From NCBI RefSeq assembly GCF_019704555.1, contig NZ_AP024745.1, positions 3,542,501-3,606,500 of the forward strand: a stretch of 64,000 bases of DNA, in the 5' to 3' direction. This document shows positions 1 through 64,000 of the stretch, piece after piece. The notes beneath the pieces are model-generated. The model saw only the letters and a program-made list of their open reading frames with translations. It was not told the origin of the DNA and did not search any database. A program made the position numbers and the translations under genes. Positions within the stretch are counted from its first letter, which is position 1. The number at the start of each line of letters is the position of its first letter. This stretch comes from Actinoplanes sp. L3-i22. GTDB lineage: Bacteria > Actinomycetota > Actinomycetes > Mycobacteriales > Micromonosporaceae.

Positions 1-127
1 TCGCGAGGCCCCCGACCCCCCCGGTCGGGACCAACGCATTGACCAACTATGGCCAATACGCTGAGGAACGGTGTTTCTGCTTGGCGGGCGCGCTTGACCT
101 CGTACCGAATAAATCGGTTTTGTCGTG

Positions 128-163
128 AAAAAGCCCTGGCCGTTCGCAGCGGCCAGGGCTTTC
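128..163. terminator. Hairpin terminator downstream of the PRC-barrel gene
   Basis: A perfect 12-bp stem (AAAGCCCTGGCC at 130-141 and GGCCAGGGCTTT at 151-162) with a 9-nt loop lies 14 bp past the stop of the leftward PRC-barrel gene. On the minus strand the stem is followed by TTTTCACGAC, as in a rho-independent terminator. Confidence 0.75.
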
Positions 164-176
164 ACGTGGTGGTGGG

Positions 177-890
177 TCAGCCGAGGCGGCCGTCCTCGGT
201 GCGGTCCTCGCGGGGGGCCGGGATGTCGATCCGCTCCTGCTCGGTCGTCACGTAGCGGCGCAGGCCGGGCCGGTCGGAGCGCTCCTCGGGCCGGGTGACC
301 CGCTCGTCGGCGTAGGAGGTCGGGTAGCGGCCGTTGCCCTGGCCGGCGCCGGCCTCGTAGTCGGTGCCGCGCGTCTCGTAGTGGGTGTCGTCATGCTTGG
401 CGCCGATGACGCCGCTGGTCTCACCGGCGCTGTCGGAGCCGCGGGCGAAGTCGGCGTCGCGGCTGTGGTCGGCGCCGCGGCCGTAGCCGGACTCGCCGCC
501 CGCGTAGTACTCGTTGCTCGCCGCCGCGCCGGCCTGATACGACTGGTAGCTGTCGTGCGGCTGCACGCCGTAGTAGGAGTAGAGCTGGGCCACCTCGGCC
601 TGCGACAGCGGTTCGTCGTTCTCGGCGTCCACGTTCGGCGCGTCCTTGACCGTCGCCTTGTCGAACGGCACCACCAGGCGATCCTCGGCCAGATCCGCGT
701 CCTGCAGCGGAACCAGCGACTCGTTCAGCCCGAAGAGTCCGGTCTTCACGCTCACCCAGGTGGGCATCCCGGCGGCGTCGGTCCACACCTGCCCGGCCGT
801 ACCGATCTTGTGGCCGTCCCGGTCGTGGACTTCCCGGCCCTGCAGCGTGTGAATGTGCTCCTGCGTGATCACGGAGGGTTCTCCCATCAT
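177..890 (-). CDS. PRC-barrel domain protein with low-complexity tail
   Basis: This 237-aa protein begins at ATG 890 (a second ATG follows directly). Residues about 5-75 form a PRC-barrel: it opens with ITQEHIHTLQGREVHDRDG, continues through a GLFGLNESLVPL stretch and reaches VVPFDKATVKDAP. The middle (about 110-200) is rich in Gly, Tyr, Asp, Ser and Glu and looks disordered. The C-terminus (RLRRYVTTEQERIDIPAPRE) resembles the start of the DUF2382/YsnF stress domain, which is then absent, so the protein looks like a shortened PRC-DUF2382 protein. PRC-barrels bind partner proteins or RNA and, in actinomycetes, often occur in stress-induced genes. There is no signal peptide or membrane segment. 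The exact role is unknown. A SigB-like promoter is possible at 956-980. Confidence 0.8.
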   Translation of the reverse strand: MMGEPSVITQEHIHTLQGREVHDRDGHKIGTAGQVWTDAAGMPTWVSVKTGLFGLNESLVPLQDADLAEDRLVVPFDKATVKDAPNVDAENDEPLSQAEVAQLYSYYGVQPHDSYQSYQAGAAASNEYYAGGESGYGRGADHSRDADFARGSDSAGETSGVIGAKHDDTHYETRGTDYEAGAGQGNGRYPTSYADERVTRPEERSDRPGLRRYVTTEQERIDIPAPREDRTEDGRLG

Positions 891-955
891 CGGTTGCTCG
901 TGCTTTTCACATCTTTTGTAGGGATGTGTTTGGGTTTGAGCACCCGGTCTGGTTC

Positions 956-980
956 ATGCCCGTTGCTGCCCGGTTCTAAC
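956..980 (-). promoter_or_regulatory. Possible SigB/SigH-like promoter of the PRC gene
   Basis: On the minus strand GTTA (977-980), 15 nt and GGGCAT (956-961) resemble the actinobacterial general-stress pattern GTTT-N14-16-GGGTAT. The start of transcription would be about 60 nt before ATG 890. This is a weak match in GC-rich DNA; the csbD gene has a similar element. Confidence 0.25.
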
Positions 981-1335
981 AATTCAGCGGGACTCATTCA
1001 CGGTTGGTTCACTTTCGAGCTACTCGGACCCGCGGCGCCGCGACGACGAACCCTGCTCGGGTGAGCCCGAGGGGCAGCTCCCGGCAGCCCGGCCCGGAGC
1101 CGCCGCCGATGACGATCGCGACCCGTTCAGTGTTTACGGATCTATGTTGCCCACCCGGGGGTGATCCACTCCGGTTGTCCACACTGGCGGGTTGTCCACA
1201 GGCCGCCGGCATGATCTTGAACTTTGCCGCCATACTGACCTCGGGGGGCGCCCCTGGGAGAAAGGTGCGCTCTGCCGAGATCGTCCAGGCGGTCGTCCCT
1301 GGTCAGCCCGCCGCCACGTCGACCTGCCGGCCCGC

Positions 1336-1380
1336 GGGTGAGCCGGCCGCGGGTGAGCCGGCCCCGTGTGAGCCGGCCCG
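1336..1380. repeat. 15-bp tandem repeat, three copies
   Basis: The unit GGGTGAGCCGGCCGC repeats at 1336, 1351 and 1366 with small differences. It sits next to the 17-bp array that ends the exonuclease gene. Confidence 0.8.
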
Positions 1381-1403
1381 CCTCAGCCCGGCCTGGGCCT
1401 GTG

Positions 1404-1454
1404 CGTCAGCCCGCCGGGAGCGTCAGCCCGCCGGGAGCGTCAGCCCGCCAGGGC
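1404..1454. repeat. 17-bp tandem repeat containing the exonuclease stop codon
   Basis: The unit CGTCAGCCCGCCGGGAG occurs at 1404, 1421 and 1438; the third copy is slightly diverged. The third copy is the last codons and TGA stop (1440-1442, minus strand) of the exonuclease gene. The two outer copies repeat that gene end outside the coding region. Confidence 0.85.
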
Positions 1455-2348
1455 GTCGACCAGGCGCCGGGCCGAGCCGGCCAGGTTCCAGCGCTCGGCC
1501 AGGGCCAGCAGCGCGTCCGGGTCGCGGGGCGCCGTCGGCAGGGCCGGGTCGAAGTCGGGCAGCTTCACGTCCAGCGCGACCAGGCACACCGGCAGCGCCC
1601 GCGACAGATACTCCCGGCCGGCTTCGAGCTTGGTGCGCACGCCCGGCGCGAACCCCGACGCCGGGTCGTCGAGCGCGGCCATGATCTCGGCGATCCCGCC
1701 GTACCGCTCGATCAGCCGGGCGGCGGTCTTCTCCCCGACCCCGGCCACGCCGGGCAGGCCGTCGCTGGCGTCGCCGCGCATCGCCGCGAAGTCCGCGTAG
1801 TGCCGCGCGGCCACCCCGTACTTCGCCTGCACCAGGGCCTCGTCGGCATCCTCCAGCTTCGCCACGCCGCGCCCGCAGTAGAGCAGCCGGGTCCGGCGTT
1901 CGTCGTCGACCAGCTGGAACAGGTCACGGTCGCCCGAGACGACCTCGACCGGCGCGGGCTGGGTCGCCGCGAGCGTGCCGAGCACGTCGTCCGCCTCGAA
2001 GCCCGGCACGCCGAAGGCCGGGATGCCGACCGCGGCGAGCACCTCGAGCAGGATCGGCACCTGCCGCTCGAGCGAGGCCGGCACCTCCTCGACCGCACCG
2101 TGCGCGACCCGGTGCGCCTTGTACGTCGGCACCAGCTCGACCCGCCAGGCCGGTCGCCAGTCCGCGTCCAGCGCGCAGACCAGGCGGTCGGGCCGCCTGG
2201 TCCGCACCAGCTGCGCGATCATGTCGAGGAACCCGCGGATCGCGTTGACCGGCTCACCGGCCTCGGTCTGCGCCGCCTTCTCCGGGATGCCGTGAAACGC
2301 CCGGAAGTACAAGCTCGGGGCGTCGACGGCCAGCAGTGGTCGAGTCAC
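1440..2348 (-). CDS. 5'-3' exonuclease (PolI N-terminal/FEN family)
   Basis: This 302-aa protein is a stand-alone homologue of the 5' nuclease domain of DNA polymerase I. It cleaves 5' ends and flaps of DNA with divalent metal ions. Acidic metal ligands are visible: LLAVDA (Asp9), CALDADW (Asp61, Asp63), FEADDVLG (117-124) and SGDRDLF (138-144). The helix-three-turn-helix GDASDGLPGVAGVGEKTA at 192-209 binds DNA. The start is GTG 2348: homology begins there with TRPLLAVDAPSLYFRAFHG, and the frame upstream lacks similarity. It follows the membrane-protein gene by 50 bp on the same strand, so co-transcription is possible. Such genes are common in actinobacteria, so a link with the conflict cassette upstream is not implied. 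Its stop codon is part of a 17-bp tandem repeat. Confidence 0.9.
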   Translation of the reverse strand: MTRPLLAVDAPSLYFRAFHGIPEKAAQTEAGEPVNAIRGFLDMIAQLVRTRRPDRLVCALDADWRPAWRVELVPTYKAHRVAHGAVEEVPASLERQVPILLEVLAAVGIPAFGVPGFEADDVLGTLAATQPAPVEVVSGDRDLFQLVDDERRTRLLYCGRGVAKLEDADEALVQAKYGVAARHYADFAAMRGDASDGLPGVAGVGEKTAARLIERYGGIAEIMAALDDPASGFAPGVRTKLEAGREYLSRALPVCLVALDVKLPDFDPALPTAPRDPDALLALAERWNLAGSARRLVDALAG

Positions 2349-2398
2349 GCGTTCACCCTGCCACACCGGTACGACAACCTCGGGGATCGGCGGCGCGC

Positions 2399-3355
2399 TC
2401 ACATCCCGAGCGGCTCCGGAGGGACGCTGCCCAGGCCGGCGCCGCCCGTGGGCGGCAGGTACTGCTGCTGCTGGGGACGTTTGTGGTCGCGCAGGTACTG
2501 CCGCAGCTGGTGGATCATGTCCTCGGGGGCGGGGAACTCCGGCGGCTGCCCGTTGGCGATCCGGAACCGGGCGTCGCCGGAGATGCCCATGACCATCTCG
2601 ATGGCCGGCTGGCCGGAGACCATCAGGCGCAGCAACTGCCGCTGGGTGAACTCCACCGGTTTGTCGTCCTCGGAGCCCTCCTCGGTCAGGCCGGTCCGGT
2701 GCAGCGGGAAGCTGATCCGGTTGCTCTCCGTCTCCAGGCCGCCGACGTCCTGCAGGTGGTACTCCTTGGTGCCGTCGGCGATGGTCGCCCCGGTGCTCAT
2801 CTCCCAGATGCACTCGTACGTCGAGAAGCGGTAGTTCGTCGCGAACACCACGAGGATCTTGTAATGCGAGGCCCGGACCGCGTTGTCGTCGCCGATCGCG
2901 AACCGCAGGTTGAAGCCGTTCGCCGAGGCCGGGAAGCCGGAGAAGACCAGCAGGTTCACGCCCCGCTGGATGGTGAGCTCGCCGCTGGGGTTGATCTTCA
3001 GCTGGCGGTGGGCGTTCCCCACCGCCAGGTTGGTGCCCTCGGTGAGGTAGCCGTCCATCTCCTCGTCGGTGGCGCGGGGGTACGCGCGGGCCATCGCCTC
3101 GTTGTACGCGTTGCGCCGGTTGATCAGGTCGCGGGCGCCGCGGAACCCGGCCACGCCGCCGGCGATGAGCATGACCAGGCCGAGGCAGGCGCCGCTGCCG
3201 GCGTTGCCGGCACTGGCCGTGATGATCCCGATCAGGACCAGCACCCCGCCACCGACGGCGAGGATCCCGGGCTTGGTGTAGTCGGGCGGCTGCGGAACGC
3301 GGACGAAGTACTTGTCGACCCGCTCGGCGCGGGCGGTCAGCTGCTGGGGGTACAT
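2399..3355 (-). CDS. Unrecognised two-pass membrane protein
   Basis: I do not recognise this 318-aa family. Two membrane segments lie at about residues 30-48 and 55-73 (a GILAVGGGVLVLIGIITA helix, then ACLGLVMLIAGGVAGF). The remaining 240 residues should be on one side of the membrane. This soluble part is mixed alpha/beta with no clear motif, and ends in a Gln/Pro-rich tail (PQQQQYLPPTGGAG). It begins 15 bp after the trypsin-like gene and is very likely in the same leftward operon (Trypco1 - peptidase - this gene). By position it could be the membrane target, anchor or effector of the peptidase system; that is inference. Confidence 0.8.
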   Translation of the reverse strand: MYPQQLTARAERVDKYFVRVPQPPDYTKPGILAVGGGVLVLIGIITASAGNAGSGACLGLVMLIAGGVAGFRGARDLINRRNAYNEAMARAYPRATDEEMDGYLTEGTNLAVGNAHRQLKINPSGELTIQRGVNLLVFSGFPASANGFNLRFAIGDDNAVRASHYKILVVFATNYRFSTYECIWEMSTGATIADGTKEYHLQDVGGLETESNRISFPLHRTGLTEEGSEDDKPVEFTQRQLLRLMVSGQPAIEMVMGISGDARFRIANGQPPEFPAPEDMIHQLRQYLRDHKRPQQQQYLPPTGGAGLGSVPPEPLGM

Positions 3356-3370
3356 ATTGGTCCTCGTTCC

Positions 3371-4348
3371 CTAGTACCGGTGGAGAAGTTGCCAGACCCG
3401 GCATTCCTGCGCGGGTACGTGCCGTCGGATCTCGTCGGCGTGGGCGGTGTCGACCTGGCCGACGCCGGTCAGGTCGGGCCGTGGGCCGGGTACGTGGCCG
3501 CGGACGTAGTAGTCCTCGAACAGCAGCGCGAGCAGCGCCTTGGCGTGCGGCGAGCGCGGATCGCGCCGCAGGGCCGCGTTCAGGACCCGTTCAACCGCTT
3601 CGACGACGACGGCCGAGTGCTGTGCCGGACGGCGACCGCCGAGCATCGTGAGCGCCCAGTAGTAGTAGGTGTCCGAGGCCGTGCCGTGGCGGACCTCGAC
3701 GCCGCGGAGCGTGTCGAGCGCCTCCGCGTACCGGCCGGCCCGCAGCTGATCGAGGAACCGGAGGAAGTCCGGATCGGTTCGCAGCGGGTCGCCGGTCACC
3801 GCGGCCACCCACGGTTCGTGGTCGATGACGGTGCTCAGCGGGATCAGCCAGGCCGCCGTCCCCGGCAGCGACGCGACGACCATGCCGATCACCCGGCCGG
3901 TCTCCTCCTCGACCACCGCGCCCCCGCTGAACCCCGGGTCGATCGGGCTGGTGTGCGCGTCGAGCGGGTCCATCTGCACCCATCGCCCGGTCGGGTCGGC
4001 GCCGGCCACCCGGGCGCGGGCCCACCGGCCGAAGTCGTCGCCCGCCCGCAACGGCAGGCCGAGCAGGCGCACCGTGCTGCCGATCCGGGGAGCGGACGGC
4101 GGGCCCATCGGGGCCAGCGCGCCGGTGTGCCCGGTGATGTCGATGACCGCGATGTCGGCCCGGGTGCCGGGGTCGCCGGGGTCGTAGGCCGAGCTGACCC
4201 GCACCTTGCGCTCGCCGAGCGACCTCACCACGCAGGTCGGCTCGGTCCCGACCACGTGCGCGCAGGTCAGGCCCTGAGTCGGGGTGACCGCGAAACCGCA
4301 GCCGGCGTTTTCGACGACCAGACGCCAGGACGCGTCCGGCGAGGTCAT
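3371..4348 (-). CDS. Trypsin-like serine peptidase with helical C-terminus
   Basis: This 325-aa protein has an S1-type peptidase fold at about residues 8-175. The triad can be placed at His31 (LTCAHVV), Asp65 (TRADIAVIDI) and Ser141 (DPGFSGGAVV), all in HtrA-like contexts. There is no signal peptide, so it should be cytoplasmic. Residues about 180-300 are helical and TPR-like (LRAGRYAEALDTLRG, SPHAKALLALLFEDYY) and may sense or hold partners. The gene overlaps the upstream Trypco1 gene by 4 bp (ATGA), which implies coupled translation. Peptidases of this type next to Trypco1 and STAND NTPases are known parts of predicted NTPase-regulated conflict systems, where the peptidase is thought to process partners after activation. 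Confidence 0.88.
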   Translation of the reverse strand: MTSPDASWRLVVENAGCGFAVTPTQGLTCAHVVGTEPTCVVRSLGERKVRVSSAYDPGDPGTRADIAVIDITGHTGALAPMGPPSAPRIGSTVRLLGLPLRAGDDFGRWARARVAGADPTGRWVQMDPLDAHTSPIDPGFSGGAVVEEETGRVIGMVVASLPGTAAWLIPLSTVIDHEPWVAAVTGDPLRTDPDFLRFLDQLRAGRYAEALDTLRGVEVRHGTASDTYYYWALTMLGGRRPAQHSAVVVEAVERVLNAALRRDPRSPHAKALLALLFEDYYVRGHVPGPRPDLTGVGQVDTAHADEIRRHVPAQECRVWQLLHRY

Positions 4349-4677
4349 CGAGAGCCCTGCTTCCAGACCATCTCGACGCCGATGTTGGCCTCGACGCCGG
4401 TCCGGGCGATGACCGCCCCGGCCTCGGCGTTGAACTTGATCCCGAACACCAGCTTGATCTCGTCCGGCTGGGTGCCGGACCGCAGCGTCGCCAGCACGGT
4501 CCGGGTGGCGTCCCGGATCCGGACCAGGTTCTCGTCGAGGATCTGCTGGGCCTCGCGCATCTGATGACGCCCGCCGACCCGGACCGCACCCGCGTCGCGA
4601 TCGTCCACCTCGACGATCACGGACTCCCCGTCGGAAAGTCGGAAACGTACTAGATCAACCGTAGTTTGATCACTCAT
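4345..4677 (-). CDS. Trypco1 (trypsin-co-occurring domain 1, CU044_2847 type) protein
   Basis: The 110-aa product fits the small Trypco1 family named for its regular pairing with trypsin-like peptidases. It has an N-terminal beta-rich part (VDLVRFRLSDGESVIVEVDD), a helix (VRIRDATRTVLATLRS) and the typical C-terminal strand pair (IKLVFGIKFNAEAGAVIART and GVEANIGVEMVWK). The family is predicted to be an adaptor or sensor in conflict systems built around STAND and similar NTPases. The ATG at 4677 has a good GGAGG ribosome-binding site at about 4686-4690, and the gene overlaps the peptidase start by 4 bp. It is first in a leftward operon, divergent from the STAND gene at 5259. Confidence 0.85.
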   Translation of the reverse strand: MSDQTTVDLVRFRLSDGESVIVEVDDRDAGAVRVGGRHQMREAQQILDENLVRIRDATRTVLATLRSGTQPDEIKLVFGIKFNAEAGAVIARTGVEANIGVEMVWKQGSR

Positions 4678-4693
4678 CGGGGCCGCCTCCGTC

Positions 4694-4728
4694 GATATGA
4701 GTTACCAACTCGACGGCAAGTTACCAAC
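4694..4728 (-). promoter_or_regulatory. Direct repeat and possible promoter of the Trypco1-peptidase operon
   Basis: AGTTACCAAC occurs twice in the same orientation (4700-4709 and 4719-4728), 19 bp apart, just before the Trypco1 ribosome-binding site. On the minus strand the repeats give TTGGTA, 17 nt, TAACTC, which could be -35 and -10 elements. A regulator bound to the repeats would then overlap the promoter. The repeat is seen directly; the promoter is inference. Confidence 0.45.
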
Positions 4729-4947
4729 GTGCAAAGTGGACGGAAACGGCTGACCGGACGACCTCCGGGGCGCGGCCGGTCAGCCCGGCACGGCCGCACG
4801 GTCCGATCGACCTTCTTAGCTGTCAGTCCGGTCGGCCGAACGGCGAACCTCGGGCGGCGGGTGGCCGTACGCGGCGTGTTCGCTCAGTGTCCGATCACGA
4901 CGTGTGGCCGATGGCCGGCAGCGGTCGGGTCACGCGCCGGCGCATGT

Positions 4948-4983
4948 AAAAGGACCGGCGTCCACGGGGGGAGACGCCGGTCC
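4948..4983 (-). terminator. Minus-strand terminator or attenuator in the divergent region
   Basis: GGACCGGCGTC (4952-4962) and GACGCCGGTCC (4973-4983) form a perfect 11-bp stem with a 10-nt loop. Read on the minus strand the stem is followed by TTTT, as in a rho-independent terminator. No leftward gene ends here. It therefore either stops a short leader or antisense transcript from the STAND side, or attenuates transcription toward the Trypco1 operon. Confidence 0.6.
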
Positions 4984-5258
4984 GGGCACCAGAGTACACG
5001 GTGTTCATCGATAATCGGTTGTGGAGGGGCAGTCGCACGGAACCCGGCATCCGTTCGGGATGGACCGCCCCCGTTGTCAATGCGGCCATCCGGTCGCGGC
5101 GTGCCGTTCCGGCGAACGATCACGAAGAATGCCGCAGGGCGGCGACCGTCCGCCATGTCCGGTGTCGTCCGGTCTGTATCATCGCTGCTCGATCGAGGGT
5201 TCCCGGTTTTCCGGTCCGGATCCGGACCGGGCGGATCCGTCAGCGACAGAGGGGGGTC

Positions 5259-8200
5259 ATGGGCGGGACGCAGCCGGACCCCGAGCCGCGGGCGGCCTTC
5301 GCCGAGCGCTTCGCGCTGCTGTACGCGCAGGCCGGAAATCCGACGCTGGCCCGGGTGGTCGCCTCCGTCACCCGCGCGCGATTCCTGGACGATCAGGGCC
5401 GGCCGATCCGGGTGTCGGTGCAGCGGGTCAGCGACTGGCGGCGCGGCACCAACGTCCCCGCCCGGTTCACGCCGCTCTCGGCCGTGCTGCGGATCCTCAT
5501 CGGCGAGGCGCGCAAGAAGCGGCCGCAGCCCGTCGTCGAGAGCCTCTACGACATCCGGGACTGGCAGTCCCGGTGGGAGGACGCGCTGGCCAGCCCGGCC
5601 TCCGTCCCCGAATCCGACGTCTGCCCGTACCGTGGGCTCGCCGCCTTCCGCGAGGAGGACGCCGCGTGGTTCTTCGGCCGGGAGCGCAGCACGACGGCCC
5701 TGCTGGAACGGATCACCGACGCCGCCGGGTCCGGGGGCCTGGTGATGCTGGTCGGTCCGTCCGGCGCGGGCAAGTCCTCGCTGCTGCAGGCCGGTCTGGG
5801 CGCCTCCGTCCTGGGTGGCCGGCTCCCGCTGCCGGGGTCGAGCGGGTGGCCGGTCGTGGTGCTGACCCCGGGCGCCGATCCGCCGGCCGAGCTGGCGCGG
5901 CACATGCCGGAGGTCGCGGCGCTGGCCGAGGGGCCGACGGCCGATCGGCTCGCCGAGGCGATCGCCGCCTTCGGACGCCGGGCCGGTGGCGCCGAGGGCC
6001 GCACGGTGCTGGTGGTCGACCAGTTCGAGGAGGTGTTCACCCTCTGCGAGGACGAGCGGCTCCGGCGGTTGTTCATCACCGCCCTGGGTGTGGCGTCCAC
6101 CGGGGACACGCTGGTGGTGCTCGGGGTGCGGGCGGATTTCTACGCCCGGTGCCTGGACCATCCCGTACTGTCATCGGCTCTTCAGCATCGGCAGATGGTC
6201 CTGGGGCCGATGGCCCCGGCCGAGCTCCGCGAGGCCGTTCTCGAGCCGGCCGGCGCGGCCGGTCTGCAGGTGGAGGCCGGCCTCCCCGAGCTGATCCTGC
6301 GGGATCTCTCGATCACCGGGGAACAGGCCGAGGCCACGTACGACGCCGGCGCCCTCCCGCTGCTGTCGCATTCGCTGCTCGCGACCTGGCAGCGACGCGA
6401 GGGCGGCCGGCTGACCGTGGCCGGGTACCGGGACGCGGGCGGGATCCAGGGCGCCGTCGCCACGACCGCCGAGCAGGCCTGGGCCGACCTGTCACCGGCC
6501 GGGCAGGCGGCCGCGCGCCGCATGCTCCTGCGCCTGGTCCGGGTCGGCAAGGACACCCGCGACACGCGCCGGCGGGCGACCCGGGACGAACTCGTCGAGT
6601 CGGCCGGGGACGGCGCGGCGGCCGCCGCCGCGCTGGAGGTCCTGGCCAAGGCCCGCCTGGTGACGCTGGACGCGGACGCCGTCGAGCTGACCCACGAGGC
6701 CCTGCTGTACGCGTGGCCCCGGCTGCGCGACTGGATCGAACAGGACCGCGCCGGCAACCTGGTCCGGCAGCGGCTGGAGGAGGACGCCGCGGTCTGGCAC
6801 GACGAGGGCCGGGACGCCTCGCTGCTGTACCGGGGCATGCGCCTGGAGGCGGCCCGGCAGTGGGTGCGCGGCGAGGGGCTCGGGGGCCTGACCGCGGTCG
6901 CCCGCGACTTCGTCACCCGGTCCGGGCGGCAGTGGCGGCGGACCGGGTGGATCCGGCGCGCGGTGATCGCCGCCATCTCGGCCTTCGCCCTGCTCGCGGT
7001 CGGCGCCGCCGCGGTGGCGATCGACCAGCGGGACGACGCGCTGTTCGAGCAGTTGCTCGCGCAGACCGACCGGATGCAGCAGCCCGACCCGTCGCTGTCC
7101 GCGCAGCTGGCGCTGGCCGCCGACCAGTCGCGCCCGGACGACGGCCGGGCGCAGGCCAGGTTGCTGTCGACGCAGGACGCTCCGCTGGCCATGCCGCTGT
7201 CCGGGCACAGCGGCGCGGTGTACCTGACGTCCTTCAGCCCCGACGGTCGTACGCTGGCCAGCACCGGTTTCGACCGCACCGTCCGGCTGTGGGACGTCCG
7301 GGACCGCGGCCACCCGAAGCCCCTCGGCGAGCCCCTTCGCGGCCACACCAGCTGGGTGACCTCGGCGGTGTTCAGCCCGGACGGCCGGACCCTGGCCACC
7401 GCCGGGGACGACACGACGATCCGGCTCTGGGACGTGCGGGACCCGGCCCACCCGAGGGCGCTGGGCACGCTCGACGGCGCCGGCGGCACGATCTACCTGA
7501 TCGCGTTCAGCCCGGACAGCCGGACCCTGGCCGCCGCCGACCAGGACCACACGGTCGGGCTCTGGGACCTGCACGACCCCGGCCGGCCGGTCCGGCTGCC
7601 GGCCCTGGCCGGGCACACCGCGGCGGTACGCGCGGTGGCGTTCAGCCCGGACGGGCGGACCCTGGCCAGCGGCAGCGACGACCGGACCGTCCGGCTGTGG
7701 AACGTCGGCGACCCGGCACACGCCCGCCCGGCCGGCTCCCCGCTGGTGGGACACGCGGACACGATCCACTCGGTGGCGTTCAGCCCGGACGGCCGCACCC
7801 TGGCCAGCGGCAGCGAGGACCGGACGATCCGGCTGTGGAACGTGGCCGACCCGGCCCGGCCGGTCGCCCTGCCGCAGAGCCTGACCGGGCACGACGGGCC
7901 GGTGTGGTCGGTCGCGTTCAGCCCCGGCGGCCGGGTGCTGGCCTCCGGCAGCAGCGACGGCACGGCCCGCCTGTGGACGGTCAACGACCCGGGCCGGCCG
8001 CAGCCGATGGGCCAGCCGCTCGCCGCCCGGTCCGGGATCGTCTACGCGGTGGCGTTCAGCCCCGACGGGGCGAGCCTGGCGACCGGCAGCGACGACGGCA
8101 CCGTCCGGCTCTGGACCGTGCCGGCCCGGATCCTGATCGGGCACAGCGCCCGGGTGACGGCCACGACCTACCGCCCGGACGGGCAGCTGCTGGCCACCGC

Positions 8201-9176
8201 GGGCGCGGACGGCACGGCGCGGCTCTGGGACGTCCGCGATCCCGACCACCCGGTCGCGGCCGGGCCGCCGCTCACCGCCGGCGGGAGCGTCTCCGGGGTC
8301 GCCTTCAGCCCCGACGGCAACCTGCTCGCCATGGGCAGCACAGATCAAAAAGCCACCCTCTGGGACGTACGGGATCCGAGCCGCCCGCAGCGTGTCGGCA
8401 CGCCGCTGACCGTGCACGCGGGTGGCCAGGTCGCGTTCAGCGCCGACGGGACGGTCCTGGCCACCCAGAACGAGGAGACCGTCCAACTCTGGGACATCCG
8501 CGACCCGGTGCACCCCCGGCCGCTGGGCGTGATCGAGACCGGGCACGCGGGATACGTCACGACTGTCGCGTTCAGCCCGGACCGGCACACCCTCGCCACC
8601 GCCAGCTTCGACAGCACGATCCGGCTCTGGGACGTCACCGACCCGGCCGCGCCGGCCGCGCTCGGGCCGGCGCTGACCGGCCACGACGGGCCGGTGTGGT
8701 CGGCGGCGTTCAGCCCGGACGGGCGGACCCTGGCCACGGCCGGCGGCGACAAGACCGTCCGGCTCTGGGACGTGCACCGCCCGGACCGGCCGGAACCGCT
8801 GGGCGCGCCGCTGACCGGGCACACCGACGCGGTCAGCGCGGTCGCGTTCAGCGCCGACGGGCGGACCCTGGCCAGCGCCGGCTACGACCGGACGATCCGG
8901 CTGTGGAACGTCGCGGACCCGGCCGAGCCGGCCGCCGCGCTCGACGGCCAGGCGCTGACCGGGCACAGCGGGGTCCTGCTCACGCTGGCCTTCAGCCCGG
9001 ACGGACGGTCGCTGGCGGTCGGTGGCGCGGACACCACCGTGCGGCTCTGGCAGGTCGACCGGGACGCGGCCGAGCGGCGGATCTGCTCGACGACCCGGGG
9101 TGTGCTGACCGCCGCGCAGTGGGATCAGCTGCTGCCCCGGCTCGAGTACCGTCGGCCCTGTCCCGACTTGTCGTGA
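5259..9176 (+). CDS. nSTAND1 NTPase with transmembrane segment and 14 WD40 repeats
   Basis: This 1305-aa protein starts at ATG 5259 behind a purine-rich GAGGGGGG site. Residues 1-110 form an HTH-like region typical of actinobacterial STAND-WD40 proteins (VSVQRVSDWRRGTNVPARF). The NTPase follows a CPYRGLAAFREEDAAWFFGR start: Walker A GPSGAGKSS near 166-173 and Walker B TVLVVDQFEE near 249-258. A helical region extends to about 560, then one membrane helix at about 566-588 (AVIAAISAFALLAVGAAAVA). From about residue 646 to 1264 there are 14 WD40 repeats, most with GH, AFSPDGRTLA and VRLWDV cores, enough for two seven-bladed propellers. STAND proteins are switches that oligomerise when the sensor detects a signal. 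It diverges from the Trypco1-peptidase operon, its probable partner. A regulatory role outside defence remains possible. Confidence 0.9.
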   Translation: MGGTQPDPEPRAAFAERFALLYAQAGNPTLARVVASVTRARFLDDQGRPIRVSVQRVSDWRRGTNVPARFTPLSAVLRILIGEARKKRPQPVVESLYDIRDWQSRWEDALASPASVPESDVCPYRGLAAFREEDAAWFFGRERSTTALLERITDAAGSGGLVMLVGPSGAGKSSLLQAGLGASVLGGRLPLPGSSGWPVVVLTPGADPPAELARHMPEVAALAEGPTADRLAEAIAAFGRRAGGAEGRTVLVVDQFEEVFTLCEDERLRRLFITALGVASTGDTLVVLGVRADFYARCLDHPVLSSALQHRQMVLGPMAPAELREAVLEPAGAAGLQVEAGLPELILRDLSITGEQAEATYDAGALPLLSHSLLATWQRREGGRLTVAGYRDAGGIQGAVATTAEQAWADLSPAGQAAARRMLLRLVRVGKDTRDTRRRATRDELVESAGDGAAAAAALEVLAKARLVTLDADAVELTHEALLYAWPRLRDWIEQDRAGNLVRQRLEEDAAVWHDEGRDASLLYRGMRLEAARQWVRGEGLGGLTAVARDFVTRSGRQWRRTGWIRRAVIAAISAFALLAVGAAAVAIDQRDDALFEQLLAQTDRMQQPDPSLSAQLALAADQSRPDDGRAQARLLSTQDAPLAMPLSGHSGAVYLTSFSPDGRTLASTGFDRTVRLWDVRDRGHPKPLGEPLRGHTSWVTSAVFSPDGRTLATAGDDTTIRLWDVRDPAHPRALGTLDGAGGTIYLIAFSPDSRTLAAADQDHTVGLWDLHDPGRPVRLPALAGHTAAVRAVAFSPDGRTLASGSDDRTVRLWNVGDPAHARPAGSPLVGHADTIHSVAFSPDGRTLASGSEDRTIRLWNVADPARPVALPQSLTGHDGPVWSVAFSPGGRVLASGSSDGTARLWTVNDPGRPQPMGQPLAARSGIVYAVAFSPDGASLATGSDDGTVRLWTVPARILIGHSARVTATTYRPDGQLLATAGADGTARLWDVRDPDHPVAAGPPLTAGGSVSGVAFSPDGNLLAMGSTDQKATLWDVRDPSRPQRVGTPLTVHAGGQVAFSADGTVLATQNEETVQLWDIRDPVHPRPLGVIETGHAGYVTTVAFSPDRHTLATASFDSTIRLWDVTDPAAPAALGPALTGHDGPVWSAAFSPDGRTLATAGGDKTVRLWDVHRPDRPEPLGAPLTGHTDAVSAVAFSADGRTLASAGYDRTIRLWNVADPAEPAAALDGQALTGHSGVLLTLAFSPDGRSLAVGGADTTVRLWQVDRDAAERRICSTTRGVLTAAQWDQLLPRLEYRRPCPDLS

Positions 9177-9238
9177 AATATGCCTCGTGCCGCTACCGTC
9201 GGCTGTCCGGGCTTCTCGTGAAAGGTGCCTCATGCCGC
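9147..9238. repeat. Imperfect tandem duplication at the STAND/glycosyltransferase junction
   Basis: Two units of about 46 bp, 9147-9193 and 9194-9238, align from TACCGTCGG through CTTGTCGTGAAA or CTTCTCGTGAAA to TGCCTCGTGCCGC or TGCCTCATGCCGC. The first holds the STAND stop codon (9174-9176); the second holds the ATG of the next gene (9232). Confidence 0.8.
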
Positions 9239-9978
9239 TGATCTCCGTCCTCACCCCGGTGCACGCGGACCGGGCGGAGTTCCTCGCCGAGGCGGGCGAG
9301 AGCCTCGCCGCGCAGGACCTGCCGGCCGGGTGGGAGCTGGAGTGGCTGGTCCAGGAGGACGGCCCGGCGTCGGAGTTGGCCGCCGTGCCCCGGCGGTTCC
9401 CGTTCGCCCGCTACCAGGCCAACGGCGAGACGCTGGGCGTCAACATCGCGCGCAACGTGGCCCTGGCCCGGGCGAACGGCTCGCTGGTGCACGTGCTCGA
9501 CTCCGACGACCTGCTGCTGCCGGGCGCGTTGCGCACGGCGATCGCGGCGTTCGGCGCCCATCCGCGCATCCACTGGGTCAGTTCGCAGGCGTACGACCTG
9601 CTGCCGGACCTGACCCGGGTGTCGTTCCCGGCGCCGCTGGAGCCCGGGGTGATCGAGCCGGGTGTGCTGACCCAGCTGGTCCTGGACAGCGGGAAACCCG
9701 CGGCGCCGTGTGCCGGGCTGACCGCGCGCACCGACACCGTCCGGGCGTTCGGCGGCTGGGTGGCCACCGCGCGCGGCGGGGACCTGGCGCTGGTGGTGGC
9801 GCTGGGCGAGACGACGCCGGGTTACCTGCCGCCGGAGATCACCTGGTTGTACCGGCGGCACCCGGGCCAGATCACCGGCCAGGCTGGCTGGTCCCGGCTG
9901 CAGGACGAGTCGATGGCGCTGATCCGCCAGCGCATCGCCGCGCTGCGCCGCCTCAGCGTCTCCGTCGCCGGCGATTAG
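9232..9978 (+). CDS. Family 2 glycosyltransferase
   Basis: This 248-aa protein has the GT-A start PLISVLTPVHADRAEF, a substrate region (NIARNVALARANG) and the metal/nucleotide motif VLDSDD (Asp90-Ser-Asp92-Asp93). It should transfer a sugar from a nucleotide donor to an unknown acceptor in the cytoplasm. It has no membrane segments and is near the minimal length for the family. The start is ATG 9232, where homology begins; an upstream start at 9187 would add residues encoded by the duplicated junction. It sits 55 bp after the STAND gene, and the duplication makes true operon membership uncertain. It overlaps the convergent aldo/keto reductase by 4 bp. Confidence 0.85.
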   Translation: MPLISVLTPVHADRAEFLAEAGESLAAQDLPAGWELEWLVQEDGPASELAAVPRRFPFARYQANGETLGVNIARNVALARANGSLVHVLDSDDLLLPGALRTAIAAFGAHPRIHWVSSQAYDLLPDLTRVSFPAPLEPGVIEPGVLTQLVLDSGKPAAPCAGLTARTDTVRAFGGWVATARGGDLALVVALGETTPGYLPPEITWLYRRHPGQITGQAGWSRLQDESMALIRQRIAALRRLSVSVAGD

Positions 9979-11003
9979 GCCGCCGCCCGGCCCCAGTTCT
10001 CCTTCACCGCCATCATCTGGGCGGTCTTGGCGGGGTCGCGGTCGACCAGGTCGCCGAGCACCGCGTCGATCTTGACGAGCAGGTCGTCGGACAGGCGGAC
10101 GCCGGCCGCGGCGGCGTTCTCGGTGACCTGCTCCGGGCGGGTCGCGCCGATGATCGCCGAGCTGACGCCGTCCTGCCGCAGGGTCCAGGCGATCGCCAGC
10201 TGGGCCATCGACAACCCGGCCTCGTCGGCGAGCGGCCGCAGCTGCTGAACGCGTTCGAGCAGCTCGTCGCCGAGCACCCGGCGGATGAACCGGGGCGCCC
10301 GGCCGCCGCTGGAGGCGCGCGAACCTTCCGGCGGGGGCTGCCCGGGCAGGTACTTGCCGGTCAGCACGCCCTGGGCGAGCGGCTGGAAGACGATCTGCCC
10401 GAGGCCCTCGTCCCGGCAGAGCGGCAGGACCTCCGGCTCGATGACCCGCCAGAGCATGTTGTACTGCGGCTGGTTGGCGACGATCCGGCTGCGCAGGCCC
10501 ATCCCCGCGGCGAGGTCGAGGGCGGCCCGGATCTGCGGCGCGGTCCATTCGGAGACGCCCAGATAGAGGACCTTGCCCTGACGTACGAGGTCGTCGAAGG
10601 CGATCAGCGTCTCGTCGAGCGGCGTCCGCTCGTCGAAGCGGTGCGCCTGGTAGAGGTCGACGTAGTCGGTGCCGAGCCGGCGCAGCGAGGCGTGACACGA
10701 TTCCATGACGTGCTTGCGGGACAGGCCCCGGTCGTTCGGGCCGTCGCCGGTCGGCAGGCACACCTTCGTGGCGATCTCCACCGACGAGCGGCGGACCGGG
10801 CGCAGCGCCTCACCGAGGAGCTCCTCGGCCGCGCCGAGCGCGTAGACGTCGGCGGTGTCGAACGTGGAGATCCCGGCGTCCAGCGCGGCCCGGATGCACG
10901 TCATGGCCGAGTCGCGCCCCACCGACTCACCATGGGTCAGCCAGTTTCCGTACGTGATCTCACTGAGGTAGAGGCCGCTGCGCCCCAGGCGTCGGTGATC
11001 CAT
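9975..11003 (-). CDS. Aldo/keto reductase (Kv-beta-like)
   Basis: The 342-aa product is an NADPH-dependent carbonyl reductase of the aldo/keto reductase superfamily. It starts with MDHRRLGRSGLYLSEITYGNW, and the tetrad is in place: Asp49 (FDTADVY), Tyr54, Lys80 (IATKVCL) and His121 (YQAHRFD). The cofactor-binding C-terminus reads SSAIIGATRPEQVTENA. Length and motifs fit the potassium-channel beta-subunit-like branch (AKR6/YghZ-like). ATG 11003 is preferred because an AGGG lies at a suitable distance; a GTG at 11012 is in frame. The substrate cannot be told from sequence. Confidence 0.92.
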   Translation of the reverse strand: MDHRRLGRSGLYLSEITYGNWLTHGESVGRDSAMTCIRAALDAGISTFDTADVYALGAAEELLGEALRPVRRSSVEIATKVCLPTGDGPNDRGLSRKHVMESCHASLRRLGTDYVDLYQAHRFDERTPLDETLIAFDDLVRQGKVLYLGVSEWTAPQIRAALDLAAGMGLRSRIVANQPQYNMLWRVIEPEVLPLCRDEGLGQIVFQPLAQGVLTGKYLPGQPPPEGSRASSGGRAPRFIRRVLGDELLERVQQLRPLADEAGLSMAQLAIAWTLRQDGVSSAIIGATRPEQVTENAAAAGVRLSDDLLVKIDAVLGDLVDRDPAKTAQMMAVKENWGRAAA

Positions 11004-11072
11004 ACGTTTCACCCTATTTGGTCATGGGCGTCGCCCGGCTGCCCGGTTTCTGCCGGGCGGCCGGGCGACTCG

Positions 11073-13409
11073 TCACTCGTTGTGCAGCACCTGGGCGATC
11101 GTCAGCCGGGCCGCCGACCGGGCCGGCAGCAGCGCCCCGAGCACCGCGATCAGCACCCCGGTGAGCACCAGCAGCGCGAGCATCCCCGGCCGCCAGACCT
11201 GCATCACCTCGGCCGGCAGCCGGATGCTGCTGGCCTTCGCCGCGAGCGGCACGACGAAGTGGTGGGCCACCATCCCCAGCGGGATTCCGATCAGGCCGCC
11301 GATCACCCCGAGCGCGGCCACCGAGGTCACCATCATGGTCACCACCTGCCGTGGGGTCATCCCGATCGACTTGAGCATGCCCAGGTCGCGGCGCCGGTCG
11401 AAGACGTTCAGCGCGACCGTGTTCAGCACGCCGAGCGCGGTGACCACGGCCAGCAGGATCGACAGGACGGTGGAGAACCCGCGCACGACGGTCGTGAGGT
11501 CGTTGCCGCCGGTGTTGTTCCAGGCGAACAGCCCCGGGTCGGCGGTCCGGACCGCGGCGGCGTACGCGTTCAGGTCGGTCCCCTCGACCGCCTGCACCTG
11601 GTAGAAGAAGTTCTCCGGGACGAGCTTGCGGCCGGGGTCGAGCCGGGTGAGCGCCGCCCGCTCGGCGAACAGCCCCTCCGGGCCGGGCACGCCCCGAACC
11701 GTCTCGCCGACCAGGGTGAACGTCGTGCGGGCGCCGCCGAGCTCGACGGTGAGCCGGTCGCCGAGCTTGAGGCCGCGCCGGGTCATCAGCTGGGTCGGCG
11801 CCACCACCTCGTCCGGCCCGGTGATCCAGTGCCCGTCCAGGAGCTGGGCCTCGTAGCCCATCGCCGCGACGTCGCCGCGACCGAAATTGATCGGAATCGG
11901 CTCGCTCAGCCCGGCGACCGAGACCGACACCCCGTAGAACACCGCGACCCGGGCGGTGCCGGGCAGCCCGCGCAACATCGCCTCGATCCCGGTCTCGCCG
12001 CGGGTGCTGGTCGGTCCGATCTGCGGCGAGGTCGGCCGCACCCCGATGTCGCCGCCGGAGCGGTTACCGATCTCGGCGACCCGCACGACCGAGCCGGACA
12101 GCCCGCTCGCGAAGGTCACCGTCAGGACGCCGAGCAGCAGCGTGGCCATGGTCAGCGCGGTCCGCCCGGGCCGGGCGAACGGCAGGCCGAGCCCGAGGCT
12201 GACCGACCGCGGCAGCCGGGAGCCGGTCAGCGCCCGCTGCGCCCGCAGGCCGCGGCCCGGCCGCTGGGTGGTGCCGGCCGAGATCGCCTCGGCGGCGGAG
12301 AGCCGGTGGGCGCGGCGGGCCGGCAGCAGCGCGGCCAGCACCACGATCACCGGCAGGCCGATCAGCCCGGCGGCCCACACCCAGGGCCGGGTCCCGGTGT
12401 CCTGGCCGAACCCCAGGCCGCGGAACGTGTCGCCGAGCATCGGCTGGGCCGCGAACGCCCCGAGCACCGTGCCCGGCACCGCGCCGATCACCGCCGGGAC
12501 GGTCACCATGGTCAGGTACACCGTGACGACCTGGCGCGGGGTGAACCCGATCGCCTTGAGCACCCCGATGTGCCGGACGCCGGAGACCACCGCGCCGCTC
12601 ACCACGTTGCCCACGATGATCACGGCCACCAGCAGGCCCAGCACCCCGAACGTGCCGAGGAACGGCAGGTACGTCCCGGGCTCGGCGGCCGCCTTGTCCT
12701 TGAGGACCAGGTACGGCTGGGCGGCGACGAGCGCGCCGCCGGGGAGCCCCGTGGTCACCCCGGCGAGTCGCGCCGCCACCGCCTCCTTCGACGAGACGTC
12801 ACCCGCGAACCGGTAGAGCATCTGGGTCGCGGCCGGACGCATCGCGGTCATCTGCGCCGGGGCGACCCAGGCGTCGGCCGAGCCGCTGATGCTGAACGCC
12901 CAGCCGACCACGGTGAGCCGGGTCCCGTGCACGGTGAGCGTGGTGGTCCGGGCGAGCGGCCCGCTGTCGAAGTCGTCCGGGTGCGGCGCGGAGGCCAGCA
13001 CCACCTCGCCCGGCGCGGTGGCCCAGCGGCCCCGCCAGACGTCCAGCCGGTCGACGGCCCCGCCCGGGTCGGCGCGACCCACCACGGTCAGCGGGCCGCC
13101 GGCGAGGAAGAGGTCGTCCTGCTCCTCGGCCTCGACCACGACCTGCGGGAACGGCCCGTTCAACGCGGTCACCCCGGCGGTCGCGCCGGACAGCTGGGCG
13201 TCGGTGACCTTCGCCGGGTCGAACGTGGCCACCGAGTGCGCGCCCCGCTGCGTCTCGAACGCGCGGTCGAACGGCGCGGACGCGGCGTCCAGCAGGGCGA
13301 GCGAGACCACCCCGGTGGCCGTGCAGAAGAGCGCCACCAGGGCGATCACGAAGGTCTGCAGCTTGCGCCGGCGGATCGCGGCCCGAGCCGCCCGCCACAC
13401 GGCCGTCAT
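11073..13409 (-). CDS. ABC transporter permease, MacB/FtsX type
   Basis: This 778-aa permease has a first membrane helix at about residues 17-37, a large extracytoplasmic domain, an FtsX unit at about 240-330 (GVLKAIGFTPRQVVTVYL), a central helix near 420, a second extracytoplasmic domain, and a C-terminal FtsX unit at about 640-770 (DLGMLKSIGMTPRQVVTMMV). The duplicated layout is typical of actinobacterial permeases that work with a LolD/MacB-like ATPase to move lipids, peptides or antibiotics or to extract molecules from the membrane. The ATPase gene is 73 bp upstream on the same strand. A divergent histidine kinase/response regulator pair next door suggests envelope-stress or antimicrobial control. 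Confidence 0.9.
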   Translation of the reverse strand: MTAVWRAARAAIRRRKLQTFVIALVALFCTATGVVSLALLDAASAPFDRAFETQRGAHSVATFDPAKVTDAQLSGATAGVTALNGPFPQVVVEAEEQDDLFLAGGPLTVVGRADPGGAVDRLDVWRGRWATAPGEVVLASAPHPDDFDSGPLARTTTLTVHGTRLTVVGWAFSISGSADAWVAPAQMTAMRPAATQMLYRFAGDVSSKEAVAARLAGVTTGLPGGALVAAQPYLVLKDKAAAEPGTYLPFLGTFGVLGLLVAVIIVGNVVSGAVVSGVRHIGVLKAIGFTPRQVVTVYLTMVTVPAVIGAVPGTVLGAFAAQPMLGDTFRGLGFGQDTGTRPWVWAAGLIGLPVIVVLAALLPARRAHRLSAAEAISAGTTQRPGRGLRAQRALTGSRLPRSVSLGLGLPFARPGRTALTMATLLLGVLTVTFASGLSGSVVRVAEIGNRSGGDIGVRPTSPQIGPTSTRGETGIEAMLRGLPGTARVAVFYGVSVSVAGLSEPIPINFGRGDVAAMGYEAQLLDGHWITGPDEVVAPTQLMTRRGLKLGDRLTVELGGARTTFTLVGETVRGVPGPEGLFAERAALTRLDPGRKLVPENFFYQVQAVEGTDLNAYAAAVRTADPGLFAWNNTGGNDLTTVVRGFSTVLSILLAVVTALGVLNTVALNVFDRRRDLGMLKSIGMTPRQVVTMMVTSVAALGVIGGLIGIPLGMVAHHFVVPLAAKASSIRLPAEVMQVWRPGMLALLVLTGVLIAVLGALLPARSAARLTIAQVLHNE

Positions 13410-13482
13410 GACGACGCTCCGCTTCGCTCCGCGTCATCATGACGTGAAGGACTGAGCTCGATGATGAACTCCCTTCGGTCGT

Positions 13483-14172
13483 TCATAGTCTCTCCAGCGT
13501 GGACTCGCGGGCCACCCGGCCGTCGCTCATCTCGATCAGGCGGCTCGCGCAGCGGTGCGCCAGCCGCTCGTCGTGCGTGACGATCAGCAGCGTCTGACCG
13601 ATCTGGTTCAGATCCAGCAGCAGGTCCATCACCTGCTCGCCGGCCTTCGAGTCGAGCGCGCCGGTGGGCTCGTCGGCGAGCAGCAGCGCCGGCCGGTTCA
13701 TCAGCGCCCGGGCCACCGCGACCCGCTGCCGCTCGCCGCCACTGAGGACGGCCGGGTACATGTTGCGGCGGTCGGCGATGCCCAGCTCGTCGAGCAGCTC
13801 CAGGGCCCGTTTGCGGGCCGGGCCGGCCTTGCTGCCGGTCAGCTGGGCGGCCAGGGCCACGTTGTCCAGCGCGGGCAGGTCGTCCAGCAGGTTGAAGAAC
13901 TGGAAGATCATCCCGAGGTGGTGGCGGCGGAACAGCGCCAGCCGGGTCTCGTTCATCTCGTCGACGCGCTCGCCGTGCACCTCGATCGTGCCGGCGGTCG
14001 GCCGGTCCAGCCCGGCGATCATGTTGAGCAACGTGGACTTCCCGCACCCGGACGGGCCCATCACGGCCACCGCCTCGCCGGGCCGGATCTCCAGGGACAC
14101 CCCGTCCAGCGCGACGGTCTCCCCGTACTCCTTGCGTACGCCGCCGAGGCGCACCACCGTCTCACTCGTCAT
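13483..14172 (-). CDS. ABC transporter ATP-binding protein, LolD/MacB type
   Basis: The 229-aa ATPase has Walker A GPSGCGKST at 39-47, the Q-loop (GMIFQFFNLLDDLPA), the signature LSGGERQRVAVARAL, Walker B LLLADEPTGALD and the H-loop IVTHDERLA. It starts at ATG 14172; longer frames upstream do not look like the family. It powers the permease encoded just downstream (11073-13409). The 140-bp gap to the divergent two-component operon should hold promoters for both, and the response regulator is the likely controller of this transporter. Confidence 0.93.
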   Translation of the reverse strand: MTSETVVRLGGVRKEYGETVALDGVSLEIRPGEAVAVMGPSGCGKSTLLNMIAGLDRPTAGTIEVHGERVDEMNETRLALFRRHHLGMIFQFFNLLDDLPALDNVALAAQLTGSKAGPARKRALELLDELGIADRRNMYPAVLSGGERQRVAVARALMNRPALLLADEPTGALDSKAGEQVMDLLLDLNQIGQTLLIVTHDERLAHRCASRLIEMSDGRVARESTLERL

Positions 14173-14311
14173 GGCACGGAACGCTACAAACGTCGTACCG
14201 GAAAGGCATCGGACCGTGGTCTGACATCCTCGCGCCGTAGTCCTGGAGATGTAGGCGCCGTAGGCGCCCGGGATGATGTGCCGGTGGCCGCCGTCTGCCA
14301 AGGTGTGACGG

Positions 14312-15130
14312 GTGGGAACGGTGTGGCTGTCGAGCGCGCTGGCGGTGGCCTGCGCCATCGCCGCCGGCCTATGGGTCGCGCTGGTCCGCGTCCGCCGCCG
14401 GCACGCCCGTGACCTGGGCGAGCGCGGCTGGCTGCTGGAGCGGGAGCGGGAGATCGCGGCCCGCTCGGCGGTCGGTGAGGAACGCGCGCGGATCGCCCGG
14501 GAGCTGCACGACATCGTCAGTCACAACGTCAGCGTGATGATCGTGCAGACCGCCGCCGCGCGCGAGGTGATGGCCACGCTGCCGGCCACGGCGGACTCCG
14601 CGCTGGCCGAGGTGGAGAAGGCCGGCCGCACCACGATGACCGAGCTGCGGCACCTGCTGGGCCTGCTCGCGCCGCGCGCCGAGGGCGGCGAGACCGATGC
14701 TGATCTCGCGCCGCAGCCCACGTTGCGCAGCCTCGGCCCGCTCGTCGACCGGATCGCGTTCGCCGGCCTGCCGGTCGAGGTGCGGATCGCCGGCGAGCCG
14801 CGCCCGCTGCCGTCCGGCATCGACGTCACCGCCTATCGCATCGTCCAGGAGGCGCTGACCAACGCGCTGAAGCACGGCTCCGGCGGCAAGGCCGAGGTGA
14901 CCATCCGCTACGCGGAGCACGCGCTGCGGGTCGAGGTGCTGACCACCGGCCCCAGCGTGCTGACCGGAAATGCCCTGCCGCGAAGCGGCGACGGGGAGGG
15001 CTCCGGCGCCGGTCGCGGTCTGCTCGGCTTGCGGCAGCGAGTTTCGCTGTACGGCGGTGACCTGGACGCCCGCCGCCGCCTGGGCGGTGGGTTCCGCGTC
15101 CGTGCCAGGATTCCCGTGGAGGGGCCATGA
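14312..15130 (+). CDS. Sensor histidine kinase, NarL/DesK class
   Basis: This 272-aa kinase has a single N-terminal membrane helix (about 5-27) and almost no external domain. The HisKA_3 dimerisation helix carries phospho-acceptor His66 in IARELHDIVSHN. The HATPase domain has the N-box EALTNALKHG and the G-box GRGLLGLRQRV. With so little outside the membrane it may sense the bilayer or the neighbouring transporter, as BceS-like kinases do; that is inference. The start is GTG 14312. It overlaps the response regulator by 4 bp (ATGA) and faces the ABC transporter operon. Confidence 0.92.
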   Translation: MGTVWLSSALAVACAIAAGLWVALVRVRRRHARDLGERGWLLEREREIAARSAVGEERARIARELHDIVSHNVSVMIVQTAAAREVMATLPATADSALAEVEKAGRTTMTELRHLLGLLAPRAEGGETDADLAPQPTLRSLGPLVDRIAFAGLPVEVRIAGEPRPLPSGIDVTAYRIVQEALTNALKHGSGGKAEVTIRYAEHALRVEVLTTGPSVLTGNALPRSGDGEGSGAGRGLLGLRQRVSLYGGDLDARRRLGGGFRVRARIPVEGP

Positions 15131-15777
15131 CGTCGCCGCGCGTCCTGATCGTCGACGACCAGGAGCTCATCCGAGCCGGATTCCGGCTGATCCTGACCGC
15201 CCGCGGCATCGACGTGATCGGCGAGGCGGCCGACGGCGCCGAGGCGGTCGACGCGGAACGCCGGCTGCGGCCCGACGTCGTGCTGATGGACATCCGGATG
15301 CCGGCCATGGACGGCCTCGAGGCGACCCGGCGGATCCTGGCCCGCGGCACCCGGTGCAAGGTGCTCATGCTCACCACCTTCGACCTGGACCGGTACGTGT
15401 ACTCGGCGCTCGCCCTGGGCGCCAGCGGCTTCCTCCTCAAGGACGTCACCGCCGACCACCTGGCCGCCGCGGTCCGCCTGATCGGGACCGGGGACGCGCT
15501 GCTCTCGCCGTCGATCACCCGGCGGCTGGTGCAGCGGTTCGCCACCGCGGAGCCGGCCGTGCACCGCGACCTGTCCCCGCTCACCCCGCGCGAGCTGGAG
15601 GTGCTGACGCTGCTCGGGCGCGGGCTGTCGAACGCCGAGCTGGCCGAGACCCTGACGCTGAGCGAGGCGACCGTGAAGACCCACGTGGCCCGCATCTTCG
15701 CGAAGCTGGAGCTGCGCGACCGGGCCCAGGCGGTCGTCCTGGCCTACGAGACCGGCCTGGTCACCCCGGGTTCCTGA
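15127..15777 (+). CDS. NarL/LuxR-family response regulator
   Basis: The 216-aa protein is the partner of the upstream kinase. The receiver has Asp-Asp at 10-11, phospho-acceptor Asp55 (VVLMDIRMPAMDG) and the switch Lys in GFLLKDV. The C-terminal LuxR HTH is clear (SPLTPRELEVLTLLGRGLSNAELAE, then TVKTHVARIFAKL; short extracts). It starts at ATG 15127 inside the kinase stop codon. The likely target is the divergent ABC transporter. Confidence 0.94.
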   Translation: MTSPRVLIVDDQELIRAGFRLILTARGIDVIGEAADGAEAVDAERRLRPDVVLMDIRMPAMDGLEATRRILARGTRCKVLMLTTFDLDRYVYSALALGASGFLLKDVTADHLAAAVRLIGTGDALLSPSITRRLVQRFATAEPAVHRDLSPLTPRELEVLTLLGRGLSNAELAETLTLSEATVKTHVARIFAKLELRDRAQAVVLAYETGLVTPGS

Positions 15778-15811
15778 GTTTTGTCGGACCCCTCGTCTAG
15801 GTTCCTGAGCC

Positions 15812-16258
15812 ATGGGAAGCCTGGACTGGGACGTGCTCGACGAGCGGGCCCGCGGCGGTGACGCCGACGGGGTGCGGGACATGCTGTGCGCGGCCGCCGA
15901 GCCCGAGCGGGTCGCGTTCCTGATCCTGGCCGCCCGGCCCACCCCGTTCGCGGCCGAGGTCGGTCGTGACCTCGCTGACCTGGTCGCTCATGACCTGGTG
16001 AAACTGGGTCGGGTGGCGGTTCCGCTGAGTGACGCGCACCGGGCCGGAGCGTCCCGGGCCGTGTGGGAGCTGCTGCTCGCCGCACTGCCCACGCTGATTC
16101 CGCTTCGGCCGCGCGGACTGCCGGGCGTCCTCGAGCTCGGCACCCGGGTGGCGGTCGCGGTCGGCGCTCACGATGACCTTCCCGAGCTGGCCTCGGTGCG
16201 CGGGGGAGCCCGGCTGACGGCCGAGGCGAAGCGGCTGCGGGCGGTTCTGGTCCGATGA
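15812..16258 (+). CDS. Hypothetical protein
   Basis: I do not recognise this 148-aa protein. It is soluble and mostly helical (AAEPERVAFLILAARPTPF, then GASRAVWELLLAALPTL) with no cysteines or catalytic pattern. It starts at ATG 15812, 35 bp after the response regulator. The ten bases GGTTCCTGAG occur both at the regulator's stop (15769-15778) and just before this start (15800-15809). The opposite-strand frame is less protein-like. Confidence 0.55.
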   Translation: MGSLDWDVLDERARGGDADGVRDMLCAAAEPERVAFLILAARPTPFAAEVGRDLADLVAHDLVKLGRVAVPLSDAHRAGASRAVWELLLAALPTLIPLRPRGLPGVLELGTRVAVAVGAHDDLPELASVRGGARLTAEAKRLRAVLVR

Positions 16259-16334
16259 TCGGGCGCGTGCCAGGAAAGCGGGTGGGGAGGTGAGCTGGGT
16301 GTCCCGGGAGTTGAACGAGCGTTAAGCTGACGGG

Positions 16335-17474
16335 GTGACCGTCGATCGACTGCTTCCCACCCCTGAGGCACATGACCTGCTCGACCTCACCAGTGAGCTC
16401 GCCACCCGTGAGCTGGCCGGCAAGGTCGACGACTACGAGGCGCGCGGCGAGTTCCCGAGAGAGGTCCTGCGTACGATAGGCCGCTCCGGGCTGCTCGGGT
16501 TGCCGTATGCGGAAAGCGACGGTGGCGCCGGACAGCCGTACGAAATCTATTTGCAGGTCCTGGAAATTCTCGCCGGAACCTGGTTGGGGATCGCCGAGGC
16601 GGTCAGCGTGCACACCCTGTCCTGTTTCCCGGTCGCGGCCTACGGCAGTGAGCGGCAGCGCAAGGCGTTGCCGGAGATGCTCGGCGGTGACCTGCTCGGC
16701 GCCTACTGCCTCTCCGAGCCGCAGGGTGGCTCGGACGCGGCGAACCTGACCACCCGCGCCGTGCCGGACGGTGAGGACTGGCTGGTCAACGGCACGAAGG
16801 CATGGATCACGCACGGCGGCTCGGCGGATTTCTACAACCTCTTCGTCCGCACCGGCGCGCCCGGCGCGAAGGGAATTTCCTGCCTGATCGCGGATGCGAA
16901 CACGCCCGGGCTGCTGCCGCAGGCGCGCGAGCGGCTGATGGGCATGCGGTCCGCGGCGCCGGCGCAGATCGTCCTGGACAACGCGCGGATTCCGCACGAT
17001 CGCCTGGTCGGCGACGAAGGCCAGGGCTTCGCCATCGCGATGAAGGCGCTCGACGCCGGGCGGCTGGGTATCGCGGCGTGCGCGGTCGGACTGGCCCAGG
17101 CGGCGACCGGCTATGCGGTCGCCTACGCGCGTGAGCGTGAGCAGTTCGGCCAGCCGATCGGGCGGTTCCAGGGCGTCGGCTTCATGCTCGCCGACATGGC
17201 CACCCAGGTCTCGGCGGCCCGGGCGCTGCTGCTCGCGGCGGCCCGCCTGAAGGACGCCGGCCGGCCGTTCTCGATCGAGGCGGCGAAGGCGAAACTTTTC
17301 GCCACCGATGCCGCGATGCGCGTGACCACGGACGCGGTGCAGGTGCTCGGCGGGTACGGGTACGTCGCGGATCACCCGGTCGAGCGCTGGTTCCGCGAGG
17401 CCAAGATGCTGCAGATCGTCGAGGGCACCAACCAGATCCAGCGGATGGTGATCGCCCGCTCGCTGACCGGCTGA
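16335..17474 (+). CDS. Acyl-CoA dehydrogenase
   Basis: This 379-aa flavoenzyme oxidises an acyl-CoA thioester to the 2-enoyl-CoA and passes electrons to ETF. It has the full three-domain layout. FAD-binding motifs include YCLSEPQGGSDAANL and WITHGG; the C-terminal domain has QVLGGYGYVADHPVERWFREAK. The catalytic base is Glu363 (QIVEGTNQIQR), as in short-chain enzymes. Length is standard and the start is GTG 16335. It stands alone before an Lrp-type regulator 34 bp downstream. A role with the lysine cluster 9 kb away (crotonyl-CoA) is conceivable but not shown. Confidence 0.93.
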   Translation: MTVDRLLPTPEAHDLLDLTSELATRELAGKVDDYEARGEFPREVLRTIGRSGLLGLPYAESDGGAGQPYEIYLQVLEILAGTWLGIAEAVSVHTLSCFPVAAYGSERQRKALPEMLGGDLLGAYCLSEPQGGSDAANLTTRAVPDGEDWLVNGTKAWITHGGSADFYNLFVRTGAPGAKGISCLIADANTPGLLPQARERLMGMRSAAPAQIVLDNARIPHDRLVGDEGQGFAIAMKALDAGRLGIAACAVGLAQAATGYAVAYAREREQFGQPIGRFQGVGFMLADMATQVSAARALLLAAARLKDAGRPFSIEAAKAKLFATDAAMRVTTDAVQVLGGYGYVADHPVERWFREAKMLQIVEGTNQIQRMVIARSLTG

Positions 17475-17508
17475 CAGCAATCGGTTGCCCGGTCGTTACT
17501 CTTACCGC

Positions 17509-17970
17509 GTGGAAGAGATCGACCGGGCGATCGTGTCAGCGCTCACCGTGGACGGGCGGCTGTCGTACACCGACCTGGCCGAACGGGTGGGCCTCAGTGT
17601 TTCCGCCGTGCACCAGCGGGTCCGCCGGCTGGAACAGCGCGGTGTGATCGCGGGGTACACGGCGAAAGTTTCCTACGAGGCGTTGCATCTGCCGTTGACC
17701 GCGTTCGTGGCGATCCGGCCGTTCGACCCGTCCCAGCCGGACGACGCGCCGGAGCGGCTGGCGCATCTCACCGAGATCGACTCCTGCTACTCGGTGGCGG
17801 GGGAGGACTTCTACATGCTGCTGGTGCGGGTGAAGAGCCCGGCTGACCTGGAGCGGTTGCTGCAGGACATCCGGACGGCGGCGAACGTGACGACGCGGAC
17901 GACGGTGGTGCTGTCGACGCCGTATGAGAACCGGCCGCCGCGGATCGCGGCGTCTGCCGACGACGAATAG
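17509..17970 (+). CDS. Lrp/AsnC-family transcriptional regulator
   Basis: The 153-aa protein has the AsnC-type HTH at the N-terminus (EEIDRAIVSALTVDG, then YTDLAERVGLSVSAVHQRVR) and a C-terminal RAM effector domain (CYSVAGEDFYMLLVRVKS). Such proteins form octamers or dimers and respond to amino acids. The start is GTG 17509; upstream TTG 17485 is less likely. It follows the acyl-CoA dehydrogenase and could control it. It is also a candidate regulator for the lysine genes farther right, but nothing in the sequence ties it to them. Confidence 0.92.
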   Translation: MEEIDRAIVSALTVDGRLSYTDLAERVGLSVSAVHQRVRRLEQRGVIAGYTAKVSYEALHLPLTAFVAIRPFDPSQPDDAPERLAHLTEIDSCYSVAGEDFYMLLVRVKSPADLERLLQDIRTAANVTTRTTVVLSTPYENRPPRIAASADDE

Positions 17971-18306
17971 TTCCTTCGCTCGGTCCGTACCCCATGGTGT
18001 TGCGGGTCTTCTTTTGACCTAGCCTCCTAGGACGCCTAAGCCATGGTGTGCCTGGGCACTCCGAGACTGGCAAGCTGGAACGCATGGACGCGAGCGACGG
18101 TGACCTGCACAGCAGGCTGACACGGGACTGGGCGGCCGGCGGGAACGACCTGCTCGCCCGGCTCGACCTCGCTATCCCGGCCGCCCGCCCCGGACATCCC
18201 CGTCGCACCTCGTGGACCCCGCGGGCCGCCGTGGACTGACATCCGGACCCGTGTCGGGTCCGCCGGGCGCGCGTTGTCCTGACGACACGAGCGAAGGGCG
18301 GACGAC
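17971..18306. other. Intergenic region with one possible small ORF and a hairpin
   Basis: The 336 bases contain a possible 51-codon gene (18084-18239) and a perfect hairpin CGGACCCG-TGT-CGGGTCCG at 18244-18262, 5 bp past that stop. No T-run follows, so termination is uncertain. CATGGTGT occurs twice (near 17992 and 18042). Confidence 0.45.
18084..18239 (+). CDS. Possible small protein
   Basis: A 51-codon frame starts at ATG 18084, with an in-frame ATG at 18048. It begins MDASDGDLHSRLTRDWAAGG and ends in a basic, Pro-rich tail. I recognise no family. The hairpin right after the stop is the only extra support. It could equally be chance coding in GC-rich DNA. Confidence 0.25.
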   Translation: MDASDGDLHSRLTRDWAAGGNDLLARLDLAIPAARPGHPRRTSWTPRAAVD

Positions 18307-19104
18307 ATGCGACGACGTACCCTGCTGGCCGCGTCCGTGGTGGCGGCCTCGGCGGCGGCCGGCGCCTGGGCCTACGAGTCCACCCGCCCCGTCGTCGTCC
18401 CGCTGGCCGTGCCCTCGGTGCCGCCCGGCCCGGAACGCTGTGAGCTGCGGTATTCGAAGGCGCGGGGGACCACTGTCGACTTCTACACGGCGGTGCCGGC
18501 CGGGCACGGCGACGGCTCGGGGCTGCCGGTCTGTCTGGTGCTGCACGGCGGTTCGAAGCGGCCGGCCGACTTCGAGGGGCTCGGGCTGGGCCGGTTCCTG
18601 ACCGACGCGGTGAACCGGGGCGCGGCGCCGTTCGTGCTGGCCGGGGCGACCGGGGACCGGCTCGCCTGGCAGCCGGACGGCCGGGACGACCCGCAGCGGA
18701 TGCTGCACGAGGAGTTGCCGGTGTGGTGCGCGGCGCGCGGCTACGACACCGGGCGGCTGGCGGCGTGGGGCTGGTCGATGGGCGGTTACGGCTCGTTGTT
18801 GCTGGCCGAGGCGTTTCCGCGGTTCGTGCGGGTGGTGGCGGCGTTCTCGCCGGCGGTGGCGCCCGGGGACGCGGTGTTCCGCGACGCGGATCGGCTGGCG
18901 GGCACGCCGGTCGGGCTGTGGTGCGGCCGGTCGGATCCGCTGTTCGGAAACGTCCGTGCGCTGCGCCGGGAGTTGCCCGACGAGCCGATGGCCGGAACAT
19001 TCGGACCGGGAAAACATAACTTCGATTATTGGAGTACGGCGATTCCGGCGGCTTTCGCGTTCATCGCCGCCCGATTGAGCGGGGTAACACCGAGTCCGGC
19101 GTGA
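18307..19104 (+). CDS. Secreted alpha/beta-hydrolase (esterase-like)
   Basis: This 265-aa protein starts with a twin-Arg-like signal (MRRRTLLAASVVAASAAAGA), so export or membrane anchoring is likely. The hydrolase fold is clear: CLVLHGGSKRPADF holds the oxyanion loop and GWSMGGYGS the nucleophile Ser157. Asp210 (CGRSDPLF) and His237 (GPGKHNFDYW) complete the triad. It resembles esterase D/feruloyl esterase-like and mycolyltransferase-like hydrolases; the substrate is unknown. ATG 18307 follows a GAAGGGCGG site. Confidence 0.85.
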   Translation: MRRRTLLAASVVAASAAAGAWAYESTRPVVVPLAVPSVPPGPERCELRYSKARGTTVDFYTAVPAGHGDGSGLPVCLVLHGGSKRPADFEGLGLGRFLTDAVNRGAAPFVLAGATGDRLAWQPDGRDDPQRMLHEELPVWCAARGYDTGRLAAWGWSMGGYGSLLLAEAFPRFVRVVAAFSPAVAPGDAVFRDADRLAGTPVGLWCGRSDPLFGNVRALRRELPDEPMAGTFGPGKHNFDYWSTAIPAAFAFIAARLSGVTPSPA

Positions 19105-19188
19105 TCGGGGACGGGAATCGCCCCGTACTTTCGGCCCCGGTCGGAATGCGGAGGCGGATGGCGTCCCGGCTCGGATAGCGTGCGATGT

Positions 19189-20082
19189 ATGAATGACAGC
19201 GGGAGCCGGGTGGTCGTACCGGAAGAATTCGCCCGGTGGCGGGCCCACCTGGACGGGGTCAGCGGCCGTGCGTGGGTCGCCGCCCTGCCCGCCCACGTCG
19301 AGCGTCTCCTCGCCCGGTGGCGCCTGACCCTCGACGAGGCCGCGCCCCGGCACGGCGGGCAGGCCCTGGTCCTGATGGTGACCCGCGACGACCGTCCGCT
19401 GGCGCTGAAACTGAGCGCGCCGCAGGACCCGGCGACCGCGCGGGAGGCGGCCGGCCTGCGTGCGTGGCGTGGTCGTGGCACCGTTGAGCTGCTGGAATCC
19501 GAGCCGGGCGCGGTGCTGCTGGAGCGGCTCGACCACACGCGGACGCTGCACGCGCTCCCGGTGCGGGAGGCGGCGGTCATCGCCGGCGGTCTCCTCCGCC
19601 TGCTGGCGATTCCGCCGCCGCCCGAGGTGCCGGCGTTGCCGGACATCGCGACGACCCTGCCCGAGCGCCATCGAAGGCTGGGCGATCCGGTTCCGGGCCG
19701 CTGGTTCTCCCAGGCTTTGGAGTACGCGGTGGACCTGCCCGGCGCCGGAGAGAATGTTTTGCTCCACGCGGATCTGCACTACGGAAACATTCTCGCCGGA
19801 ATTCGATATCCGTGGCTCGCCATTGATCCGCGTCCGTTGTCCGGTCCACCGGAGTATTCCGTTCCCGAGCTGCTGTGGAGTCGAGTGGACGAGCTTCATT
19901 CGGCGGCCGAGATCCGCCGGCTGTGTGACCTTCTGGTCGACGCCGCCGGGCTGGATCCCGGCCTGGCTGTGGGCTGGGCCGTGACCCGCTGTGTCGATTA
20001 CTGGCTGTGGGGCCTGGAGCGCGGTCTGACCATCGATCCCGTCCGCTGTTCGCGAGTCGTGGCCGCGTTGCTCCGCGACTAG
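19189..20082 (+). CDS. APH(6)-like aminoglycoside/hydroxyurea phosphotransferase
   Basis: The 297-aa product matches the streptomycin 6-kinase family. It has ATP-site Lys74 (PLALKLSAP), Glu86, the Brenner motif HADLHYGN at 193-200 with catalytic Asp195, and metal ligand Asp213 in the family signature AIDPRPLSGP. Members phosphorylate streptomycin or related small molecules, but many actinomycete copies have unknown substrates. The start is ATG 19189; an in-frame GTG at 19180 is less likely. It overlaps the convergent TetR gene by 4 bp. No streptomycin-type biosynthetic genes are nearby. Confidence 0.85.
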   Translation: MNDSGSRVVVPEEFARWRAHLDGVSGRAWVAALPAHVERLLARWRLTLDEAAPRHGGQALVLMVTRDDRPLALKLSAPQDPATAREAAGLRAWRGRGTVELLESEPGAVLLERLDHTRTLHALPVREAAVIAGGLLRLLAIPPPPEVPALPDIATTLPERHRRLGDPVPGRWFSQALEYAVDLPGAGENVLLHADLHYGNILAGIRYPWLAIDPRPLSGPPEYSVPELLWSRVDELHSAAEIRRLCDLLVDAAGLDPGLAVGWAVTRCVDYWLWGLERGLTIDPVRCSRVVAALLRD

Positions 20083-20675
20083 CGCCCATCGTCCGGGATC
20101 AGCGCCGTGACCAGGTCACGCAGCGTGCGGTCGAGGCGGTCGCCCGCGCCGCTGGCGAGCACGCCGAGAACGGGCTCGCTGTGCACCGAGGCGAGCAGCA
20201 CGTGGGCGAGCATGTCGGCGTCGAGGTCGGGGCGTTCCTGCCCGGCCAGCGCGGCGATGTGGCCGTGCCAGGCGCGGTAGACCGGATGTTCCTCGCGTGG
20301 CCCCTGGTCAGCCGGTGTCGCGATGGTGGTGCCGAGCGCCGCGAGCAGGCCCTTGTTGCGGGAGACCAGGTCGACGATCGCGCTGAGGAAGGCGAGCAGC
20401 CGGGCGCGCGCGGGGGCGCCGGGCCCGAGTGGGGGTGGCCCGTCGGCGATCGCCACGCCGAGGTCGTGGGCGCGCTCCTGGACGAGGGCCAGCATCAGCC
20501 CGTCGCGGCTGCCGAAGCGGTGGAACACGGTGCCTTTGCCGACGCCGGCGGTGGTCGCCACCAGATCCATGGAGATCTGTGCCGGGTGGTGGTGGGCCAA
20601 CAGCTCCTCGACGGCCCGGAGCAGGGCGGTTCGGTTGCGGGCGGCGTCGGCGCGGAGGCCTTCGGATCGTGGCAT
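20079..20675 (-). CDS. TetR-family transcriptional regulator
   Basis: This 198-aa repressor has the TetR HTH at about residues 30-55 (ISMDLVATTAGVGKGTVFHR, then FGSRDGLM) and a helical ligand domain. It is divergent from the quinone oxidoreductase at 20760. The 84-bp gap holds two palindromic sites (20695-20739), so it probably represses itself and the oxidoreductase until an inducer binds. Confidence 0.93.
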   Translation of the reverse strand: MPRSEGLRADAARNRTALLRAVEELLAHHHPAQISMDLVATTAGVGKGTVFHRFGSRDGLMLALVQERAHDLGVAIADGPPPLGPGAPARARLLAFLSAIVDLVSRNKGLLAALGTTIATPADQGPREEHPVYRAWHGHIAALAGQERPDLDADMLAHVLLASVHSEPVLGVLASGAGDRLDRTLRDLVTALIPDDGR

Positions 20676-20694
20676 GGCATCTCTCTCGACAAGT

Positions 20695-20739
20695 TGACCG
20701 GCGGTCCAGTAACGTCGGAGTCAAGTGGACTGCCGGTCA
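20695..20739. promoter_or_regulatory. Paired TetR operators
   Basis: TGACCGGCGGTCCA (20695-20708) and TGGACTGCCGGTCA (20726-20739) are an inverted pair matching at 13 of 14 bases, 31 bp apart. The first also contains the perfect palindrome GACCG-G-CGGTC, so each half can be a TetR dimer site. They lie between two divergent starts and should act on both. Confidence 0.6.
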
Positions 20740-20759
20740 GTTTAGCGGGGGGAGGGCAC

Positions 20760-21725
20760 GTGCGGCGAGTGCGATATCAGGAGTTCGGCGGCCCGGAGGT
20801 GCTGACCGTCGAGGAGGCCGAGCGTCCGGCTCCGGGCGAGGGCCAGGTGCTGATCCGGGCGGAGGCGATCGGGGTCAACTTCGTCGACACCCGGTTCCGT
20901 CGTGGCGGTGAGGGGATCTTTCGTCGGCCGTTGCCGGGTCGCCCCACCGGCGACGTCGCCGGGATCGTCGTCGAGGTGGGGCCGGGGGTGGATCCGGGGC
21001 TCGCCGGCCGCCGGGTGGCGGCTCTGGCCGAGGATGCTTATGCGGAGTTCGTTGTCGCGGAGGCGCGCTGGCTGGCCGACGTCCCGGCCGGGCTGAGTGC
21101 GGCTGATGCGGTGATGCTGCCGATGGCCGCTCCGGTGGCGCTGCGGGTGCTGCGGTCCGCGGGTCTGCGACGCGGCGAAAGTGTTCTGGTGCATTCCGCG
21201 GCCGGAGGGATCGGGCACCTGATCGTGCAGCTCGCGCGGGTCCTCGGCGCCGGTGTCGTGATCGGGGCGACCTCGGGTGACAAGGGGGATTTCGTTCGCT
21301 CGCTCGGTGCTGACCTGGCGGTGGACTATGCCGTGCCGGGTTGGGCAGGGCGAGTGCGGGAGGCGCTGCCGGCGGGCGTCGATGTCGTGCTGGACGCGGC
21401 CGGTGGGGTGCTGATGCGGGAGGGCGTGGCGTTGCTGGCGCCGTTCGGTAGGGCGGTGGCCTACGGCGCGGCGTCCGGCGATCCGGGTGAGGTGCCGGTC
21501 GGTTCGCTGTTTGCGCTGCGGACCATCTCTGGTTTCAACCTGACCGCCTGGCGCCGGGCGGCCCCGGATGTGGCCCGCCAGGAGATGGACGAGGTGGCGA
21601 ATCTGTTCGCGGCCGGACGACTTCGGACCAGAGTGCATGCTGAATTGCCGCTGGCGGAGGCGGCAACGGCTCACAAGTTGATGGAGGAGCGCGCCCACAG
21701 TGGGCGGCTTCTGCTCCGCCCATGA
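20760..21725 (+). CDS. Zinc-independent quinone oxidoreductase (MDR family)
   Basis: The 321-aa enzyme belongs to the medium-chain reductases, NADPH:quinone reductase branch. It has the catalytic-domain start RVRYQEFGGPEVLTVEEAE, the loop IGVNFVDTRFR and the nucleotide fold VLVHSAAGGIGHLIVQLA (AAGGIG near 148). It lacks the cysteine-rich structural zinc loop. The start is GTG 20760 behind GGGGGGAGGG; the open frame continues upstream but has no homology there. The divergent TetR gene and operators point to ligand-induced expression. Confidence 0.92.
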   Translation: MRRVRYQEFGGPEVLTVEEAERPAPGEGQVLIRAEAIGVNFVDTRFRRGGEGIFRRPLPGRPTGDVAGIVVEVGPGVDPGLAGRRVAALAEDAYAEFVVAEARWLADVPAGLSAADAVMLPMAAPVALRVLRSAGLRRGESVLVHSAAGGIGHLIVQLARVLGAGVVIGATSGDKGDFVRSLGADLAVDYAVPGWAGRVREALPAGVDVVLDAAGGVLMREGVALLAPFGRAVAYGAASGDPGEVPVGSLFALRTISGFNLTAWRRAAPDVARQEMDEVANLFAAGRLRTRVHAELPLAEAATAHKLMEERAHSGRLLLRP

Positions 21726-22038
21726 CTTGCGGTTCGCGGAGTCTGCATCGCTGCGCCCGTACCCGGGGTTCCCCGAGGTCCTGTTCCGGCGGCGGGTCTT
21801 GCGTCGCTGGGGGTGGGTGCTGCCGCGCTCGGGTCGTGGGTGTTCGCGGGCTGGTTCAGAGCGCGGGTGCTGCGCCGCGCGGGTGCGGGTCGTGGGTGTT
21901 CGCTGTTCGGCTTTGCCGCGGGGAGCTTCGTGCTCTTCGGCCGTCGGGGGAGGTGCTGCGGGTCGATTGTTCGGCGTGGGGCGAAGTGTTGCGGCTCTAG
22001 CGTGACCGGGTTGATGGCGCACGTGGGAGGGAAGACCG
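21726..22038. other. Intergenic region with imperfect duplication
   Basis: No gene is evident in these 313 bases. GGGTCGTGGGTGTTCGC occurs at 21831-21847 and again at 21887-21903, within a GC-rich, imperfectly duplicated stretch of about 56 bp. Frames crossing it are low-complexity. Confidence 0.55.
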
Positions 22039-22491
22039 ATGGCGGAACCGGGCCGCATGATTGAGCAGGCTGTTTCTCGCGCTCTGCACCTCGCGCAGAG
22101 CTGGACCGGGTGGGACGGGACGCCGATCCCGGTCGACGATCGGGTGTATACGCCGCACAAGGCGATTCGGCGGATCGGCGATCACCTGATCGATCATCTC
22201 GCCGAGGTGGAGGCGCGGCTGGCCGGGGTGCCGACGATCCCGGACCACTGGCACGCGTCGGCGATCACCACGCCGGGTGATCTGGCGCCGTTCACCGGGG
22301 AGGACCTGGCGGAGGCGACGAGCCGGCTGACCCGGTTGGCGCAGATCTGGGTGGTTCGGTTGGGGGCGCTGACCGAGGAGCAACTCGATCGGGCCTCACC
22401 GGGCGCGTGGACGATTCGTGAGATCGCGGGGCATTTGTCCGATACCTACTACGCCGATGCGGTCGGGGACCTGGCTTCCGTGCGCGGATAG
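22039..22491 (+). CDS. DinB/mycothiol-dependent-like four-helix protein
   Basis: This 150-aa protein resembles DinB-like four-helix bundles: the first helix carries HKAIRRIGDHLIDHLAEVEA, and the C-terminus ends TIREIAGHLSDTYYADAVGD. Histidines in the DHLIDHL helix and AGHLSD could bind a metal as in DinB and mycothiol-dependent enzymes. ATG 22039 is preceded by GGGAGGGAAG. Substrate and partner are unknown. Confidence 0.7.
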   Translation: MAEPGRMIEQAVSRALHLAQSWTGWDGTPIPVDDRVYTPHKAIRRIGDHLIDHLAEVEARLAGVPTIPDHWHASAITTPGDLAPFTGEDLAEATSRLTRLAQIWVVRLGALTEEQLDRASPGAWTIREIAGHLSDTYYADAVGDLASVRG

Positions 22492-22588
22492 CCCGGAGCG
22501 AGGCCACCTCGCATCGGCGGTCACCTTTGCCCTTGCCTGTTTTGTCCCCTGCTCGGGGCTTTCGCCCGCAGCGCTTGGTTGAGTGGGG

Positions 22589-22621
22589 GAGCGGCGGCCC
22601 GCCGGTGTGGGGCCGCCGCTC
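22589..22621. terminator. Bidirectional hairpin terminator
   Basis: GAGCGGCGGCCC (22589-22600) and GGGCCGCCGCTC (22610-22621) form a perfect 12-bp stem between two convergent genes. There is no strong T-run. Confidence 0.55.
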
Positions 22622-22683
22622 TTGGCTGGGGCTGCCAGCCGCTCTTGGCTGGGGCTGCCAGCCGCTTTGGAGGGGGCTGCCAG
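22618..22683. repeat. 23-bp tandem repeat, about three copies
   Basis: Units start at 22618, 22641 and 22664, each ending GGGGCTGCCAGC; the third is diverged. The array lies just past the end of the hemerythrin gene. Confidence 0.75.
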
Positions 22684-22698
22684 CTTTTGGAGGGCTGG

Positions 22699-23751
22699 CT
22701 ATGTGATGGCGGGTGGCGACTTCAGATGGAGGACGGGGGTGGACCAGCCGTTGTCGGGGACGCCGGCGTCCAGGGCTTCGGCCAGGGCGCGTTCCTCGTA
22801 GCGGAAGTGGGACTCCATGATCGCGGCCAGGCCGTCCAGTTCCGGGGCGATCGCGGCTGGGGCGGAGGTGGTGAGATCCGCTATGCGGGTGAGGATTTCG
22901 GTGATCAGGCCGTGGTCCTCGACCAGCTTGTCGATCGTCGGCGCCAGGTCGGGGCGTTCGTGCAGCAGGGCGGCGAACAGGCCGCTGTCCTCGCCCTGGT
23001 GGTGCGTGGTCAGGGCACTGCAGAAGGCCAGGCAGTGCGTCCGCAGATCGGTCTGCGCCCAGTCGGCCGCGGCGGTCTCGCCGCGCGGAGCCGGGTGCGC
23101 TGGGTCGGCCGGGGCTGTCTTGCCGCGCGGAGCCGGGTGCGCTGGGTCGGCCGGGGCTGTCTTGCCGCGCGGAGCCGGGTGCGCTGGGTCGGCCGGGGCT
23201 GTCTTGCCGCGCGGAGCCGGGTGCGCTGGGTCGGCCGGGGCTGTCTTGCCGCGCGGAGCCGGGTGCGCTGGGTCGGCCGGGGCTGTCTTGCCGCGCGGAG
23301 CCGGGTGCGCTGGGTCGGCCGGGGCTGTCTTGCCGCGCGGAGCCGGGTGCGCTGGGTCGGCCGGGGCTGTCTTGCCGCGCGGAGCCGGGTGCGCTGGGTC
23401 GGCCGGGGCTGTCTTGCCGCGCGGAGCCGGGTGCGCTGGGTCGGCCGGGGCTGTCTTGCCGCGCGGAGCCGGGTGCGCTGGGTCGGCCGGGGCTGTCTTG
23501 CCGCGCGGAGCCGGGTGCGCTGGGTCGGCCGGGGCTGTCTGATCGCGCAGATCGGGGTGCGGGAGGTCGGCGGTGGTGGCCTTGTCGCGCGGGTCGGGGT
23601 GGGCCTGGGTGGCTGCGGTGGATCGGCTGCGTAGGGCAACCAGGCGCCGGCGCAGTTCCTGGTGGGTTTCGGCTAGTTGTCTGCTCAGCGCGGCGACTCG
23701 GTCGCCGGTGGGGGAGGCCACTTGGGCGGTCCTTCGGTTCCACACCTCCAT
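22699..23751 (-). CDS. Hemerythrin HHE-domain protein with a 14-residue repeat insertion
   Basis: The 350-aa protein is a cytoplasmic four-helix hemerythrin-like protein split by a long insertion. Helix 1 is at about 18-43 (SRQLAETHQELRRRL, His30). The remaining bundle is at about 237-325: HHQGED (His250, His251, Glu254), EDHGLITEIL (His280) and ESHFRYEE (His315, Glu319), the usual di-iron ligands. Residues 71-224 are eleven copies of the 14-mer APADPAHPAPRGKT with flanking diverged copies. They come from a 42-bp DNA repeat (23080-23541) that keeps the frame. Hemerythrin domains bind oxygen, NO or peroxide at the iron pair. The repeat falls in the loop between helices 1 and 2, so folding could tolerate it. 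ATG 23751 is the assumed start. Confidence 0.8.
   Translation of the reverse strand: MEVWNRRTAQVASPTGDRVAALSRQLAETHQELRRRLVALRSRSTAATQAHPDPRDKATTADLPHPDLRDQTAPADPAHPAPRGKTAPADPAHPAPRGKTAPADPAHPAPRGKTAPADPAHPAPRGKTAPADPAHPAPRGKTAPADPAHPAPRGKTAPADPAHPAPRGKTAPADPAHPAPRGKTAPADPAHPAPRGKTAPADPAHPAPRGKTAPADPAHPAPRGETAAADWAQTDLRTHCLAFCSALTTHHQGEDSGLFAALLHERPDLAPTIDKLVEDHGLITEILTRIADLTTSAPAAIAPELDGLAAIMESHFRYEERALAEALDAGVPDNGWSTPVLHLKSPPAIT
23080..23541. repeat. 42-bp minisatellite, eleven near-identical copies
   Basis: Eleven units start at 23080 and every 42 bp to 23500. All begin GCCGCGCGGAGCCGGGTGCG; only the last base of the last unit differs. Flanking sequence on both sides holds strongly diverged copies. 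There are no spacers, so it is not a CRISPR array. Near identity implies recent expansion or active homogenisation. Confidence 0.95.
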
Positions 23752-24171
23752 GCCCGGCGTGGTCCGCCGCCGACACGCGATGCTCCCGCAATCCGATCAC
23801 ATCGGCTTTCGCCGGGGCAAACCCCAAATCCGATTTAGTACGACCTATGCCGCGGCCGCGAGGCAGGAGCGTGACGCTGGCCGGCGCCGGTGAGGCGGGG
23901 AGCGATGAGTCGCCGAGGCGCGGGCGTTGCCGGGGCCGGGTGCGACCGCGCGGGGCGGGCGCGGCCACGTGCGGCGCACGCTCTGGCGGGTGCGCCGGGT
24001 GCGCCGGGTGCGCCGGGTGCGGCGGGTGCGGCGGGTGCGGCGGGTGCGCCAGCCGCGCCAGCCGCGCCAGCCGCGGGCCGGGGCGTGGCTGGGTGCGGCG
24101 AGGCGCGGGCGGGGCTTGGTGCGGGCTGGTGGGTGTGGTGCGGTGGCGGTGGCTTGCGGGGTGCGGGTGGG
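23752..24171. other. Intergenic region with simple GC-rich repeats
   Basis: The 420 bases upstream of the hemerythrin gene and downstream of the acetyltransferase gene include a 9-bp simple array at about 23991-24075 (GCGCCGGGT, then GCGGCGGGT, then GCGCCAGCC). The hemerythrin promoter should lie near 23760-23850, where base composition is less extreme. No gene is credible. Confidence 0.55.
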
Positions 24172-25029
24172 TCAGGTGGGCTGCTGGGCCAGCCACTTCT
24201 CGTGGGCTGTGGAGAGGCGGGACCACAGGGCGTCGCGTTCGGTGGGGGTGGTGTCGGTGAAGGTGAGGCCGAAGACGTCGGCCATGGCGGTGAAATAGTC
24301 GGTTCGGGTGGTCAGTTCGGTGCGGTCGGGGTCGGTGCCGATTCGGGTCAGGACCAGGGTTCGGATCAGGTCTACGCCGGTGGCGTCTCGGCGGGCGGCG
24401 GTGGCGACCCGGACGAAGCCGGACTCCGGGGAGGTCGACAGGTGCTCGTGTTTGGCCTCGAAGGCGGACATCTCGGTGGCCGCGCCGCGGAAGTCCATGC
24501 CGAGGAACGAGCCGGTCGGGTCGTGGTCGAAGCGCCAGGCGCCGGGCTCCAGGTCGGAGGGGGACAGGCGGTAGCGGAACGGGCCCTGCTGGTACTCGCC
24601 GGCGACCAGTGGGAGCGGGCCGTGCAGGCCGTCGCCCATGCCGAGGTCGACGAGCCACTCGCCGGCCGGGGCTTCCGGGGCGGGCAGGCCGGTGACGGTC
24701 AGCACGAGATGGTTGGCGCTGAGCTCGGCCGGGGTCGAGGCGTTCCCCTGCACGCCGCCCACATGCCGGGTGACCTGGTATCCGAGCGCTCGCAGCAGCG
24801 CCGAGAACGCCCCGTTCAAGTGGTAGCAGTAGCCGCCGCGGCCGGCCAGGATCCGCCGGGTGGAGTCGGCCGGGTCGATGGTTGTCGGGCGGCCGAGCCA
24901 GATTTCCAGGCATTCGTAGGGCACCCGCTCGGCGTGTGCCGTGTGCAGCGCGTGCAAACCCGGCACGCTGGGGGCCTGACCGGCGAGTGACGAGAGCCCG
25001 AGCCGGTGAAGATACCCGTCGACGTCCAT
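24172..25029 (-). CDS. nat: Arylamine N-acetyltransferase
   Basis: The 285-aa enzyme transfers an acetyl group from acetyl-CoA to arylamines, or acts as an amide synthase in antibiotic pathways. The catalytic triad is present: Cys68 (RGGYCYHLNGAF), His107 (SANHLVL) and Asp128 (LVDLGMG). Family landmarks such as VPYECLEIWLGR are clear and the length is standard. It starts at ATG 25029 and is divergent from the small monooxygenase gene at 25057, with only 27 bp between starts. Confidence 0.93.
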   Translation of the reverse strand: MDVDGYLHRLGLSSLAGQAPSVPGLHALHTAHAERVPYECLEIWLGRPTTIDPADSTRRILAGRGGYCYHLNGAFSALLRALGYQVTRHVGGVQGNASTPAELSANHLVLTVTGLPAPEAPAGEWLVDLGMGDGLHGPLPLVAGEYQQGPFRYRLSPSDLEPGAWRFDHDPTGSFLGMDFRGAATEMSAFEAKHEHLSTSPESGFVRVATAARRDATGVDLIRTLVLTRIGTDPDRTELTTRTDYFTAMADVFGLTFTDTTPTERDALWSRLSTAHEKWLAQQPT

Positions 25030-25056
25030 ACCGGGACCCTATCGACCGGAGGCCAC

Positions 25057-25341
25057 GTGATCATCATTGCCGGGGAGCTGCGCGTCGCGCCTGACGATCG
25101 CGACGACTATCTGACCGCGGTCGCCGGGGTGGCGCGGCTGGCCAGGCGGGCTCCGGGCTGTCACGACTTCACCCAGTCGGCCGATCCGATCGAGTCGGGC
25201 CGGATCCTGGTCTACGAGCGCTGGGAGTCCGACGACGACCTGCTCGCCTTCCGCGACTCCGGCGGCCCGGACCTGGACCTGCCTCCACTCCTGTCAGCAG
25301 ATGTCCACAAATATCGGATTTCTGCCGTCGAAGCCCCCTGA
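25057..25341 (+). CDS. Antibiotic biosynthesis monooxygenase (ABM) domain protein
   Basis: This 94-aa single-domain protein has the ferredoxin-like ABM pattern: IIIAGELRVAPDDRDDYL, then CHDFTQSADPIESGRILVYE and RWESDDDLLAFRDS. ABM proteins are cofactor-free oxygenases, haem-degrading enzymes or stress proteins. GTG 25057 has a GGAGG site 5 bp upstream (ACCGGAGGCCACGTG); homology starts there rather than at 25006. Confidence 0.85.
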   Translation: MIIIAGELRVAPDDRDDYLTAVAGVARLARRAPGCHDFTQSADPIESGRILVYERWESDDDLLAFRDSGGPDLDLPPLLSADVHKYRISAVEAP

Positions 25342-25419
25342 CCGCAACCCCGGCCGGCGCGGCCGTGAGCAGGACGTGGCCGCAAAAGCGGATCGGCCAA
25401 GGCGGCAGAGAGCCGAACC

Positions 25420-26154
25420 TCAGGCAGGCAACTCCGCGTAGGCGCACTGGGTCAGGTAGGGCAACGTGTACGAACTCCGGCCGACCAGCGCCGGATGCGT
25501 AGCCGTCAACTGCCGGACCTGCGCGAGCACCGCCGCCCGCTCGTCGACCGGCAGCAGGATCACCCGGCTGCGCGAGGCGACCAGGTCGAGCAGTTCCCCG
25601 GGCCGCATCGTGTGCGCCCACTCGAACGTCGACGTGGTGATCGGGCCGAGCGGCGGCCCCATCACCGTCGCCCGCCGGGCCTCGCGCCCGATGATCGTGC
25701 CGAGACGCTGCACCCAGTCGGTGCGCTCATCGCGCAGGTTCCAGATCAGGCCGAGGCGGCCGCCGGGCGTCAGCACGCGCGCGATCTCCGGCACGGCGCG
25801 CGCCGGGTCGACCCAGTGCCAGGCCTGCGCGACCAGGACCACGTCGACCGACGCGTCCGGCAGCGGGATCTGTTCCGCGGTGCCCTGGCGTGCGGAGACT
25901 TCCGGCACGGCCCGCCGCAGCTCGCCGAGCATGCCCTCGGACGGGTCGACGGCGATCACGTCGAGGCCGCGGGCCCGGATCTGCCGGGTCAGTTTCCCGG
26001 TGCCGGCGCCCAGGTCGAGGACGCGGGGCTGCCCAGCGGGCAGAAGAAAATCAAGGGCGTCTTCGGGGTACGGCGGACGGCCGCGCTCGTAGGCGCCGGC
26101 AGCCGTTCCGAAGGAGGTCGCGGCAACGGAGGGGGCATCCACGACCACGATCAT
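25420..26154 (-). CDS. Class I SAM-dependent methyltransferase
   Basis: The 244-aa protein has an N-terminal helix found in UbiE/Trm9-like methyltransferases (SFGTAAGAYERGRPPYP), motif I VLDLGAGTGK at 45-54, acidic motif II IAVDPSEGM near 69-77, and VVLVAQAWHWVDP as motif IV. The substrate is unknown. The start is ATG 26154; a longer frame upstream overlaps csbD and is not real. It is divergent from csbD. Confidence 0.88.
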   Translation of the reverse strand: MIVVVDAPSVAATSFGTAAGAYERGRPPYPEDALDFLLPAGQPRVLDLGAGTGKLTRQIRARGLDVIAVDPSEGMLGELRRAVPEVSARQGTAEQIPLPDASVDVVLVAQAWHWVDPARAVPEIARVLTPGGRLGLIWNLRDERTDWVQRLGTIIGREARRATVMGPPLGPITTSTFEWAHTMRPGELLDLVASRSRVILLPVDERAAVLAQVRQLTATHPALVGRSSYTLPYLTQCAYAELPA

Positions 26155-26201
26155 ATTCCGCGCCGGACGACCTCGCCGTACATCGAGTGCGATCACTCGC
26201 T

Positions 26202-26227
26202 GTTTCGGAATCGCGCCGATCGGGCAC
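26202..26227 (+). promoter_or_regulatory. Possible SigB-like promoter of csbD
   Basis: GTTT (26202-26205), 16 nt and GGGCAC (26222-26227) resemble general-stress promoters, fitting the stress role of CsbD proteins. The leader would be about 60 nt. This rests on short motifs only. Confidence 0.35.
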
Positions 26228-26295
26228 TTGATGGTCGAGGCGCTGAGCGAGGTTCGAGGCGCCGGACGACGACGAGCAGCACGGAGGGTTGACCG

Positions 26296-26487
26296 ATGAG
26301 CTTCACCGACAAGGTCAAGAACAAGGCCGAGGAACTGTCCGGCAAGGCGAAGCAGGCCGTCGGCGACGCGACCGACAACCCGCGTCTGCAGGCCGAGGGC
26401 AAGGCCCAGGAGGCCGCCGCGCACGCCAAGCAGGCCGGTGAGCACGTCAAGGACGCGGGCCACGACGTCCGCGACACCTTCAGCTGA
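26296..26487 (+). CDS. csbD: CsbD-family stress protein
   Basis: The 63-aa protein is a complete CsbD domain: SFTDKVKNKAEELSGKAKQA, then DNPRLQAEGKAQEAAAHAKQ. It is hydrophilic, helical and Ala/Lys-rich, as usual for this general-stress family of unknown biochemical role. ATG 26296 follows CGGAGGG. Its stop codon lies in the first unit of a 21-bp tandem repeat, and a strong terminator follows at 26588-26621. Confidence 0.93.
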   Translation: MSFTDKVKNKAEELSGKAKQAVGDATDNPRLQAEGKAQEAAAHAKQAGEHVKDAGHDVRDTFS

Positions 26488-26578
26488 ACCAGGCACGGCG
26501 AAAGCTGAACCAGGCACGGCGAAAGCCGAACCAGGTAGGGCGAAAGCCGAACCAGGCGAGGCGAAAGCTGAGCTGAGC
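26483..26578. repeat. 21-bp tandem repeat containing the csbD stop codon
   Basis: Units start at 26483, 26504, 26525, 26546 and, partial, 26567; the first is GCTGAACCAGGCACGGCGAA plus one base. The TGA stop of csbD (26485-26487) is inside unit 1 and is repeated in unit 2; units 3 and 4 read CGA instead. Confidence 0.9.
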
Positions 26579-26587
26579 TAGACAGCA

Positions 26588-26621
26588 CGAAAAGGGCCCC
26601 CTCACCCGGGGGCCCCTTTCG
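26588..26621. terminator. Bidirectional terminator between csbD and kamA
   Basis: A 14-bp stem (26588-26601 with 26608-26621, CGAAAAGGGCCCCC against CGGGGGCCCCTTTCG, one mismatch) separates convergent csbD and kamA. The A and T ends give short T-runs on either strand. Confidence 0.85.
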
Positions 26622-26623
26622 TC

Positions 26624-27976
26624 TTACACCGCGACGACTTCCTGCTGCTTGCGCCACCAGTCCTGGCCGGCCTCGGGCAGCGTGTCGATCGGGTCGTAGT
26701 AGGCGTAGAGCTTCGACAACGCCTCGCTGTCGTCCTTCTCGATCGACGTCCGGTAGTTCTTCGTCCAGTACGAGATGCCGTGCTCCCGGTCGTACTCGGC
26801 GACCATGTGCACCCAGCGCTTGCCGACGAACGGCACGTCGCAGACGATCCGCGGCGTCGCGTAGCCCGGCAGGTACCCCATCAGGTCGTGCTGCAGCTGC
26901 TGGGCGTGCCAGACCGGCACGCGCCAGTGCTCCGCGTTCGGGATCATGTCGCACATGTAGAAGTAGTACGGCAGGATCCCGGCCTCGCCCTGCAGCCCGA
27001 AGCACAGGTCGAGCAGGTCGGCCGAGGTGTCGTTGATGCCGCGCATCAGCACGCCCTGGTTGCGCACGTCGCGCACGCCGATCTCGAGCAGCGTCTGGGC
27101 CGCCTTGGCGACCGACGGGGTCAGCGAGTTCACGTGGTTGACGTGGGTGTGCACGGCCAGGTTGACGCCGCGCCGCTGGGCGGTGACGGCGACCCGGTGC
27201 ATGCCCTCGACGACGTCGTCCTGCAGCCAGTGCTGGGGGAGGCCCATCAGGGCTTTGGTCGCCAGCCGGATGTCCCGCACGGTCGGCACCGCGAGCAGGC
27301 CCATCAGGTACGCCTCGAGCTGCTTCCACGGGACGTTTGCCACGTCGCCGCCGGAGACGACCACGTCCCGTACGCCGGGATGGGTCTTCAGATAGTCGAG
27401 GTGGGCCGCGTAGCGATCCACGGGCTTCTGCAGGAGCTTGAGCTTCGGGACCGTGGGCGTGCTGTTGCCGACCAGGTCCATCCGGGTGCAGTGCCCGCAG
27501 TACTGCGGACAGGTCGACAGCAGTTCGGCGAGGACCTTGGTCGGGTAGCGATGGGTGAGGCCCTCGGCGACCCACATGTCGTGCTCGTGCAGTGAGTCGC
27601 GGCTGGCGTTCGGGTGCGACGGCCAGTCCAGGCGCCGGTCGGTGGCGATCGGGAGCATGTACTTGCGGACCGGGTCGGCGTAGAACGACGCCGTGTCCGG
27701 CACCTCGTGCGGCACCATCGTGTTGAGCATCTGCGGCGGGAGCAGCATCGACATGGTGGCCAGGCGCTGCTGGTCGGCCTCCAGGTCGGCGTAGAACGAC
27801 TCGTCGACCAGGTCGCCGAGCACCGCCCGCAGCTGTTTCACGTTCTTCACACAGTTGACCCGCTGCCACTGGGCGGACTGCCACTGGGCGGGCGTGACGT
27901 CGCGCCAACCGGGGAACCGGGTCCAATCCGGCTCGACCAGCTCACGCCGCTGGTACTCGTATGGCTGTTCGGACAC
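26624..27976 (-). CDS. kamA: Lysine 2,3-aminomutase (radical SAM)
   Basis: This 450-aa radical SAM/PLP enzyme converts L-lysine to L-beta-lysine. The cluster cysteines are Cys156, Cys160 and Cys163 (CPQYCGHC). Two acidic residues that bind the substrate side-chain amine in the clostridial enzyme have counterparts: Asp316 (RGIND) and Asp380 (RIVCDVPFVGK), which supports lysine as substrate. Lys386 is the candidate PLP lysine, but the usual Gly-rich GGGGK is replaced by FVGK, one residue shorter. Beta-lysine feeds the divergent kdd-kam operon. The gene is divergent from kdd, with 135 bp between starts. It is slightly longer than the clostridial enzyme, mainly at the N-terminus. Confidence 0.9.
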   Translation of the reverse strand: MSEQPYEYQRRELVEPDWTRFPGWRDVTPAQWQSAQWQRVNCVKNVKQLRAVLGDLVDESFYADLEADQQRLATMSMLLPPQMLNTMVPHEVPDTASFYADPVRKYMLPIATDRRLDWPSHPNASRDSLHEHDMWVAEGLTHRYPTKVLAELLSTCPQYCGHCTRMDLVGNSTPTVPKLKLLQKPVDRYAAHLDYLKTHPGVRDVVVSGGDVANVPWKQLEAYLMGLLAVPTVRDIRLATKALMGLPQHWLQDDVVEGMHRVAVTAQRRGVNLAVHTHVNHVNSLTPSVAKAAQTLLEIGVRDVRNQGVLMRGINDTSADLLDLCFGLQGEAGILPYYFYMCDMIPNAEHWRVPVWHAQQLQHDLMGYLPGYATPRIVCDVPFVGKRWVHMVAEYDREHGISYWTKNYRTSIEKDDSEALSKLYAYYDPIDTLPEAGQDWWRKQQEVVAV

Positions 27977-28026
27977 CGCGTCCTCCCGAAGTTTAAGATC
28001 CGTTCAGGTGCACTAACGTACTGGAG

Positions 28027-28061
28027 AATCTTCGGTCTAGAAACCCAGGCTACGGAAGATT
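28027..28061. promoter_or_regulatory. Inverted repeat in the kamA-kdd divergent region
   Basis: AATCTTC (28027-28033) and GAAGATT (28055-28061) are a perfect 7-bp inverted repeat with centres 28 bp apart. It lies midway between the kamA and kdd starts and is AT-rich against the background. It is a candidate operator for a regulator of both transcripts; no regulator gene lies in the cluster. Confidence 0.5.
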
Positions 28062-28111
28062 TACGGTAGAGCGGCGTCTGTAGGCGAGTGTTTAACGTGA
28101 GGAGGCTGTTG

Positions 28112-29125
28112 ATGGCGGGATCGGTGGGTCTGCACCGGGTGATCGAACCGGCCGGGGTGCTGCCCCAGGCCGCCTGGCGCCTGGACGCCTCCCCGGAGAT
28201 CGGCCCGGACGAGGTGCGCATCCGCGTGCAACGGCTCAACCTCGACGCTGCCAGCTATCGGCAGCTCGCGCAGAAACATGCCGGAGACGGGGCGAAGATC
28301 CGCGCCGAGGTGCTGGAGATCGTCGGGACCCGCGGCAAGATGCACAATCCGGTCACCGGCTCCGGCGGCATGCTGATCGGCGTGGTCGAGGCGGTCGGCC
28401 CGGAGTCGCCGCTGCCGGTCAAGGCCGGCGACCGGGTCGCGACCCTGGTGAGCCTGACCCTGACGCCGCTGCGGATCACCGACGAGCTGCGGGGCTGGGA
28501 CGGATTGTCCGAGCAGGTCCCGGCGGACGGGACGGCGATCCTGTTCGGCCGCTCGATCGTCGGGGTGCTGCCCGACGACCTGCCGCCGGAGCTGGCGCTG
28601 GCCGTCTACGACGTGTGCGGGGCGCCGGCGCTGGTCGACCGGGTCGCCCGGAGATATCGGGACCCGACCGTGCTGGTGCTCGGCGGGGCCGGCAAGAGCG
28701 GATCGCTGAGCCTCGCGGCCGCCAAGCGCGCGGGGGCCCGTACCAAAGCGATTGTCGTCTCCGAAGCGGAGCGCGACGCGCTGGCGCAAGCCGGAGTCGC
28801 GGATGAGATCGCGATCGCCGATGCCCGGAACCCGGTCGAGGTCGCCGGGAAAGCCGGCCCGGCGGACATCACGGTCGTCTGCGTGGACGTGCCCGGCTGC
28901 GAGCACGGCGCGATCCTGGCGACCGAGCCGGGCGGCACCGTGATCTTCTTCTCGATGGCGACCAGCTTCTCCGCGGCCGCGCTCGGCGCCGAGGGCCTGG
29001 CCGCCGACGTGACCATGCTGGTCGGCAACGGATACGTGCCCGGGCACGCGGAATTCGCGGTCGATCTGCTGCGCACGACACCCGCGGTGCGCTCGTTGTT
29101 CGAGAAGCGGATCGCGGGAGACTGA
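28112..29125 (+). CDS. kdd: L-erythro-3,5-diaminohexanoate dehydrogenase
   Basis: The 337-aa NAD-dependent enzyme deaminates 3,5-diaminohexanoate to 3-keto-5-aminohexanoate. It begins SVGLHRVIEPAGVLPQAAWR, contains NPVTGSGGMLIGVVEAVGP, and has the nucleotide-binding loop VLVLGGAGKSGS near 187-198. The AGGAGG at 28100-28105 fixes ATG 28112; an in-frame GTG at 28088 is less likely. It is the first gene of the operon and next to kamA. Family membership and context agree, so confidence is high. Confidence 0.9.
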   Translation: MAGSVGLHRVIEPAGVLPQAAWRLDASPEIGPDEVRIRVQRLNLDAASYRQLAQKHAGDGAKIRAEVLEIVGTRGKMHNPVTGSGGMLIGVVEAVGPESPLPVKAGDRVATLVSLTLTPLRITDELRGWDGLSEQVPADGTAILFGRSIVGVLPDDLPPELALAVYDVCGAPALVDRVARRYRDPTVLVLGGAGKSGSLSLAAAKRAGARTKAIVVSEAERDALAQAGVADEIAIADARNPVEVAGKAGPADITVVCVDVPGCEHGAILATEPGGTVIFFSMATSFSAAALGAEGLAADVTMLVGNGYVPGHAEFAVDLLRTTPAVRSLFEKRIAGD

Positions 29126-29129
29126 CCGC

Positions 29130-30665
29130 ATGACTAACCCCAAGGTCTGCTACACCAACGGTCGCTTCTACTCCGCCGCCGAGCCGCGCGCCACCGCGAT
29201 GCTGGTCAGCGGCGGGACCATCGAGTGGCTCGGCGACACCGCCGACGCCCCGGCCGCCGACCGCACCGTCGACCTGGCGGGCGCGCTGGTCACCCCGGCG
29301 TTCGTCGACGCGCACCTGCACGCCACCGACACCGGCCTGGCGTTCGACGGCCTGGACCTGTCCGGGTCCGGCTCGGCCCGCGAGGTGCTCGACGCGGTCG
29401 CCGCGTTCGCGGCCGGCCGCCCGGCCGACGGCGTGGTGCACGGGCACGGCTGGGACGAGTCGACCTGGACCGACCAGACCCCGCCGACCGCGGGCGAGCT
29501 GGACCGGGCCGCCGGGGGCCGCAAGGTGTACCTGTCCCAGGCCTCGGTGCACTCCGCGCTGGTCAGCTCGGCGCTGCTGCCGGCCGCCGAGGGCGTCGAC
29601 GGTCACCACCCGTCCGGCTGGGTGCGCGAGCACGCGCACCACGCGGTCCGGGCGGTCGCGCTTGGCGCGCTGACCGACGCGCAGCGGACCGCGGCGCAGC
29701 GGACCGCGCTGAGCCGGGCCGCCGCGATGGGGATCGCCGCGGTGCACGAGTGCGGCGGGCCGGGCACCTCCAGCGAGGCCGACTTCCGGTCGGTGCTCGC
29801 GCTGTCCGGGCAGGGGCTGCCGCAGGTCTTCGGCTACTGGGGTGAGCTCGGCGGCGCCGAGAAGGCGCGGGAGCTGGGCGCGGCCGGGGCGGCCGGCGAC
29901 CTGTACGCGGACGGCGCGCTCGGCTCGCGGACCGCGTCGCTGCGCGCGCCGTACCACGACGGCGAGCACGGCTGCGGCGAGGCGTTCCTGACCGCCGAGC
30001 AGGCCGCCGAGCACCTGCTCGACTGCATCCGGGTCGGCTTCCAGGGCGGCTTCCACGCGATCGGCGACGCCGCCATCGAGACCGTGCTGGAGGGCTTCGC
30101 GCTCGCCGCCAAGCAGGTCGGCGTGGACAAGATCCGGGAGGGGAACCACCGGATCGAGCACGTCGAGCTGATCGACAAGGCGATGATCGCCCGGATGGTC
30201 GAGTTCGGCGTGATCGCCTCGGTGCAGCCGGTCTTCGACGCGCTGTGGGGCGGCAACGACCGGATGTACGCCCAGCGCCTCGGCGTCGACCGGGCCCTGA
30301 CCAGCAACCCGATCGGGGCGATGCACGCCACCGGGGTGGCGCTGGCGTTCGGCTCGGACGCGCCGGTGACCGCGCTCGACCCGTGGTCGGTGGTGGTCGC
30401 CGCGTCCGCGCCGCGCAACCCGGTCTACCGGATGAAGGTGCGGGCGGCGTTCGCGGCCGCCAGCCGCGGCGGGTGGCGGGCCGCCGGCGTGAGCCGGGTC
30501 GGCGTGCTGGCCCCGGGCGCGTCGGCGACGTTCGCCGCCTGGGACACCCCGGGCGGGGTGCTGGAAGGACTGCCGGCGCTGCTGCCGGACATCGACGGCG
30601 TGGTGCCGGCGCGGCCGGTCTGCCGCCGCACGGTGCTGCACGGCGACACGATCTACGAGAGCTAG
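29130..30665 (+). CDS. Amidohydrolase, YtcJ-like (Amidohydro_3)
   Basis: This 511-aa metal-dependent hydrolase has the signature VDAHLHA (His62, His64), a second metal region GGFHAIGDAA, HRIEHVELID, and the late FGSDAPVTALDP aspartate. The YtcJ branch deacylates or hydrolyses N-substituted compounds, often of unknown identity. It starts 4 bp after kdd and 13 bp before kamD, so it is in the operon. It is not a known step of beta-lysine breakdown. It may free lysine or an intermediate from an N-acyl form, or open a cyclised by-product (lactam-like); these are guesses. Confidence 0.85.
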   Translation: MTNPKVCYTNGRFYSAAEPRATAMLVSGGTIEWLGDTADAPAADRTVDLAGALVTPAFVDAHLHATDTGLAFDGLDLSGSGSAREVLDAVAAFAAGRPADGVVHGHGWDESTWTDQTPPTAGELDRAAGGRKVYLSQASVHSALVSSALLPAAEGVDGHHPSGWVREHAHHAVRAVALGALTDAQRTAAQRTALSRAAAMGIAAVHECGGPGTSSEADFRSVLALSGQGLPQVFGYWGELGGAEKARELGAAGAAGDLYADGALGSRTASLRAPYHDGEHGCGEAFLTAEQAAEHLLDCIRVGFQGGFHAIGDAAIETVLEGFALAAKQVGVDKIREGNHRIEHVELIDKAMIARMVEFGVIASVQPVFDALWGGNDRMYAQRLGVDRALTSNPIGAMHATGVALAFGSDAPVTALDPWSVVVAASAPRNPVYRMKVRAAFAAASRGGWRAAGVSRVGVLAPGASATFAAWDTPGGVLEGLPALLPDIDGVVPARPVCRRTVLHGDTIYES

Positions 30666-30678
30666 GGAGACTGGTCAG

Positions 30679-32229
30679 TTGGCCGGGAAGCTGGATCTGG
30701 ACCCGCGGATCGTCGCGCGGGCGAGGGCGCTCGCCGCGAAGGCCGGGCAGCCCGTCGTCGACCTCGCGCGGTCGCACACCACCGTGTCGGTGGAGCGGGC
30801 GGTGCTGCGCCTGGCCGGGGTGCACGGCGCCGACTCCGACGGGATCCCCTGGGTGAACCGCCTGGTCGACGCCGTACGCGCGGACGTCGGGCTCGGGCAC
30901 GGGGTGGCCGTGCCGGTGCTGCACGCCGCGCTGACCACGGGTGTCGAGGACCTCACGGTGCTCGCGCAGAAGGCGGCCGCGGGGTCGGTGCGCTTCGAAC
31001 AACCGGAGAAGAAGGCCGAGGTGGCCGCCGCCCGGCGGCAGGCGAAGAAGGCCGCGGCCGGCGGTCTCAAGATCGTCGATCGGCGCCGGGCCGAGAGAGA
31101 AAAACTGATTCGACGGTACGGCGATCCGAAGCAGCGCCCGTGGATCTACCTGATCGTCGCGACCGGGGACATCTACGAGGACATCCCCCAGGCGCAGGCG
31201 GCGGCCCGAGCCGGCGCCGACGTGATCGCGGTGATCCGGTCGACCGGGCAGTCGCTGCTGGACTACGTGCCCGAGGGCGCGACCCGGGAGGGCTTCGCCG
31301 GCACCTACGCCACCCAGGAGAACTTCCGGCTGATGCGGGCGGCGCTCGACGAGACGTCCCGTGAGCTTGGCCGATACATCCGGCTGACCAACTACGCGTC
31401 CGGTCTGTGCATGCCGGAGATCGCCGCGCTGGCGGGCATGGAACGCCTGGACATGATGCTGAACGACTCGATGTACGGCATCCTGTTCCGCGACATCAAC
31501 CCGATCCGGACCTTCGTCGACCAGCGGTTCAGTCGTCAGGTGCACGCCCGCGCCGGGATCATCATCAACACCGGTGAGGACAACTACCTGACTACGGCCG
31601 ACGCCGTCGAGGCGGCCCACACCGTGACCGTGTCGCAGCTGCTCAACGAGTTCTTCGCGCACGAGGCCGGCCTCGAGGACTGGCAGCTCGGGCTCGGGCA
31701 CGCCTTCGAGATCAACCCGGATCTGCCGGAGTCGTTCCGGATGGAGCTGGCGCACGCGCTGCTCGCCCGGGAGCTGTTCCCGGACGCCCCGCTCAAGTGG
31801 ATGCCGCCGACCAAGCACATGACCGGCGACGTCTTCCGCGGCAACCTGCTCGACGGCTTCTTCAACCTGGTCGGCGCGCTGACCGGCCAGGGGATTTTGC
31901 TGGTCGGCATGATGACCGAGGCCGTGGTCACCCCGTGGCTGTCGGACCGCGACATCGCCCTGCAGAACGTCCGGTACGTGCTCGGCGCCGCCGGCAAGCT
32001 GCACGAGGACTTCGTGCCCGCGCCCGGCGGCTTCATCCGGGAACGCGCGAACCAGGTCCTCGGCGAGGGCATCGAGCTGCTCGAGCGGATCGTCGACGAC
32101 ACGCTGATGGACGCCATCGCCGACGGCACGTTCGGCCTGATGAAACGGCCCGCCGACCGGGGCAAGGGCCTCGACGGGGTGGCCCGGCACGACGAGGACT
32201 ACTACAACCCCGTACAGGAGATGCTGTGA
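30679..32229 (+). CDS. kamD: Beta-lysine/D-lysine 5,6-aminomutase alpha subunit
   Basis: The 516-aa catalytic subunit of the adenosylcobalamin- and PLP-dependent aminomutase moves the terminal amine of beta-lysine from C6 to C5. It shows family features: the N-terminal KLDLDPRIVARARALAAKAG, the barrel stretch PWIYLIVATGDIYEDIPQAQ, GQSLLDYVPEGATREG and PTKHMTGDVFRGNL. The start is TTG 30679, with AGGGAGA 9 bp upstream; homology begins at once. It overlaps kamE by 4 bp, as expected for subunits made in equal amounts. Confidence 0.95.
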   Translation: MAGKLDLDPRIVARARALAAKAGQPVVDLARSHTTVSVERAVLRLAGVHGADSDGIPWVNRLVDAVRADVGLGHGVAVPVLHAALTTGVEDLTVLAQKAAAGSVRFEQPEKKAEVAAARRQAKKAAAGGLKIVDRRRAEREKLIRRYGDPKQRPWIYLIVATGDIYEDIPQAQAAARAGADVIAVIRSTGQSLLDYVPEGATREGFAGTYATQENFRLMRAALDETSRELGRYIRLTNYASGLCMPEIAALAGMERLDMMLNDSMYGILFRDINPIRTFVDQRFSRQVHARAGIIINTGEDNYLTTADAVEAAHTVTVSQLLNEFFAHEAGLEDWQLGLGHAFEINPDLPESFRMELAHALLARELFPDAPLKWMPPTKHMTGDVFRGNLLDGFFNLVGALTGQGILLVGMMTEAVVTPWLSDRDIALQNVRYVLGAAGKLHEDFVPAPGGFIRERANQVLGEGIELLERIVDDTLMDAIADGTFGLMKRPADRGKGLDGVARHDEDYYNPVQEML

Positions 32230-32957
32230 TCGTCCGCCCTTACGGAGACACCACGGGCGACGGCATGGTGCAGCTCTCCTTCACCCTGCCGATCGTGCAC
32301 GACAAGCGCGCCGAGGGCGCCGCGCTCCAGCTCGCCGGGAAGATGGGCATGGATCCGGCGATGCTCGTGCACGCCAAGCCGATGGGCGACGGCTTCACGT
32401 TCTTCGTCGTCTACGGCAAGGTCGGCCACCTCGTCGACACCGAGAAGGTGCAGATCGTCGAACGGGACTTCCCGCTGCTGAGCGCGAAGGAGGTGAACGC
32501 GGTGATCAAACGCCGCCTGCGCCGCCCGCTGAACGTGGTCGGCGCCTGCATCGGCACCGACGCGCACACCGTCGGCATCGACGCCATCCTCAACCTCAAG
32601 GGCATCGCCGGCGAGAAGGGCCTGGAGTACTACTCGGAGATGTCGGTGACCAACATGGGCGCCCAGGTGTCGGTGCCCGACCTGGTCGAGGAGGCCCGGG
32701 CGAAGAAGGCCGACGCGGTGCTGGTCTCGCAGGTGGTCACCCAGCGCGACGCGCACCTGCACAACACCCGGGCGATGTCCGCGGCGTTCCGCGAGGCGCT
32801 GCCGGCCGGCCGGCGCCCGCTCCTGATCATCGGCGGCCCGCGGTTCGACGAGCTGATGGCCGGCGAGCTCGGCGTCGACCGGATCTTCGGCCGCGGCACG
32901 ACGCCGCGCGAGGTCGCCTCCTACCTGGTCCATGCCCTGACGGAGAAGAAACAATGA
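32226..32957 (+). CDS. kamE: Beta-lysine/D-lysine 5,6-aminomutase beta subunit (B12-binding)
   Basis: The 243-aa subunit carries the Rossmann B12 domain. DAHTVG (Asp112, His114) is the DxHxxG base-off motif. Lys125 lies 11 residues after the histidine, the same spacing as His133 and PLP-binding Lys144 of the clostridial enzyme. The dimerisation region is at about 10-90. The start is GTG 32226 inside the kamD stop; the stop overlaps kal by 4 bp. There is no cobalamin riboswitch in the operon's 5' region that I can see. Confidence 0.95.
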   Translation: MIVRPYGDTTGDGMVQLSFTLPIVHDKRAEGAALQLAGKMGMDPAMLVHAKPMGDGFTFFVVYGKVGHLVDTEKVQIVERDFPLLSAKEVNAVIKRRLRRPLNVVGACIGTDAHTVGIDAILNLKGIAGEKGLEYYSEMSVTNMGAQVSVPDLVEEARAKKADAVLVSQVVTQRDAHLHNTRAMSAAFREALPAGRRPLLIIGGPRFDELMAGELGVDRIFGRGTTPREVASYLVHALTEKKQ

Positions 32958-33319
32958 TCACTGTTACGCACCGGCGGTATGTGCCGTACTCGCACGCGCA
33001 CTACGCCGGGAACCTGGTCGACGGGGCGTACTCGCTCGGGCTGTTCGGCGACGTGGCCACCGAGGTCTGCATCCAGCTGGACGGGGACGAGGGGCTGTTC
33101 GCCTCCTACGACGACGTGCAGTTCAAAGCGCCGGTGCAGGCCGGCGACGTCCTGGAGATCACCGCCACGGTGGTGACGATGGGCACCCGCAGCCGGAAGA
33201 TCGCGTTCACCTCGACGGTGGTCTGCCGGGGGACCGGGGGCTCGGCGGCGGCGGTGCTGGCCGAGCCGATCATCGCGGTGACCGCGGTGGGCACGGTCGT
33301 CGTGCCGCCGAAGGCGTGA
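32954..33319 (+). CDS. kal: 3-aminobutyryl-CoA ammonia-lyase (hotdog fold)
   Basis: This 121-aa hotdog-fold enzyme removes ammonia from 3-aminobutyryl-CoA to give crotonyl-CoA. It shows the family start RRYVPYSHAHYAGNLVDGAY, the helix region LFGDVATEVCIQLDGDEG and the strand FASYDDVQFKAPVQAGDVLE. Length is typical. It overlaps both kamE and the next gene by 4 bp. Its presence implies that the cell makes 3-aminobutyryl-CoA, although the enzyme that forms it (Kce) is not in the cluster. Confidence 0.9.
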   Translation: MITVTHRRYVPYSHAHYAGNLVDGAYSLGLFGDVATEVCIQLDGDEGLFASYDDVQFKAPVQAGDVLEITATVVTMGTRSRKIAFTSTVVCRGTGGSAAAVLAEPIIAVTAVGTVVVPPKA

Positions 33320-34584
33320 CCCGCGGGGACGTCGCCGTCTGCGTGGACGTCGGGTCGACGTACACCAAGGCCGCCTTGATCGATCTGAGCGGCGCGCGAC
33401 TGATCAGCCGGGCCGAGGTGCCGACGACGTCCGGAACGGACGTCCTGGAGGGTCTGGACGCCGCCGTCGCCGCCGTGGGTGGCGACGGCGCCCCGCGCTA
33501 CGTCTGCTCGTCGGCCGGTGGCGGGCTGCGGCTCGCGGTCGTCGGCTACGAGAGCCTGGTCACCGCGGAGGCCGGGCACCGCGTCGGGCTGTCCGCCGGC
33601 GCCCAGGTGGTCCACGTCGCGGCCGGTCCGCTGACCGGCGCGGCGATCGCCGCGCTGCGCGCGTCGCGCCCCGACGTGGTCCTGCTGGTCGGCGGCACCG
33701 ACGGCGGCGACGGCGAGGTCCTGCTGCACAACGCCGGGCGCCTGGCCGCGAATCGCTTGCGGTTGCCGGTGGTCCTGGCCGGCAACGCGGACGTACGGGC
33801 GGAAGCCGCCCGTCTGCTCACCGAACGCCGGGTGCCGGTGACCGAGACCGGCAACGTGCTCCCCCGGATCGGGGTGCTCGACCCGCTGCCGGCCCGCGCC
33901 GCGATCCGCGAGGTGTTCCTGCGGCACGTGATCGGCGGCAAACGCCTGTCGAAGGGCACCCGGTTCGCCTCGCTGGTGCGCGCCGCGACGCCGGACGCGG
34001 TCCTGGCCGGGGTCGAGCTGCTCGCCGACCGCGCCGGATCCGGGGTCCTGGTGGTCGACGTGGGCGGCGCGACCACCGACGTGTACTCGGCGCTGCTGCC
34101 CGACGCGGAGGCGGAGACCGGCCCGCGCCGCGATGTGGCCGGAACGTTATGGAGATCGCGAACCGTCGAGGGCGACCTCGGCGTCGCGGTCGGCGCGGAC
34201 GGCACCCGGCAGGCCGCGACCGCGGAGAAACTGGCCGAGCCGGGACCGGACCGCGAGCTCGCCGCGACCGCCGCCATGATCGCGCTGCGCCGGCACGCGC
34301 GGGGTTACTCGGCCGGGCCGGGACTACCCCGGACGGGTGGCCGTGACCTGCGCGATGTCCGCCTGGTGGTGGGCTCCGGCGGGGTGCTGCGGCACGGCGG
34401 CGGCGAGCACGTGCTCGGTGCCGTGCTGGGCGACACGGCCGGTGGCTGGGCCCTGCCGGACCGGGCCCGCGCGGTGATCGACCGGGAGTACGTGCTGGCC
34501 GCGGCGGGATTGCTGGCCGTCGATCAGCCGGCCGTCGCCGGGGCTCTCGCGGACACCCTGCTGGCCGCCGGGCGGGATCGATAG
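33316..34584 (+). CDS. MutL/GlmL-like ATPase, probable aminomutase reactivase
   Basis: The 422-aa protein belongs to the actin/Hsp70-fold MutL (GlmL) family. It has phosphate-1 VDVGSTYTKAAL at about 10-21, a VVLLVGGTDGGDGE loop, and phosphate-2 VVDVGGATTDVYSALL near 246-261. Relatives accompany B12-dependent mutases such as glutamate mutase and lysine aminomutase and are thought to swap inactivated cobalamin. It starts at GTG 33316 in a 4-bp overlap with kal and is last in the operon, next to kamDE, its likely client. It is not the DNA mismatch repair MutL. Confidence 0.85.
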   Translation: MTRGDVAVCVDVGSTYTKAALIDLSGARLISRAEVPTTSGTDVLEGLDAAVAAVGGDGAPRYVCSSAGGGLRLAVVGYESLVTAEAGHRVGLSAGAQVVHVAAGPLTGAAIAALRASRPDVVLLVGGTDGGDGEVLLHNAGRLAANRLRLPVVLAGNADVRAEAARLLTERRVPVTETGNVLPRIGVLDPLPARAAIREVFLRHVIGGKRLSKGTRFASLVRAATPDAVLAGVELLADRAGSGVLVVDVGGATTDVYSALLPDAEAETGPRRDVAGTLWRSRTVEGDLGVAVGADGTRQAATAEKLAEPGPDRELAATAAMIALRRHARGYSAGPGLPRTGGRDLRDVRLVVGSGGVLRHGGGEHVLGAVLGDTAGGWALPDRARAVIDREYVLAAAGLLAVDQPAVAGALADTLLAAGRDR

Positions 34585-35096
34585 CGTACATTTTCGAACA
34601 CGCCGGAGGACGCGACACGCCGGAACGGGCATCAGCCGGTTGACAGACCGCCCCCGTCCGGACGTACCGTCTTCAGGTCCTGTTTCACGGCAAGCGACTG
34701 TGATCCGCTTCGCTCCCTTACCCACTGGCCGCAGTGCCGTTCCCGCAGGGGTCGCGCGTTCAGCCAGGTCCAGGGGGTTCGGGTGCGCGGGCGGCGCGGA
34801 CGGGTCGCACCACCGGGAGCCGAGACGAGCCGAGCCTGGCCAGTAGACAACGGCACGACGCGGGCAGCCAGCCCGCGGCGCGTCGGTCCGAAGGTCAGCG
34901 CGACGCACGCCTGGCGTAACGGCCGTGATGAGGGACAGAAGCACCCCGAGGGGCGCGGCCGCTGGACGCCGCGCCCCTCTGCCAGTTCTCCCCGTCCTTG
35001 CCGGCCCTTTTCCCAGCTCCCTCCTGGCCGGCTGATGCCGGATTGCCGCCGACTGCCTGGCCGGAACCGCGCGACCCGGCAGGTAGCCTGCCTGGC
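34585..35096. other. Intergenic region rich in hairpins, no gene assigned
   Basis: The 512 bases between the lysine operon and lnt hold several stems: CACTG-GCCG-CAGTG near 34723-34736, a hairpin CGACGCGGGC with GCCCGCGGCGCGTCG at about 34857-34885, ACGGC and GGCCGT flanking it, and the strong hairpin at 34948-34979. This could be a structured RNA or leader. It does not match the conserved boxes of cobalamin, TPP, FMN, glycine or c-di-AMP elements, nor of RNase P, tmRNA or SRP RNA. Confidence 0.4.
34948..34979 (+). terminator. Hairpin upstream of lnt
   Basis: GAGGGGCGCGGC (34948-34959) and GCCGCGCCCCTC (34968-34979) form a perfect 12-bp stem with an 8-nt loop. It may end transcription from the lysine operon or a small RNA. 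No T-run is present. Confidence 0.5.
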
Positions 35097-36728
35097 GTGG
35101 AAATGACGATGCCGCCACCCGAACTCGCCGAGCCCGGTCCCGGCGACCCGGCCCCCGCCGCGCCCGCACCCGCGCCGCTGCGGCTGCCGGTGGCCGTGGC
35201 GCTGGCCGTGGCCGCGGGGGCGGCGTTGCTGCTCGCCCTGCCGCCGTACGACCTGTGGTGGCTGGCCCCGGCCGGGGTGGCCCTGCTGACCGCGGCGGCG
35301 CACCGGCGGCGGCTGCGCGCCGGCCTGGGCCTCGGCTTCGTCACCGGCCTGGTGCTGTTCTTCCCGCTGCTGGAGTGGACCCGGATCGCGGCCGGCTGGC
35401 TGCCCTGGGCGCTGCTGTCCACCGCCCAGGCGGCCGTGCTCGGCCTGACCGGCCTGGCCGTCGCCGTGCTGTCCCCGCTGGCCGACCGGCGGCGGGCGCT
35501 CTGGCCCCTGCTGATCGGTCTGCTCTGGGTCGCCGACGAGGCGCTGCGCGACCGGGCCCCGTTCGGCGGCTTCCCGTGGGGGCGGCTCGCGTTCAGCCAG
35601 GGCGACGCCCCGTCGCTGCGCCTGGCGGCCTGGGGCGGCGCGCCCCTGGTCACGTTCGCGGTGGCCGCCGCCGGGGGCGCCCTGGTCGCGCTGGCCTGGC
35701 GGGACTGGCGCCGCCCGGCGTTGCTGCCGGTGGCCGGTTTCGCGGCCGCCCTCGGCGTGCTGGTCGCCGCGCCGGCCGCGGTGCCGCTGTCCGCGCCGAC
35801 CGGCCCGGGCTACACCGTCGCGATCGTCCAGGGCAACGTGCCCCGCCTCGGGCTGGACTTCAACGCCCAGCGCCGCGCGGTGCTCGACAACCACGTCAGC
35901 GCGACCCGGCAGCTGGCCGCCGACGTGCTCGCCGGCAAGCAGCCGAAACCCGACCTGGTCGTCTGGCCGGAGAACTCCAGCGACATCGACCCGCTGCGCA
36001 ACCAGGACGCCTCCGACGAGATCGCCGCGGCCGCCGCGGCGATCGGCGTGCCGATCCTGGTCGGCGCGGTGCTGCGCACCGACAACCCGAACGACATCAA
36101 GAACGCCGGGCTGCTCTGGATGCCCGTCACCGGGCCGGACCTGACCCAGACGTACGTCAAGCAGCACCCGGTCCCGTTCGCCGAGTACATGCCGCTGCGC
36201 CCGATCGCGCGCCTGGTCACCGACAAGGTCGACCTGGTTCGGAACATGCTGGCCGGCGACCACGCCGGCGTGATCGACACCGGCGCGCTGACGCTCGGCG
36301 ACGTGATCTGCTTCGAGGTCGCCTACGACGGCATCGTCCGGGACACCGTGACCAAGGGCGCCCAGATCCTCGCCGTGCAGACCAACAACGCCACCTTCGA
36401 CGAGGGCGAGGCCCGCCAGCAACTGGCCATGGTCCGGCTGCGCGCCGTCGAGCACGGTCTCGACGCGTTGATGGTGTCGACGGTCGGAGTGTCGGCTTTC
36501 GTGGATACGAGCGGCGGCGTGCACGGGGCGACGGCGTTCAACACGGCGGAGGTGGTGGTGCATAAGATGACCGCCGGGGGGACGCGTACGCTGGCGACTC
36601 GTTCGGGCATCTGGCCCGAGGCGACAGCGGTCGGGCTGACCGTGATCGCCCTGGCCGGCGCCGTTCTTCTGCGCCGCCGGCGGGTAAACCACATCACTGA
36701 CGGCGACGAGAACGTGGAGGAAAGTTGA
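35097..36728 (+). CDS. lnt: Apolipoprotein N-acyltransferase
   Basis: This membrane enzyme (543 aa) N-acylates the lipid-modified cysteine of lipoproteins. The N-terminal half has about six to seven membrane helices (from LPVAVALAVAAGAALLLALP). The nitrilase domain begins at YTVAIVQGNVPR. The triad is Glu292 (VVWPENSSD), Lys355 (YVKQHPVPFAEYMP) and Cys405 (DVICFEVAYDG). A last helix (TVIALAGAVLLRRR) ends the protein. GTG 35097 is taken as start; ATG 35103 is an alternative. A TAGCCT 8 nt upstream allows a leaderless transcript. It overlaps ppm1 by 4 bp. Confidence 0.93.
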   Translation: MEMTMPPPELAEPGPGDPAPAAPAPAPLRLPVAVALAVAAGAALLLALPPYDLWWLAPAGVALLTAAAHRRRLRAGLGLGFVTGLVLFFPLLEWTRIAAGWLPWALLSTAQAAVLGLTGLAVAVLSPLADRRRALWPLLIGLLWVADEALRDRAPFGGFPWGRLAFSQGDAPSLRLAAWGGAPLVTFAVAAAGGALVALAWRDWRRPALLPVAGFAAALGVLVAAPAAVPLSAPTGPGYTVAIVQGNVPRLGLDFNAQRRAVLDNHVSATRQLAADVLAGKQPKPDLVVWPENSSDIDPLRNQDASDEIAAAAAAIGVPILVGAVLRTDNPNDIKNAGLLWMPVTGPDLTQTYVKQHPVPFAEYMPLRPIARLVTDKVDLVRNMLAGDHAGVIDTGALTLGDVICFEVAYDGIVRDTVTKGAQILAVQTNNATFDEGEARQQLAMVRLRAVEHGLDALMVSTVGVSAFVDTSGGVHGATAFNTAEVVVHKMTAGGTRTLATRSGIWPEATAVGLTVIALAGAVLLRRRRVNHITDGDENVEES

Positions 36729-37519
36729 GCGAGGCGGAAGGCTACCCGGGAGTGGGGCGTGTCCTCGTGATCATCCCCACGTACAACGAGGCCGACAACG
36801 TACGGCTGATCACCGCCCGGGTGCGCGCGGCCGTGCCGGACGTCGACATCCTGGTCGCCGACGACAACTCACCGGACGGCACCGGCGCGATCGCGGACGA
36901 GCTGGCCCTGGCCGACGACCACATCTTCGTCCTGCACCGGCAGGGCAAGGAGGGGCTCGGCGCGGCGTACAAGGCCGGCTTCGCGTGGGCCAAGGACAAG
37001 GGCTACGACGCGGTCGTCGAGATGGACGCGGACGGCTCGCACGCCCCCGAGGAGCTGTCGAAACTGCTCGACGCGCTCGGCTCGGCGGACGCGGTGCTCG
37101 GCACCCGGTACATCCCCGGCGGCAGCGTGCACAACTGGCCGATGCACCGGCTGCTGCTCTCCCGCGGCGGCAACATCTACATCCGGATGGCGCTCGGCAT
37201 GCCGTTCCGGGACGCGACCGGCGGCTACCGGGCGTACCGGATGACCGTGCTGGACGCGATCGACGTGGCGACCGTCGCCTCGACCGGCTACTCGTTCCAG
37301 GTGGAGCTGGCCTGGCGGACGTTCAAGGGCGGCTTCAAGCTCGTCGAGGTGCCGATCACGTTCACCGAGCGCGAGCACGGCGTCAGCAAGATGAGCGGCA
37401 ACATCTTCAAGGAGCAGCTGCTCCGGGTCACCGTGTGGGGGGCGCAGGCCCGCAAGGAGTCGCTGCTCAACCTGCTCGGCCGCAAACCCAGGCAGGAGCA
37501 GCGGCAGACCTGGCCGTGA
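36725..37519 (+). CDS. ppm1: Polyprenol monophosphomannose synthase
   Basis: The 264-aa GT2 enzyme transfers mannose from GDP-mannose to polyprenyl phosphate at the membrane. It shows VLVIIPTYNEADNVRLI, DILVADDNSPDGTG, the metal motif VVEMDADGSH and GYSFQVELAWRTF, the DPM1 signatures. It lacks the C-terminal membrane helices of some bacterial enzymes, so it should be peripheral. The start is TTG 36725 overlapping the lnt stop (TTGA). In mycobacteria the two activities are fused or adjacent (Lnt-Ppm1), linking lipoprotein acylation and mannolipids; the same pairing is seen here. Its stop lies in an 18-bp repeat array. Confidence 0.92.
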   Translation: MSEAEGYPGVGRVLVIIPTYNEADNVRLITARVRAAVPDVDILVADDNSPDGTGAIADELALADDHIFVLHRQGKEGLGAAYKAGFAWAKDKGYDAVVEMDADGSHAPEELSKLLDALGSADAVLGTRYIPGGSVHNWPMHRLLLSRGGNIYIRMALGMPFRDATGGYRAYRMTVLDAIDVATVASTGYSFQVELAWRTFKGGFKLVEVPITFTEREHGVSKMSGNIFKEQLLRVTVWGAQARKESLLNLLGRKPRQEQRQTWP

Positions 37520-37673
37520 GCCTTGGCCTCGCCGGGAGGCTTGGGCTTGCCGTGCGGCTTGGTCTTGCCGTGCGGCTTGGTCTTGCCGTGAGCCCTGGTC
37601 TTGCCGTGCGGCTTGGTCTCGCCGTGCGGCTTGGTCTTGCCGTGAGCCCTGGTCTCGCCGTGCGGCTTGGTTG
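37513..37673. repeat. 18-bp tandem repeat containing the ppm1 stop codon
   Basis: Nine units begin at 37513 and every 18 bp to 37657, on the pattern GCCGTGCGGCTTGGTCTT with GCCGTGAGCC variants. The TGA of ppm1 (37517-37519) is in the first unit; units at 37585 and 37639 keep the same GCCGTGAGCC core. Confidence 0.9.
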
Positions 37674-37736
37674 AGTGATGGTGGCCGTTTTCTGAGTGAC
37701 GGTGGCCTCAGCGGGCACACAGGCAGGTCGCAGGTT

Positions 37737-37774
37737 CCGGTGTCATGCTGGAGTGGCACGCATGACACCGGAGG
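37737..37774 (+). promoter_or_regulatory. Hairpin overlapping the fxsA ribosome-binding site
   Basis: CCGGTGTCATGC (37737-37748) and GCATGACACCGG (37760-37771) form a perfect 12-bp inverted repeat with an 11-nt loop. Its last two G bases are the first two of the GGAGG ribosome-binding site (37770-37774), 6 nt before the ATG. It could limit translation as RNA or bind a dimeric regulator as DNA. Confidence 0.6.
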
Positions 37775-37780
37775 ACTCCA

Positions 37781-38305
37781 ATGCGCCGTAGCCGCTTGGC
37801 ATATCTGCCTTTCGTCTTCCCGCTGCTCGCGATCGCCGAGATCTCGGCCTTCGTGGCGGTGGCCCACCTGATCGGGGCCGGCTGGGCGTTCCTGCTGCTC
37901 GCCGCGGTCACCCTGGCCGGCTTCTCGCTGCTGCGCCGGGAAGGGATCCGCGGCTGGCGGGCCTTTCAGCAGGCTGCCACGGCCGGCCGGCCGCCCGGCG
38001 CCGAGGTGGCCAACTCGCTGGTCGGGCTCGGCGGGGCGCTGCTGCTGGCCCTGCCCGGCTTCGTGACCGGCGTGATCGGGCTGCTCCTGCTGCTGCCGCC
38101 GGGCCGGGGGCTGGCCCGGGGTGGGGTGGAGCGCTTCGCGTCCCGTCGCCTCGGGGGCGCCGCGACCGGCGACCTGTTCGGGCCGCGCAAGGTCCGGGTC
38201 CGCGTCGACGACCCGGGCGTGGTCGACTCCACCGTGGTCAACGGGGAGACCCCGCCGGCCCAGCGCGAGCCGGCCGCCGCCATCGAGGGCGAGATCGTCC
38301 GCTAG
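37781..38305 (+). CDS. fxsA: FxsA family membrane protein
   Basis: The 174-aa protein is an FxsA homologue, a small cytoplasmic-membrane protein that in E. coli lowers F-plasmid exclusion of phage T7. Membrane segments lie at about 7-30, 34-51 and 80-108. Family landmarks include FVFPLLAIAEISAFVAVAHL, LLRREGIRGWRAFQQA and GALLLALPGFVTGVIGLLLL. The C-terminal 50 residues are polar. ATG 37781 follows GGAGG at 37770. A strong terminator follows at 38333-38374. Confidence 0.92.
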   Translation: MRRSRLAYLPFVFPLLAIAEISAFVAVAHLIGAGWAFLLLAAVTLAGFSLLRREGIRGWRAFQQAATAGRPPGAEVANSLVGLGGALLLALPGFVTGVIGLLLLLPPGRGLARGGVERFASRRLGGAATGDLFGPRKVRVRVDDPGVVDSTVVNGETPPAQREPAAAIEGEIVR

Positions 38306-38332
38306 CCCAGCCTCTGCCTGATTCGTCCTACC

Positions 38333-38374
38333 GCGGCCCGCGCCGGAGCCTTCCTCCGGCCCGGGCCGCTTTTT
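38333..38374 (+). terminator. Rho-independent terminator after fxsA
   Basis: A long stem (GCGGCCCG and GCCGGAG at 38333-38347 with CTCCGGC and CGGGCCGC at 38354-38369, one mismatch) is followed by TTTTT at 38370-38374. It ends fxsA transcription. Confidence 0.9.
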
Positions 38375-38608
38375 GCCCAGCGAGCCGCTCGGCAAGCTGG
38401 GCTCGGCGGGGCCCAGCCAACTCGGCGAGGCCCAGTCGTGCGGCGAGGCCCAGCCAGCGCGGCGAGGCCCGGTTTGTCCGGCGAGGCCAGCTTGCACGTG
38501 TCGCCCGGTTTGTCCGTCGAGGCCGGCCGCGCCCGCCGGCCTTCGCGTGGGAGCGCCCAGGCCCGAAATGCCCCGGCCGGGACCCGCTCGCGCCGGACCC
38601 GCTCGCGC

Positions 38609-38704
38609 CGGGTCCAGGCCCAGCCGGGTCCAGGCCCAGCCGGGTCCAGGCCCAGCCGGGTCCAGGCCCAGCCGGGTCCAGGCCCAGCCGGGTCCAGGCC
38701 CGGC
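38609..38704. repeat. 16-bp tandem repeat, six copies
   Basis: CGGGTCCAGGCCCAGC repeats at 38609, 38625, 38641, 38657, 38673 and 38689, the last ending GGC. The period is not a multiple of three, which fits a non-coding array. Confidence 0.92.
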
Positions 38705-38717
38705 CCGGGAGACGACG

Positions 38718-38748
38718 AAAGGGCCGCCCCCAGCCGGGGCGGCCCTTT
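38718..38748. terminator. Bidirectional terminator downstream of rbpA
   Basis: AAAGGGCCGCCCC (38718-38730) and GGGGCGGCCCTTT (38736-38748) form a perfect 13-bp stem with a 5-nt loop. It is 24 bp past the rbpA stop and gives a T-run on either strand. Confidence 0.9.
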
Positions 38749-38772
38749 CCGTGCCTGGTGTTGCGACCGGGA

Positions 38773-39111
38773 CTAGCGGCCGCGGCGGGTGCGCACTTCC
38801 TGGAGGCGTTCGTTGAGAATGTCCTCCAGCTCGGCGATCGAGCGCCGCTCCAGGAGCATGTCCCAGTGGGTACGCGGCGGCTTCGCCTTCTTCGCTTCCG
38901 GCTCGCTGCCGTCGACCAGACGGGCCACGCTGCCGTCGAACTTGCACTCCCAGGTGGTGGGCACCTCGGCGTCGACGGCGAACGGAACCTCGAACTGGTG
39001 ACCCTTGACGCACAGGTACTCACGGGTCTGTCGGGGCGCCAGCTCGGTGTTACGGTCGGACTCGTAGCTGACTGCGCCTAGACGGCTGCCGCGCAGCATG
39101 CGTTCGCCCAT
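38773..39111 (-). CDS. rbpA: RNA polymerase-binding protein RbpA
   Basis: The 112-aa protein is the actinobacterial RbpA, which binds the principal sigma factor and RNA polymerase and stabilises the open complex. The N-terminal tail (GERMLRGSRLGAVSYESD), the zinc-binding core (Cys34, His38, Cys56 in EYLCVKGHQFEVPF and TTWECKFDG) and the sigma-interacting helix (RTHWDMLLERRSIAELEDIL) are all present. It starts at ATG 39111. A SigR-type promoter at 39153-39178 matches the known disulphide-stress control of rbpA in Streptomyces. Confidence 0.96.
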   Translation of the reverse strand: MGERMLRGSRLGAVSYESDRNTELAPRQTREYLCVKGHQFEVPFAVDAEVPTTWECKFDGSVARLVDGSEPEAKKAKPPRTHWDMLLERRSIAELEDILNERLQEVRTRRGR

Positions 39112-39152
39112 GATCGGCTTCCCCTCGCTCGTGGTGCTGCTCTCGTTGGTGT

Positions 39153-39178
39153 AACGAAAGGGGCGGCCGCCGGATTCC
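39153..39178 (-). promoter_or_regulatory. SigR-type promoter of rbpA
   Basis: On the minus strand GGAAT (39174-39178), exactly 18 nt, and GTT (39153-39155) match the SigR/SigH disulphide-stress consensus GGAAT-N18-GTT. The leader to ATG 39111 would be about 35 nt. Confidence 0.8.
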
Positions 39179-39276
39179 TGCGCCCGCCGAGTGTTCTATC
39201 GGTCTTTTACCCGCCTGGTAAAGGCGATGTAACGCTATGAGCGTAACCGGCCAGCGACCTTACCCTGCAAATTGAA

Positions 39277-39312
39277 CGGTCGTGAAGTGGACCTTGGTCC
39301 AGTTTACGACCG
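39277..39312. other. 36-bp near-perfect palindrome
   Basis: CGGTCGTGAAGTGGACC (39277-39293) and GGTCCAGTTTACGACCG (39296-39312) pair at 15 of 17 bases with a 2-bp centre. It lies between rbpA's promoter and the end of the coiled-coil gene. It could be an operator, or a terminator for that leftward gene, although a 2-nt loop is short. Other small palindromes are nearby: TTTACC-N5-GGTAAA at 39206-39222 and ACGCT-ATG-AGCGT at 39232-39244. Confidence 0.6.
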
Positions 39313-39387
39313 TTTGACACATCTACGGGTGGTGCGATGTCGGTCACTCGGACGGTAACCGGCGGCCACATCGTGATCATGTTGTCG

Positions 39388-40575
39388 CTAATGGCCGCCG
39401 GGGGTGGCCTGGGCCGGAGCGGGAGCCCCCGCCGGCCGCGCCGAACCCAGTGCGGCCAGCGCCGAGGCCAGGTCACTGACCTGACTGGTGAGCTGCGCCA
39501 CCCGCTGATGCGCGGAGTCCGCGTCGGCTCGCGCGGCGGCCAGGCGCCGCTCCAGGTCGACGCGTTCCTCGACGGCCCGATCAAGATCTTTGCGGGTCCG
39601 GTCGAAGTCCCCGGCCGTGCGCCGCAACTCGTCCCGATCGCCGGTCACCGCGGCGAGTTCCTGCCGCACCCCGGCCACCTCGGCCGCGGCCCGGTCGGCC
39701 CGGGCGGTCGCCTCGGTGGCCGCCTTCTCGGCGCGCGCGGTGGCCTCGGCGGTGGCCCGCTCGGCGGCCTTCGCCCGCAGCTCGGCCTGCTCGGCGGCGG
39801 CCCGCAGGGCGTCCGCGTCGGCGCGGGCGGCGGTCAGCGACTCCTCGGCGCGGGCGGCGGTCTGCTCCGCCGTACGCCGGAAGTCGTTGTGATCCCGCAA
39901 GGCCGCCGCAAGATCGCGTTCCGCGGCATCGCGCTGGGCCTTGGTCTCCTGGACCTGGTGCCGCGCGGCGGACAGCTCGTCGCCGGCCGCGTCGCGTTCC
40001 GCCTCGGCGCGTTCGCGCAGCGCGGCCGCCGCCGTCGCGGCCTTCACCGCCTCGTCGCGCGCCGTGAACGCCTCCTGCTCGCGCTTGCCGGCCTCCTCGG
40101 CCGCCCGCGTCGCCTCGGTGGCGCGCTGCCGGGACTCGTCGCGTTCCGCGGTCGCGGCCACCGCGATCTGCTGCGCCGCGGCGGTCGCGGTCGCCGCCTG
40201 CTCGGCGTCCCGGCGCGCGTCGTCCCGCTCGGCGTGCGCGGCGGCCACCGCCGACGACGTCTCCGCCCGCACCTCGGCGACCTGCCGCTCGACCCCGGCC
40301 GGCGACATCTCCGAGTGCAGCGCCTCGGTCAGCGTGCCGACCATCTGGTCGAGGCGGTCCACCACCTCCCAGGTGCGGGCCACCGAACCGGCCAGCCCGG
40401 GGGAGGAGCGGTGCCGCATCCGCACGTTGCGGTTGGCGCGCTGGCACTCGCCGTCGTTGTCCCGGCAGTACCGGAACGGCCGGCCGGCGGAGGAACGCTG
40501 CGGCACGGGGCGCCCGCAGTGGGCGCAGGGTCGGGTTTCCATCGCCTCGGCGGCGGAGTGGTCCTGCATCGTCAT
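39388..40575 (-). CDS. Zinc-finger and long coiled-coil protein
   Basis: I do not recognise this 395-aa protein as a named family. The N-terminus has a small metal-binding motif of the type C-x2-C (CAHCGRP) followed by YCRDNDGECQRANRN, as in short zinc ribbons or DNA-binding fingers. From about residue 60 to 375 it is one continuous Ala/Glu/Arg-rich coiled coil (AERDDARRDAEQAATATAAA and similar). The layout recalls KfrA-like or chromosome-organising coiled-coil proteins with an N-terminal DNA-binding part, but this is only analogy. ATG 40575 is chosen; ATG 40569 is also possible. Confidence 0.7.
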   Translation of the reverse strand: MTMQDHSAAEAMETRPCAHCGRPVPQRSSAGRPFRYCRDNDGECQRANRNVRMRHRSSPGLAGSVARTWEVVDRLDQMVGTLTEALHSEMSPAGVERQVAEVRAETSSAVAAAHAERDDARRDAEQAATATAAAQQIAVAATAERDESRQRATEATRAAEEAGKREQEAFTARDEAVKAATAAAALRERAEAERDAAGDELSAARHQVQETKAQRDAAERDLAAALRDHNDFRRTAEQTAARAEESLTAARADADALRAAAEQAELRAKAAERATAEATARAEKAATEATARADRAAAEVAGVRQELAAVTGDRDELRRTAGDFDRTRKDLDRAVEERVDLERRLAAARADADSAHQRVAQLTSQVSDLASALAALGSARPAGAPAPAQATPGGH

Positions 40576-41145
40576 AGCAGGACCCACCCTAGGCCGAACA
40601 ACGATCTTCCCGATGTCACCACACCGATGCCTTCCCCGAGCCGCGCATTGTTTCCCCTACTGTGCCCGCTCCACTCGCCCTGCCCCGGGCCCTCTCGGTC
40701 GATCAAGATCAAATTCTTCATTGCCTATGTCCGCCGGGGTACAGATCGTCGCTCCCGCGGGGACCCTTCCGGGCCTCGCAGGGCGCGGGGCGCCCAAGAA
40801 CGCGAGGCCCTCCAGGGCGATGTCCGTGGGTGGTTGCGGTTCAAAAGAACCAACGCCAGCCGGCTGCCGCGCAGGGCCCAGCCGCGGCCCCGCTCCCGGC
40901 GGGTGGGATATCCGCGAGCGTCGTGGTGTCCCTGCTCGTCATGCTCGGAGCGAAGTTCGCGATCAAGCTGCGCCGCGGCCTTACCTCGCGGATTTGCGGC
41001 GTGGCCCGAAGAGTGTGGGCGCTGGGCAGCGGGGATCGCGGCGTGGCTGGGAGTGCGGTCCGGGGGAGTGGGGATCGCGGCGTGGCCGGGAGTGCGGTCC
41101 GGGGGAGTGGGGATCGCGGCGTGGCCGGGAGTGCGGTGCGGGGGA
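40576..41145. other. Intergenic region with repeats before the next gene
   Basis: The 570 bases upstream of the gene at 41146 include an AT-richer patch at about 40700-40730 (GATCAAGATCAAATTCTTCA) that could hold a promoter, and three 39-bp repeats from 41031. A frame through 40662-41165 would translate the repeats as GSGDRGVAGSAVR and has one hydrophobic stretch; I cannot confirm it as a gene. Confidence 0.45.
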
Positions 41146-41147
41146 GT
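41031..41147. repeat. 39-bp tandem repeat, three copies
   Basis: Units begin at 41031, 41070 and 41109 with GGGGATCGCGGCGTGGC and end near GGGGGAGT. A diverged copy is near 40989. The array runs into the start of the next gene, so its ribosome-binding site and start codon come from the last repeat. Confidence 0.88.
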
Positions 41148-42027
41148 GGGGGTTCGGTTGGCTGAGCCGTTTCGGTGGGATCTGATCCGGCCGGATGAGC
41201 TGGGTTCGCTGCTCGACGGGGTCGAGCCGCCCGACCTGTGGTTCCTGGACGCGCTCACGGTCTGCGCCGGCAAGGTGCTGGCCCGCAGCGGCGACGGTGA
41301 CCCGGTCTTCGTCGGCCGGTCGCTGGACTCGATGTTCGACCTGCTCAGCGGCGCCCTGGACGGCCTCGGGGAGCGCCGGCTGCACCGCCTGCCGATCTCG
41401 TTCACGCGGCCGTACCGCCGGGTGGGCCCCCGGCGCTGGGCGGAGCCGGCGCTGACCACCGCGGAGCGCGACGAGGCACGGCGGATGCTGGCCACGGCCG
41501 GGGTCACGCCCTACACCCTGGCCCGGCGCCGCCGCCCGGTCACGTTCGTCGACGTGGTCGACGGCGGCGGGACGTTCACCGAGCTGTACGACCTGCTCCG
41601 CACCTGGATCCGGGACGAGCGGGAGACCTGGCCGGTGATCCGGCGCAAGGTGCGCTTCGTCGGCGTGACGATCCAGCAGCGGACCAGCCCGAACACGTAC
41701 CGCTGGGCGCAGGCGCGACAGTGGACCCGGGAGCTGCCGGCCGACGCGGTGCGGAGCGTGTCCCTGGACGTCGACACCTGGTCGTACCTCGGCAACACGC
41801 AGCAGAAGCTGACCCGTTCACTGCGCCCCGACCGCTGGCTGGCCGACGCGGACGGCCCGGACCGGGGCGAGCGGACCCGGCAGGCGCTGGCCGAGGCGGT
41901 CGCCCTGGTCGCCCACGGCCGCAGCCGAGCCGGCCGGCAGGCCCTCGCGCGGTCGATCGGCGAGCGAGCCCAGCCCTGGACCCGCACCCTGGTCACCGAC
42001 CTGAACGCCGCCGCGGAGGGCCGATGA
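41146..42027 (+). CDS. Hypothetical protein of unknown function
   Basis: The family is not recognised. The roughly 293-aa product has a conserved-looking globular sequence: FRWDLIRPDELGSLLDGVEP, PDLWFLDALTVCAGKVLARS and VFVGRSLDSMFDLLSGALDG, then a basic C-terminal half (LLRTWIRDERETWPVIRRK). FVGRSLDSMFDLLSG looks like a nucleotide- or phosphate-binding loop, as in some phosphoribosyltransferase-like proteins, but that is a guess. GTG 41146 or TTG 41158 are possible starts; both lie at the end of a 39-bp repeat. The 3' end overlaps the convergent kinase gene by 35 bp. Confidence 0.65.
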   Translation: MGVRLAEPFRWDLIRPDELGSLLDGVEPPDLWFLDALTVCAGKVLARSGDGDPVFVGRSLDSMFDLLSGALDGLGERRLHRLPISFTRPYRRVGPRRWAEPALTTAERDEARRMLATAGVTPYTLARRRRPVTFVDVVDGGGTFTELYDLLRTWIRDERETWPVIRRKVRFVGVTIQQRTSPNTYRWAQARQWTRELPADAVRSVSLDVDTWSYLGNTQQKLTRSLRPDRWLADADGPDRGERTRQALAEAVALVAHGRSRAGRQALARSIGERAQPWTRTLVTDLNAAAEGR

Positions 42028-42865
42028 GACGAGTTGAGGCCCGGCGCAGATGGGCGACGTTCCAGCTGAGGTCGAGCGTCGCCGCGTCCTCGCCCGCGAG
42101 GCCCAGGAAGCACCACGCCTGAAAGGTCGGCACGAGCAGACTCCGCTCCAGTTCGGACAGCGGCCGCACCTCCTCGTACCCGCTGATCACCCCGTCCTGA
42201 TACCCGCGCCAGGCCAGCGCGAAGTCGGCCACGAGATGGCTGACGTGGGTGAGCTCGAAGTCCAGCACCCCGGTCAGCCGATCGTTCTCGAACAGCAGGT
42301 TCCACGGCGTGAAATCGCCGTGGATCACCCCGCTCGGCGCCTCCACGACCGGGTTGGCCGCGAAGAACTCCACCGCCGCGGCCCGGCACGCGAGCAACTC
42401 GGCACCGTCGTCCGGATGGAGTTCCCGGTACGCCCGCAGCGTGCGCTCCAGCTCCGGATCGCCGACCATCGCCGCGGGAAACCCGAAGCCCTCGCGCTGC
42501 CCGGTGATCCCGGTCGCGGCCAGCGCGGCGTGCAATTCGGCGAGCAGCCGGCCCCGCCGACGCTGCTCGGCGGGACTGTCCGAGCCGGCCGTGACGTGCG
42601 GCCGGCCCGGCAACCGATCCGCCAACAGCCACACGCCGTCCGGCGTGACCAGGGGTTCCTCGGCCGGCTCGGGGGTCGGCCAGCCCTGCTCCCGGAGCGC
42701 GGCCGCGACCCGGAGCGAATACCGCCAGTCCGGGCTGTCCGCCGGGTTGATCCGCTGCACGACGTACTCCCGGCCGTCCCGGGCCGCCGCCCAGGTGTAC
42801 GTGGACCGGGCGCCCAGCTGCGGGCCGACGGTCAGCCGCCAGCGATCGCGGACCTCCGGGTCCAT
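41993..42865 (-). CDS. APH-family phosphotransferase (choline/aminoglycoside kinase-like)
   Basis: This 290-aa kinase-like protein has the Brenner motif GVIHGDFTPWNLLF and metal ligand GVLDFELTHVSHLVADFALA. The N-lobe includes EYVVQRINPADSPDWRYSLR. Such proteins phosphorylate small alcohols, amino sugars or antibiotics; the substrate is not readable. ATG 42865 sits 2 bp past the stop of the preceding gene, or GTG 42871 overlaps it by 4 bp, so the two are co-transcribed. Confidence 0.85.
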   Translation of the reverse strand: MDPEVRDRWRLTVGPQLGARSTYTWAAARDGREYVVQRINPADSPDWRYSLRVAAALREQGWPTPEPAEEPLVTPDGVWLLADRLPGRPHVTAGSDSPAEQRRRGRLLAELHAALAATGITGQREGFGFPAAMVGDPELERTLRAYRELHPDDGAELLACRAAAVEFFAANPVVEAPSGVIHGDFTPWNLLFENDRLTGVLDFELTHVSHLVADFALAWRGYQDGVISGYEEVRPLSELERSLLVPTFQAWCFLGLAGEDAATLDLSWNVAHLRRASTRLIGPPRRRSGR

Positions 42866-42867
42866 CG

Positions 42868-43410
42868 TCACTCGCCGCCCAGGGTGCTGTCGCCGCTGTG
42901 GTAGTCGTAGTCGCGGTCCCGGCCGGGCGGGCGGATCTCGTGCACCGCCGACGGCGTGGCCAGCCGCAGGCCGTCCTCCGGCTCGGCCAGCTCCTTGGCC
43001 AGGTCGTTGGCGAAGCTCGCCGCCCACAGCCCGCCGACCAGCACGACCACCAGCAGCGCCAGCCCGGCGCCGCTCATCGTGGTCCCCTTCGCGGCCCCGT
43101 ACGCGAACGCCCCGGCCGCCGCCACCAGCGCCAGCACCTGCCCGGCGCGGTAGGCGTACCTCGCGCGTCGCCTCCGGACCCGCCGCGAGTCCCGCAGGGC
43201 GGTGCTGGCCAGCAGGCAGTCGACCGTCTCGCCGCAGGTGCCGCAGTCGACCGGGGTGCCGGCCTCGCCCTCGGCCGGTCGCTCGGCCACGATCGGGTGC
43301 AGTTCGTACCACTGCAGAACCGGGGTTTCCGGCTCGGCGACCCCCTCCGGCCGCTGGGCCACCCGGTGCCCGAGCTCGAACGTCGGCCGGGTCTCGTCCG
43401 TCACACTCAT
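42868..43410 (-). CDS. Hypothetical membrane protein with C-x2-C motif
   Basis: This is an unrecognised 180-aa protein. A cytoplasmic N-terminus carries CGTCGETVDC, a possible metal site, then two membrane helices (about 100-117 and 123-142; AGQVLALVAAAGAFAYGAA and GLALLVVVLVGGLWAASF). ATG 43410 is chosen because upstream residues look non-protein-like. It is divergent from the HIRAN-nuclease gene at 43514 and overlaps or abuts the kinase gene. Confidence 0.7.
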   Translation of the reverse strand: MSVTDETRPTFELGHRVAQRPEGVAEPETPVLQWYELHPIVAERPAEGEAGTPVDCGTCGETVDCLLASTALRDSRRVRRRRARYAYRAGQVLALVAAAGAFAYGAAKGTTMSGAGLALLVVVLVGGLWAASFANDLAKELAEPEDGLRLATPSAVHEIRPPGRDRDYDYHSGDSTLGGE

Positions 43411-43513
43411 CGATCCACCATGGGGTGACGCGTCAAGGTCGGTCGATCGGTGGACGCGTGGATGACTGTCCGGTCTGTGGAGATGATCAAAGAGTGATCG
43501 TACGGTGACGGTC

Positions 43514-46051
43514 ATGTCCATACCGTTCGATCTCTGGGGCCAGCGTGGCTGGGCCTCCGCGGAAGTCGCCGGCGAGTCGCACTACCAGGCCGCGATCCGG
43601 TCGCTGTTCGGCGCGCGTCTCCCAGCCGGTGGCAGCGAGATCACGGTCGCCGCGCAGCTGCTGCCCGAGCCGCTCAACAAGCACGACCGCAACGCGGTGG
43701 CGGTGTTCGTCGGCCCGGCCCAGGTCGGCTACCTGCCACGGGAGACCGCGATGAGCTACGCGCCGACGCTGATCGGCCTGGTCGCGCGCGGGTGGACGCC
43801 ACAGGTCGGCGCGCGGGTCTGGGGCTCGCAGTGGGGTCCCGGCGAGTTCAGCGTCTCGGTCCGCCTGGACCTGGCCGAGCCGCACATGATCATGCCGGCG
43901 AACCAGCCGCCGCCGGAGCCGCACCGGATGCTGCCGTCCGGCGGAGCCATCCAGGTCACCGGCGAGCAGCACCATCTCGACGCGCTCGCCACCTGGCTGC
44001 GCGCCGAGGGGGAGTGCTGGGTGCACGCCACCCTGCACGAGATCACCGAGCAGTCCGCCCGCAGCGCGCGGACGGTGGTCGAGGTGCGGATCGACGGCGC
44101 CCGGGTCGGGCAGCTCACCCCGCGGATGAGCGGTGAGGTGCTGGCCGCCGTCCGGCACCTCGCGGAGCGCGGCCTGGGCGCCTGCACGCGGGCGATCGTC
44201 AAGGGCAACAGGATCAAAACCGAGGTCATTGTGTACGCGGCCCGCGCGCACGAACTTCCGGACAGCTGGCTCGACCTCCCCTCCGAAACCGCGCCCCCGC
44301 CCGCCGCCTCCCCGGCCCCGCCGGCTCAGCTCGCGCCGGTCCCGATGCCCCGCCCGATCCCGATCGTGCCCGTCGCCGCGGAACCCTCAGCAGCCGAGAC
44401 CGCGGTCCTGTCCGCCCCGGCGAGCCGGCCGGCGGCACCGGCACAGCCGCCGGCCCCGGTGATCCTGCCGGCGGTGCCGCCCGCGCCGATCGGCCAGATG
44501 CCGCCGCCCGAGCCGGCCGCCCAGACCGCCGTGCTCCCCGCCCCGGCCGGGCACACCACGGTGCCGATCACGCCGCCCGCCCCGCGGGGACCGCGTGCTC
44601 CCGACGTACCGGAAAGGCAATCGGACCCGGCGCAAGCCGCGGGACCACCGCAAGCACCGCATCGCCCGCGTTTCAACCCGCCGCCGAACTGGCCCGCCCC
44701 GCCGCCCGGATGGTCGCCGCCGCCGGGCTGGGCGCCGGATCCGGGCTGGGGACCGCCCCCGGCCGGTTGGCAGGTGTGGATCGAGGAGCCGCCGGTCGAG
44801 GAGCCGCGGCACGATCCGGAGATCCCGCTGTTCGGGGCGCGCGGGAAGGCCCGGGAGCTGGCGGCCGAGGTGGAGAAGCTGCGCGCCGAGCGGGAGGAGA
44901 TGGCCCGGCTCGGGCTGTTCGACCTCAAGGACCTGATGGAGCAGCGGCAACGCCTGCAGCGCGACCTCACCGACCTGCGGCACCACCTCGACGGACTGCG
45001 CAAACAGGTGGTCGTCACCGAGGAGGAGGCGCTGCTGCAGGAGGCCGGGATCTACCGCTACCGGCATCCGCTCAGTGACGCGGTCGCCTACCAGGAGGCC
45101 CTCGCCCACCTGCAGGATCAGATCAAGGAGATGGCGAAACCGGACGGCGGCGCGGTGCTGGCCGCGGCCGGCTGGACGGTGAACGGCTCCGAGGCGCAGG
45201 GGCGGACGATGCTGCGCGACTACGCGAAGCTGATGCTGCGCGCCTACAACGCCGAGGCGGACAACCTGGTGCGGACGCTGAAGCCGTACAAACTGGATGC
45301 CGCGATCGAACGGCTCGGCAAGGTCGCCGGGACCATCGCGCGGCTCGGCAAGACGATGGACATCCGGATCTCCGAGCCGTACCACCGGCTGCGCGTGCAG
45401 GAGCTCGGGCTCACCGCCGACCACCAGGAGCGGCTCGCCGAGGAGAAGGCGCGCGAGCGGGAGGAGAAGGCCCGGCTGCGCGAGGAGCGGCAGCTGCAGC
45501 AGGAGATCGAGCGGGAGCGGGCCCGGCTGGACAAGGAGCGGCAGCACTACGCGAACGCGCTCGCCGCGCTGCGGGCCGGCGGGGACGTCGAGGGCGCCGC
45601 GCAGCTGCGGGACCGGCTCGCCGAGATCGACGCCGCGATCCAGGACGTCGACTACCGGGCCGCGAACGTCCGGGCCGGCTACGTCTACGTCATCTCGAAC
45701 CTCGGCGCGTTCGGCGAGAACATGGTCAAGGTCGGGATGACCCGCCGGCTCGACCCGCTGGACCGGGTCCGCGAGCTCGGCGACGCGTCCGTCCCGTTCG
45801 TCTTCGACGTGCACGCGCTGTTCTTCGCCGAGGACGCGGTCGGCATCGAGGCGCAGATGCACGCCCGCCTCGCCGACCGCCGGGTCAACCTGGTCAACCA
45901 GCGGCGCGAGTTCTTCTACGCGACGCCCGCCGAGGCGAAACGTCACCTGATGGAACTGACCGGAAACCTGCTTCAGTACGAGGAGACGCCCGCCGCCCTG
46001 GAATACCGCCAGAGCCTCAACCAACCCCGCCGGAACGTCGTACCCGGGTGA
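43514..46051 (+). CDS. HIRAN - DUF4041 - GIY-YIG nuclease, SNIPE-like
   Basis: This is an 845-aa multidomain protein. Residues about 15-80 form a HIRAN domain (VAGESHYQAAIRSLFG, then LNKHDRNAVAVFV and VGYLPRETA), a fold that binds DNA ends. A second similar region is at about 140-225 (VVEVRIDGARVGQLTPRMS). A Pro/Ala-rich linker follows (about 255-430), then the DUF4041 coiled-coil region (about 435-680; LFGARGKARELAAEVEKLRA) and a T5orf172/Mug113-type GIY-YIG nuclease at about 720-830 (GYVYVISNL, MVKVGMTRRLDPLDRVRELG, GIEAQMHARL). DUF4041 plus this nuclease is the core of the SNIPE anti-phage protein. SNIPE has an N-terminal membrane anchor; here HIRAN domains replace it. A 12-bp gap links the next gene. 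Confidence 0.88.
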   Translation: MSIPFDLWGQRGWASAEVAGESHYQAAIRSLFGARLPAGGSEITVAAQLLPEPLNKHDRNAVAVFVGPAQVGYLPRETAMSYAPTLIGLVARGWTPQVGARVWGSQWGPGEFSVSVRLDLAEPHMIMPANQPPPEPHRMLPSGGAIQVTGEQHHLDALATWLRAEGECWVHATLHEITEQSARSARTVVEVRIDGARVGQLTPRMSGEVLAAVRHLAERGLGACTRAIVKGNRIKTEVIVYAARAHELPDSWLDLPSETAPPPAASPAPPAQLAPVPMPRPIPIVPVAAEPSAAETAVLSAPASRPAAPAQPPAPVILPAVPPAPIGQMPPPEPAAQTAVLPAPAGHTTVPITPPAPRGPRAPDVPERQSDPAQAAGPPQAPHRPRFNPPPNWPAPPPGWSPPPGWAPDPGWGPPPAGWQVWIEEPPVEEPRHDPEIPLFGARGKARELAAEVEKLRAEREEMARLGLFDLKDLMEQRQRLQRDLTDLRHHLDGLRKQVVVTEEEALLQEAGIYRYRHPLSDAVAYQEALAHLQDQIKEMAKPDGGAVLAAAGWTVNGSEAQGRTMLRDYAKLMLRAYNAEADNLVRTLKPYKLDAAIERLGKVAGTIARLGKTMDIRISEPYHRLRVQELGLTADHQERLAEEKAREREEKARLREERQLQQEIERERARLDKERQHYANALAALRAGGDVEGAAQLRDRLAEIDAAIQDVDYRAANVRAGYVYVISNLGAFGENMVKVGMTRRLDPLDRVRELGDASVPFVFDVHALFFAEDAVGIEAQMHARLADRRVNLVNQRREFFYATPAEAKRHLMELTGNLLQYEETPAALEYRQSLNQPRRNVVPG

Positions 46052-46063
46052 TAGACCTACGGG

Positions 46064-46654
46064 GTGGACGATCTGGAGCTGTTCACCGAGGAGGTGGCGG
46101 CACTCAACGGTGACCAGCCGGTGTTCCCCGCCCGCGAGGTGGTGGACCGGCCCGGCGACCCGGAGCGCTGGTTCCCGGGCTGGCCCGGGCCGGTGCTGCT
46201 GCTCTCGGTGGAGAATCAGGGCGTCTGCGCGTGGGGTGTCCCGCTCGACGATCCGGCCCCGCCGGTGCTGGTCGGCGGGCCGGCCGGCGCGACCCGGGTG
46301 TTCTCGCCGGACGTGGCCTCGTTCGTCGAGTTCCGGCGCTGGGCGGCGAGCTGCGAATGGGAGTTCGCGGCGCAGGCCGACGAACTGGACGAGGTGACCC
46401 TCAGCCACCTGCGCCGGCGGTACCGGGAGCGGCCCGGCCCGCGGGGCTGGCCGGGCCGGGCGACGTTCCGGTTCGAGGGGGCGGACGTGCGGATCATGCT
46501 GTGGGACGCGCCCGGCCAGTGCGACTGGTTCGTCGCCGGCGCCGGCGAGGCCGAGCTGCTGAACCTGCTCCCGTTCGCCGACCTGCGCACGTCGCTGTAT
46601 GCCTACGACGCGTCCGGGGCCGCGGTGCTCGCCCGGGTCAGGGGGCGGGGCTGA
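46064..46654 (+). CDS. Possible SMI1/KNR4 (SUKH)-like protein
   Basis: The 196-aa protein has LLLSVENQGVCAWGVPLDDP, then PPVLVGG, and a late RTSLYAYDASGAAVL. The ENQ-x-V-x-W-G pattern followed by a DPPV strand recalls SUKH/SMI1-KNR4 proteins, a superfamily used as immunity or scaffold proteins. The match is by eye and not certain. GTG 46064 is only 12 bp after the HIRAN-nuclease gene, so the two probably share a transcript. A control or partner role for the nuclease is inference. It overlaps the convergent MFS gene by 52 bp. Confidence 0.5.
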   Translation: MDDLELFTEEVAALNGDQPVFPAREVVDRPGDPERWFPGWPGPVLLLSVENQGVCAWGVPLDDPAPPVLVGGPAGATRVFSPDVASFVEFRRWAASCEWEFAAQADELDEVTLSHLRRRYRERPGPRGWPGRATFRFEGADVRIMLWDAPGQCDWFVAGAGEAELLNLLPFADLRTSLYAYDASGAAVLARVRGRG

Positions 46655-47838
46655 CCGGGGCGGGGGATCAGCAGGGCGCAGAGGACGGTGGCGGCGCCGG
46701 CGGCCGAGACGGCCAGGGGTGTGGTGGTGAGCTGGGCCGCCGCGCCCAGGATCACCGGGGAGAGGCCCTGGGCGGTCATCATGCCGGTGGAGAGCAGCGC
46801 GAACATCTGGCCCCGCCGCGCCTCCGGGGTGGCCTCCAGCAGCGGGCGCTGCAGCCCGAGTTGGTACGCGGCGCCCGCCCCGCACAGCACCAGCAGCGCG
46901 AGCGAACCACCCAGCGGCAACCCGGCGACGAGCAGCGCCAGCGGCCCGCCGGCCAGGACCACCAGCGGCCGGGAGAGGCGTTCGCGCATCGCCGGGCGGA
47001 CCCAGCGGCCGACGATCAGGTCGCCGAGCAGCATGCCGACCGGGACCGCGGCCATCAGCGCGCCGGCCGAGCCGGCCGGGAAGCCCCGCGCGGTGGCGTA
47101 CGCGACGAGCAGCGCCTCGGCGCCCGCGACGCACGCCGGCGGCAGCCAGTGCACCAGCATCAGCCGGCGGATCACCGGGTCGCCGAGCAGGTCCCGGACG
47201 CCGGTCAGGCTGGCCCGCACCGCCGAGCCGCCCTCGGCCCGCAGCCCGTCGAGATCGGGCAGGCCCAACCGGACGATCAGCGCCGCCAGCACCTGCCCGG
47301 CGGCCGCGACGAGCAGCGCCTGCCGGGGGCCGACCGCGGCGACCGTGACCCCGCCGACGGCCAGGCCGAGCAGTTGCGCGCCGGAGGACGCGGCGTTCAT
47401 CACCGAGCGGCCCAGCACGTACGCGTCGCCGGTCAGGACGTCCGCGACCAGCCGCCCGGCCGCGCCCATGAAGATCGGCGTGCCGCAGGCGACCGCCGCG
47501 ATGATCGTCAGCTGCGCGGCGACCGGCATCTCGACGGTGGCGATCAGCAGCGCGGCCGCGCCCCCGGACAGGTACCCGGCGACGATCAGCGGCCGGGGCC
47601 GGATCCGGTCGGTCAGCGCGCCCAGCAGCAGCCCCCCGGCCAGCTGCGGCAGGAACCCGGCGGCGAACGCGAGCGCGCTCAGCAGCGCCGACCCGGTCTG
47701 TTCGAAGACGAGCACGGAGAGCGCGAAGATCCGCAGGGATTCGGCCGCGATCGCGGCGGTGCGGGCGAAGAACAGCACCCGGAACTTCGGCTCGGCGAAG
47801 ACCTCGCGGTAGGTCGCGCCCCGATCGGCAACAGTCAC
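46603..47838 (-). CDS. MFS transporter (exporter-like)
   Basis: The 411-aa protein has about 12 membrane segments and MFS landmarks: FRVLFFARTAAIAAESLRIF at the first helix, LLLGALTDRIRPRPLIVAGY as the helix 2-3 motif A, and AYQLGLQRPLLEATPEARRG later. It resembles actinobacterial drug or metabolite exporters of the DHA/enterobactin exporter type. The start is GTG 47838. An ArsR-type regulator gene is divergent, 64 bp away, and probably controls it. Confidence 0.88.
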   Translation of the reverse strand: MTVADRGATYREVFAEPKFRVLFFARTAAIAAESLRIFALSVLVFEQTGSALLSALAFAAGFLPQLAGGLLLGALTDRIRPRPLIVAGYLSGGAAALLIATVEMPVAAQLTIIAAVACGTPIFMGAAGRLVADVLTGDAYVLGRSVMNAASSGAQLLGLAVGGVTVAAVGPRQALLVAAAGQVLAALIVRLGLPDLDGLRAEGGSAVRASLTGVRDLLGDPVIRRLMLVHWLPPACVAGAEALLVAYATARGFPAGSAGALMAAVPVGMLLGDLIVGRWVRPAMRERLSRPLVVLAGGPLALLVAGLPLGGSLALLVLCGAGAAYQLGLQRPLLEATPEARRGQMFALLSTGMMTAQGLSPVILGAAAQLTTTPLAVSAAGAATVLCALLIPRPGQPRPLTRASTAAPDAS

Positions 47839-47902
47839 CCCGTCACGATGTCGGCCGGCGGGTCACCGGCGCGATTGATTCGCCAGGTGGCGTAACGTCG
47901 GG

Positions 47903-48880
47903 GTGGTGTTGCGGTTCGAGGTCGGTGCGGAGGATCTGCTGCGCACCCGGTTCGCGGTCTCGCCGATCTTCGAGCTGCACGACCTGCTGCGGGCGCTGGA
48001 GACCCCCGCGCCGGCCCTCCCGTCGTCCTGGCTCGCGCGCTTCCGGACCGGATTCGATCAGCTGCGGGAGCATCCGGGCCGGGACGCCGTCCGGGTGCTG
48101 AAGACCGCCCGCGAGGGTGCGAACTTCTTCGCCCCGCCGCCGCGCGGGATGGCGCAGACGATCGAGCAGGACCTGGCCGCGGTGCGGGCCTGGCCGCTCG
48201 GCGCGGCCCGTGAGGAGATCGACTACTACCTGGCCCGGCGGCGGGTCACGGCGGCGACCCGGGCCTTCCTGTACGACCCGGACGTCCTCGACCGCGTCGC
48301 CGACTTCCTGGAGCTGGCCTGGTCGGTCCTGCTCGCCGCGGAGTGGCCGCAGATGCGGGCGGTCTGCGAGCGGGACGTCGTGCACCGCGCCGCCGAGCTG
48401 GGCCGGGCCGGGTGGGAGGCGGCGCTGGCCGGCCTCGGCCCGCGGGTCCGCTGGCGGGACGGCGGGATCGAGCTGTCCGCGCACGGCGGGCCGGCCGGCG
48501 CGCTGGGCGGGGCCGGGCTGCTGCTCGTGCCGGCGGTGACGATCTGGCCCGGCACCGCGGTCTTCGGCGACGACCCGTGGCCGAAGGCGATCATATATCC
48601 GGCCCGCGGCGTGGGCGCGCTGTTCGAGCCGGCGCCGGCCGCGGTGCCGGACTCGCTGGCCGGGCTGCTCGGCCGGAGCCGGGCGCAGCTGCTGATCGGG
48701 CTGGGGGAGCCGGCCAGCACGACCCACCTCGCGGCGGTGTTCACGCTGGCCACCGGGGCGGTCGGCGACCATCTCGCGGTGCTGTACCGGGCCGGGCTGG
48801 TGACCCGGGCCCGGTCCGGGCGGTCGGTGCTCTACGCACGGACGCCGCTCGGCGACGCGCTGGTCCGGGCCGCGGGCTGA
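47903..48880 (+). CDS. DUF5937/ArsR-type transcriptional regulator
   Basis: The 325-aa protein has a long N-terminal DUF5937-like domain (LRFEVGAEDLLRTRFAVSPI) and a C-terminal winged helix (STTHLAAVFTLATGAVGDHL, then LYRAGLVTRARSGRSVLYAR) like ArsR regulators. Such proteins commonly sit beside and control MFS exporters. GTG 47903 is the start; GTG 47906 is also possible. Confidence 0.88.
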   Translation: MVLRFEVGAEDLLRTRFAVSPIFELHDLLRALETPAPALPSSWLARFRTGFDQLREHPGRDAVRVLKTAREGANFFAPPPRGMAQTIEQDLAAVRAWPLGAAREEIDYYLARRRVTAATRAFLYDPDVLDRVADFLELAWSVLLAAEWPQMRAVCERDVVHRAAELGRAGWEAALAGLGPRVRWRDGGIELSAHGGPAGALGGAGLLLVPAVTIWPGTAVFGDDPWPKAIIYPARGVGALFEPAPAAVPDSLAGLLGRSRAQLLIGLGEPASTTHLAAVFTLATGAVGDHLAVLYRAGLVTRARSGRSVLYARTPLGDALVRAAG

Positions 48881-48891
48881 GCCGGGCGGGG

Positions 48892-49581
48892 TCAGGTGAC
48901 CGCGTACCACCAGCGGTCGAGGTCGCTGTCCATCGCCTCGATCTCCTCCTCGCTCGGGCGGTAGCCGGGCGGCAGGTCGACCTCGAGCGCTCCGGTCCGC
49001 CGGACGATCTCGCGCAGCTCGGCCACGCCCGGGGTGGCCGGCAGCTCGTCGGCGTGCAGCGGATACCCGCCGACCAGGATCTCCGGGCCCAGCCCGTACC
49101 AGTGGGCGATCAGCTCGGCGTCGCCGTCCCGCTCCGCGGCGGCCGCGATCCGGGTGGCCACGTCGATCAGCCGGACCCGGTTCGGCGGGACCGCGGCGGC
49201 GCCGGTCAGTCGCCCGGCGCCGGCCATCCGCTGCCACAGCGCGCTGCCGGCCTCGGCGTAGAGCCAGGGTGGGTCGACGTACCCGGTCGCCAGCTCACGC
49301 TCCGGAAGCTCGTCGTCCTCGTGCAGGTCGGTGAAGTCGTCCAGCCCGTCGAAGAACGCGCGCCGCTCCGCGTAGTCGGGGTGCTCGGCGACCGGGAACC
49401 GGTAGGTGTGCCCCCGTCGCAGCAGGATGTCGCGCACCCGCCCCTGCGTGATCGAGCAGTCGAAGGTGAACTGGAACGCGTAGAGCGCGACGAACCAGTC
49501 GCGCAGCCGTCCGTCGTCCGCCGGGTGGTGCCGGTCCAGCGTCCGGACCGACTCGTACACCAGATCCTCGATCTCATGCAT
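48892..49581 (-). CDS. Hypothetical protein
   Basis: An unrecognised soluble 229-aa protein, acidic and rich in Trp and Tyr (FVALYAFQFTFDCSITQGRV, then DPPWLYAEAGSALWQRMAGA). It has no membrane segment, signal or metal motif. ATG 49581 or GTG 49587 may be the start. It is divergent from the SRPBCC-ArsR operon, and the first GCAACC palindrome lies 34 bp before its start. Confidence 0.65.
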   Translation of the reverse strand: MHEIEDLVYESVRTLDRHHPADDGRLRDWFVALYAFQFTFDCSITQGRVRDILLRRGHTYRFPVAEHPDYAERRAFFDGLDDFTDLHEDDELPERELATGYVDPPWLYAEAGSALWQRMAGAGRLTGAAAVPPNRVRLIDVATRIAAAAERDGDAELIAHWYGLGPEILVGGYPLHADELPATPGVAELREIVRRTGALEVDLPPGYRPSEEEIEAMDSDLDRWWYAVT

Positions 49582-49614
49582 CGACACCCGGGCACCTTAG
49601 CCCGTCACCGACGC

Positions 49615-49673
49615 GCAACCGATGGTTGCATGTTGCGCCGGTCCGGGTTAGGTTAGGTGCAACCAAAGGTTGC
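49615..49673. promoter_or_regulatory. Two perfect palindromic ArsR operators
   Basis: GCAACC-GAT-GGTTGC (49615-49629) and GCAACC-AAA-GGTTGC (49659-49673) are identical apart from the 3-bp centre and lie 44 bp apart. The second touches the AGGAGGA ribosome-binding site of the SRPBCC gene. They fit an autoregulated ArsR operon and could also act on the divergent gene at 49581. Confidence 0.75.
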
Positions 49674-49684
49674 AGGAGGAAGTC

Positions 49685-50146
49685 ATGGAACTCGGAACCA
49701 TCGAGCGCGAGATCTACGTCGACGCCACCCCCGAGGTCGTCTTCGAGGTGGTCAGCAGCGCGGAGCACCTCAAGGGCTGGTGGCCCGACGACGCCGACTA
49801 CGCGGCCGTCGCCGGCGCCAGCGGGACGATCAGCTTCGGGAAGGGCGACGCCGAGGCGCAGGTCGAGCAGTTCACCGTCGTCGACGCCCAGCCGCCGCGG
49901 ATGTTCTCGTTCCGCTGGACGCACCCGGCCGGCGAGACCGCGACCGCGGGGAACTCACTGCTGGTCACGTTCGACCTCACCCCGTCCGGCGGCGGCACGA
50001 CGCTGCGGATGACCGAGACCGGGTTCCGCGAGCGGGGCTGGTCGCAGGCCGTGCTGGAGGAGTGCTACCGGGACCACGTGACCGGTTGGGATCACTTCAT
50101 CCCGCGGCTCGCGCCCTACGTCGCCACCCTCCAGGTCCAGCCGTGA
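49685..50146 (+). CDS. SRPBCC/AHSA1-family protein
   Basis: The 153-aa protein has the START/AHSA1-like fold: TIEREIYVDATPEVVFEVVS, HLKGWWPDDADY, GGGTTLRMTETGF and the C-terminal helix YRDHVTGWDHFIPRL. The fold has a deep hydrophobic pocket and often occurs with ArsR regulators. ATG 49685 follows AGGAGGA. It overlaps the ArsR gene by 4 bp (GTGA). Confidence 0.92.
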   Translation: MELGTIEREIYVDATPEVVFEVVSSAEHLKGWWPDDADYAAVAGASGTISFGKGDAEAQVEQFTVVDAQPPRMFSFRWTHPAGETATAGNSLLVTFDLTPSGGGTTLRMTETGFRERGWSQAVLEECYRDHVTGWDHFIPRLAPYVATLQVQP

Positions 50147-50484
50147 CCACGGCCGTCGTCGACGACGATCTCTGGTCGGCGATCGGCGACCCGACCCGGC
50201 GGCGGATGCTGGACCTGCTGCTCACCGAGGGCGGCGGCACGGCCAGCACGCTGAGCCGGCAGATGACCGTGACCCGCCAGGCGGTCGCCAAGCACCTGAC
50301 CGTGCTCGACCGGGTCGGGCTGGTCCGTGGCCGCCCGGCCGGCCGGGAGCGCCGCTACCAGGTCGACGAGGCGCAACTCGCCCGCGCGGTCGCCCAGCTC
50401 GCCGCGGTCGGCGCCGCCTGGGACGCCCGCCTGCAGCGCATCAAGCGCATCGCCGAGGCGATTCAACAAACCAGAAACACCTGA
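50143..50484 (+). CDS. ArsR-family repressor (SdpR-like)
   Basis: This 113-aa winged-helix protein reads LWSAIGDPTRRRMLDLLLTE, STLSRQMTVTRQAVAKHLTV and LVRGRPAGRERRYQVD, without the metal cysteines of ArsR metal sensors. It starts at GTG 50143 in the SRPBCC stop codon. The pair is a common ArsR-AHSA1 module. It likely binds the GCAACC-N3-GGTTGC sites upstream. Confidence 0.93.
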   Translation: MTTAVVDDDLWSAIGDPTRRRMLDLLLTEGGGTASTLSRQMTVTRQAVAKHLTVLDRVGLVRGRPAGRERRYQVDEAQLARAVAQLAAVGAAWDARLQRIKRIAEAIQQTRNT

Positions 50485-50537
50485 TTTGGGTACGGGCGTG
50501 GCCCGCGCCCGCACGCAAGGCCGCCGGCGCGGGTGGG

Positions 50538-50984
50538 TCAGTCCAGGCAGAACTCGTTGCCCTCCGGGTCGGCCATCACGATGTGCCCGGCGTTCGGCGG
50601 CACCGGCTCGTGGCGTTCGAGCCGGGTCGCGCCGTGCCCGACCAGGCGCTCCGCCTCGGCCTCCAGCGCCGCCATCCGCTCGTCGCCGGTCAGCCCGGGC
50701 GCCGCCCGTACGTCGAGGTGCACCCGGTTCTTGCCGGTCTTGCCCTCCGGCACCTGCTGGAAGAACAGCCGCGGCCCGGTCCCCTTCGGGTCGACCACGG
50801 CCGACGCGCTGTTCCATTTGTCCTCCGGCACACCCCACGCCGCGAGGGCCTGCTCCCACGAGTCGAACCCGTCCGGCGGCGACTGCACCTGATAGCCCAG
50901 CGCCTCGGCCCAGAACGCGGACAGCGCGGCCGGGTCGGCGGCGTCGAAGGTGAACTGGACCTCGCGTGCGATCTCAAGAGTCAT
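50538..50984 (-). CDS. VOC-family (glyoxalase-like) protein
   Basis: The 148-aa protein begins EIAREVQFTFDAADPAALSA, continues RLFFQQVPEGKTGKNRVHLD and ends HIVMADPEGNEFCLD, the usual glyoxalase/bleomycin-resistance-like fold. The first metal position in many relatives is His or Gln, and here HLD plus the C-terminal Glu remain. Substrate unknown. It stands alone. Confidence 0.9.
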   Translation of the reverse strand: MTLEIAREVQFTFDAADPAALSAFWAEALGYQVQSPPDGFDSWEQALAAWGVPEDKWNSASAVVDPKGTGPRLFFQQVPEGKTGKNRVHLDVRAAPGLTGDERMAALEAEAERLVGHGATRLERHEPVPPNAGHIVMADPEGNEFCLD

Positions 50985-51093
50985 GCCCCCACCCTGCCGC
51001 AGATTGCGGACACGGGCTGACCGGAAATCGAACGAACCGGCGGATCACCCGGGCCGCGGCGTGGCCCGGGCGGCGCGAGCCGCGGGACCGGGC

Positions 51094-51750
51094 CTACTCC
51101 GCGGCGAGCGGCGGGCCGACCTGGTCGTCGAGCCAGTGCCGCAGCGGCAGGCCGGCGCGCAGGAAGTCGACCACCCGGGTCTTCGCCGCGGCCGTGCCCA
51201 GCCAGGCCGCCGGCGGCCACTCCCGCCAGGTGATCAGGCCCTTGTGCCGGAGCAGCTCGATCCGCGGATGGTCCTTCGGGTAGCCGCGCGGCGCGGTCTT
51301 CAACGTGTCCCGCCCGGTCACGGTGATCCCGGCTTTCTCGGCGTCCGCGATGAGCCCGAGCAGCACCGTGCCGCTGACGTCGTTGGCGACCGCCGTCCGG
51401 TAGCGGTCCAGCTGACCGGAGTCCATCTGGTAGTACCCCGACCCGGCGGCCAGCCCGTCCGCCGACAGCTGCAGATAGCCGCCGCCCTCCAGCCACGCCC
51501 CGAGGTGCGTCTTGTACGGCGTCTTGTCCTTGCTGAACCGCACGTCCCGGTACGGCCGGAAGACCTTCCCCGGCCCGAACTCCGGCTCGAGCGCGGCGAG
51601 CAGCTCCAGCATCGGCCCGCGCACCTGCTCCTCGTAGAACGGGAGGTGCCTGGTCCAGTACGTCTTCGAGTTGTCGGCGCTGAGCCCCTCGTAGAACTCC
51701 AGCGCCTCGACCGGCCAACCGCGGAACGTCACCCCACGATTCTGCGCCAT
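51094..51750 (-). CDS. DUF2461 family protein
   Basis: This 218-aa protein matches the DUF2461 (TIGR02453) family: FRGWPVEALEFYEGLSADNS, YRDVRFSKDKTPYKTHLGAW, GYYQMDSGQLDRYR and PKDHPRIELLRHKGL. The function of the family is unknown. ATG 51750 is the start; longer upstream frame has no similarity. Confidence 0.92.
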   Translation of the reverse strand: MAQNRGVTFRGWPVEALEFYEGLSADNSKTYWTRHLPFYEEQVRGPMLELLAALEPEFGPGKVFRPYRDVRFSKDKTPYKTHLGAWLEGGGYLQLSADGLAAGSGYYQMDSGQLDRYRTAVANDVSGTVLLGLIADAEKAGITVTGRDTLKTAPRGYPKDHPRIELLRHKGLITWREWPPAAWLGTAAAKTRVVDFLRAGLPLRHWLDDQVGPPLAAE

Positions 51751-51801
51751 CGCCCGCGGCCGCCTTGAGAAGGGTCGCGGATTCATATATTAGCTATAGA
51801 G

Positions 51802-52599
51802 GTGATAGGCGATCCGAGCGAGTTCCTGTGGTACATCCCCAACGAGGACCGGCCCGGCCACCGCGGCGACGACGTGGTCGCCGGGCACAACAGCCTGGAC
51901 GCGCTGGTCAGCCAGGCGCAGGCGGTCGAGGCGCACGGCTGGGGCGGCGCGCTGATCGGCACCGGGTGGGGCCGGCCGGACACGTTCACGGTGGCGACCG
52001 CCCTGGCCGCGCGGACGACGACGTTCCGGCCGTTGATCGCGGCCCGGCCCGGTTACTGGCGGCCGGCGCACTTCGCCTCGGCCGCCGCGACGCTGCAGCA
52101 CCTGAGCGGCGGGCGGGTGCTGATCAACATCGTGTCCGGGAAGGACAACCTCGCCGCCTACGGCGACGAGGAGGGCGATCAGATCCAGCGGTACGGCCGG
52201 ACGCGCGAGTTCCTGCGGATCGTGCGCCGGTTGTGGGCCGAGGAGAACGTCACCTACCAGGGGGAACACTTCCGGGTCACCGATTCGACCGTGGTGCCGC
52301 GGTTGAGCCGGCCGCCGCGGCTGTACTTCGGCGGCGCGTCCGAGGCCGCCGAGCGGGTGTCCGCGGCCGAGGCGGACGTGCAGCTGTTCTGGGGCGAGAC
52401 GCTCGACGGCGTACGGGAAAGGATCGAAAGGTTGAAAGCTCTGGAAAAGGAGCTGGGGCGGGAGCATCCGCCGCTGGAGTTCGGTCTGCGGATCACCACG
52501 GTGGTGCGCGAGACGACCGAGCGGGCCTGGGCGGACGCCGAGGCGAAGGTCGCCGCGACGTCCGAGGGTGATCAGTTGTTGCCGCTGCTCAGAGCGTGA
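51802..52599 (+). CDS. LLM flavin monooxygenase, C-terminally short (SsuD-like)
   Basis: The 265-aa protein begins like FMN-dependent alkanesulfonate monooxygenases: [52 protein letters not shown] and [14 protein letters not shown]. SsuD-type enzymes have about 350-380 residues; this one stops after the [11 protein letters not shown] strand, so roughly 90-110 C-terminal residues are missing. They include the final barrel strands and part of the active-site lid. It may be an inactive remnant. GTG 51802 follows an AT-rich patch (ATATATTAGCTATAGA) that could be a -10 element. It overlaps the convergent chemotaxis receptor gene by 11 bp. Confidence 0.7.
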
Positions 52600-54202
52600 A
52601 ACCGGTGACCAGGTCGCGCAGCTCGCCGCTGGTCCGGGCCAGGCTCGCGGCGTTCTGCTGAGCCTGTCCGGCCACCGCCGTCGTGGTGCCGACCGCGCCG
52701 GCCACCCCGGCGATGCTGTCGGCGATGGTGGTGCTGCTGTCCGCGACCTCGGCCACGTTGCGGCCCATCTCGCTGGTGGTGGCGGTCTGCTCCTCGACGG
52801 CCGCCGCGATCAGCGTCTGGAAGTCGCTGATCCGGTTGACCACGTCGCCGATCCGGCCGATCGCGCCGGCCGCCTCGGACGAGTCGGACTGGATGGCCTG
52901 GACCAGCCGGCCGATCTCGGTGGTGGCCCGTGCCGTCTCCTGCGAGAGCTCCTTGACCTCGCCGGCCACCACCGCGAAGCCCTTGCCCAGGTCACCGGCG
53001 CGGGCGGCCTCGATCGTCGCGTTCAGCGCGAGCAGGTTGGTCTGCTCGGCGATCGCCGTGATCATGGCGACCACCTTGCCGATCTCGGCGGACGACGCGC
53101 CCAGCTTGCCGACCGTGCGGTTGGTCTGCTCGACCGCGCCGACCGCCTCGCCGGCCACCTGCGCGGCCTCGCCGGCGTTGCGGGCGATCTCGTCGATCGC
53201 CAGGGTCATCTCGGAGCTGCCGGCCTGCAGGGTCCGCACGTTGCCGGAGACGTGCCCGGCCGAGTCGGCGACCGCGGTGGCCTGGGCGTCGACCTCGGCG
53301 CTGGCCGCGGCGATCCGGGTGGACACCTCGGAGAGCTCGCCGGAGGCCGCGGAGACCGTCTCGGCGTGCCCGGCGATCGCGGCCACCGTCTCGCGCAGCG
53401 ACGCGGCGGTCCGGTCCACCGCGTCGCTGAGGCTGCCCAGCTCGTCGCGGCGGTTCAGGCCGACCCGCACGGTCAGGTCGTGGTCGGCGAGCCGCTTGAG
53501 CGCGGCGACCACCTTCGCCAGCGGGCCGGTCACCGAGCGGGTCACCCAGATCCCCATCGTGATCGCCAGCGCGGTGGCCAGGATCAACGCCAGCACGAGC
53601 ATCCGCAGCGCCGTGGTGCGGACCTTCTCCACCTCGGCGCGGAGCGCCTCGGCACGCTGGTCGACCGAGGCGTCGAGGCTTGCGGTCAGATCCAGGATCT
53701 TCCCGTACGAGGCCCCGGCCTCCCCACCGTTGATACTGGTCATCGCCGTGGCGCGACCGGCCCGGGTGTCCGTGGACAGCCACTGCATGACCTTGGCGTC
53801 CCAGGTGAAGAAGTCGTCCCAGGCCGGCTTGAGCTGGGCGAACTTCGCCCGCTCGGCCGCGGTCATGGCGCCGGTACGGGTGGCCGCCAGGTCGGTGTAG
53901 ATGGTGTCCTTCGACTTCAGCTCGCCCTCGCGGTTGTAGCCGTCCGGGCCGGTGGCGTAGGCGTACCCGAAGGCGCCGGCGTCCGCCACGACCAGGCCCT
54001 GCCAGCCGGTGACGTCGGCCGCGTCGTACTTGATCGCCCCGATGTCGTCGCGGACCTGCTCCAGGGTCGCCAGCTCCTCCTCGGCGGAGACCTGCTGGCG
54101 CATTCCCCACCAGCCGACCCCGGCGGACGCGCCGATCAGGGCGGTCAGCACGAAAAAGGAGGCGCCGAGGCGCTTGCCGACATTGATGTCACTGATCCGC
54201 AT
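52589..54202 (-). CDS. Methyl-accepting chemotaxis protein
   Basis: The 537-aa receptor has membrane helices at about 10-32 and 196-218, an external helical sensor between them, a HAMP domain ([20 protein letters not shown]) and a long signalling coiled coil. The hairpin tip reads [18 protein letters not shown] then [15 protein letters not shown]. It senses an outside ligand and controls CheA. No other chemotaxis genes are in the window, so it should work with a cluster elsewhere; Actinoplanes and relatives make motile spores. Confidence 0.94.
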
Positions 54203-54303
54203 GCCTCTGAGATCGGCGTACGCGGGCAGGGGTTGAAGGTTTGCGATGTGACCCTGGTCGCGGACGGTTGATGTTCGGTTGCTCTTCGCCGCCCGCGTTT
54301 TAA

Positions 54304-54322
54304 TCCTATTCGGCCGATAGGA
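54304..54322. promoter_or_regulatory. LysR-type box 1
   Basis: TCCTAT-TCGGCCG-ATAGGA is a perfect palindrome with TA-N9-TA, the T-N11-A pattern of LysR regulators. It lies 51 bp before the LLM-like gene at 54373 and can also reach the chemotaxis receptor promoter. Confidence 0.65.
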
Positions 54323-54372
54323 ATTATGGTCTAATGGGACTCTGCTCGATCCGTTGCCGAAGGTGGTCCCCG

Positions 54373-55143
54373 ATGCGTGGTGTTCCCGTCCTGCTCGCCC
54401 TGTCCGTCGGCGGGCCCGGCCTGCACTCCCTGGCCGACGCGGGGGAGATCGTGGCCGCCGCGGAGGAGGCCGGGGTCGCCGCGATCCGGCTCGCCGACCG
54501 GTCGCCGAACGGGACCGCGCTCGACCCGGCGGTCGTCGCCGCCTACCTGGCCGGCCGGCACGCCGGGATCGGATACCTGCCGGTGCTGCCGACCACCGGG
54601 AACCCGCCGCTGACCGCGGCCCGGCGGACGCTGTCGCTGGACACCGCCACCGGCGGGCGCTCCGGGGCGGTGCTGCGGCCGGGCGACTCGGTGCCCCGCT
54701 GGATCGAGTACGCCCGGGTGCTCACCCGGCTGTGGGAGTCGTTCCCCGGCGACGACCGCCCGGACGGGCCGGTGCTCGTGGCCGACCTCGGGGTGCTCGG
54801 GGTGGCGACGGTCGCGCCGCTGGCCGACATCGTCGTGGTCGACCTGGGGCAGGCCGGCGGGGCGGACGCGGACCTGAGCCAGGCCCTGCGGCTCGCCGGG
54901 CGGGAGCGCGGGGAGGTGGCGCTGCTCGGCCGGGTCACGGTGGCCAAGGGTGAGGTGGTGCCGGGCTTCGCGACCCGGCTGCGGTCCTGGGTCGACGAGC
55001 ACCTGCTCGACGGGGTGGAGCTGGTGGCCGAGGGCGGGGTGGACGACGTGGTCAAGGTGCTGCGGGCGCTGACCCCCCGGCCGGTGGGCCGGACGCTGCG
55101 CGAGGCCTTCGAGCTGCGCCCGGCGGTCGCCCTCGCCGGCTGA
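54373..55143 (+). CDS. Short LLM-like protein
   Basis: This 256-aa protein resembles a compressed luciferase-like monooxygenase: [54 protein letters not shown] and [18 protein letters not shown] match the LLM order, but several barrel segments are shortened. It may be a non-enzymatic or altered flavin protein of the sulfur locus. ATG 54373 has GAAGGTGG at a good distance; ATG 54334 is in frame without a site. LysR box 1 is just upstream. Confidence 0.75.
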
Positions 55144-55173
55144 CGGGCCGGCGGGGCGCTCAGGACCGGGCGC

Positions 55174-55626
55174 TCAGGACTCCGCGTGGCCGACCGGGCC
55201 GACCCACTTGAGGTCCGGGAGGTTGACGACGATGGCCTCCTGGGTGGTGCGGGAGATGACCACCACGGCCTCGTTCGCCGGGTCCGGGTTCTCCTCGCGG
55301 TGCGGGACCCACGGCGGGACGTAGATGTAGTCGCCGGGCTTGGTGTCGACCCGGGTCTCGCCGTGCTCCTCGTCCAGGAAGACGAACGACGGGTGGCCGC
55401 TGACCACGTAGATCGCGGTCTCCGACGCGCCGTGGTGGTGGTTGCCGGAGGAGGTGGACGCGGCGACGTGGGTCTCGCCCATCCACAGGTTCCGGCTGCC
55501 GACGGTGGCGCCGCTGATCGCCTCGACGCGGCGCATGCCGGTGGTCTGCGCGGTGTCCGCGCTCAGGGAGCCGCCCGCGACGTGGTGCAGCCGGCGGTGG
55601 AACGGGTCTTCGTCTGCCATGCCCAT
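55174..55626 (-). CDS. Cupin-domain protein
   Basis: The 150-aa single-cupin protein has GNHHHGASETAIYVVSG (His63, His65, Glu69) and the second motif KPGDYIYVPPWVPHRE with His109, a full set of metal ligands. It may be a small dioxygenase or binding protein. ATG 55626 or 55620 may be used. It starts 4 bp from the end of the LysR gene on the same strand, so they probably share a transcript, and LysR box 2 lies at the junction. Confidence 0.85.
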   Translation of the reverse strand: MGMADEDPFHRRLHHVAGGSLSADTAQTTGMRRVEAISGATVGSRNLWMGETHVAASTSSGNHHHGASETAIYVVSGHPSFVFLDEEHGETRVDTKPGDYIYVPPWVPHREENPDPANEAVVVISRTTQEAIVVNLPDLKWVGPVGHAES

Positions 55627-55628
55627 GA

Positions 55629-55647
55629 TCCTATCGATCCAGTAGGA
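55629..55647. promoter_or_regulatory. LysR-type box 2
   Basis: TCCTAT-CGATCCA-GTAGGA (5 of 6 arm bases pair) shares the CCTA-N9-TAGG core with box 1. It overlaps the 3' end of the LysR gene and precedes the cupin gene. Confidence 0.5.
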
Positions 55648-56482
55648 CTTTGTGCAGGGCCGCCGCGGTGCCGGTGACCAGGTCCGGCGGCAGGCCGCGG
55701 CGCGGCTGCACGGAGAGCGCGATCGGCCGCGGCGCCGGCAGGTCGTCCCGCTCGACCAGGCCGTCCGGGCGCTGGCCCTGGGTCGCCATCAGGCCGACGC
55801 CGAGCCCGGCCCGGACCGCGGCCTGCACCCCGGCCAGGTGCGCGGCCTCGCAGTCGACGTCGGCGGCCAGCCCGTGCGCGGCGAGCGTCTCCAGGGCCCG
55901 GGTGCGCAGCGCGCAGGGCGCGTCGAAGGCGACCAGCGGGATCGGCCGGCCGCTCGCCGGGGGCGTCCACTGTGGCGCCGAATACCAGGTCAGGTGCAGC
56001 TCGCCGACGGTCCGCGCGCTCTCGTCCTCGGCCGGGCCGAGCAGCAGGGCCAGGTCGATCCGCCCGTCCTGCAGGTCGGTGCGCAGCTGGCTGCCGCGGT
56101 CGATCCGGAACCGGATGCGCGCGTCCGGGAACGTGCCGGTCAGCGCGCCGGCCAGGTCGGGCAGCAGCTGGGCGGCGGCGTGCTCGGTGGAACCGATCAG
56201 CAGCACGCGTTCCGCGGTGGCGCCGAACGCGTGCAGCGTCTCGTCGTGCACCGCGAGCAGCCGGCGCGCGTGCAGGAGCAGCGCCTCGCCGTCGGCGGTG
56301 AAGCGGGAGCCGCGGCCGTCGCGTTCGACCAGGGTGCGGCCGAGGGTCGTCTCCAGCCGGCGCACGTGCTGACTGACCGCGCCCTGGCTCAGGTGCAGGG
56401 CGGTCGCGGCCCGTTGGAAGCCGCCGCAGTCGGCGACCGCGACCAGGCTGCGCAGCGGTGCGATGTCGAGAAAACGACTCAT
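55631..56482 (-). CDS. LysR-family transcriptional regulator
   Basis: The 283-aa regulator has the N-terminal winged HTH (FLDIAPLRSLVAVADCGGFQ, then AATALHLSQGAVSQHVRRLE) and a periplasmic-binding-like effector domain. It is divergent from the LLM monooxygenase operon at 56612, as is typical, and upstream of the cupin gene. It probably controls the whole locus through the CCTA-N9-TAGG boxes. Confidence 0.94.
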   Translation of the reverse strand: MSRFLDIAPLRSLVAVADCGGFQRAATALHLSQGAVSQHVRRLETTLGRTLVERDGRGSRFTADGEALLLHARRLLAVHDETLHAFGATAERVLLIGSTEHAAAQLLPDLAGALTGTFPDARIRFRIDRGSQLRTDLQDGRIDLALLLGPAEDESARTVGELHLTWYSAPQWTPPASGRPIPLVAFDAPCALRTRALETLAAHGLAADVDCEAAHLAGVQAAVRAGLGVGLMATQGQRPDGLVERDDLPAPRPIALSVQPRRGLPPDLVTGTAAALHKVLLDR

Positions 56483-56501
56483 GCCTATCAGGTTACTAGG
56501 A
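56483..56501. promoter_or_regulatory. LysR-type box 3
   Basis: GCCTAT-CAGGTTA-CTAGGA carries the same CCTA-N9-TAGG core directly at the LysR start codon. Its place suggests autoregulation and control of the divergent monooxygenase operon. A separate palindrome GTGATG-N5-CATCAC is at 56516-56532. Confidence 0.5.
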
Positions 56502-56593
56502 ATTGATTAGCCGTGGTGATGGCTCACATCACGATCTCTCGTTGGACACGACCGCCTACCCACCGTGATGCTCGTCTTGTTGAACCCTGCAAT

Positions 56594-56610
56594 CCTATCG
56601 GAGAAGTAGA
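56594..56610. promoter_or_regulatory. Degenerate LysR-type box 4
   Basis: CCTA-TCGGAGAAG-TAGA differs from the core by one base. It coincides with the GGAGAAG ribosome-binding site before ATG 56612, so the likeness may be chance. Confidence 0.25.
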
Positions 56611-56611
56611 G

Positions 56612-57943
56612 ATGACTCGAAGGAACCTGATACTCGGCGCCGTACTGCTCGGCGTCGGTGGACCGGGCCAGCATCACACCTGGCTGAGTCCCGAGATACC
56701 CGGTGACGCCAGCGTGGACATCCGCTGGTACATCGCCCGCGCGCAGCAGGCCGAGGCCGCCAAGTTCGACCACGTGTTCATCGTGGACAGCCAGTTCATC
56801 ACGCCGGACTCGCCGAACCACTACCTGAACCGGCTCGAGCCGCTCACCCTGCTCTCCGCGGTCGCCGTGCACACCACCCACATCGGGCTGGTCGGGACGC
56901 TGACCACCTCGTACAACGACCCGTTCAACATCGCCCGGCGGCTGGCCTCGCTGGACGTGATCAGCGGCGGCCGGGCCGGCTGGAACGTGGTCGCGACCGG
57001 GGACGGCGGCACCGCCGGGAACTACGGGCGCGAGGAGCACTACGACTACTCCACCCGGTACGGCCGGGCCCTGGAACACGTCCGCGTGGTGCAGGGGCTG
57101 TGGGACTCGTACGAGGACGATGCCTTCCCCCGCGACAAGGAGCGCGGCGTCTTCTTCGACAAGGACAAGCAGCACGCCCTGAACCACGTCGGCGAGCACT
57201 TCTCCGTGGTCGGCCCGCTCAACCTGCAGCGCAGCCCGCAGGGCCAGCCGGTGATCTTCCAGGCCGGCGACTCGGACGAGGGCCGGGACCTGGGCGCGAG
57301 CATCGCCGACGCGATCTTCACGCACGCGCAGACGATCGAGCAGGGTCGAGCGTTCGCCGCCGACCTCCGCGCCCGCGCCGCCGCCAAGGGTCGCGACCCG
57401 GAGCAGATCCTGATCGTCCCGGGGATCAGCCCGATCATCGCCGACACCGACGAGGAGGCCCGGGCCAGGGAAGCCGAGATCGTCGGAGGCAAGGACTTCG
57501 ACCGCGCGCTCAAGGAGCTGGGCCGGCCGTTCGGCTGGCACGACTTCACCCAGTACGACCTCGACGCCCCCTTCCCCGACCTGGGTGACCTGGGCGACCG
57601 CAGCTTCAAGACGCAGGCCGAGCGGATCAAGAAGCTGGCCGCCGACAACGGCTTCACGCTGCGCCAGGTGGTCCGGCACAGCATCGACTCGCGCCGCTCG
57701 CCGTTCGTCGGCTCGCCGCTGACCGTGGCGAACGAGATCCAGAAGTGGTTCGAGGCGGGCGCGTTCGACGGCGTCAACATCACCGTCACGGTGCCCAGCG
57801 AGTTCGCCCGGTTCACCGACGAGGTGCTGCCGATCCTGCGCGGGCGCGGCGTCGCGCGTGACGAGTACGGGTCCACCACCCTGCGCGGCAACCTCGGCCT
57901 GCCGGTGCCCCGCAACATCCACACCCGCGAGCTGGTCAAGTGA
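56612..57943 (+). CDS. LLM flavin monooxygenase, NtaA/SnaA/DszA family
   Basis: The 443-aa FMNH2-dependent monooxygenase shows the family order: LLGVGGPGQHHTWLSPEI, WYIARAQQAEAAKFDHVFIV, HYLNRLEPLTLLSAVAVHT, TSYNDPFNIARRLASLDVIS, GGRAGWNVVATGD and QGQPVIFQAGDSDEGR. The family attacks dibenzothiophene sulfone, nitrilotriacetate, pristinamycin and similar C-S, C-N bonds. Together with the transporter it suggests use of organosulfur or a like compound. ATG 56612 is chosen from the GGAGAAG site. The enzyme needs a flavin reductase, which is not in the window. Confidence 0.9.
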   Translation: MTRRNLILGAVLLGVGGPGQHHTWLSPEIPGDASVDIRWYIARAQQAEAAKFDHVFIVDSQFITPDSPNHYLNRLEPLTLLSAVAVHTTHIGLVGTLTTSYNDPFNIARRLASLDVISGGRAGWNVVATGDGGTAGNYGREEHYDYSTRYGRALEHVRVVQGLWDSYEDDAFPRDKERGVFFDKDKQHALNHVGEHFSVVGPLNLQRSPQGQPVIFQAGDSDEGRDLGASIADAIFTHAQTIEQGRAFAADLRARAAAKGRDPEQILIVPGISPIIADTDEEARAREAEIVGGKDFDRALKELGRPFGWHDFTQYDLDAPFPDLGDLGDRSFKTQAERIKKLAADNGFTLRQVVRHSIDSRRSPFVGSPLTVANEIQKWFEAGAFDGVNITVTVPSEFARFTDEVLPILRGRGVARDEYGSTTLRGNLGLPVPRNIHTRELVK

Positions 57944-57954
57944 GGGGCACGGCG

Positions 57955-59457
57955 ATGAGACGTACCAAATTTGCTGCCGCAGCCGTGGCCGCCACCCTGA
58001 CCCTCGCGGGGTGCGCCGGAGGCGCGGCCGGCGCCGACAGCGGCGAGAGCACCCTGCGCTGGGCCGTCACCCTGCCGGCGCACTGGGACCCGGTGGTCAG
58101 CGGCAGCGGCGCGCAGTTCCGGATCCTGTCGCTGGCCTACGCCTCGCTGACCGACATCAACGAAAAAGGCGAGGCGGTCCCGAGCCTCGCGCAGAGCTGG
58201 GACTACAACGCCAAGGGCGACCAGGTCACCTTCCACCTGCGGCCGAACCTGAAGTTCACCGACGGGTCGGCGCTGGACGCGGCCGCGGTCAAGGCGTACC
58301 TGGAGCGGGCCAAGACGCAGAAGGACTCGGCGCTCTTCGGCGACCTCACCTCGATCAAGACGGTCACCGCGAAGAGCGCGACCGACGTGGTGATCGACCT
58401 GACCCAGGTGGACTACCAGATCCCGCTGCTGCTCGGCGAGCGCGTCGCGCAGATCACCAGCGCCACGGCCGCGCAGGACGCGAAGAAGCTGGACCAGTCG
58501 CCGGTCGGCGCCGGCCCGTTCGTGGTCACCGAGAACGTGCCCGGCTCGCACGTCTATCTCAAGAAGAACCCGGACTTCTGGGACGCCGCGAACATCCACG
58601 TCGACAAGGTCGAGCTGCTCGCCGCGCCGGAGGACGCGACCATCGTCTCCGGGCTGCAGACCGGCGTCTACGACCTGGCCAACCTGATCCCGAGCCAGGT
58701 CAAGGCGGCCGAGGCGGCGAACCTGGACGTGGTCCAGCAGCCCGGCTTCAACGCCTCGAACATCAGCCTCAACGTCAACAAGAAGCCGTTCGACAACCCG
58801 AAGGTGGTCGACGCGGTCCGCTACGCGATCAACCGCCAGGAGTTCGTCGACAAGGTCACCTTCGGGTACGGCAAAGCCACCGACCAGCCGTTCCCGTCCG
58901 AGTACCTGGCGTACGACCCGCAGTCGGCGAACAAGTACCCCTACGACGTGGCCAAGGCCAAGCAGCTGCTCGCCGAGTCCGGCGTCCCGGCGAGCGACCT
59001 GAAGCTCAACCTGGTCGTCCCGGCCCAGTCCACCGCGGCCGAGATCGTGCAGTCGCAGCTCGCCGCGATCGGCGTCCCGGTCACCATCAAGGTCGACCCG
59101 AACTGGGCCACCCCGTTCTTCGCCAAGGACCTGACGCTGTCGCTCTACGGCACCACCGGGCGCGAGTCGCCGGTGCAGACGCTGACCGCGCACTTCGGGC
59201 CGAACGGGCCGCTGAACCTGAGCACGCCGTACGAGCCGGAGGGCTTCGAGGCCGCGGTCGCCAAGGCCCGCCAGACCCCGCTGGACTCGCCGGACTACCA
59301 GGCGAACCTGCAGGCCGCGACCCGGGCCGGTCTGGACAGTCGGGCGCTGGTGTTCACGTACTCGCAGCCGAACCTGTTCGTGAAGAGCAAGAAGGTCTCC
59401 GCCCTGACCCCGATCCCGGGGCAGATCCACTGGACCGGGCTCACGGTCGGCTCATGA
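57955..59457 (+). CDS. Extracellular solute-binding lipoprotein, family 5
   Basis: The 500-aa protein has a lipoprotein signal (MRRTKFAAAAVAATLTLAGC; lipid on Cys20) and the SBP_bac_5 fold (WDYNAKGDQVTFHLRPNLKF, then GAGPFVVTENVPGSHVYLKK). It captures the substrate for the ABC transporter encoded next; family members bind peptides, nickel, opines or other solutes. ATG 57955 is 11 bp after the monooxygenase gene and its stop overlaps the permease start (ATGA). Confidence 0.93.
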   Translation: MRRTKFAAAAVAATLTLAGCAGGAAGADSGESTLRWAVTLPAHWDPVVSGSGAQFRILSLAYASLTDINEKGEAVPSLAQSWDYNAKGDQVTFHLRPNLKFTDGSALDAAAVKAYLERAKTQKDSALFGDLTSIKTVTAKSATDVVIDLTQVDYQIPLLLGERVAQITSATAAQDAKKLDQSPVGAGPFVVTENVPGSHVYLKKNPDFWDAANIHVDKVELLAAPEDATIVSGLQTGVYDLANLIPSQVKAAEAANLDVVQQPGFNASNISLNVNKKPFDNPKVVDAVRYAINRQEFVDKVTFGYGKATDQPFPSEYLAYDPQSANKYPYDVAKAKQLLAESGVPASDLKLNLVVPAQSTAAEIVQSQLAAIGVPVTIKVDPNWATPFFAKDLTLSLYGTTGRESPVQTLTAHFGPNGPLNLSTPYEPEGFEAAVAKARQTPLDSPDYQANLQAATRAGLDSRALVFTYSQPNLFVKSKKVSALTPIPGQIHWTGLTVGS

Positions 59458-60413
59458 CGAGACGCCTGCTGACCGGCCTGTTGCGTTCGATCGCGATCTT
59501 CGTACCGGTCTTCCTGGTCGCCACGTTCGTCACGTTCGCGCTGCGGGCGCTCAGCGGGCTCACCCCGGCCCACCTGCAGCTCGGTGAGTCGGCCACCCCG
59601 GAGGCGGTCGCCCAGATCGAGCACCAGTGGGGCCTGGACCGGCCGTTCCTCACCCAGTACCTCGACTGGTTCGGTCAACTGCTGCACGGCGACCTCGGGA
59701 CCAGCTGGTACAACGGCGCGAACATCAGCCGGCTGCTGATCGAGGGCGCGGTGATCAGCCTCTCGGTGGCCGGCCTGGCCCTGGTCATCGGGGTGGTGTT
59801 CGGCTTCGGGTTCGGCGTGCTGGCCGCGGCCCGCCGGACCACCTGGGTGGACCGGGCGATCACCGGGTTCATGACGTTCATCTCGGTGATGCCGTCGTTC
59901 GTGGTCGGCATCGCCCTGGTGGTGGTGTTCGCGGTCGGGCTCGGCTGGTTCCCGTCGGCCGGCTACGTGCCGGCCGAGCGGGGGCTGGGCGTCTGGCTCG
60001 CGCACATCGTCCTGCCGGCCGTCGCGCTCAGCTTCGACACCGTCTCGGACGTGGCCCGGCAGTTGCGGTCCGGGCTGGTCGCGGCGTACCGGGAGAACTA
60101 CGTGACCGGCGCGGTGGTCCGCGGCCTGAGCCCGCGCCGGATCTTCTTCCGGCACGTGCTGCGCAACGGGATGGGCCCGGCGCTGACCGTGCTCGGCATG
60201 AAGTTCCCGAACCTGCTCGGCGGCGCGGTCGTCACCGAGTCGATCTTCGGGATGGCCGGGTTCGGCAAGTTCGCCGCCGACTCCGCGCAGCGCGGCGACG
60301 TGCCGGCCGTGCAGGGCGTGCTGGTCGTCTCGGTGATCCTGGTCGTCGTCTTCAACCTGCTGGTCAACGTGATCCTGGTCCGGGTCACCCCGGCCTCGGC
60401 GAGAGGGGTCTGA
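59454..60413 (+). CDS. ABC transporter permease, DppB type
   Basis: The 319-aa permease has six membrane helices and the DppB/OppB signature: WGLDRPFLTQYLDWFGQLLH, GDLGTSW and the EAA loop YVTGAVVRGLSPRRIFFRHV. It pairs with the DppC-type permease that starts 1 bp after its stop. It overlaps the binding-protein gene by 4 bp. Confidence 0.93.
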   Translation: MTRRLLTGLLRSIAIFVPVFLVATFVTFALRALSGLTPAHLQLGESATPEAVAQIEHQWGLDRPFLTQYLDWFGQLLHGDLGTSWYNGANISRLLIEGAVISLSVAGLALVIGVVFGFGFGVLAAARRTTWVDRAITGFMTFISVMPSFVVGIALVVVFAVGLGWFPSAGYVPAERGLGVWLAHIVLPAVALSFDTVSDVARQLRSGLVAAYRENYVTGAVVRGLSPRRIFFRHVLRNGMGPALTVLGMKFPNLLGGAVVTESIFGMAGFGKFAADSAQRGDVPAVQGVLVVSVILVVVFNLLVNVILVRVTPASARGV

Positions 60414-60414
60414 C

Positions 60415-61263
60415 ATGGTCCGCCGCGTTCTCGGGCTGGCCACCGGGCGGATCGCCGCCGGCATCCTGCTCGCGGTCGTGCTGCTCGCGATCCTCGGCCC
60501 GCTGCTCGCCCCGCACGACCCGCTCGCGGGCGGCGCCGAGGTGCTCACCCCGCCCTCCGGCGCGCACTGGCTGGGCACCGACTACCTGGGCCGGGACGTG
60601 CTCAGCCGGCTGCTCGACGGCTCCCGGGTCAGCGTGCTCGGCTCGGTGCAGGTGGTGCTGGTCGCGCTGGTCGCCGGGGTGATCCCGGGGATCCTCAGCG
60701 TCTACCTCGGCACCGTCTTCGAGTGGCTCACGCTGCGCCTGGCCGACACCCTGATCGCGCTGCCGTTCCTGGTCTTCGCGGTCGCGGTGACCGCGCTGCT
60801 GGGCAACGGCATCCCGCAGGCGATGTTCACCGTCGGGATCCTGATCTCGCCGCTGTTCTACCGGGTGTCGCGGGCCGCGACGCTGTCGGTGGCGCGCTCG
60901 CCGTACGTCGAGGCGGCGATCATCGCCGGCGCCTCGGTCGGCTGGGTGGTCCGTAGGCACGTCTGGGTCAAGGTGCTGCCGCCGATCGCGGTCGCCCTGG
61001 CCAACACGGCCGGCGTCGGCTTCGTGGTGGTGTCCAGCCTGACCTTCCTCGGCATCGGGGTGCAGCCGCCCGCGCCGACCTGGGGCGGGGTGCTCGCCGC
61101 CGACCTCGGCTACCTGAGTTTCCGGCCGTGGGCGCCGCTGGTGCCGACCGCGCTGATCATGGCCACCGTGTGGGCCTGCAACCTGCTCGCCGACGCGATC
61201 CGGGACGTCTCCGGCGCGGCCGGGCGCGAGCTGCTGAGGAGGAAGCGTCATGTCCCTGCTTGA
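60415..61263 (+). CDS. ABC transporter permease, DppC type
   Basis: The 282-aa permease has the typical GAHWLGTDYLGRDVLSRLLD motif near the N-terminus, six helices, and the EAA loop YVEAAIIAGASVGWVVRRHV. It forms the channel with the DppB-type permease. Its 3' end overlaps the first ATPase gene by 14 bp. Confidence 0.93.
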   Translation: MVRRVLGLATGRIAAGILLAVVLLAILGPLLAPHDPLAGGAEVLTPPSGAHWLGTDYLGRDVLSRLLDGSRVSVLGSVQVVLVALVAGVIPGILSVYLGTVFEWLTLRLADTLIALPFLVFAVAVTALLGNGIPQAMFTVGILISPLFYRVSRAATLSVARSPYVEAAIIAGASVGWVVRRHVWVKVLPPIAVALANTAGVGFVVVSSLTFLGIGVQPPAPTWGGVLAADLGYLSFRPWAPLVPTALIMATVWACNLLADAIRDVSGAAGRELLRRKRHVPA

Positions 61264-62044
61264 GCTCCAGGACGTCCGGATCGGGCGCGGCGCGGAGACG
61301 TTCGTGCGCGGGGTGTCGTTCGCCCTGGAACCCGGCGGCGTGGTCGGGATCGTCGGGGAGTCCGGCAGCGGCAAGACGCTGACCTGCCGGGCCGCCCTCG
61401 GCATCCTCCCCGAGGGGTTCACCGTGGACGGCCGGATCGAGCTCGACGGCCGGGACCTGGCCGGCCTCGGCCCGCGCGAGTGGACCGCCCTGCGCGGCTC
61501 GACGATCAGCGCGGTCTTCCAGGACCCGGCCTCCTACCTCAACCCCTCCCTGACGATCGGGTCCCAGATCGCCGAGGTGATCCAGGTCAAACTCAACACC
61601 AAAAGGCGGATTGCGAGGGTACGGGCGGTCGAGCTGCTCGACGCCGTCCGCCTCCGGAACCCCGCGACCGTGGCCGGCCAGTACCCGCACGAGCTCTCCG
61701 GCGGAATGCTGCAGCGCGCCCTGATCGCCACCGCCATCGCGGCCGAGCCCAAGATCCTGATCGCCGACGAGGCCACCACCGCGCTCGACGTGACCGTGCA
61801 GGCGGAGATCCTCGCGCTGCTGGCGTCGCTGCGCGCGGAGACGGGGCTGGCGCTCGTGGTGGTCTCGCACGACCTGGCCGTGGTCGCGCAGCTCTGCGAG
61901 GAGGTGCTGGTGATGCGGGCCGGCGAGGTGGTCGAGCAGGGGCCGGTGGAGCAGGTGCTGCACGCGCCGCGGCACGAGTACACCCGGCTCCTGATCGACG
62001 AGCACGAGTCGTACGGATTGGAGAAGTATCTTGTCTCTTCTTGA
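61250..62044 (+). CDS. ABC transporter ATP-binding protein, DppD type
   Basis: The 264-aa ATPase has Walker A GESGSGKT at 36-43, the Q-loop AVFQDPASYLNPSLTIG, signature LSGGMLQRALIATAIA, Walker B ILIADEATTALD and the H-loop VVVSHDLAVVAQL. It starts at ATG 61250 with AGGAGG just upstream and overlaps both neighbours by 14 bp. The short C-terminus lacks the long extension and Fe-S site of some DppD proteins. Confidence 0.93.
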   Translation: MSLLELQDVRIGRGAETFVRGVSFALEPGGVVGIVGESGSGKTLTCRAALGILPEGFTVDGRIELDGRDLAGLGPREWTALRGSTISAVFQDPASYLNPSLTIGSQIAEVIQVKLNTKRRIARVRAVELLDAVRLRNPATVAGQYPHELSGGMLQRALIATAIAAEPKILIADEATTALDVTVQAEILALLASLRAETGLALVVVSHDLAVVAQLCEEVLVMRAGEVVEQGPVEQVLHAPRHEYTRLLIDEHESYGLEKYLVSS

Positions 62045-62783
62045 GATCAGCGATCTGAACGTCCACTACGGCAAGTTCCACGCGCTGCGTGGTGTCGATC
62101 TCGCGCTGGCGCCGGGGGAGACGGTCGGGGTCATCGGCGAGACCGGGTCCGGCAAGTCCACCCTGGCCCGCGCGATCCTCGGCCTGGTCCGGGTCTCGTC
62201 CGGCAAGATCGTTATCGACGGCGACGAGGTGAGCGCGTTCCGCCCGCGGCGGTGGCGGGCGTTCCGGCGTCGCGGTGTCCTGCAGTATGTCTTCCAGGAC
62301 CCGCTGCGCAGTCTCGATCCGGATCTGACGGTTGCCGAGTCCTTGGCGGAACCGTTGCGGATTCAAGGTCGTACCGGAAATGTCGGTAAATATCTCGATC
62401 GGGTGCGCCTCGACGCCTCGCTGCTCGACCGCCTGCCCGCGGAGCTCTCCGGCGGCCAGCGGCAACGGGTGGCAGTGGCCCGGGCCCTGGTCAGCGAACC
62501 CCGGCTGATTCTGCTCGACGAGCCGGTCAGCGCGCTCGACTCGGCCAACCGGGTCCGCGTCCTGGAGCTGCTCAAGGAGCTGCGCGACGCCGGCACCGCG
62601 CTGCTGTTCATCTCGCACGACCTGGGCTCGGTGGCCGGGATCGCCGACCGGATCGCCGTCCTCTACCAGGGCGAGATCGTCGAGGACGGCCCCACCCGCC
62701 AGGTGATCACCGACCCCCGGCACGACTACACGAAGTTGCTGATCAATTCGGTCCCGACCCTGCGAAAGGCGGTCACCGCATGA
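62031..62783 (+). CDS. ABC transporter ATP-binding protein, DppF type
   Basis: The 250-aa ATPase has Walker A GETGSGKS at 36-43, Q-loop YVFQDPLRSLDPDLTV, signature LSGGQRQRVAVARAL, Walker B LILLDEPVSALD and the H-loop LFISHDLGSVAGI. The start is TTG 62031, supported by conserved MSLLEISDLNVHY; it overlaps the DppD-type gene by 14 bp and the next monooxygenase gene by 4 bp. Confidence 0.93.
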   Translation: MSLLEISDLNVHYGKFHALRGVDLALAPGETVGVIGETGSGKSTLARAILGLVRVSSGKIVIDGDEVSAFRPRRWRAFRRRGVLQYVFQDPLRSLDPDLTVAESLAEPLRIQGRTGNVGKYLDRVRLDASLLDRLPAELSGGQRQRVAVARALVSEPRLILLDEPVSALDSANRVRVLELLKELRDAGTALLFISHDLGSVAGIADRIAVLYQGEIVEDGPTRQVITDPRHDYTKLLINSVPTLRKAVTA

Positions 62784-64000
62784 CGACCCGGAAGATCCAT
62801 CTGGCGCTGCGCGCGTACGGCGTCGGCGGCCCCGGCCAGCACAGCCTGTGGAAGGACCCGCGGGTCCCGAACAACGCCAGCATCGACATCGACTGGTACA
62901 TCGCCCAGGCCAGGGCGGCCGAGCACGCGAGGTTCGACGCGCTGTTCATCGTGGACAGCCAGTTCATCGACGCGACGTACCCGCCGCACTACCTGAACCG
63001 CCTGGAACCGCTCACCCTGCTGTCCGCGGTGGCCACCCACACCCGGCACATCGGGCTGGTCGGGACGCTCAGCTCGACGTACAACTCGCCGTTCAACGTG
63101 GCCCGCCGGTTCGCCTCGCTGGACCACATCAGCCACGGGCGGGCCGGCTGGAACGTGGTGACCAGCCTGGACTCCGGCACGTCGCGCAACTACGGGCTGG
63201 ACGAGCACCTCGACTACGCGACCCGGTACGGCCGCGCGCTGGAGCACGTCCAGGTCGTACGCGGGCTCTGGGATTCCTATGAGGACGACGCGTTCCCGGC
63301 CGACGTCGAGCGGGACCTGTTCGTCGACCCGGCGAAGCTGCACGCGCTGAACCACGAGGGCGAGCACTTCCGGGTGGCCGGCCCGCTGAACCTCTCCCGG
63401 TCCGAGCAGGGCCAGCCGGTGATCTTCCAGGCCGGGGTGTCCGAGGAGGGCCGCAACCTGGCCGCCGAGGTCGCCGAGGGGATCTACGCGCCCGGCGGAT
63501 CGCTCGACAAGGTCCAGGCGTATTACGCGGACATCAAGCGGCGCGCGCTCTCCAAGGGCCGGAACCCGGATCACGTGAAGATCTTCCTGGGCGCCCAGCC
63601 GGTGATCGCCGGCACCGACGAGGAGGCGCACCGGCTGTCCCGGGAGATCTTCGAGGCGGACAACGACTTCACCCGCAAGCTCGCCCAGTTCGGCCGCTCG
63701 TTCGGCGCCTACGACTTCGCCCGGCACGACCTGGACGCCCCGTTCCCGGACGTCGCCCACCTGGCCGAGAAGAGCGGCCGGACCCGCGGCGCCGCGATCG
63801 TCGAGCGCGCCCGCGCGGAGAACCTCACCCTGCGCGAGACGGTCCTGGCGTTCACCGAGTACCAGCCGTCCCCGTTCACCGGGGATCCGAAGACCGTGGC
63901 CGCGACGATCGCCGAGTGGTTCGCCGCGGGCACTTTCGACGGGCTCAACATCGGTTTCCGTACGAGTGAGGACCTGAACCGCTTCGTCGCCGACGTGGTC
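62780..64000 (+). CDS. Second LLM flavin monooxygenase (partial at window edge)
   Basis: The first 407 codons of a paralogue of the monooxygenase at 56612 are visible; the gene continues beyond base 64000. The same blocks appear in order: LRAYGVGGPGQHSLWKDPRV, WYIAQARAAEHARFDALFIV, HYLNRLEPLTLLSAVATHT, SSTYNSPFNVARRFASLDHI and QGQPVIFQAGVSEEGRNLAA. By comparison only about 20-40 codons are missing. ATG 62780 overlaps the DppF-type stop. Two paralogues flanking one transporter suggest related substrates or successive steps. Confidence 0.9.
   Translation, partial: MTTRKIHLALRAYGVGGPGQHSLWKDPRVPNNASIDIDWYIAQARAAEHARFDALFIVDSQFIDATYPPHYLNRLEPLTLLSAVATHTRHIGLVGTLSSTYNSPFNVARRFASLDHISHGRAGWNVVTSLDSGTSRNYGLDEHLDYATRYGRALEHVQVVRGLWDSYEDDAFPADVERDLFVDPAKLHALNHEGEHFRVAGPLNLSRSEQGQPVIFQAGVSEEGRNLAAEVAEGIYAPGGSLDKVQAYYADIKRRALSKGRNPDHVKIFLGAQPVIAGTDEEAHRLSREIFEADNDFTRKLAQFGRSFGAYDFARHDLDAPFPDVAHLAEKSGRTRGAAIVERARAENLTLRETVLAFTEYQPSPFTGDPKTVAATIAEWFAAGTFDGLNIGFRTSEDLNRFVADVV

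What the first reader, a model, noticed from the sequence alone, without database searches (positions are those of the whole stretch)
43514..46654. HIRAN-fused SNIPE-like nuclease with a small partner gene
DUF4041 plus Mug113-type GIY-YIG is the core of SNIPE, a membrane nuclease that blocks phage DNA entry. Here the anchor is replaced by one clear and one probable HIRAN domain and a long Pro/Ala linker, suggesting recognition of DNA ends in the cytoplasm rather than membrane location. A possibly SUKH-like gene starts 12 bp downstream and a two-pass membrane protein gene is divergent 103 bp away, which might restore a membrane link.
Basis: partly seen in the sequence, partly recalled or inferred. 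Interest (0 to 1): 0.75.

Follow-up and report, generated by a model that had tools for sequence, protein, structure and literature searches.

The report
Tandem-HIRAN-fused SNIPE-type phage-defence nuclease
A soil actinomycete makes a predicted phage-DNA-cutting enzyme of the SNIPE family whose front end carries two DNA-end-type binding domains and a tryptophan-rich patch in place of the usual membrane anchor, a new variant of a recently described defence protein.

Summary
Window 43514-46051 (+) encodes an 845-aa protein: tandem HIRAN, Pro/Ala linker, coiled coil, DUF4041, GIY-YIG; PADLOC scores it PD-Lambda-1 (= SNIPE), E 7e-107. (2) Tandem HIRAN + W-box is also a stand-alone family in Actinoplanes, adjacent to but separate from SNIPE in A. 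lutulentus. (3) Eleven distinct fused proteins fall in one moderately supported clade; the seven tested are under purifying selection. (4) The 'partner' gene and the divergent membrane gene are not conserved with it: A. ianthinogenes has the intact fusion at the same locus without the partner, and the membrane gene was found in no related locus searched. Most likely it is a TM-less anti-phage nuclease with an added DNA-structure-sensing module; DNA binding, membrane contact and defence are inferred, not shown. New variant of a known kind.

The parts
43514..46051 (+). HIRAN-HIRAN-linker-W-box-coiled coil-DUF4041-GIY-YIG protein, 845 aa
43514..43891 (+). HIRAN 1 (residues 1-126), with the N-x-H-D motif (N55, H57, D58)
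43892..44269 (+). HIRAN 2 (residues 127-252), HIRAN-like, without the N-x-H-D motif
   Evidence: hhalign; fold
44270..44680 (+). Pro/Ala-rich linker, predicted flexible
   Evidence: composition of residues 253-400, which includes the first part of the W-box; flexibility inferred
44681..44788 (+). W-box: PPNWPAPPPGWSPPPGWAPDPGWGPPPAGWQVWIEE, SNIPE type
44834..45226 (+). helical / coiled-coil region at the start of the PD-Lambda-1 match
   Evidence: PADLOC matches begin at residues 456 and 473, GTG numbering; helical nature judged from sequence
45227..45394 (+). DUF4041 (Pfam PF13250)
45677..45943 (+). GIY-YIG nuclease domain (T5orf172/MUG113) with GYVYVI, KVGMT and GIEAQMH; candidate catalytic Glu E779 at 45848-45850
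   Evidence: role of the Glu by analogy with SNIPE E414, not aligned to it here

Best explanation
A membrane-anchor-less SNIPE-family nuclease that has gained, probably once, an N-terminal tandem-HIRAN module. Most likely it is an anti-phage DNase: DUF4041 and the GIY-YIG domain bind and cut incoming DNA as in SNIPE, and HIRAN 1 recruits or licenses the nuclease on exposed DNA structure (ssDNA or a 3' end, as on freshly injected linear phage DNA) through the flexible linker, while the W-box stands where SNIPE has its TM helix and serves to locate or restrain the enzyme. Shown: architecture, family, one moderately supported clade of fusions, purifying selection, SNIPE-type W-box, non-conservation of the neighbours. 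Inferred: DNA binding, nuclease activity, phage defence, role of the W-box and of HIRAN 2.
For: PADLOC PD-Lambda-1 and Pfam; two HIRAN folds; GIY-YIG motifs kept in 8 of 8 fused proteins printed, the window's own included; dN/dS below 1 in both halves in all 21 pairs of 7 fused genes (N-module 0.12-0.33, core 0.07-0.21); fused cores fall in one group (support 86/87), with one split copy (A. couchii) inside it; a HIRANx2-W-box gene lies next to, but separate from, a W-box-SNIPE gene in A. lutulentus; SNIPE-type Gly in the W-box in 10 of 10 fused and 0 of 29 HIRAN-only proteins. SNIPE without its TM is toxic in E. coli and its DUF4041 promotes nucleoid localisation (PMC13190303, passages), so a TM-less version needs some other restraint.
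Against: No phage or DNA-binding data. No defence genes found beside it: of 10 window genes scanned one matched PADLOC at 1e-5 (Csa3, over a helix-turn-helix region; read here as a generic regulator), and the two direct neighbours matched nothing. HIRAN 2 lacks the conserved motif; HIRAN 1 has His where HLTF has Tyr; in the viral relatives the Asp of the motif is a Ser or otherwise changed (by eye). Yeast Rad5 HIRAN binds ssDNA without 3'-end preference (PMC7804152, passages), so end recognition does not follow from the fold. Genomes with an unfused SNIPE are not enriched for a HIRANx2 protein (6 of 42, against 48 of the 293 genomes without a fusion). The fusion clade has only moderate support.
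Confidence: 0.5

Rival explanations
1. HIRANx2 is a protein-binding or localisation adapter: it recognises a phage injection protein or a host membrane or replication protein, in line with the adapter role proposed for SNIPE N-termini, and does not read DNA.
For: SNIPE N-terminal regions are very variable and proposed to be adapters (PMC13190303 section 9). Rad5 HIRAN binds PCNA as well as DNA (passages). HIRANx2 relatives in viral contigs carry TM-like segments in 6 of 7 loci and mostly lack the Asp of the motif (by eye). HIRAN 2 lacks the motif.
Against: In the 23-row alignment of stand-alone and fused actinobacterial members D58 is invariant and N55 at least 90% conserved, as expected if the ligand site is kept.
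Confidence: 0.3
2. A chromosomal DNA-repair nuclease: HIRAN brings a GIY-YIG nuclease to stalled forks or broken ends, with no role in defence.
For: HIRAN in HLTF and Rad5 acts in fork remodelling (search listing; passages). In the window's close relatives the gene sits at one conserved locus with ordinary neighbours.
Against: Patchy: DUF4041 in 13 genomes of the genus (67 genomes of the genus are held), fused in 7. At the same locus the core is reduced to a remnant or replaced in relatives, as expected of a dispensable defence gene. The core is full SNIPE type.
Confidence: 0.15
3. A chance gene fusion without new function: two W-box genes joined and the HIRAN part rides along.
For: In A. lutulentus the two genes are adjacent and each carries a W-box, so deletion between them would give the fusion. 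One relative at the locus keeps the HIRAN part but has lost the core.
Against: 11 distinct fused proteins in one group, and HIRANx2 dN/dS 0.12-0.33 across 7 of them.
Confidence: 0.05

Closest known systems
SNIPE / PD-lambda-1 (E. coli; PMC13190303, PMC9519451)
   Same: Coiled coil, DUF4041, C-terminal GIY-YIG nuclease domain; best PADLOC match over residues 473-839.
   Different: No TM helix; N-terminus is HIRANx2 + Pro/Ala linker + W-box. In the passages and section read, TM-less homologues are given DivIVA-like, type III ATPase-like, PH or DUF4428 N-termini, and 'hiran' does not occur in the main text; its supplementary tables could not be read.
W-box SNIPEs of the same bacterial family (DUF4041 proteins, many of about 500 aa)
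   Same: Same kind of core and a W-box ahead of it; the closest ones are the sister group in the tree.
   Different: No HIRAN.
Stand-alone HIRANx2-W-box proteins of Actinoplanes (e.g. P0051 in the same genome)
   Same: N-module 50% identical over 97% of residues 1-250 in P0051; C-terminal W-box.
   Different: No nuclease; W-box of another type.
HLTF HIRAN domain (PDB 4s0n, 4xzf, 5bnh)
   Different: HLTF has a HIRAN joined to SWI/SNF and RING domains (abstract start); Tyr to His in the motif; HIRAN 2 lacks the motif.

Membership tests
SNIPE / PD-lambda-1 | DUF4041 domain | tested here: met
   63.8 bits against cut-off 27
SNIPE / PD-lambda-1 | C-terminal GIY-YIG (MUG113/T5orf172) domain with catalytic Glu | tested here: met
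   51.2 and 45.7 bits; Glu of GIEA conserved in 8 of 8 fused proteins printed. Its equivalence to E414 was not aligned directly
SNIPE / PD-lambda-1 | Match to the PADLOC PD-Lambda-1 models | tested here: met
   356 bits, E 7.2e-107
SNIPE / PD-lambda-1 | N-terminal TM helix (typical, not defining: 34% of homologues lack a predicted one) | tested here: not met
   best 19-residue Kyte-Doolittle mean 1.37, inside the nuclease domain
SNIPE / PD-lambda-1 | Cleaves phage DNA during injection; binds tape measure protein | not testable with these tools
   needs bench work
HIRAN (domain 1) | Pfam HIRAN profile and HIRAN fold | tested here: met
HIRAN (domain 2) | Pfam HIRAN profile match (a matter of sensitivity, not defining) | tested here: not met
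   no Pfam match for this half at E 1
HIRAN (domain 2) | HIRAN fold / homology to domain 1 | tested here: met
HIRAN | Binds ssDNA / 3' DNA ends | not testable with these tools
   inference from HLTF and Rad5
SUKH (46064-46654 product) | Pfam SUKH profile | tested here: inconclusive
   no match for the window protein; 1 of 45 family members matches SUKH-1 at 1.9e-6; no PDB match to the profile

The most novel reading that the evidence does not exclude
Tandem HIRAN is a portable sensor of incoming DNA that actinobacteria and their prophages tether near the membrane and pair with unrelated nucleases: in cis with SNIPE (this finding), as a gene directly upstream of a DUF4011-SF1 helicase-MTES_1575 nuclease (own genome and 16 of 16 named loci of that type), and, with TM helices, in prophages beside the integrase, where it could exclude superinfecting phages. 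The W-box would be a docking or membrane-interface element shared by these parts.
Probability: 0.2. Interest if true: 0.78.

Novelty: new variant of a known kind. Interest (0 to 1): 0.52.

Why it matters
SNIPE is reported to be kept from cutting host DNA by its membrane anchor, and its TM-less form is toxic in E. coli (PMC13190303, passages). A natural group of TM-less, W-box SNIPEs, and a subgroup that adds a DNA-structure-binding type of module in cis, makes it testable how such a nuclease is restrained and aimed without a TM. It could also give a function to a prokaryotic HIRAN domain, a group that one paper calls uncharacterized (PMC11090510, passage).

Tried and rejected
Rejected: SUKH-like partner as a component. 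It is not between the intact fusion and the MFS gene in L094, and tblastn at E 0.01 finds it in none of the 11 HIRANx2/SNIPE loci (L032, L033, L094-L100, L106, L190) nor, at 1e-5, in the 56. One search finds homologues in 10 of 101 genomes including the own one; the nine others either have no DUF4041 match or have it on another contig (G044). In G029, which has no DUF4041 match, a SNIPE lacking part of DUF4041 (L182) lies about 64 kb away on the same contig. Divergent two-pass membrane gene as an anchor: no tblastn match in the same loci. Defence island in the window (12 genes scanned besides the fusion). Plasmid copies of the fusion: 0 of 185 matching plasmid records cover 80% of the query. 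Wider spread of the fusion: of 396 genomes of the phylum 14 have DUF4041 and 62 have HIRAN, and by eye only the window's own frame holds both; G407, G409, G446 and G645 have both in different places. Pfam HIRAN misses divergent copies, so this is a lower bound. HIRANx2/SNIPE co-dependence by co-occurrence: no enrichment. Solved relative of the nuclease core: none convincing. Foldseek for HIRAN 2 alone: nothing at E 0.001; the claim rests.

Literature, all in the held open-licence library: 'HIRAN domain' + 'T5orf172' 0 papers; 'DUF4041' 3 papers, none with HIRAN in the main text; 'HIRAN' + 'GIY-YIG' 18 papers by word start, of which two were searched inside (one held only in part) without a HIRAN domain found; 'SNIPE' + 'Actinoplanes' 0; 'DUF2510' 0. 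Of papers I saw: PMC13190303 outline, passages and section 9; PMC9519451, PMC12904381, PMC4666394, PMC7804152, PMC11090510, PMC7641849 passages; PMC3482391 and PMC7824862 a word search without hits; the rest search listings only. A defence scan of the neighbours of the other fused loci was prepared but not run.

Known weakness: one search read genome-search loci on the + strand only, so its minus-strand rows are wrong; repeat this with orientation. Gene calls come from a crude codon-bias caller of my own. dN/dS is by Nei-Gojobori, with dS often near or above 1.

Full report
Identity. The window is part of a 12.0-Mb single-contig genome whose close relatives are Actinoplanes. The gene at 43514-46051 gives 845 residues from ATG 43514. 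Pfam finds HIRAN, DUF4041, MUG113 and T5orf172, all above their cut-offs, and PADLOC gives PD-Lambda-1, the earlier name of SNIPE, with 356 bits over residues 473-839. No stretch looks like a TM helix.

The W-box. Before the coiled coil lies a 36-residue segment with six Trp and many Pro. I read 38 of the 50 DUF4041 matches found in 300 genomes of the bacterial family. Of these 7 are fused to HIRANx2 and 31 are not; 30 of the 31 have a W-box or close variant ahead of the core, and the exception (A. couchii, L106) has its W-box in an upstream, differently framed part of the same locus. So W-box SNIPEs without HIRAN are the rule among those read. In the genus the W-box profile has 64 matches in 45 of 67 genomes; 56 of the 64 lie within 4 kb of a HIRANx2 or DUF4041 match. 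I read the other 8: one is a SNIPE lacking part of DUF4041 (L182), one a 63-aa frame with a HIRAN-type tail (L187), and six are others: SHOCT/PH-like, PASTA-like with TM, or DUF2510-like with TM (these domain names by eye). In 200 genomes of the order 30 have a match. I fetched 20 stretches around listed matches; 18 of them gave 19 frames by pattern: 4 SNIPEs, one HIRANx2 protein with the W-box in front (L200), 10 with TM-like segments, and 4 unassigned short frames (SNIPE and HIRANx2 by eye). No Pfam model at E 1 covers the W-box in the window protein.

Origin of the fusion. HIRANx2 also exists without nuclease: of 56 named loci only 4 hold a SNIPE core, 2 of them fused, one adjacent (L039) and one split (L044). 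In A. lutulentus (L039) a HIRANx2-W-box gene is followed, after a short gap, by a separate W-box-SNIPE gene. In a maximum-likelihood tree of cores (48 rows, 42 different) the fused rows (14 rows, 11 distinct proteins) form one group with support 86/87, with the A. couchii core inside, and a sister group (88/89) holds W-box SNIPEs including the A. lutulentus one. The W-box has Gly after the fourth Trp in 10 of 10 fused proteins and in 13 of 22 unfused SNIPEs, against 0 of 29 HIRAN-only proteins. The simplest reading is one fusion with the junction upstream of the SNIPE W-box; the event itself is inferred. All 21 pairs among 7 fused genes have dN/dS 0.12-0.33 (HIRANx2) and 0.07-0.21 (core).

The locus. 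Relatives share the position (MFS and DUF5937 downstream, APH upstream in L033 and L094): A. ianthinogenes (L094, named through P0006, whose contig has the same length) has the intact fusion; L190 has HIRANx2-linker-W-box with only a coiled-coil remnant; A. cyaneus and A. liguriensis (L032, L033) carry another domain instead of the core, a weak, below-cut-off antibiotic-monooxygenase match in L033. The gene at 46064-46654 is in none of these. A metagenome protein 76% identical to it (P0064) is on a contig of the same length (6970) as a truncated relative of the fusion (P0002), so it may occur there (inference). The core is thus gained, lost and replaced at one place, as dispensable defence genes often are (established pattern; inference here).

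Wider HIRANx2 contexts. The paralogue in the same genome (P0051, 706 aa) lies directly upstream of a gene related to a DUF4011-SF1 helicase-MTES_1575 nuclease (named from L060: Pfam; PADLOC PDC-S37, then Hhe; own genome by tblastn). A relative follows the paralogue in 16 of 16 named loci of that type. These loci are broadly syntenic, so this is one vertical association. In viral contigs 7 distant HIRANx2 loci were found; 6 of 7 have TM-like segments, the 7th being cut by the contig end, and 4 of 5 downstream genes scanned are integrases or recombinases. Fifteen loci of the Kribbella type have no TM-like segment and lie beside one gene cluster, a threonine dehydratase in the one scanned.

Mechanism. 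In E. coli, SNIPE without its TM is toxic through its nuclease and DUF4041 promotes nucleoid localisation (PMC13190303, passages; section 9 read). A TM-less member must be restrained otherwise. I think it most likely that the W-box locates or holds the enzyme and that HIRAN 1 brings it to exposed DNA structure; Rad5 shows that a HIRAN fold alone does not imply 3'-end preference and can bind protein (PMC7804152, passages). Co-occurrence gives no support for unfused SNIPEs depending on HIRANx2 proteins (6 of 42 against 48 of 293). This part is inference, at about even odds.

Novelty. SNIPE N-termini are known to be diverse adapters, so this is a new variant of a known kind. HIRAN does not occur in the main text of the three DUF4041 papers held; supplements were not readable. 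The more surprising possibility is a shared HIRANx2/W-box sensor used by several nucleases and prophages; it is unproven.

Noticed in passing
L100 (own genome, C1:8578700-8598600) and L049-L053, L056-L065, L087: HIRANx2-long linker-W-box gene directly upstream of a DUF4011-SF1 helicase-MTES_1575 nuclease gene (PADLOC PDC-S37 / Hhe in L060); a relative follows in 16 of 16 named loci of this type.
   Followed up: partly
L191-L197 (viral contigs): Tandem-HIRAN proteins with TM-like segments in 6 of 7 loci, next to an integrase or recombinase in 4 of 5 scanned.
   Followed up: partly
L032, L033: At the window's locus the nuclease core is replaced by another domain (weak antibiotic-biosynthesis-monooxygenase match in L033) after the same W-box.
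   Followed up: partly
L190 (G137), P0002, L044/L106: Apparently decayed or split fusions: HIRANx2 and linker kept, nuclease lost or in another frame.
   Followed up: partly
L200 (G718:C49): HIRANx2 protein with the W-box at its N-terminus instead of the C-terminus.
   Followed up: no
L198, L202, L204, L207, L208, L212, L214-L216: W-box in proteins with one to four TM-like segments.
   Followed up: no
L182 (G029:C40): W-box SNIPE lacking part of DUF4041 but keeping the GIY-YIG motifs.
   Followed up: no
window 46064-46654: Product belongs to a family (141 proteins at E 0.001) with strongly conserved ENQGVCAWGVP-like and QCDW motifs; no Pfam match for the window protein, and one of 45 members scanned matches SUKH-1.
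   Followed up: partly
window 39388-40587 (-): 399-aa protein with a Cys-rich N-terminus and a long Ala/Glu-rich helical region, also present at this locus in L033 and L094.
   Followed up: no
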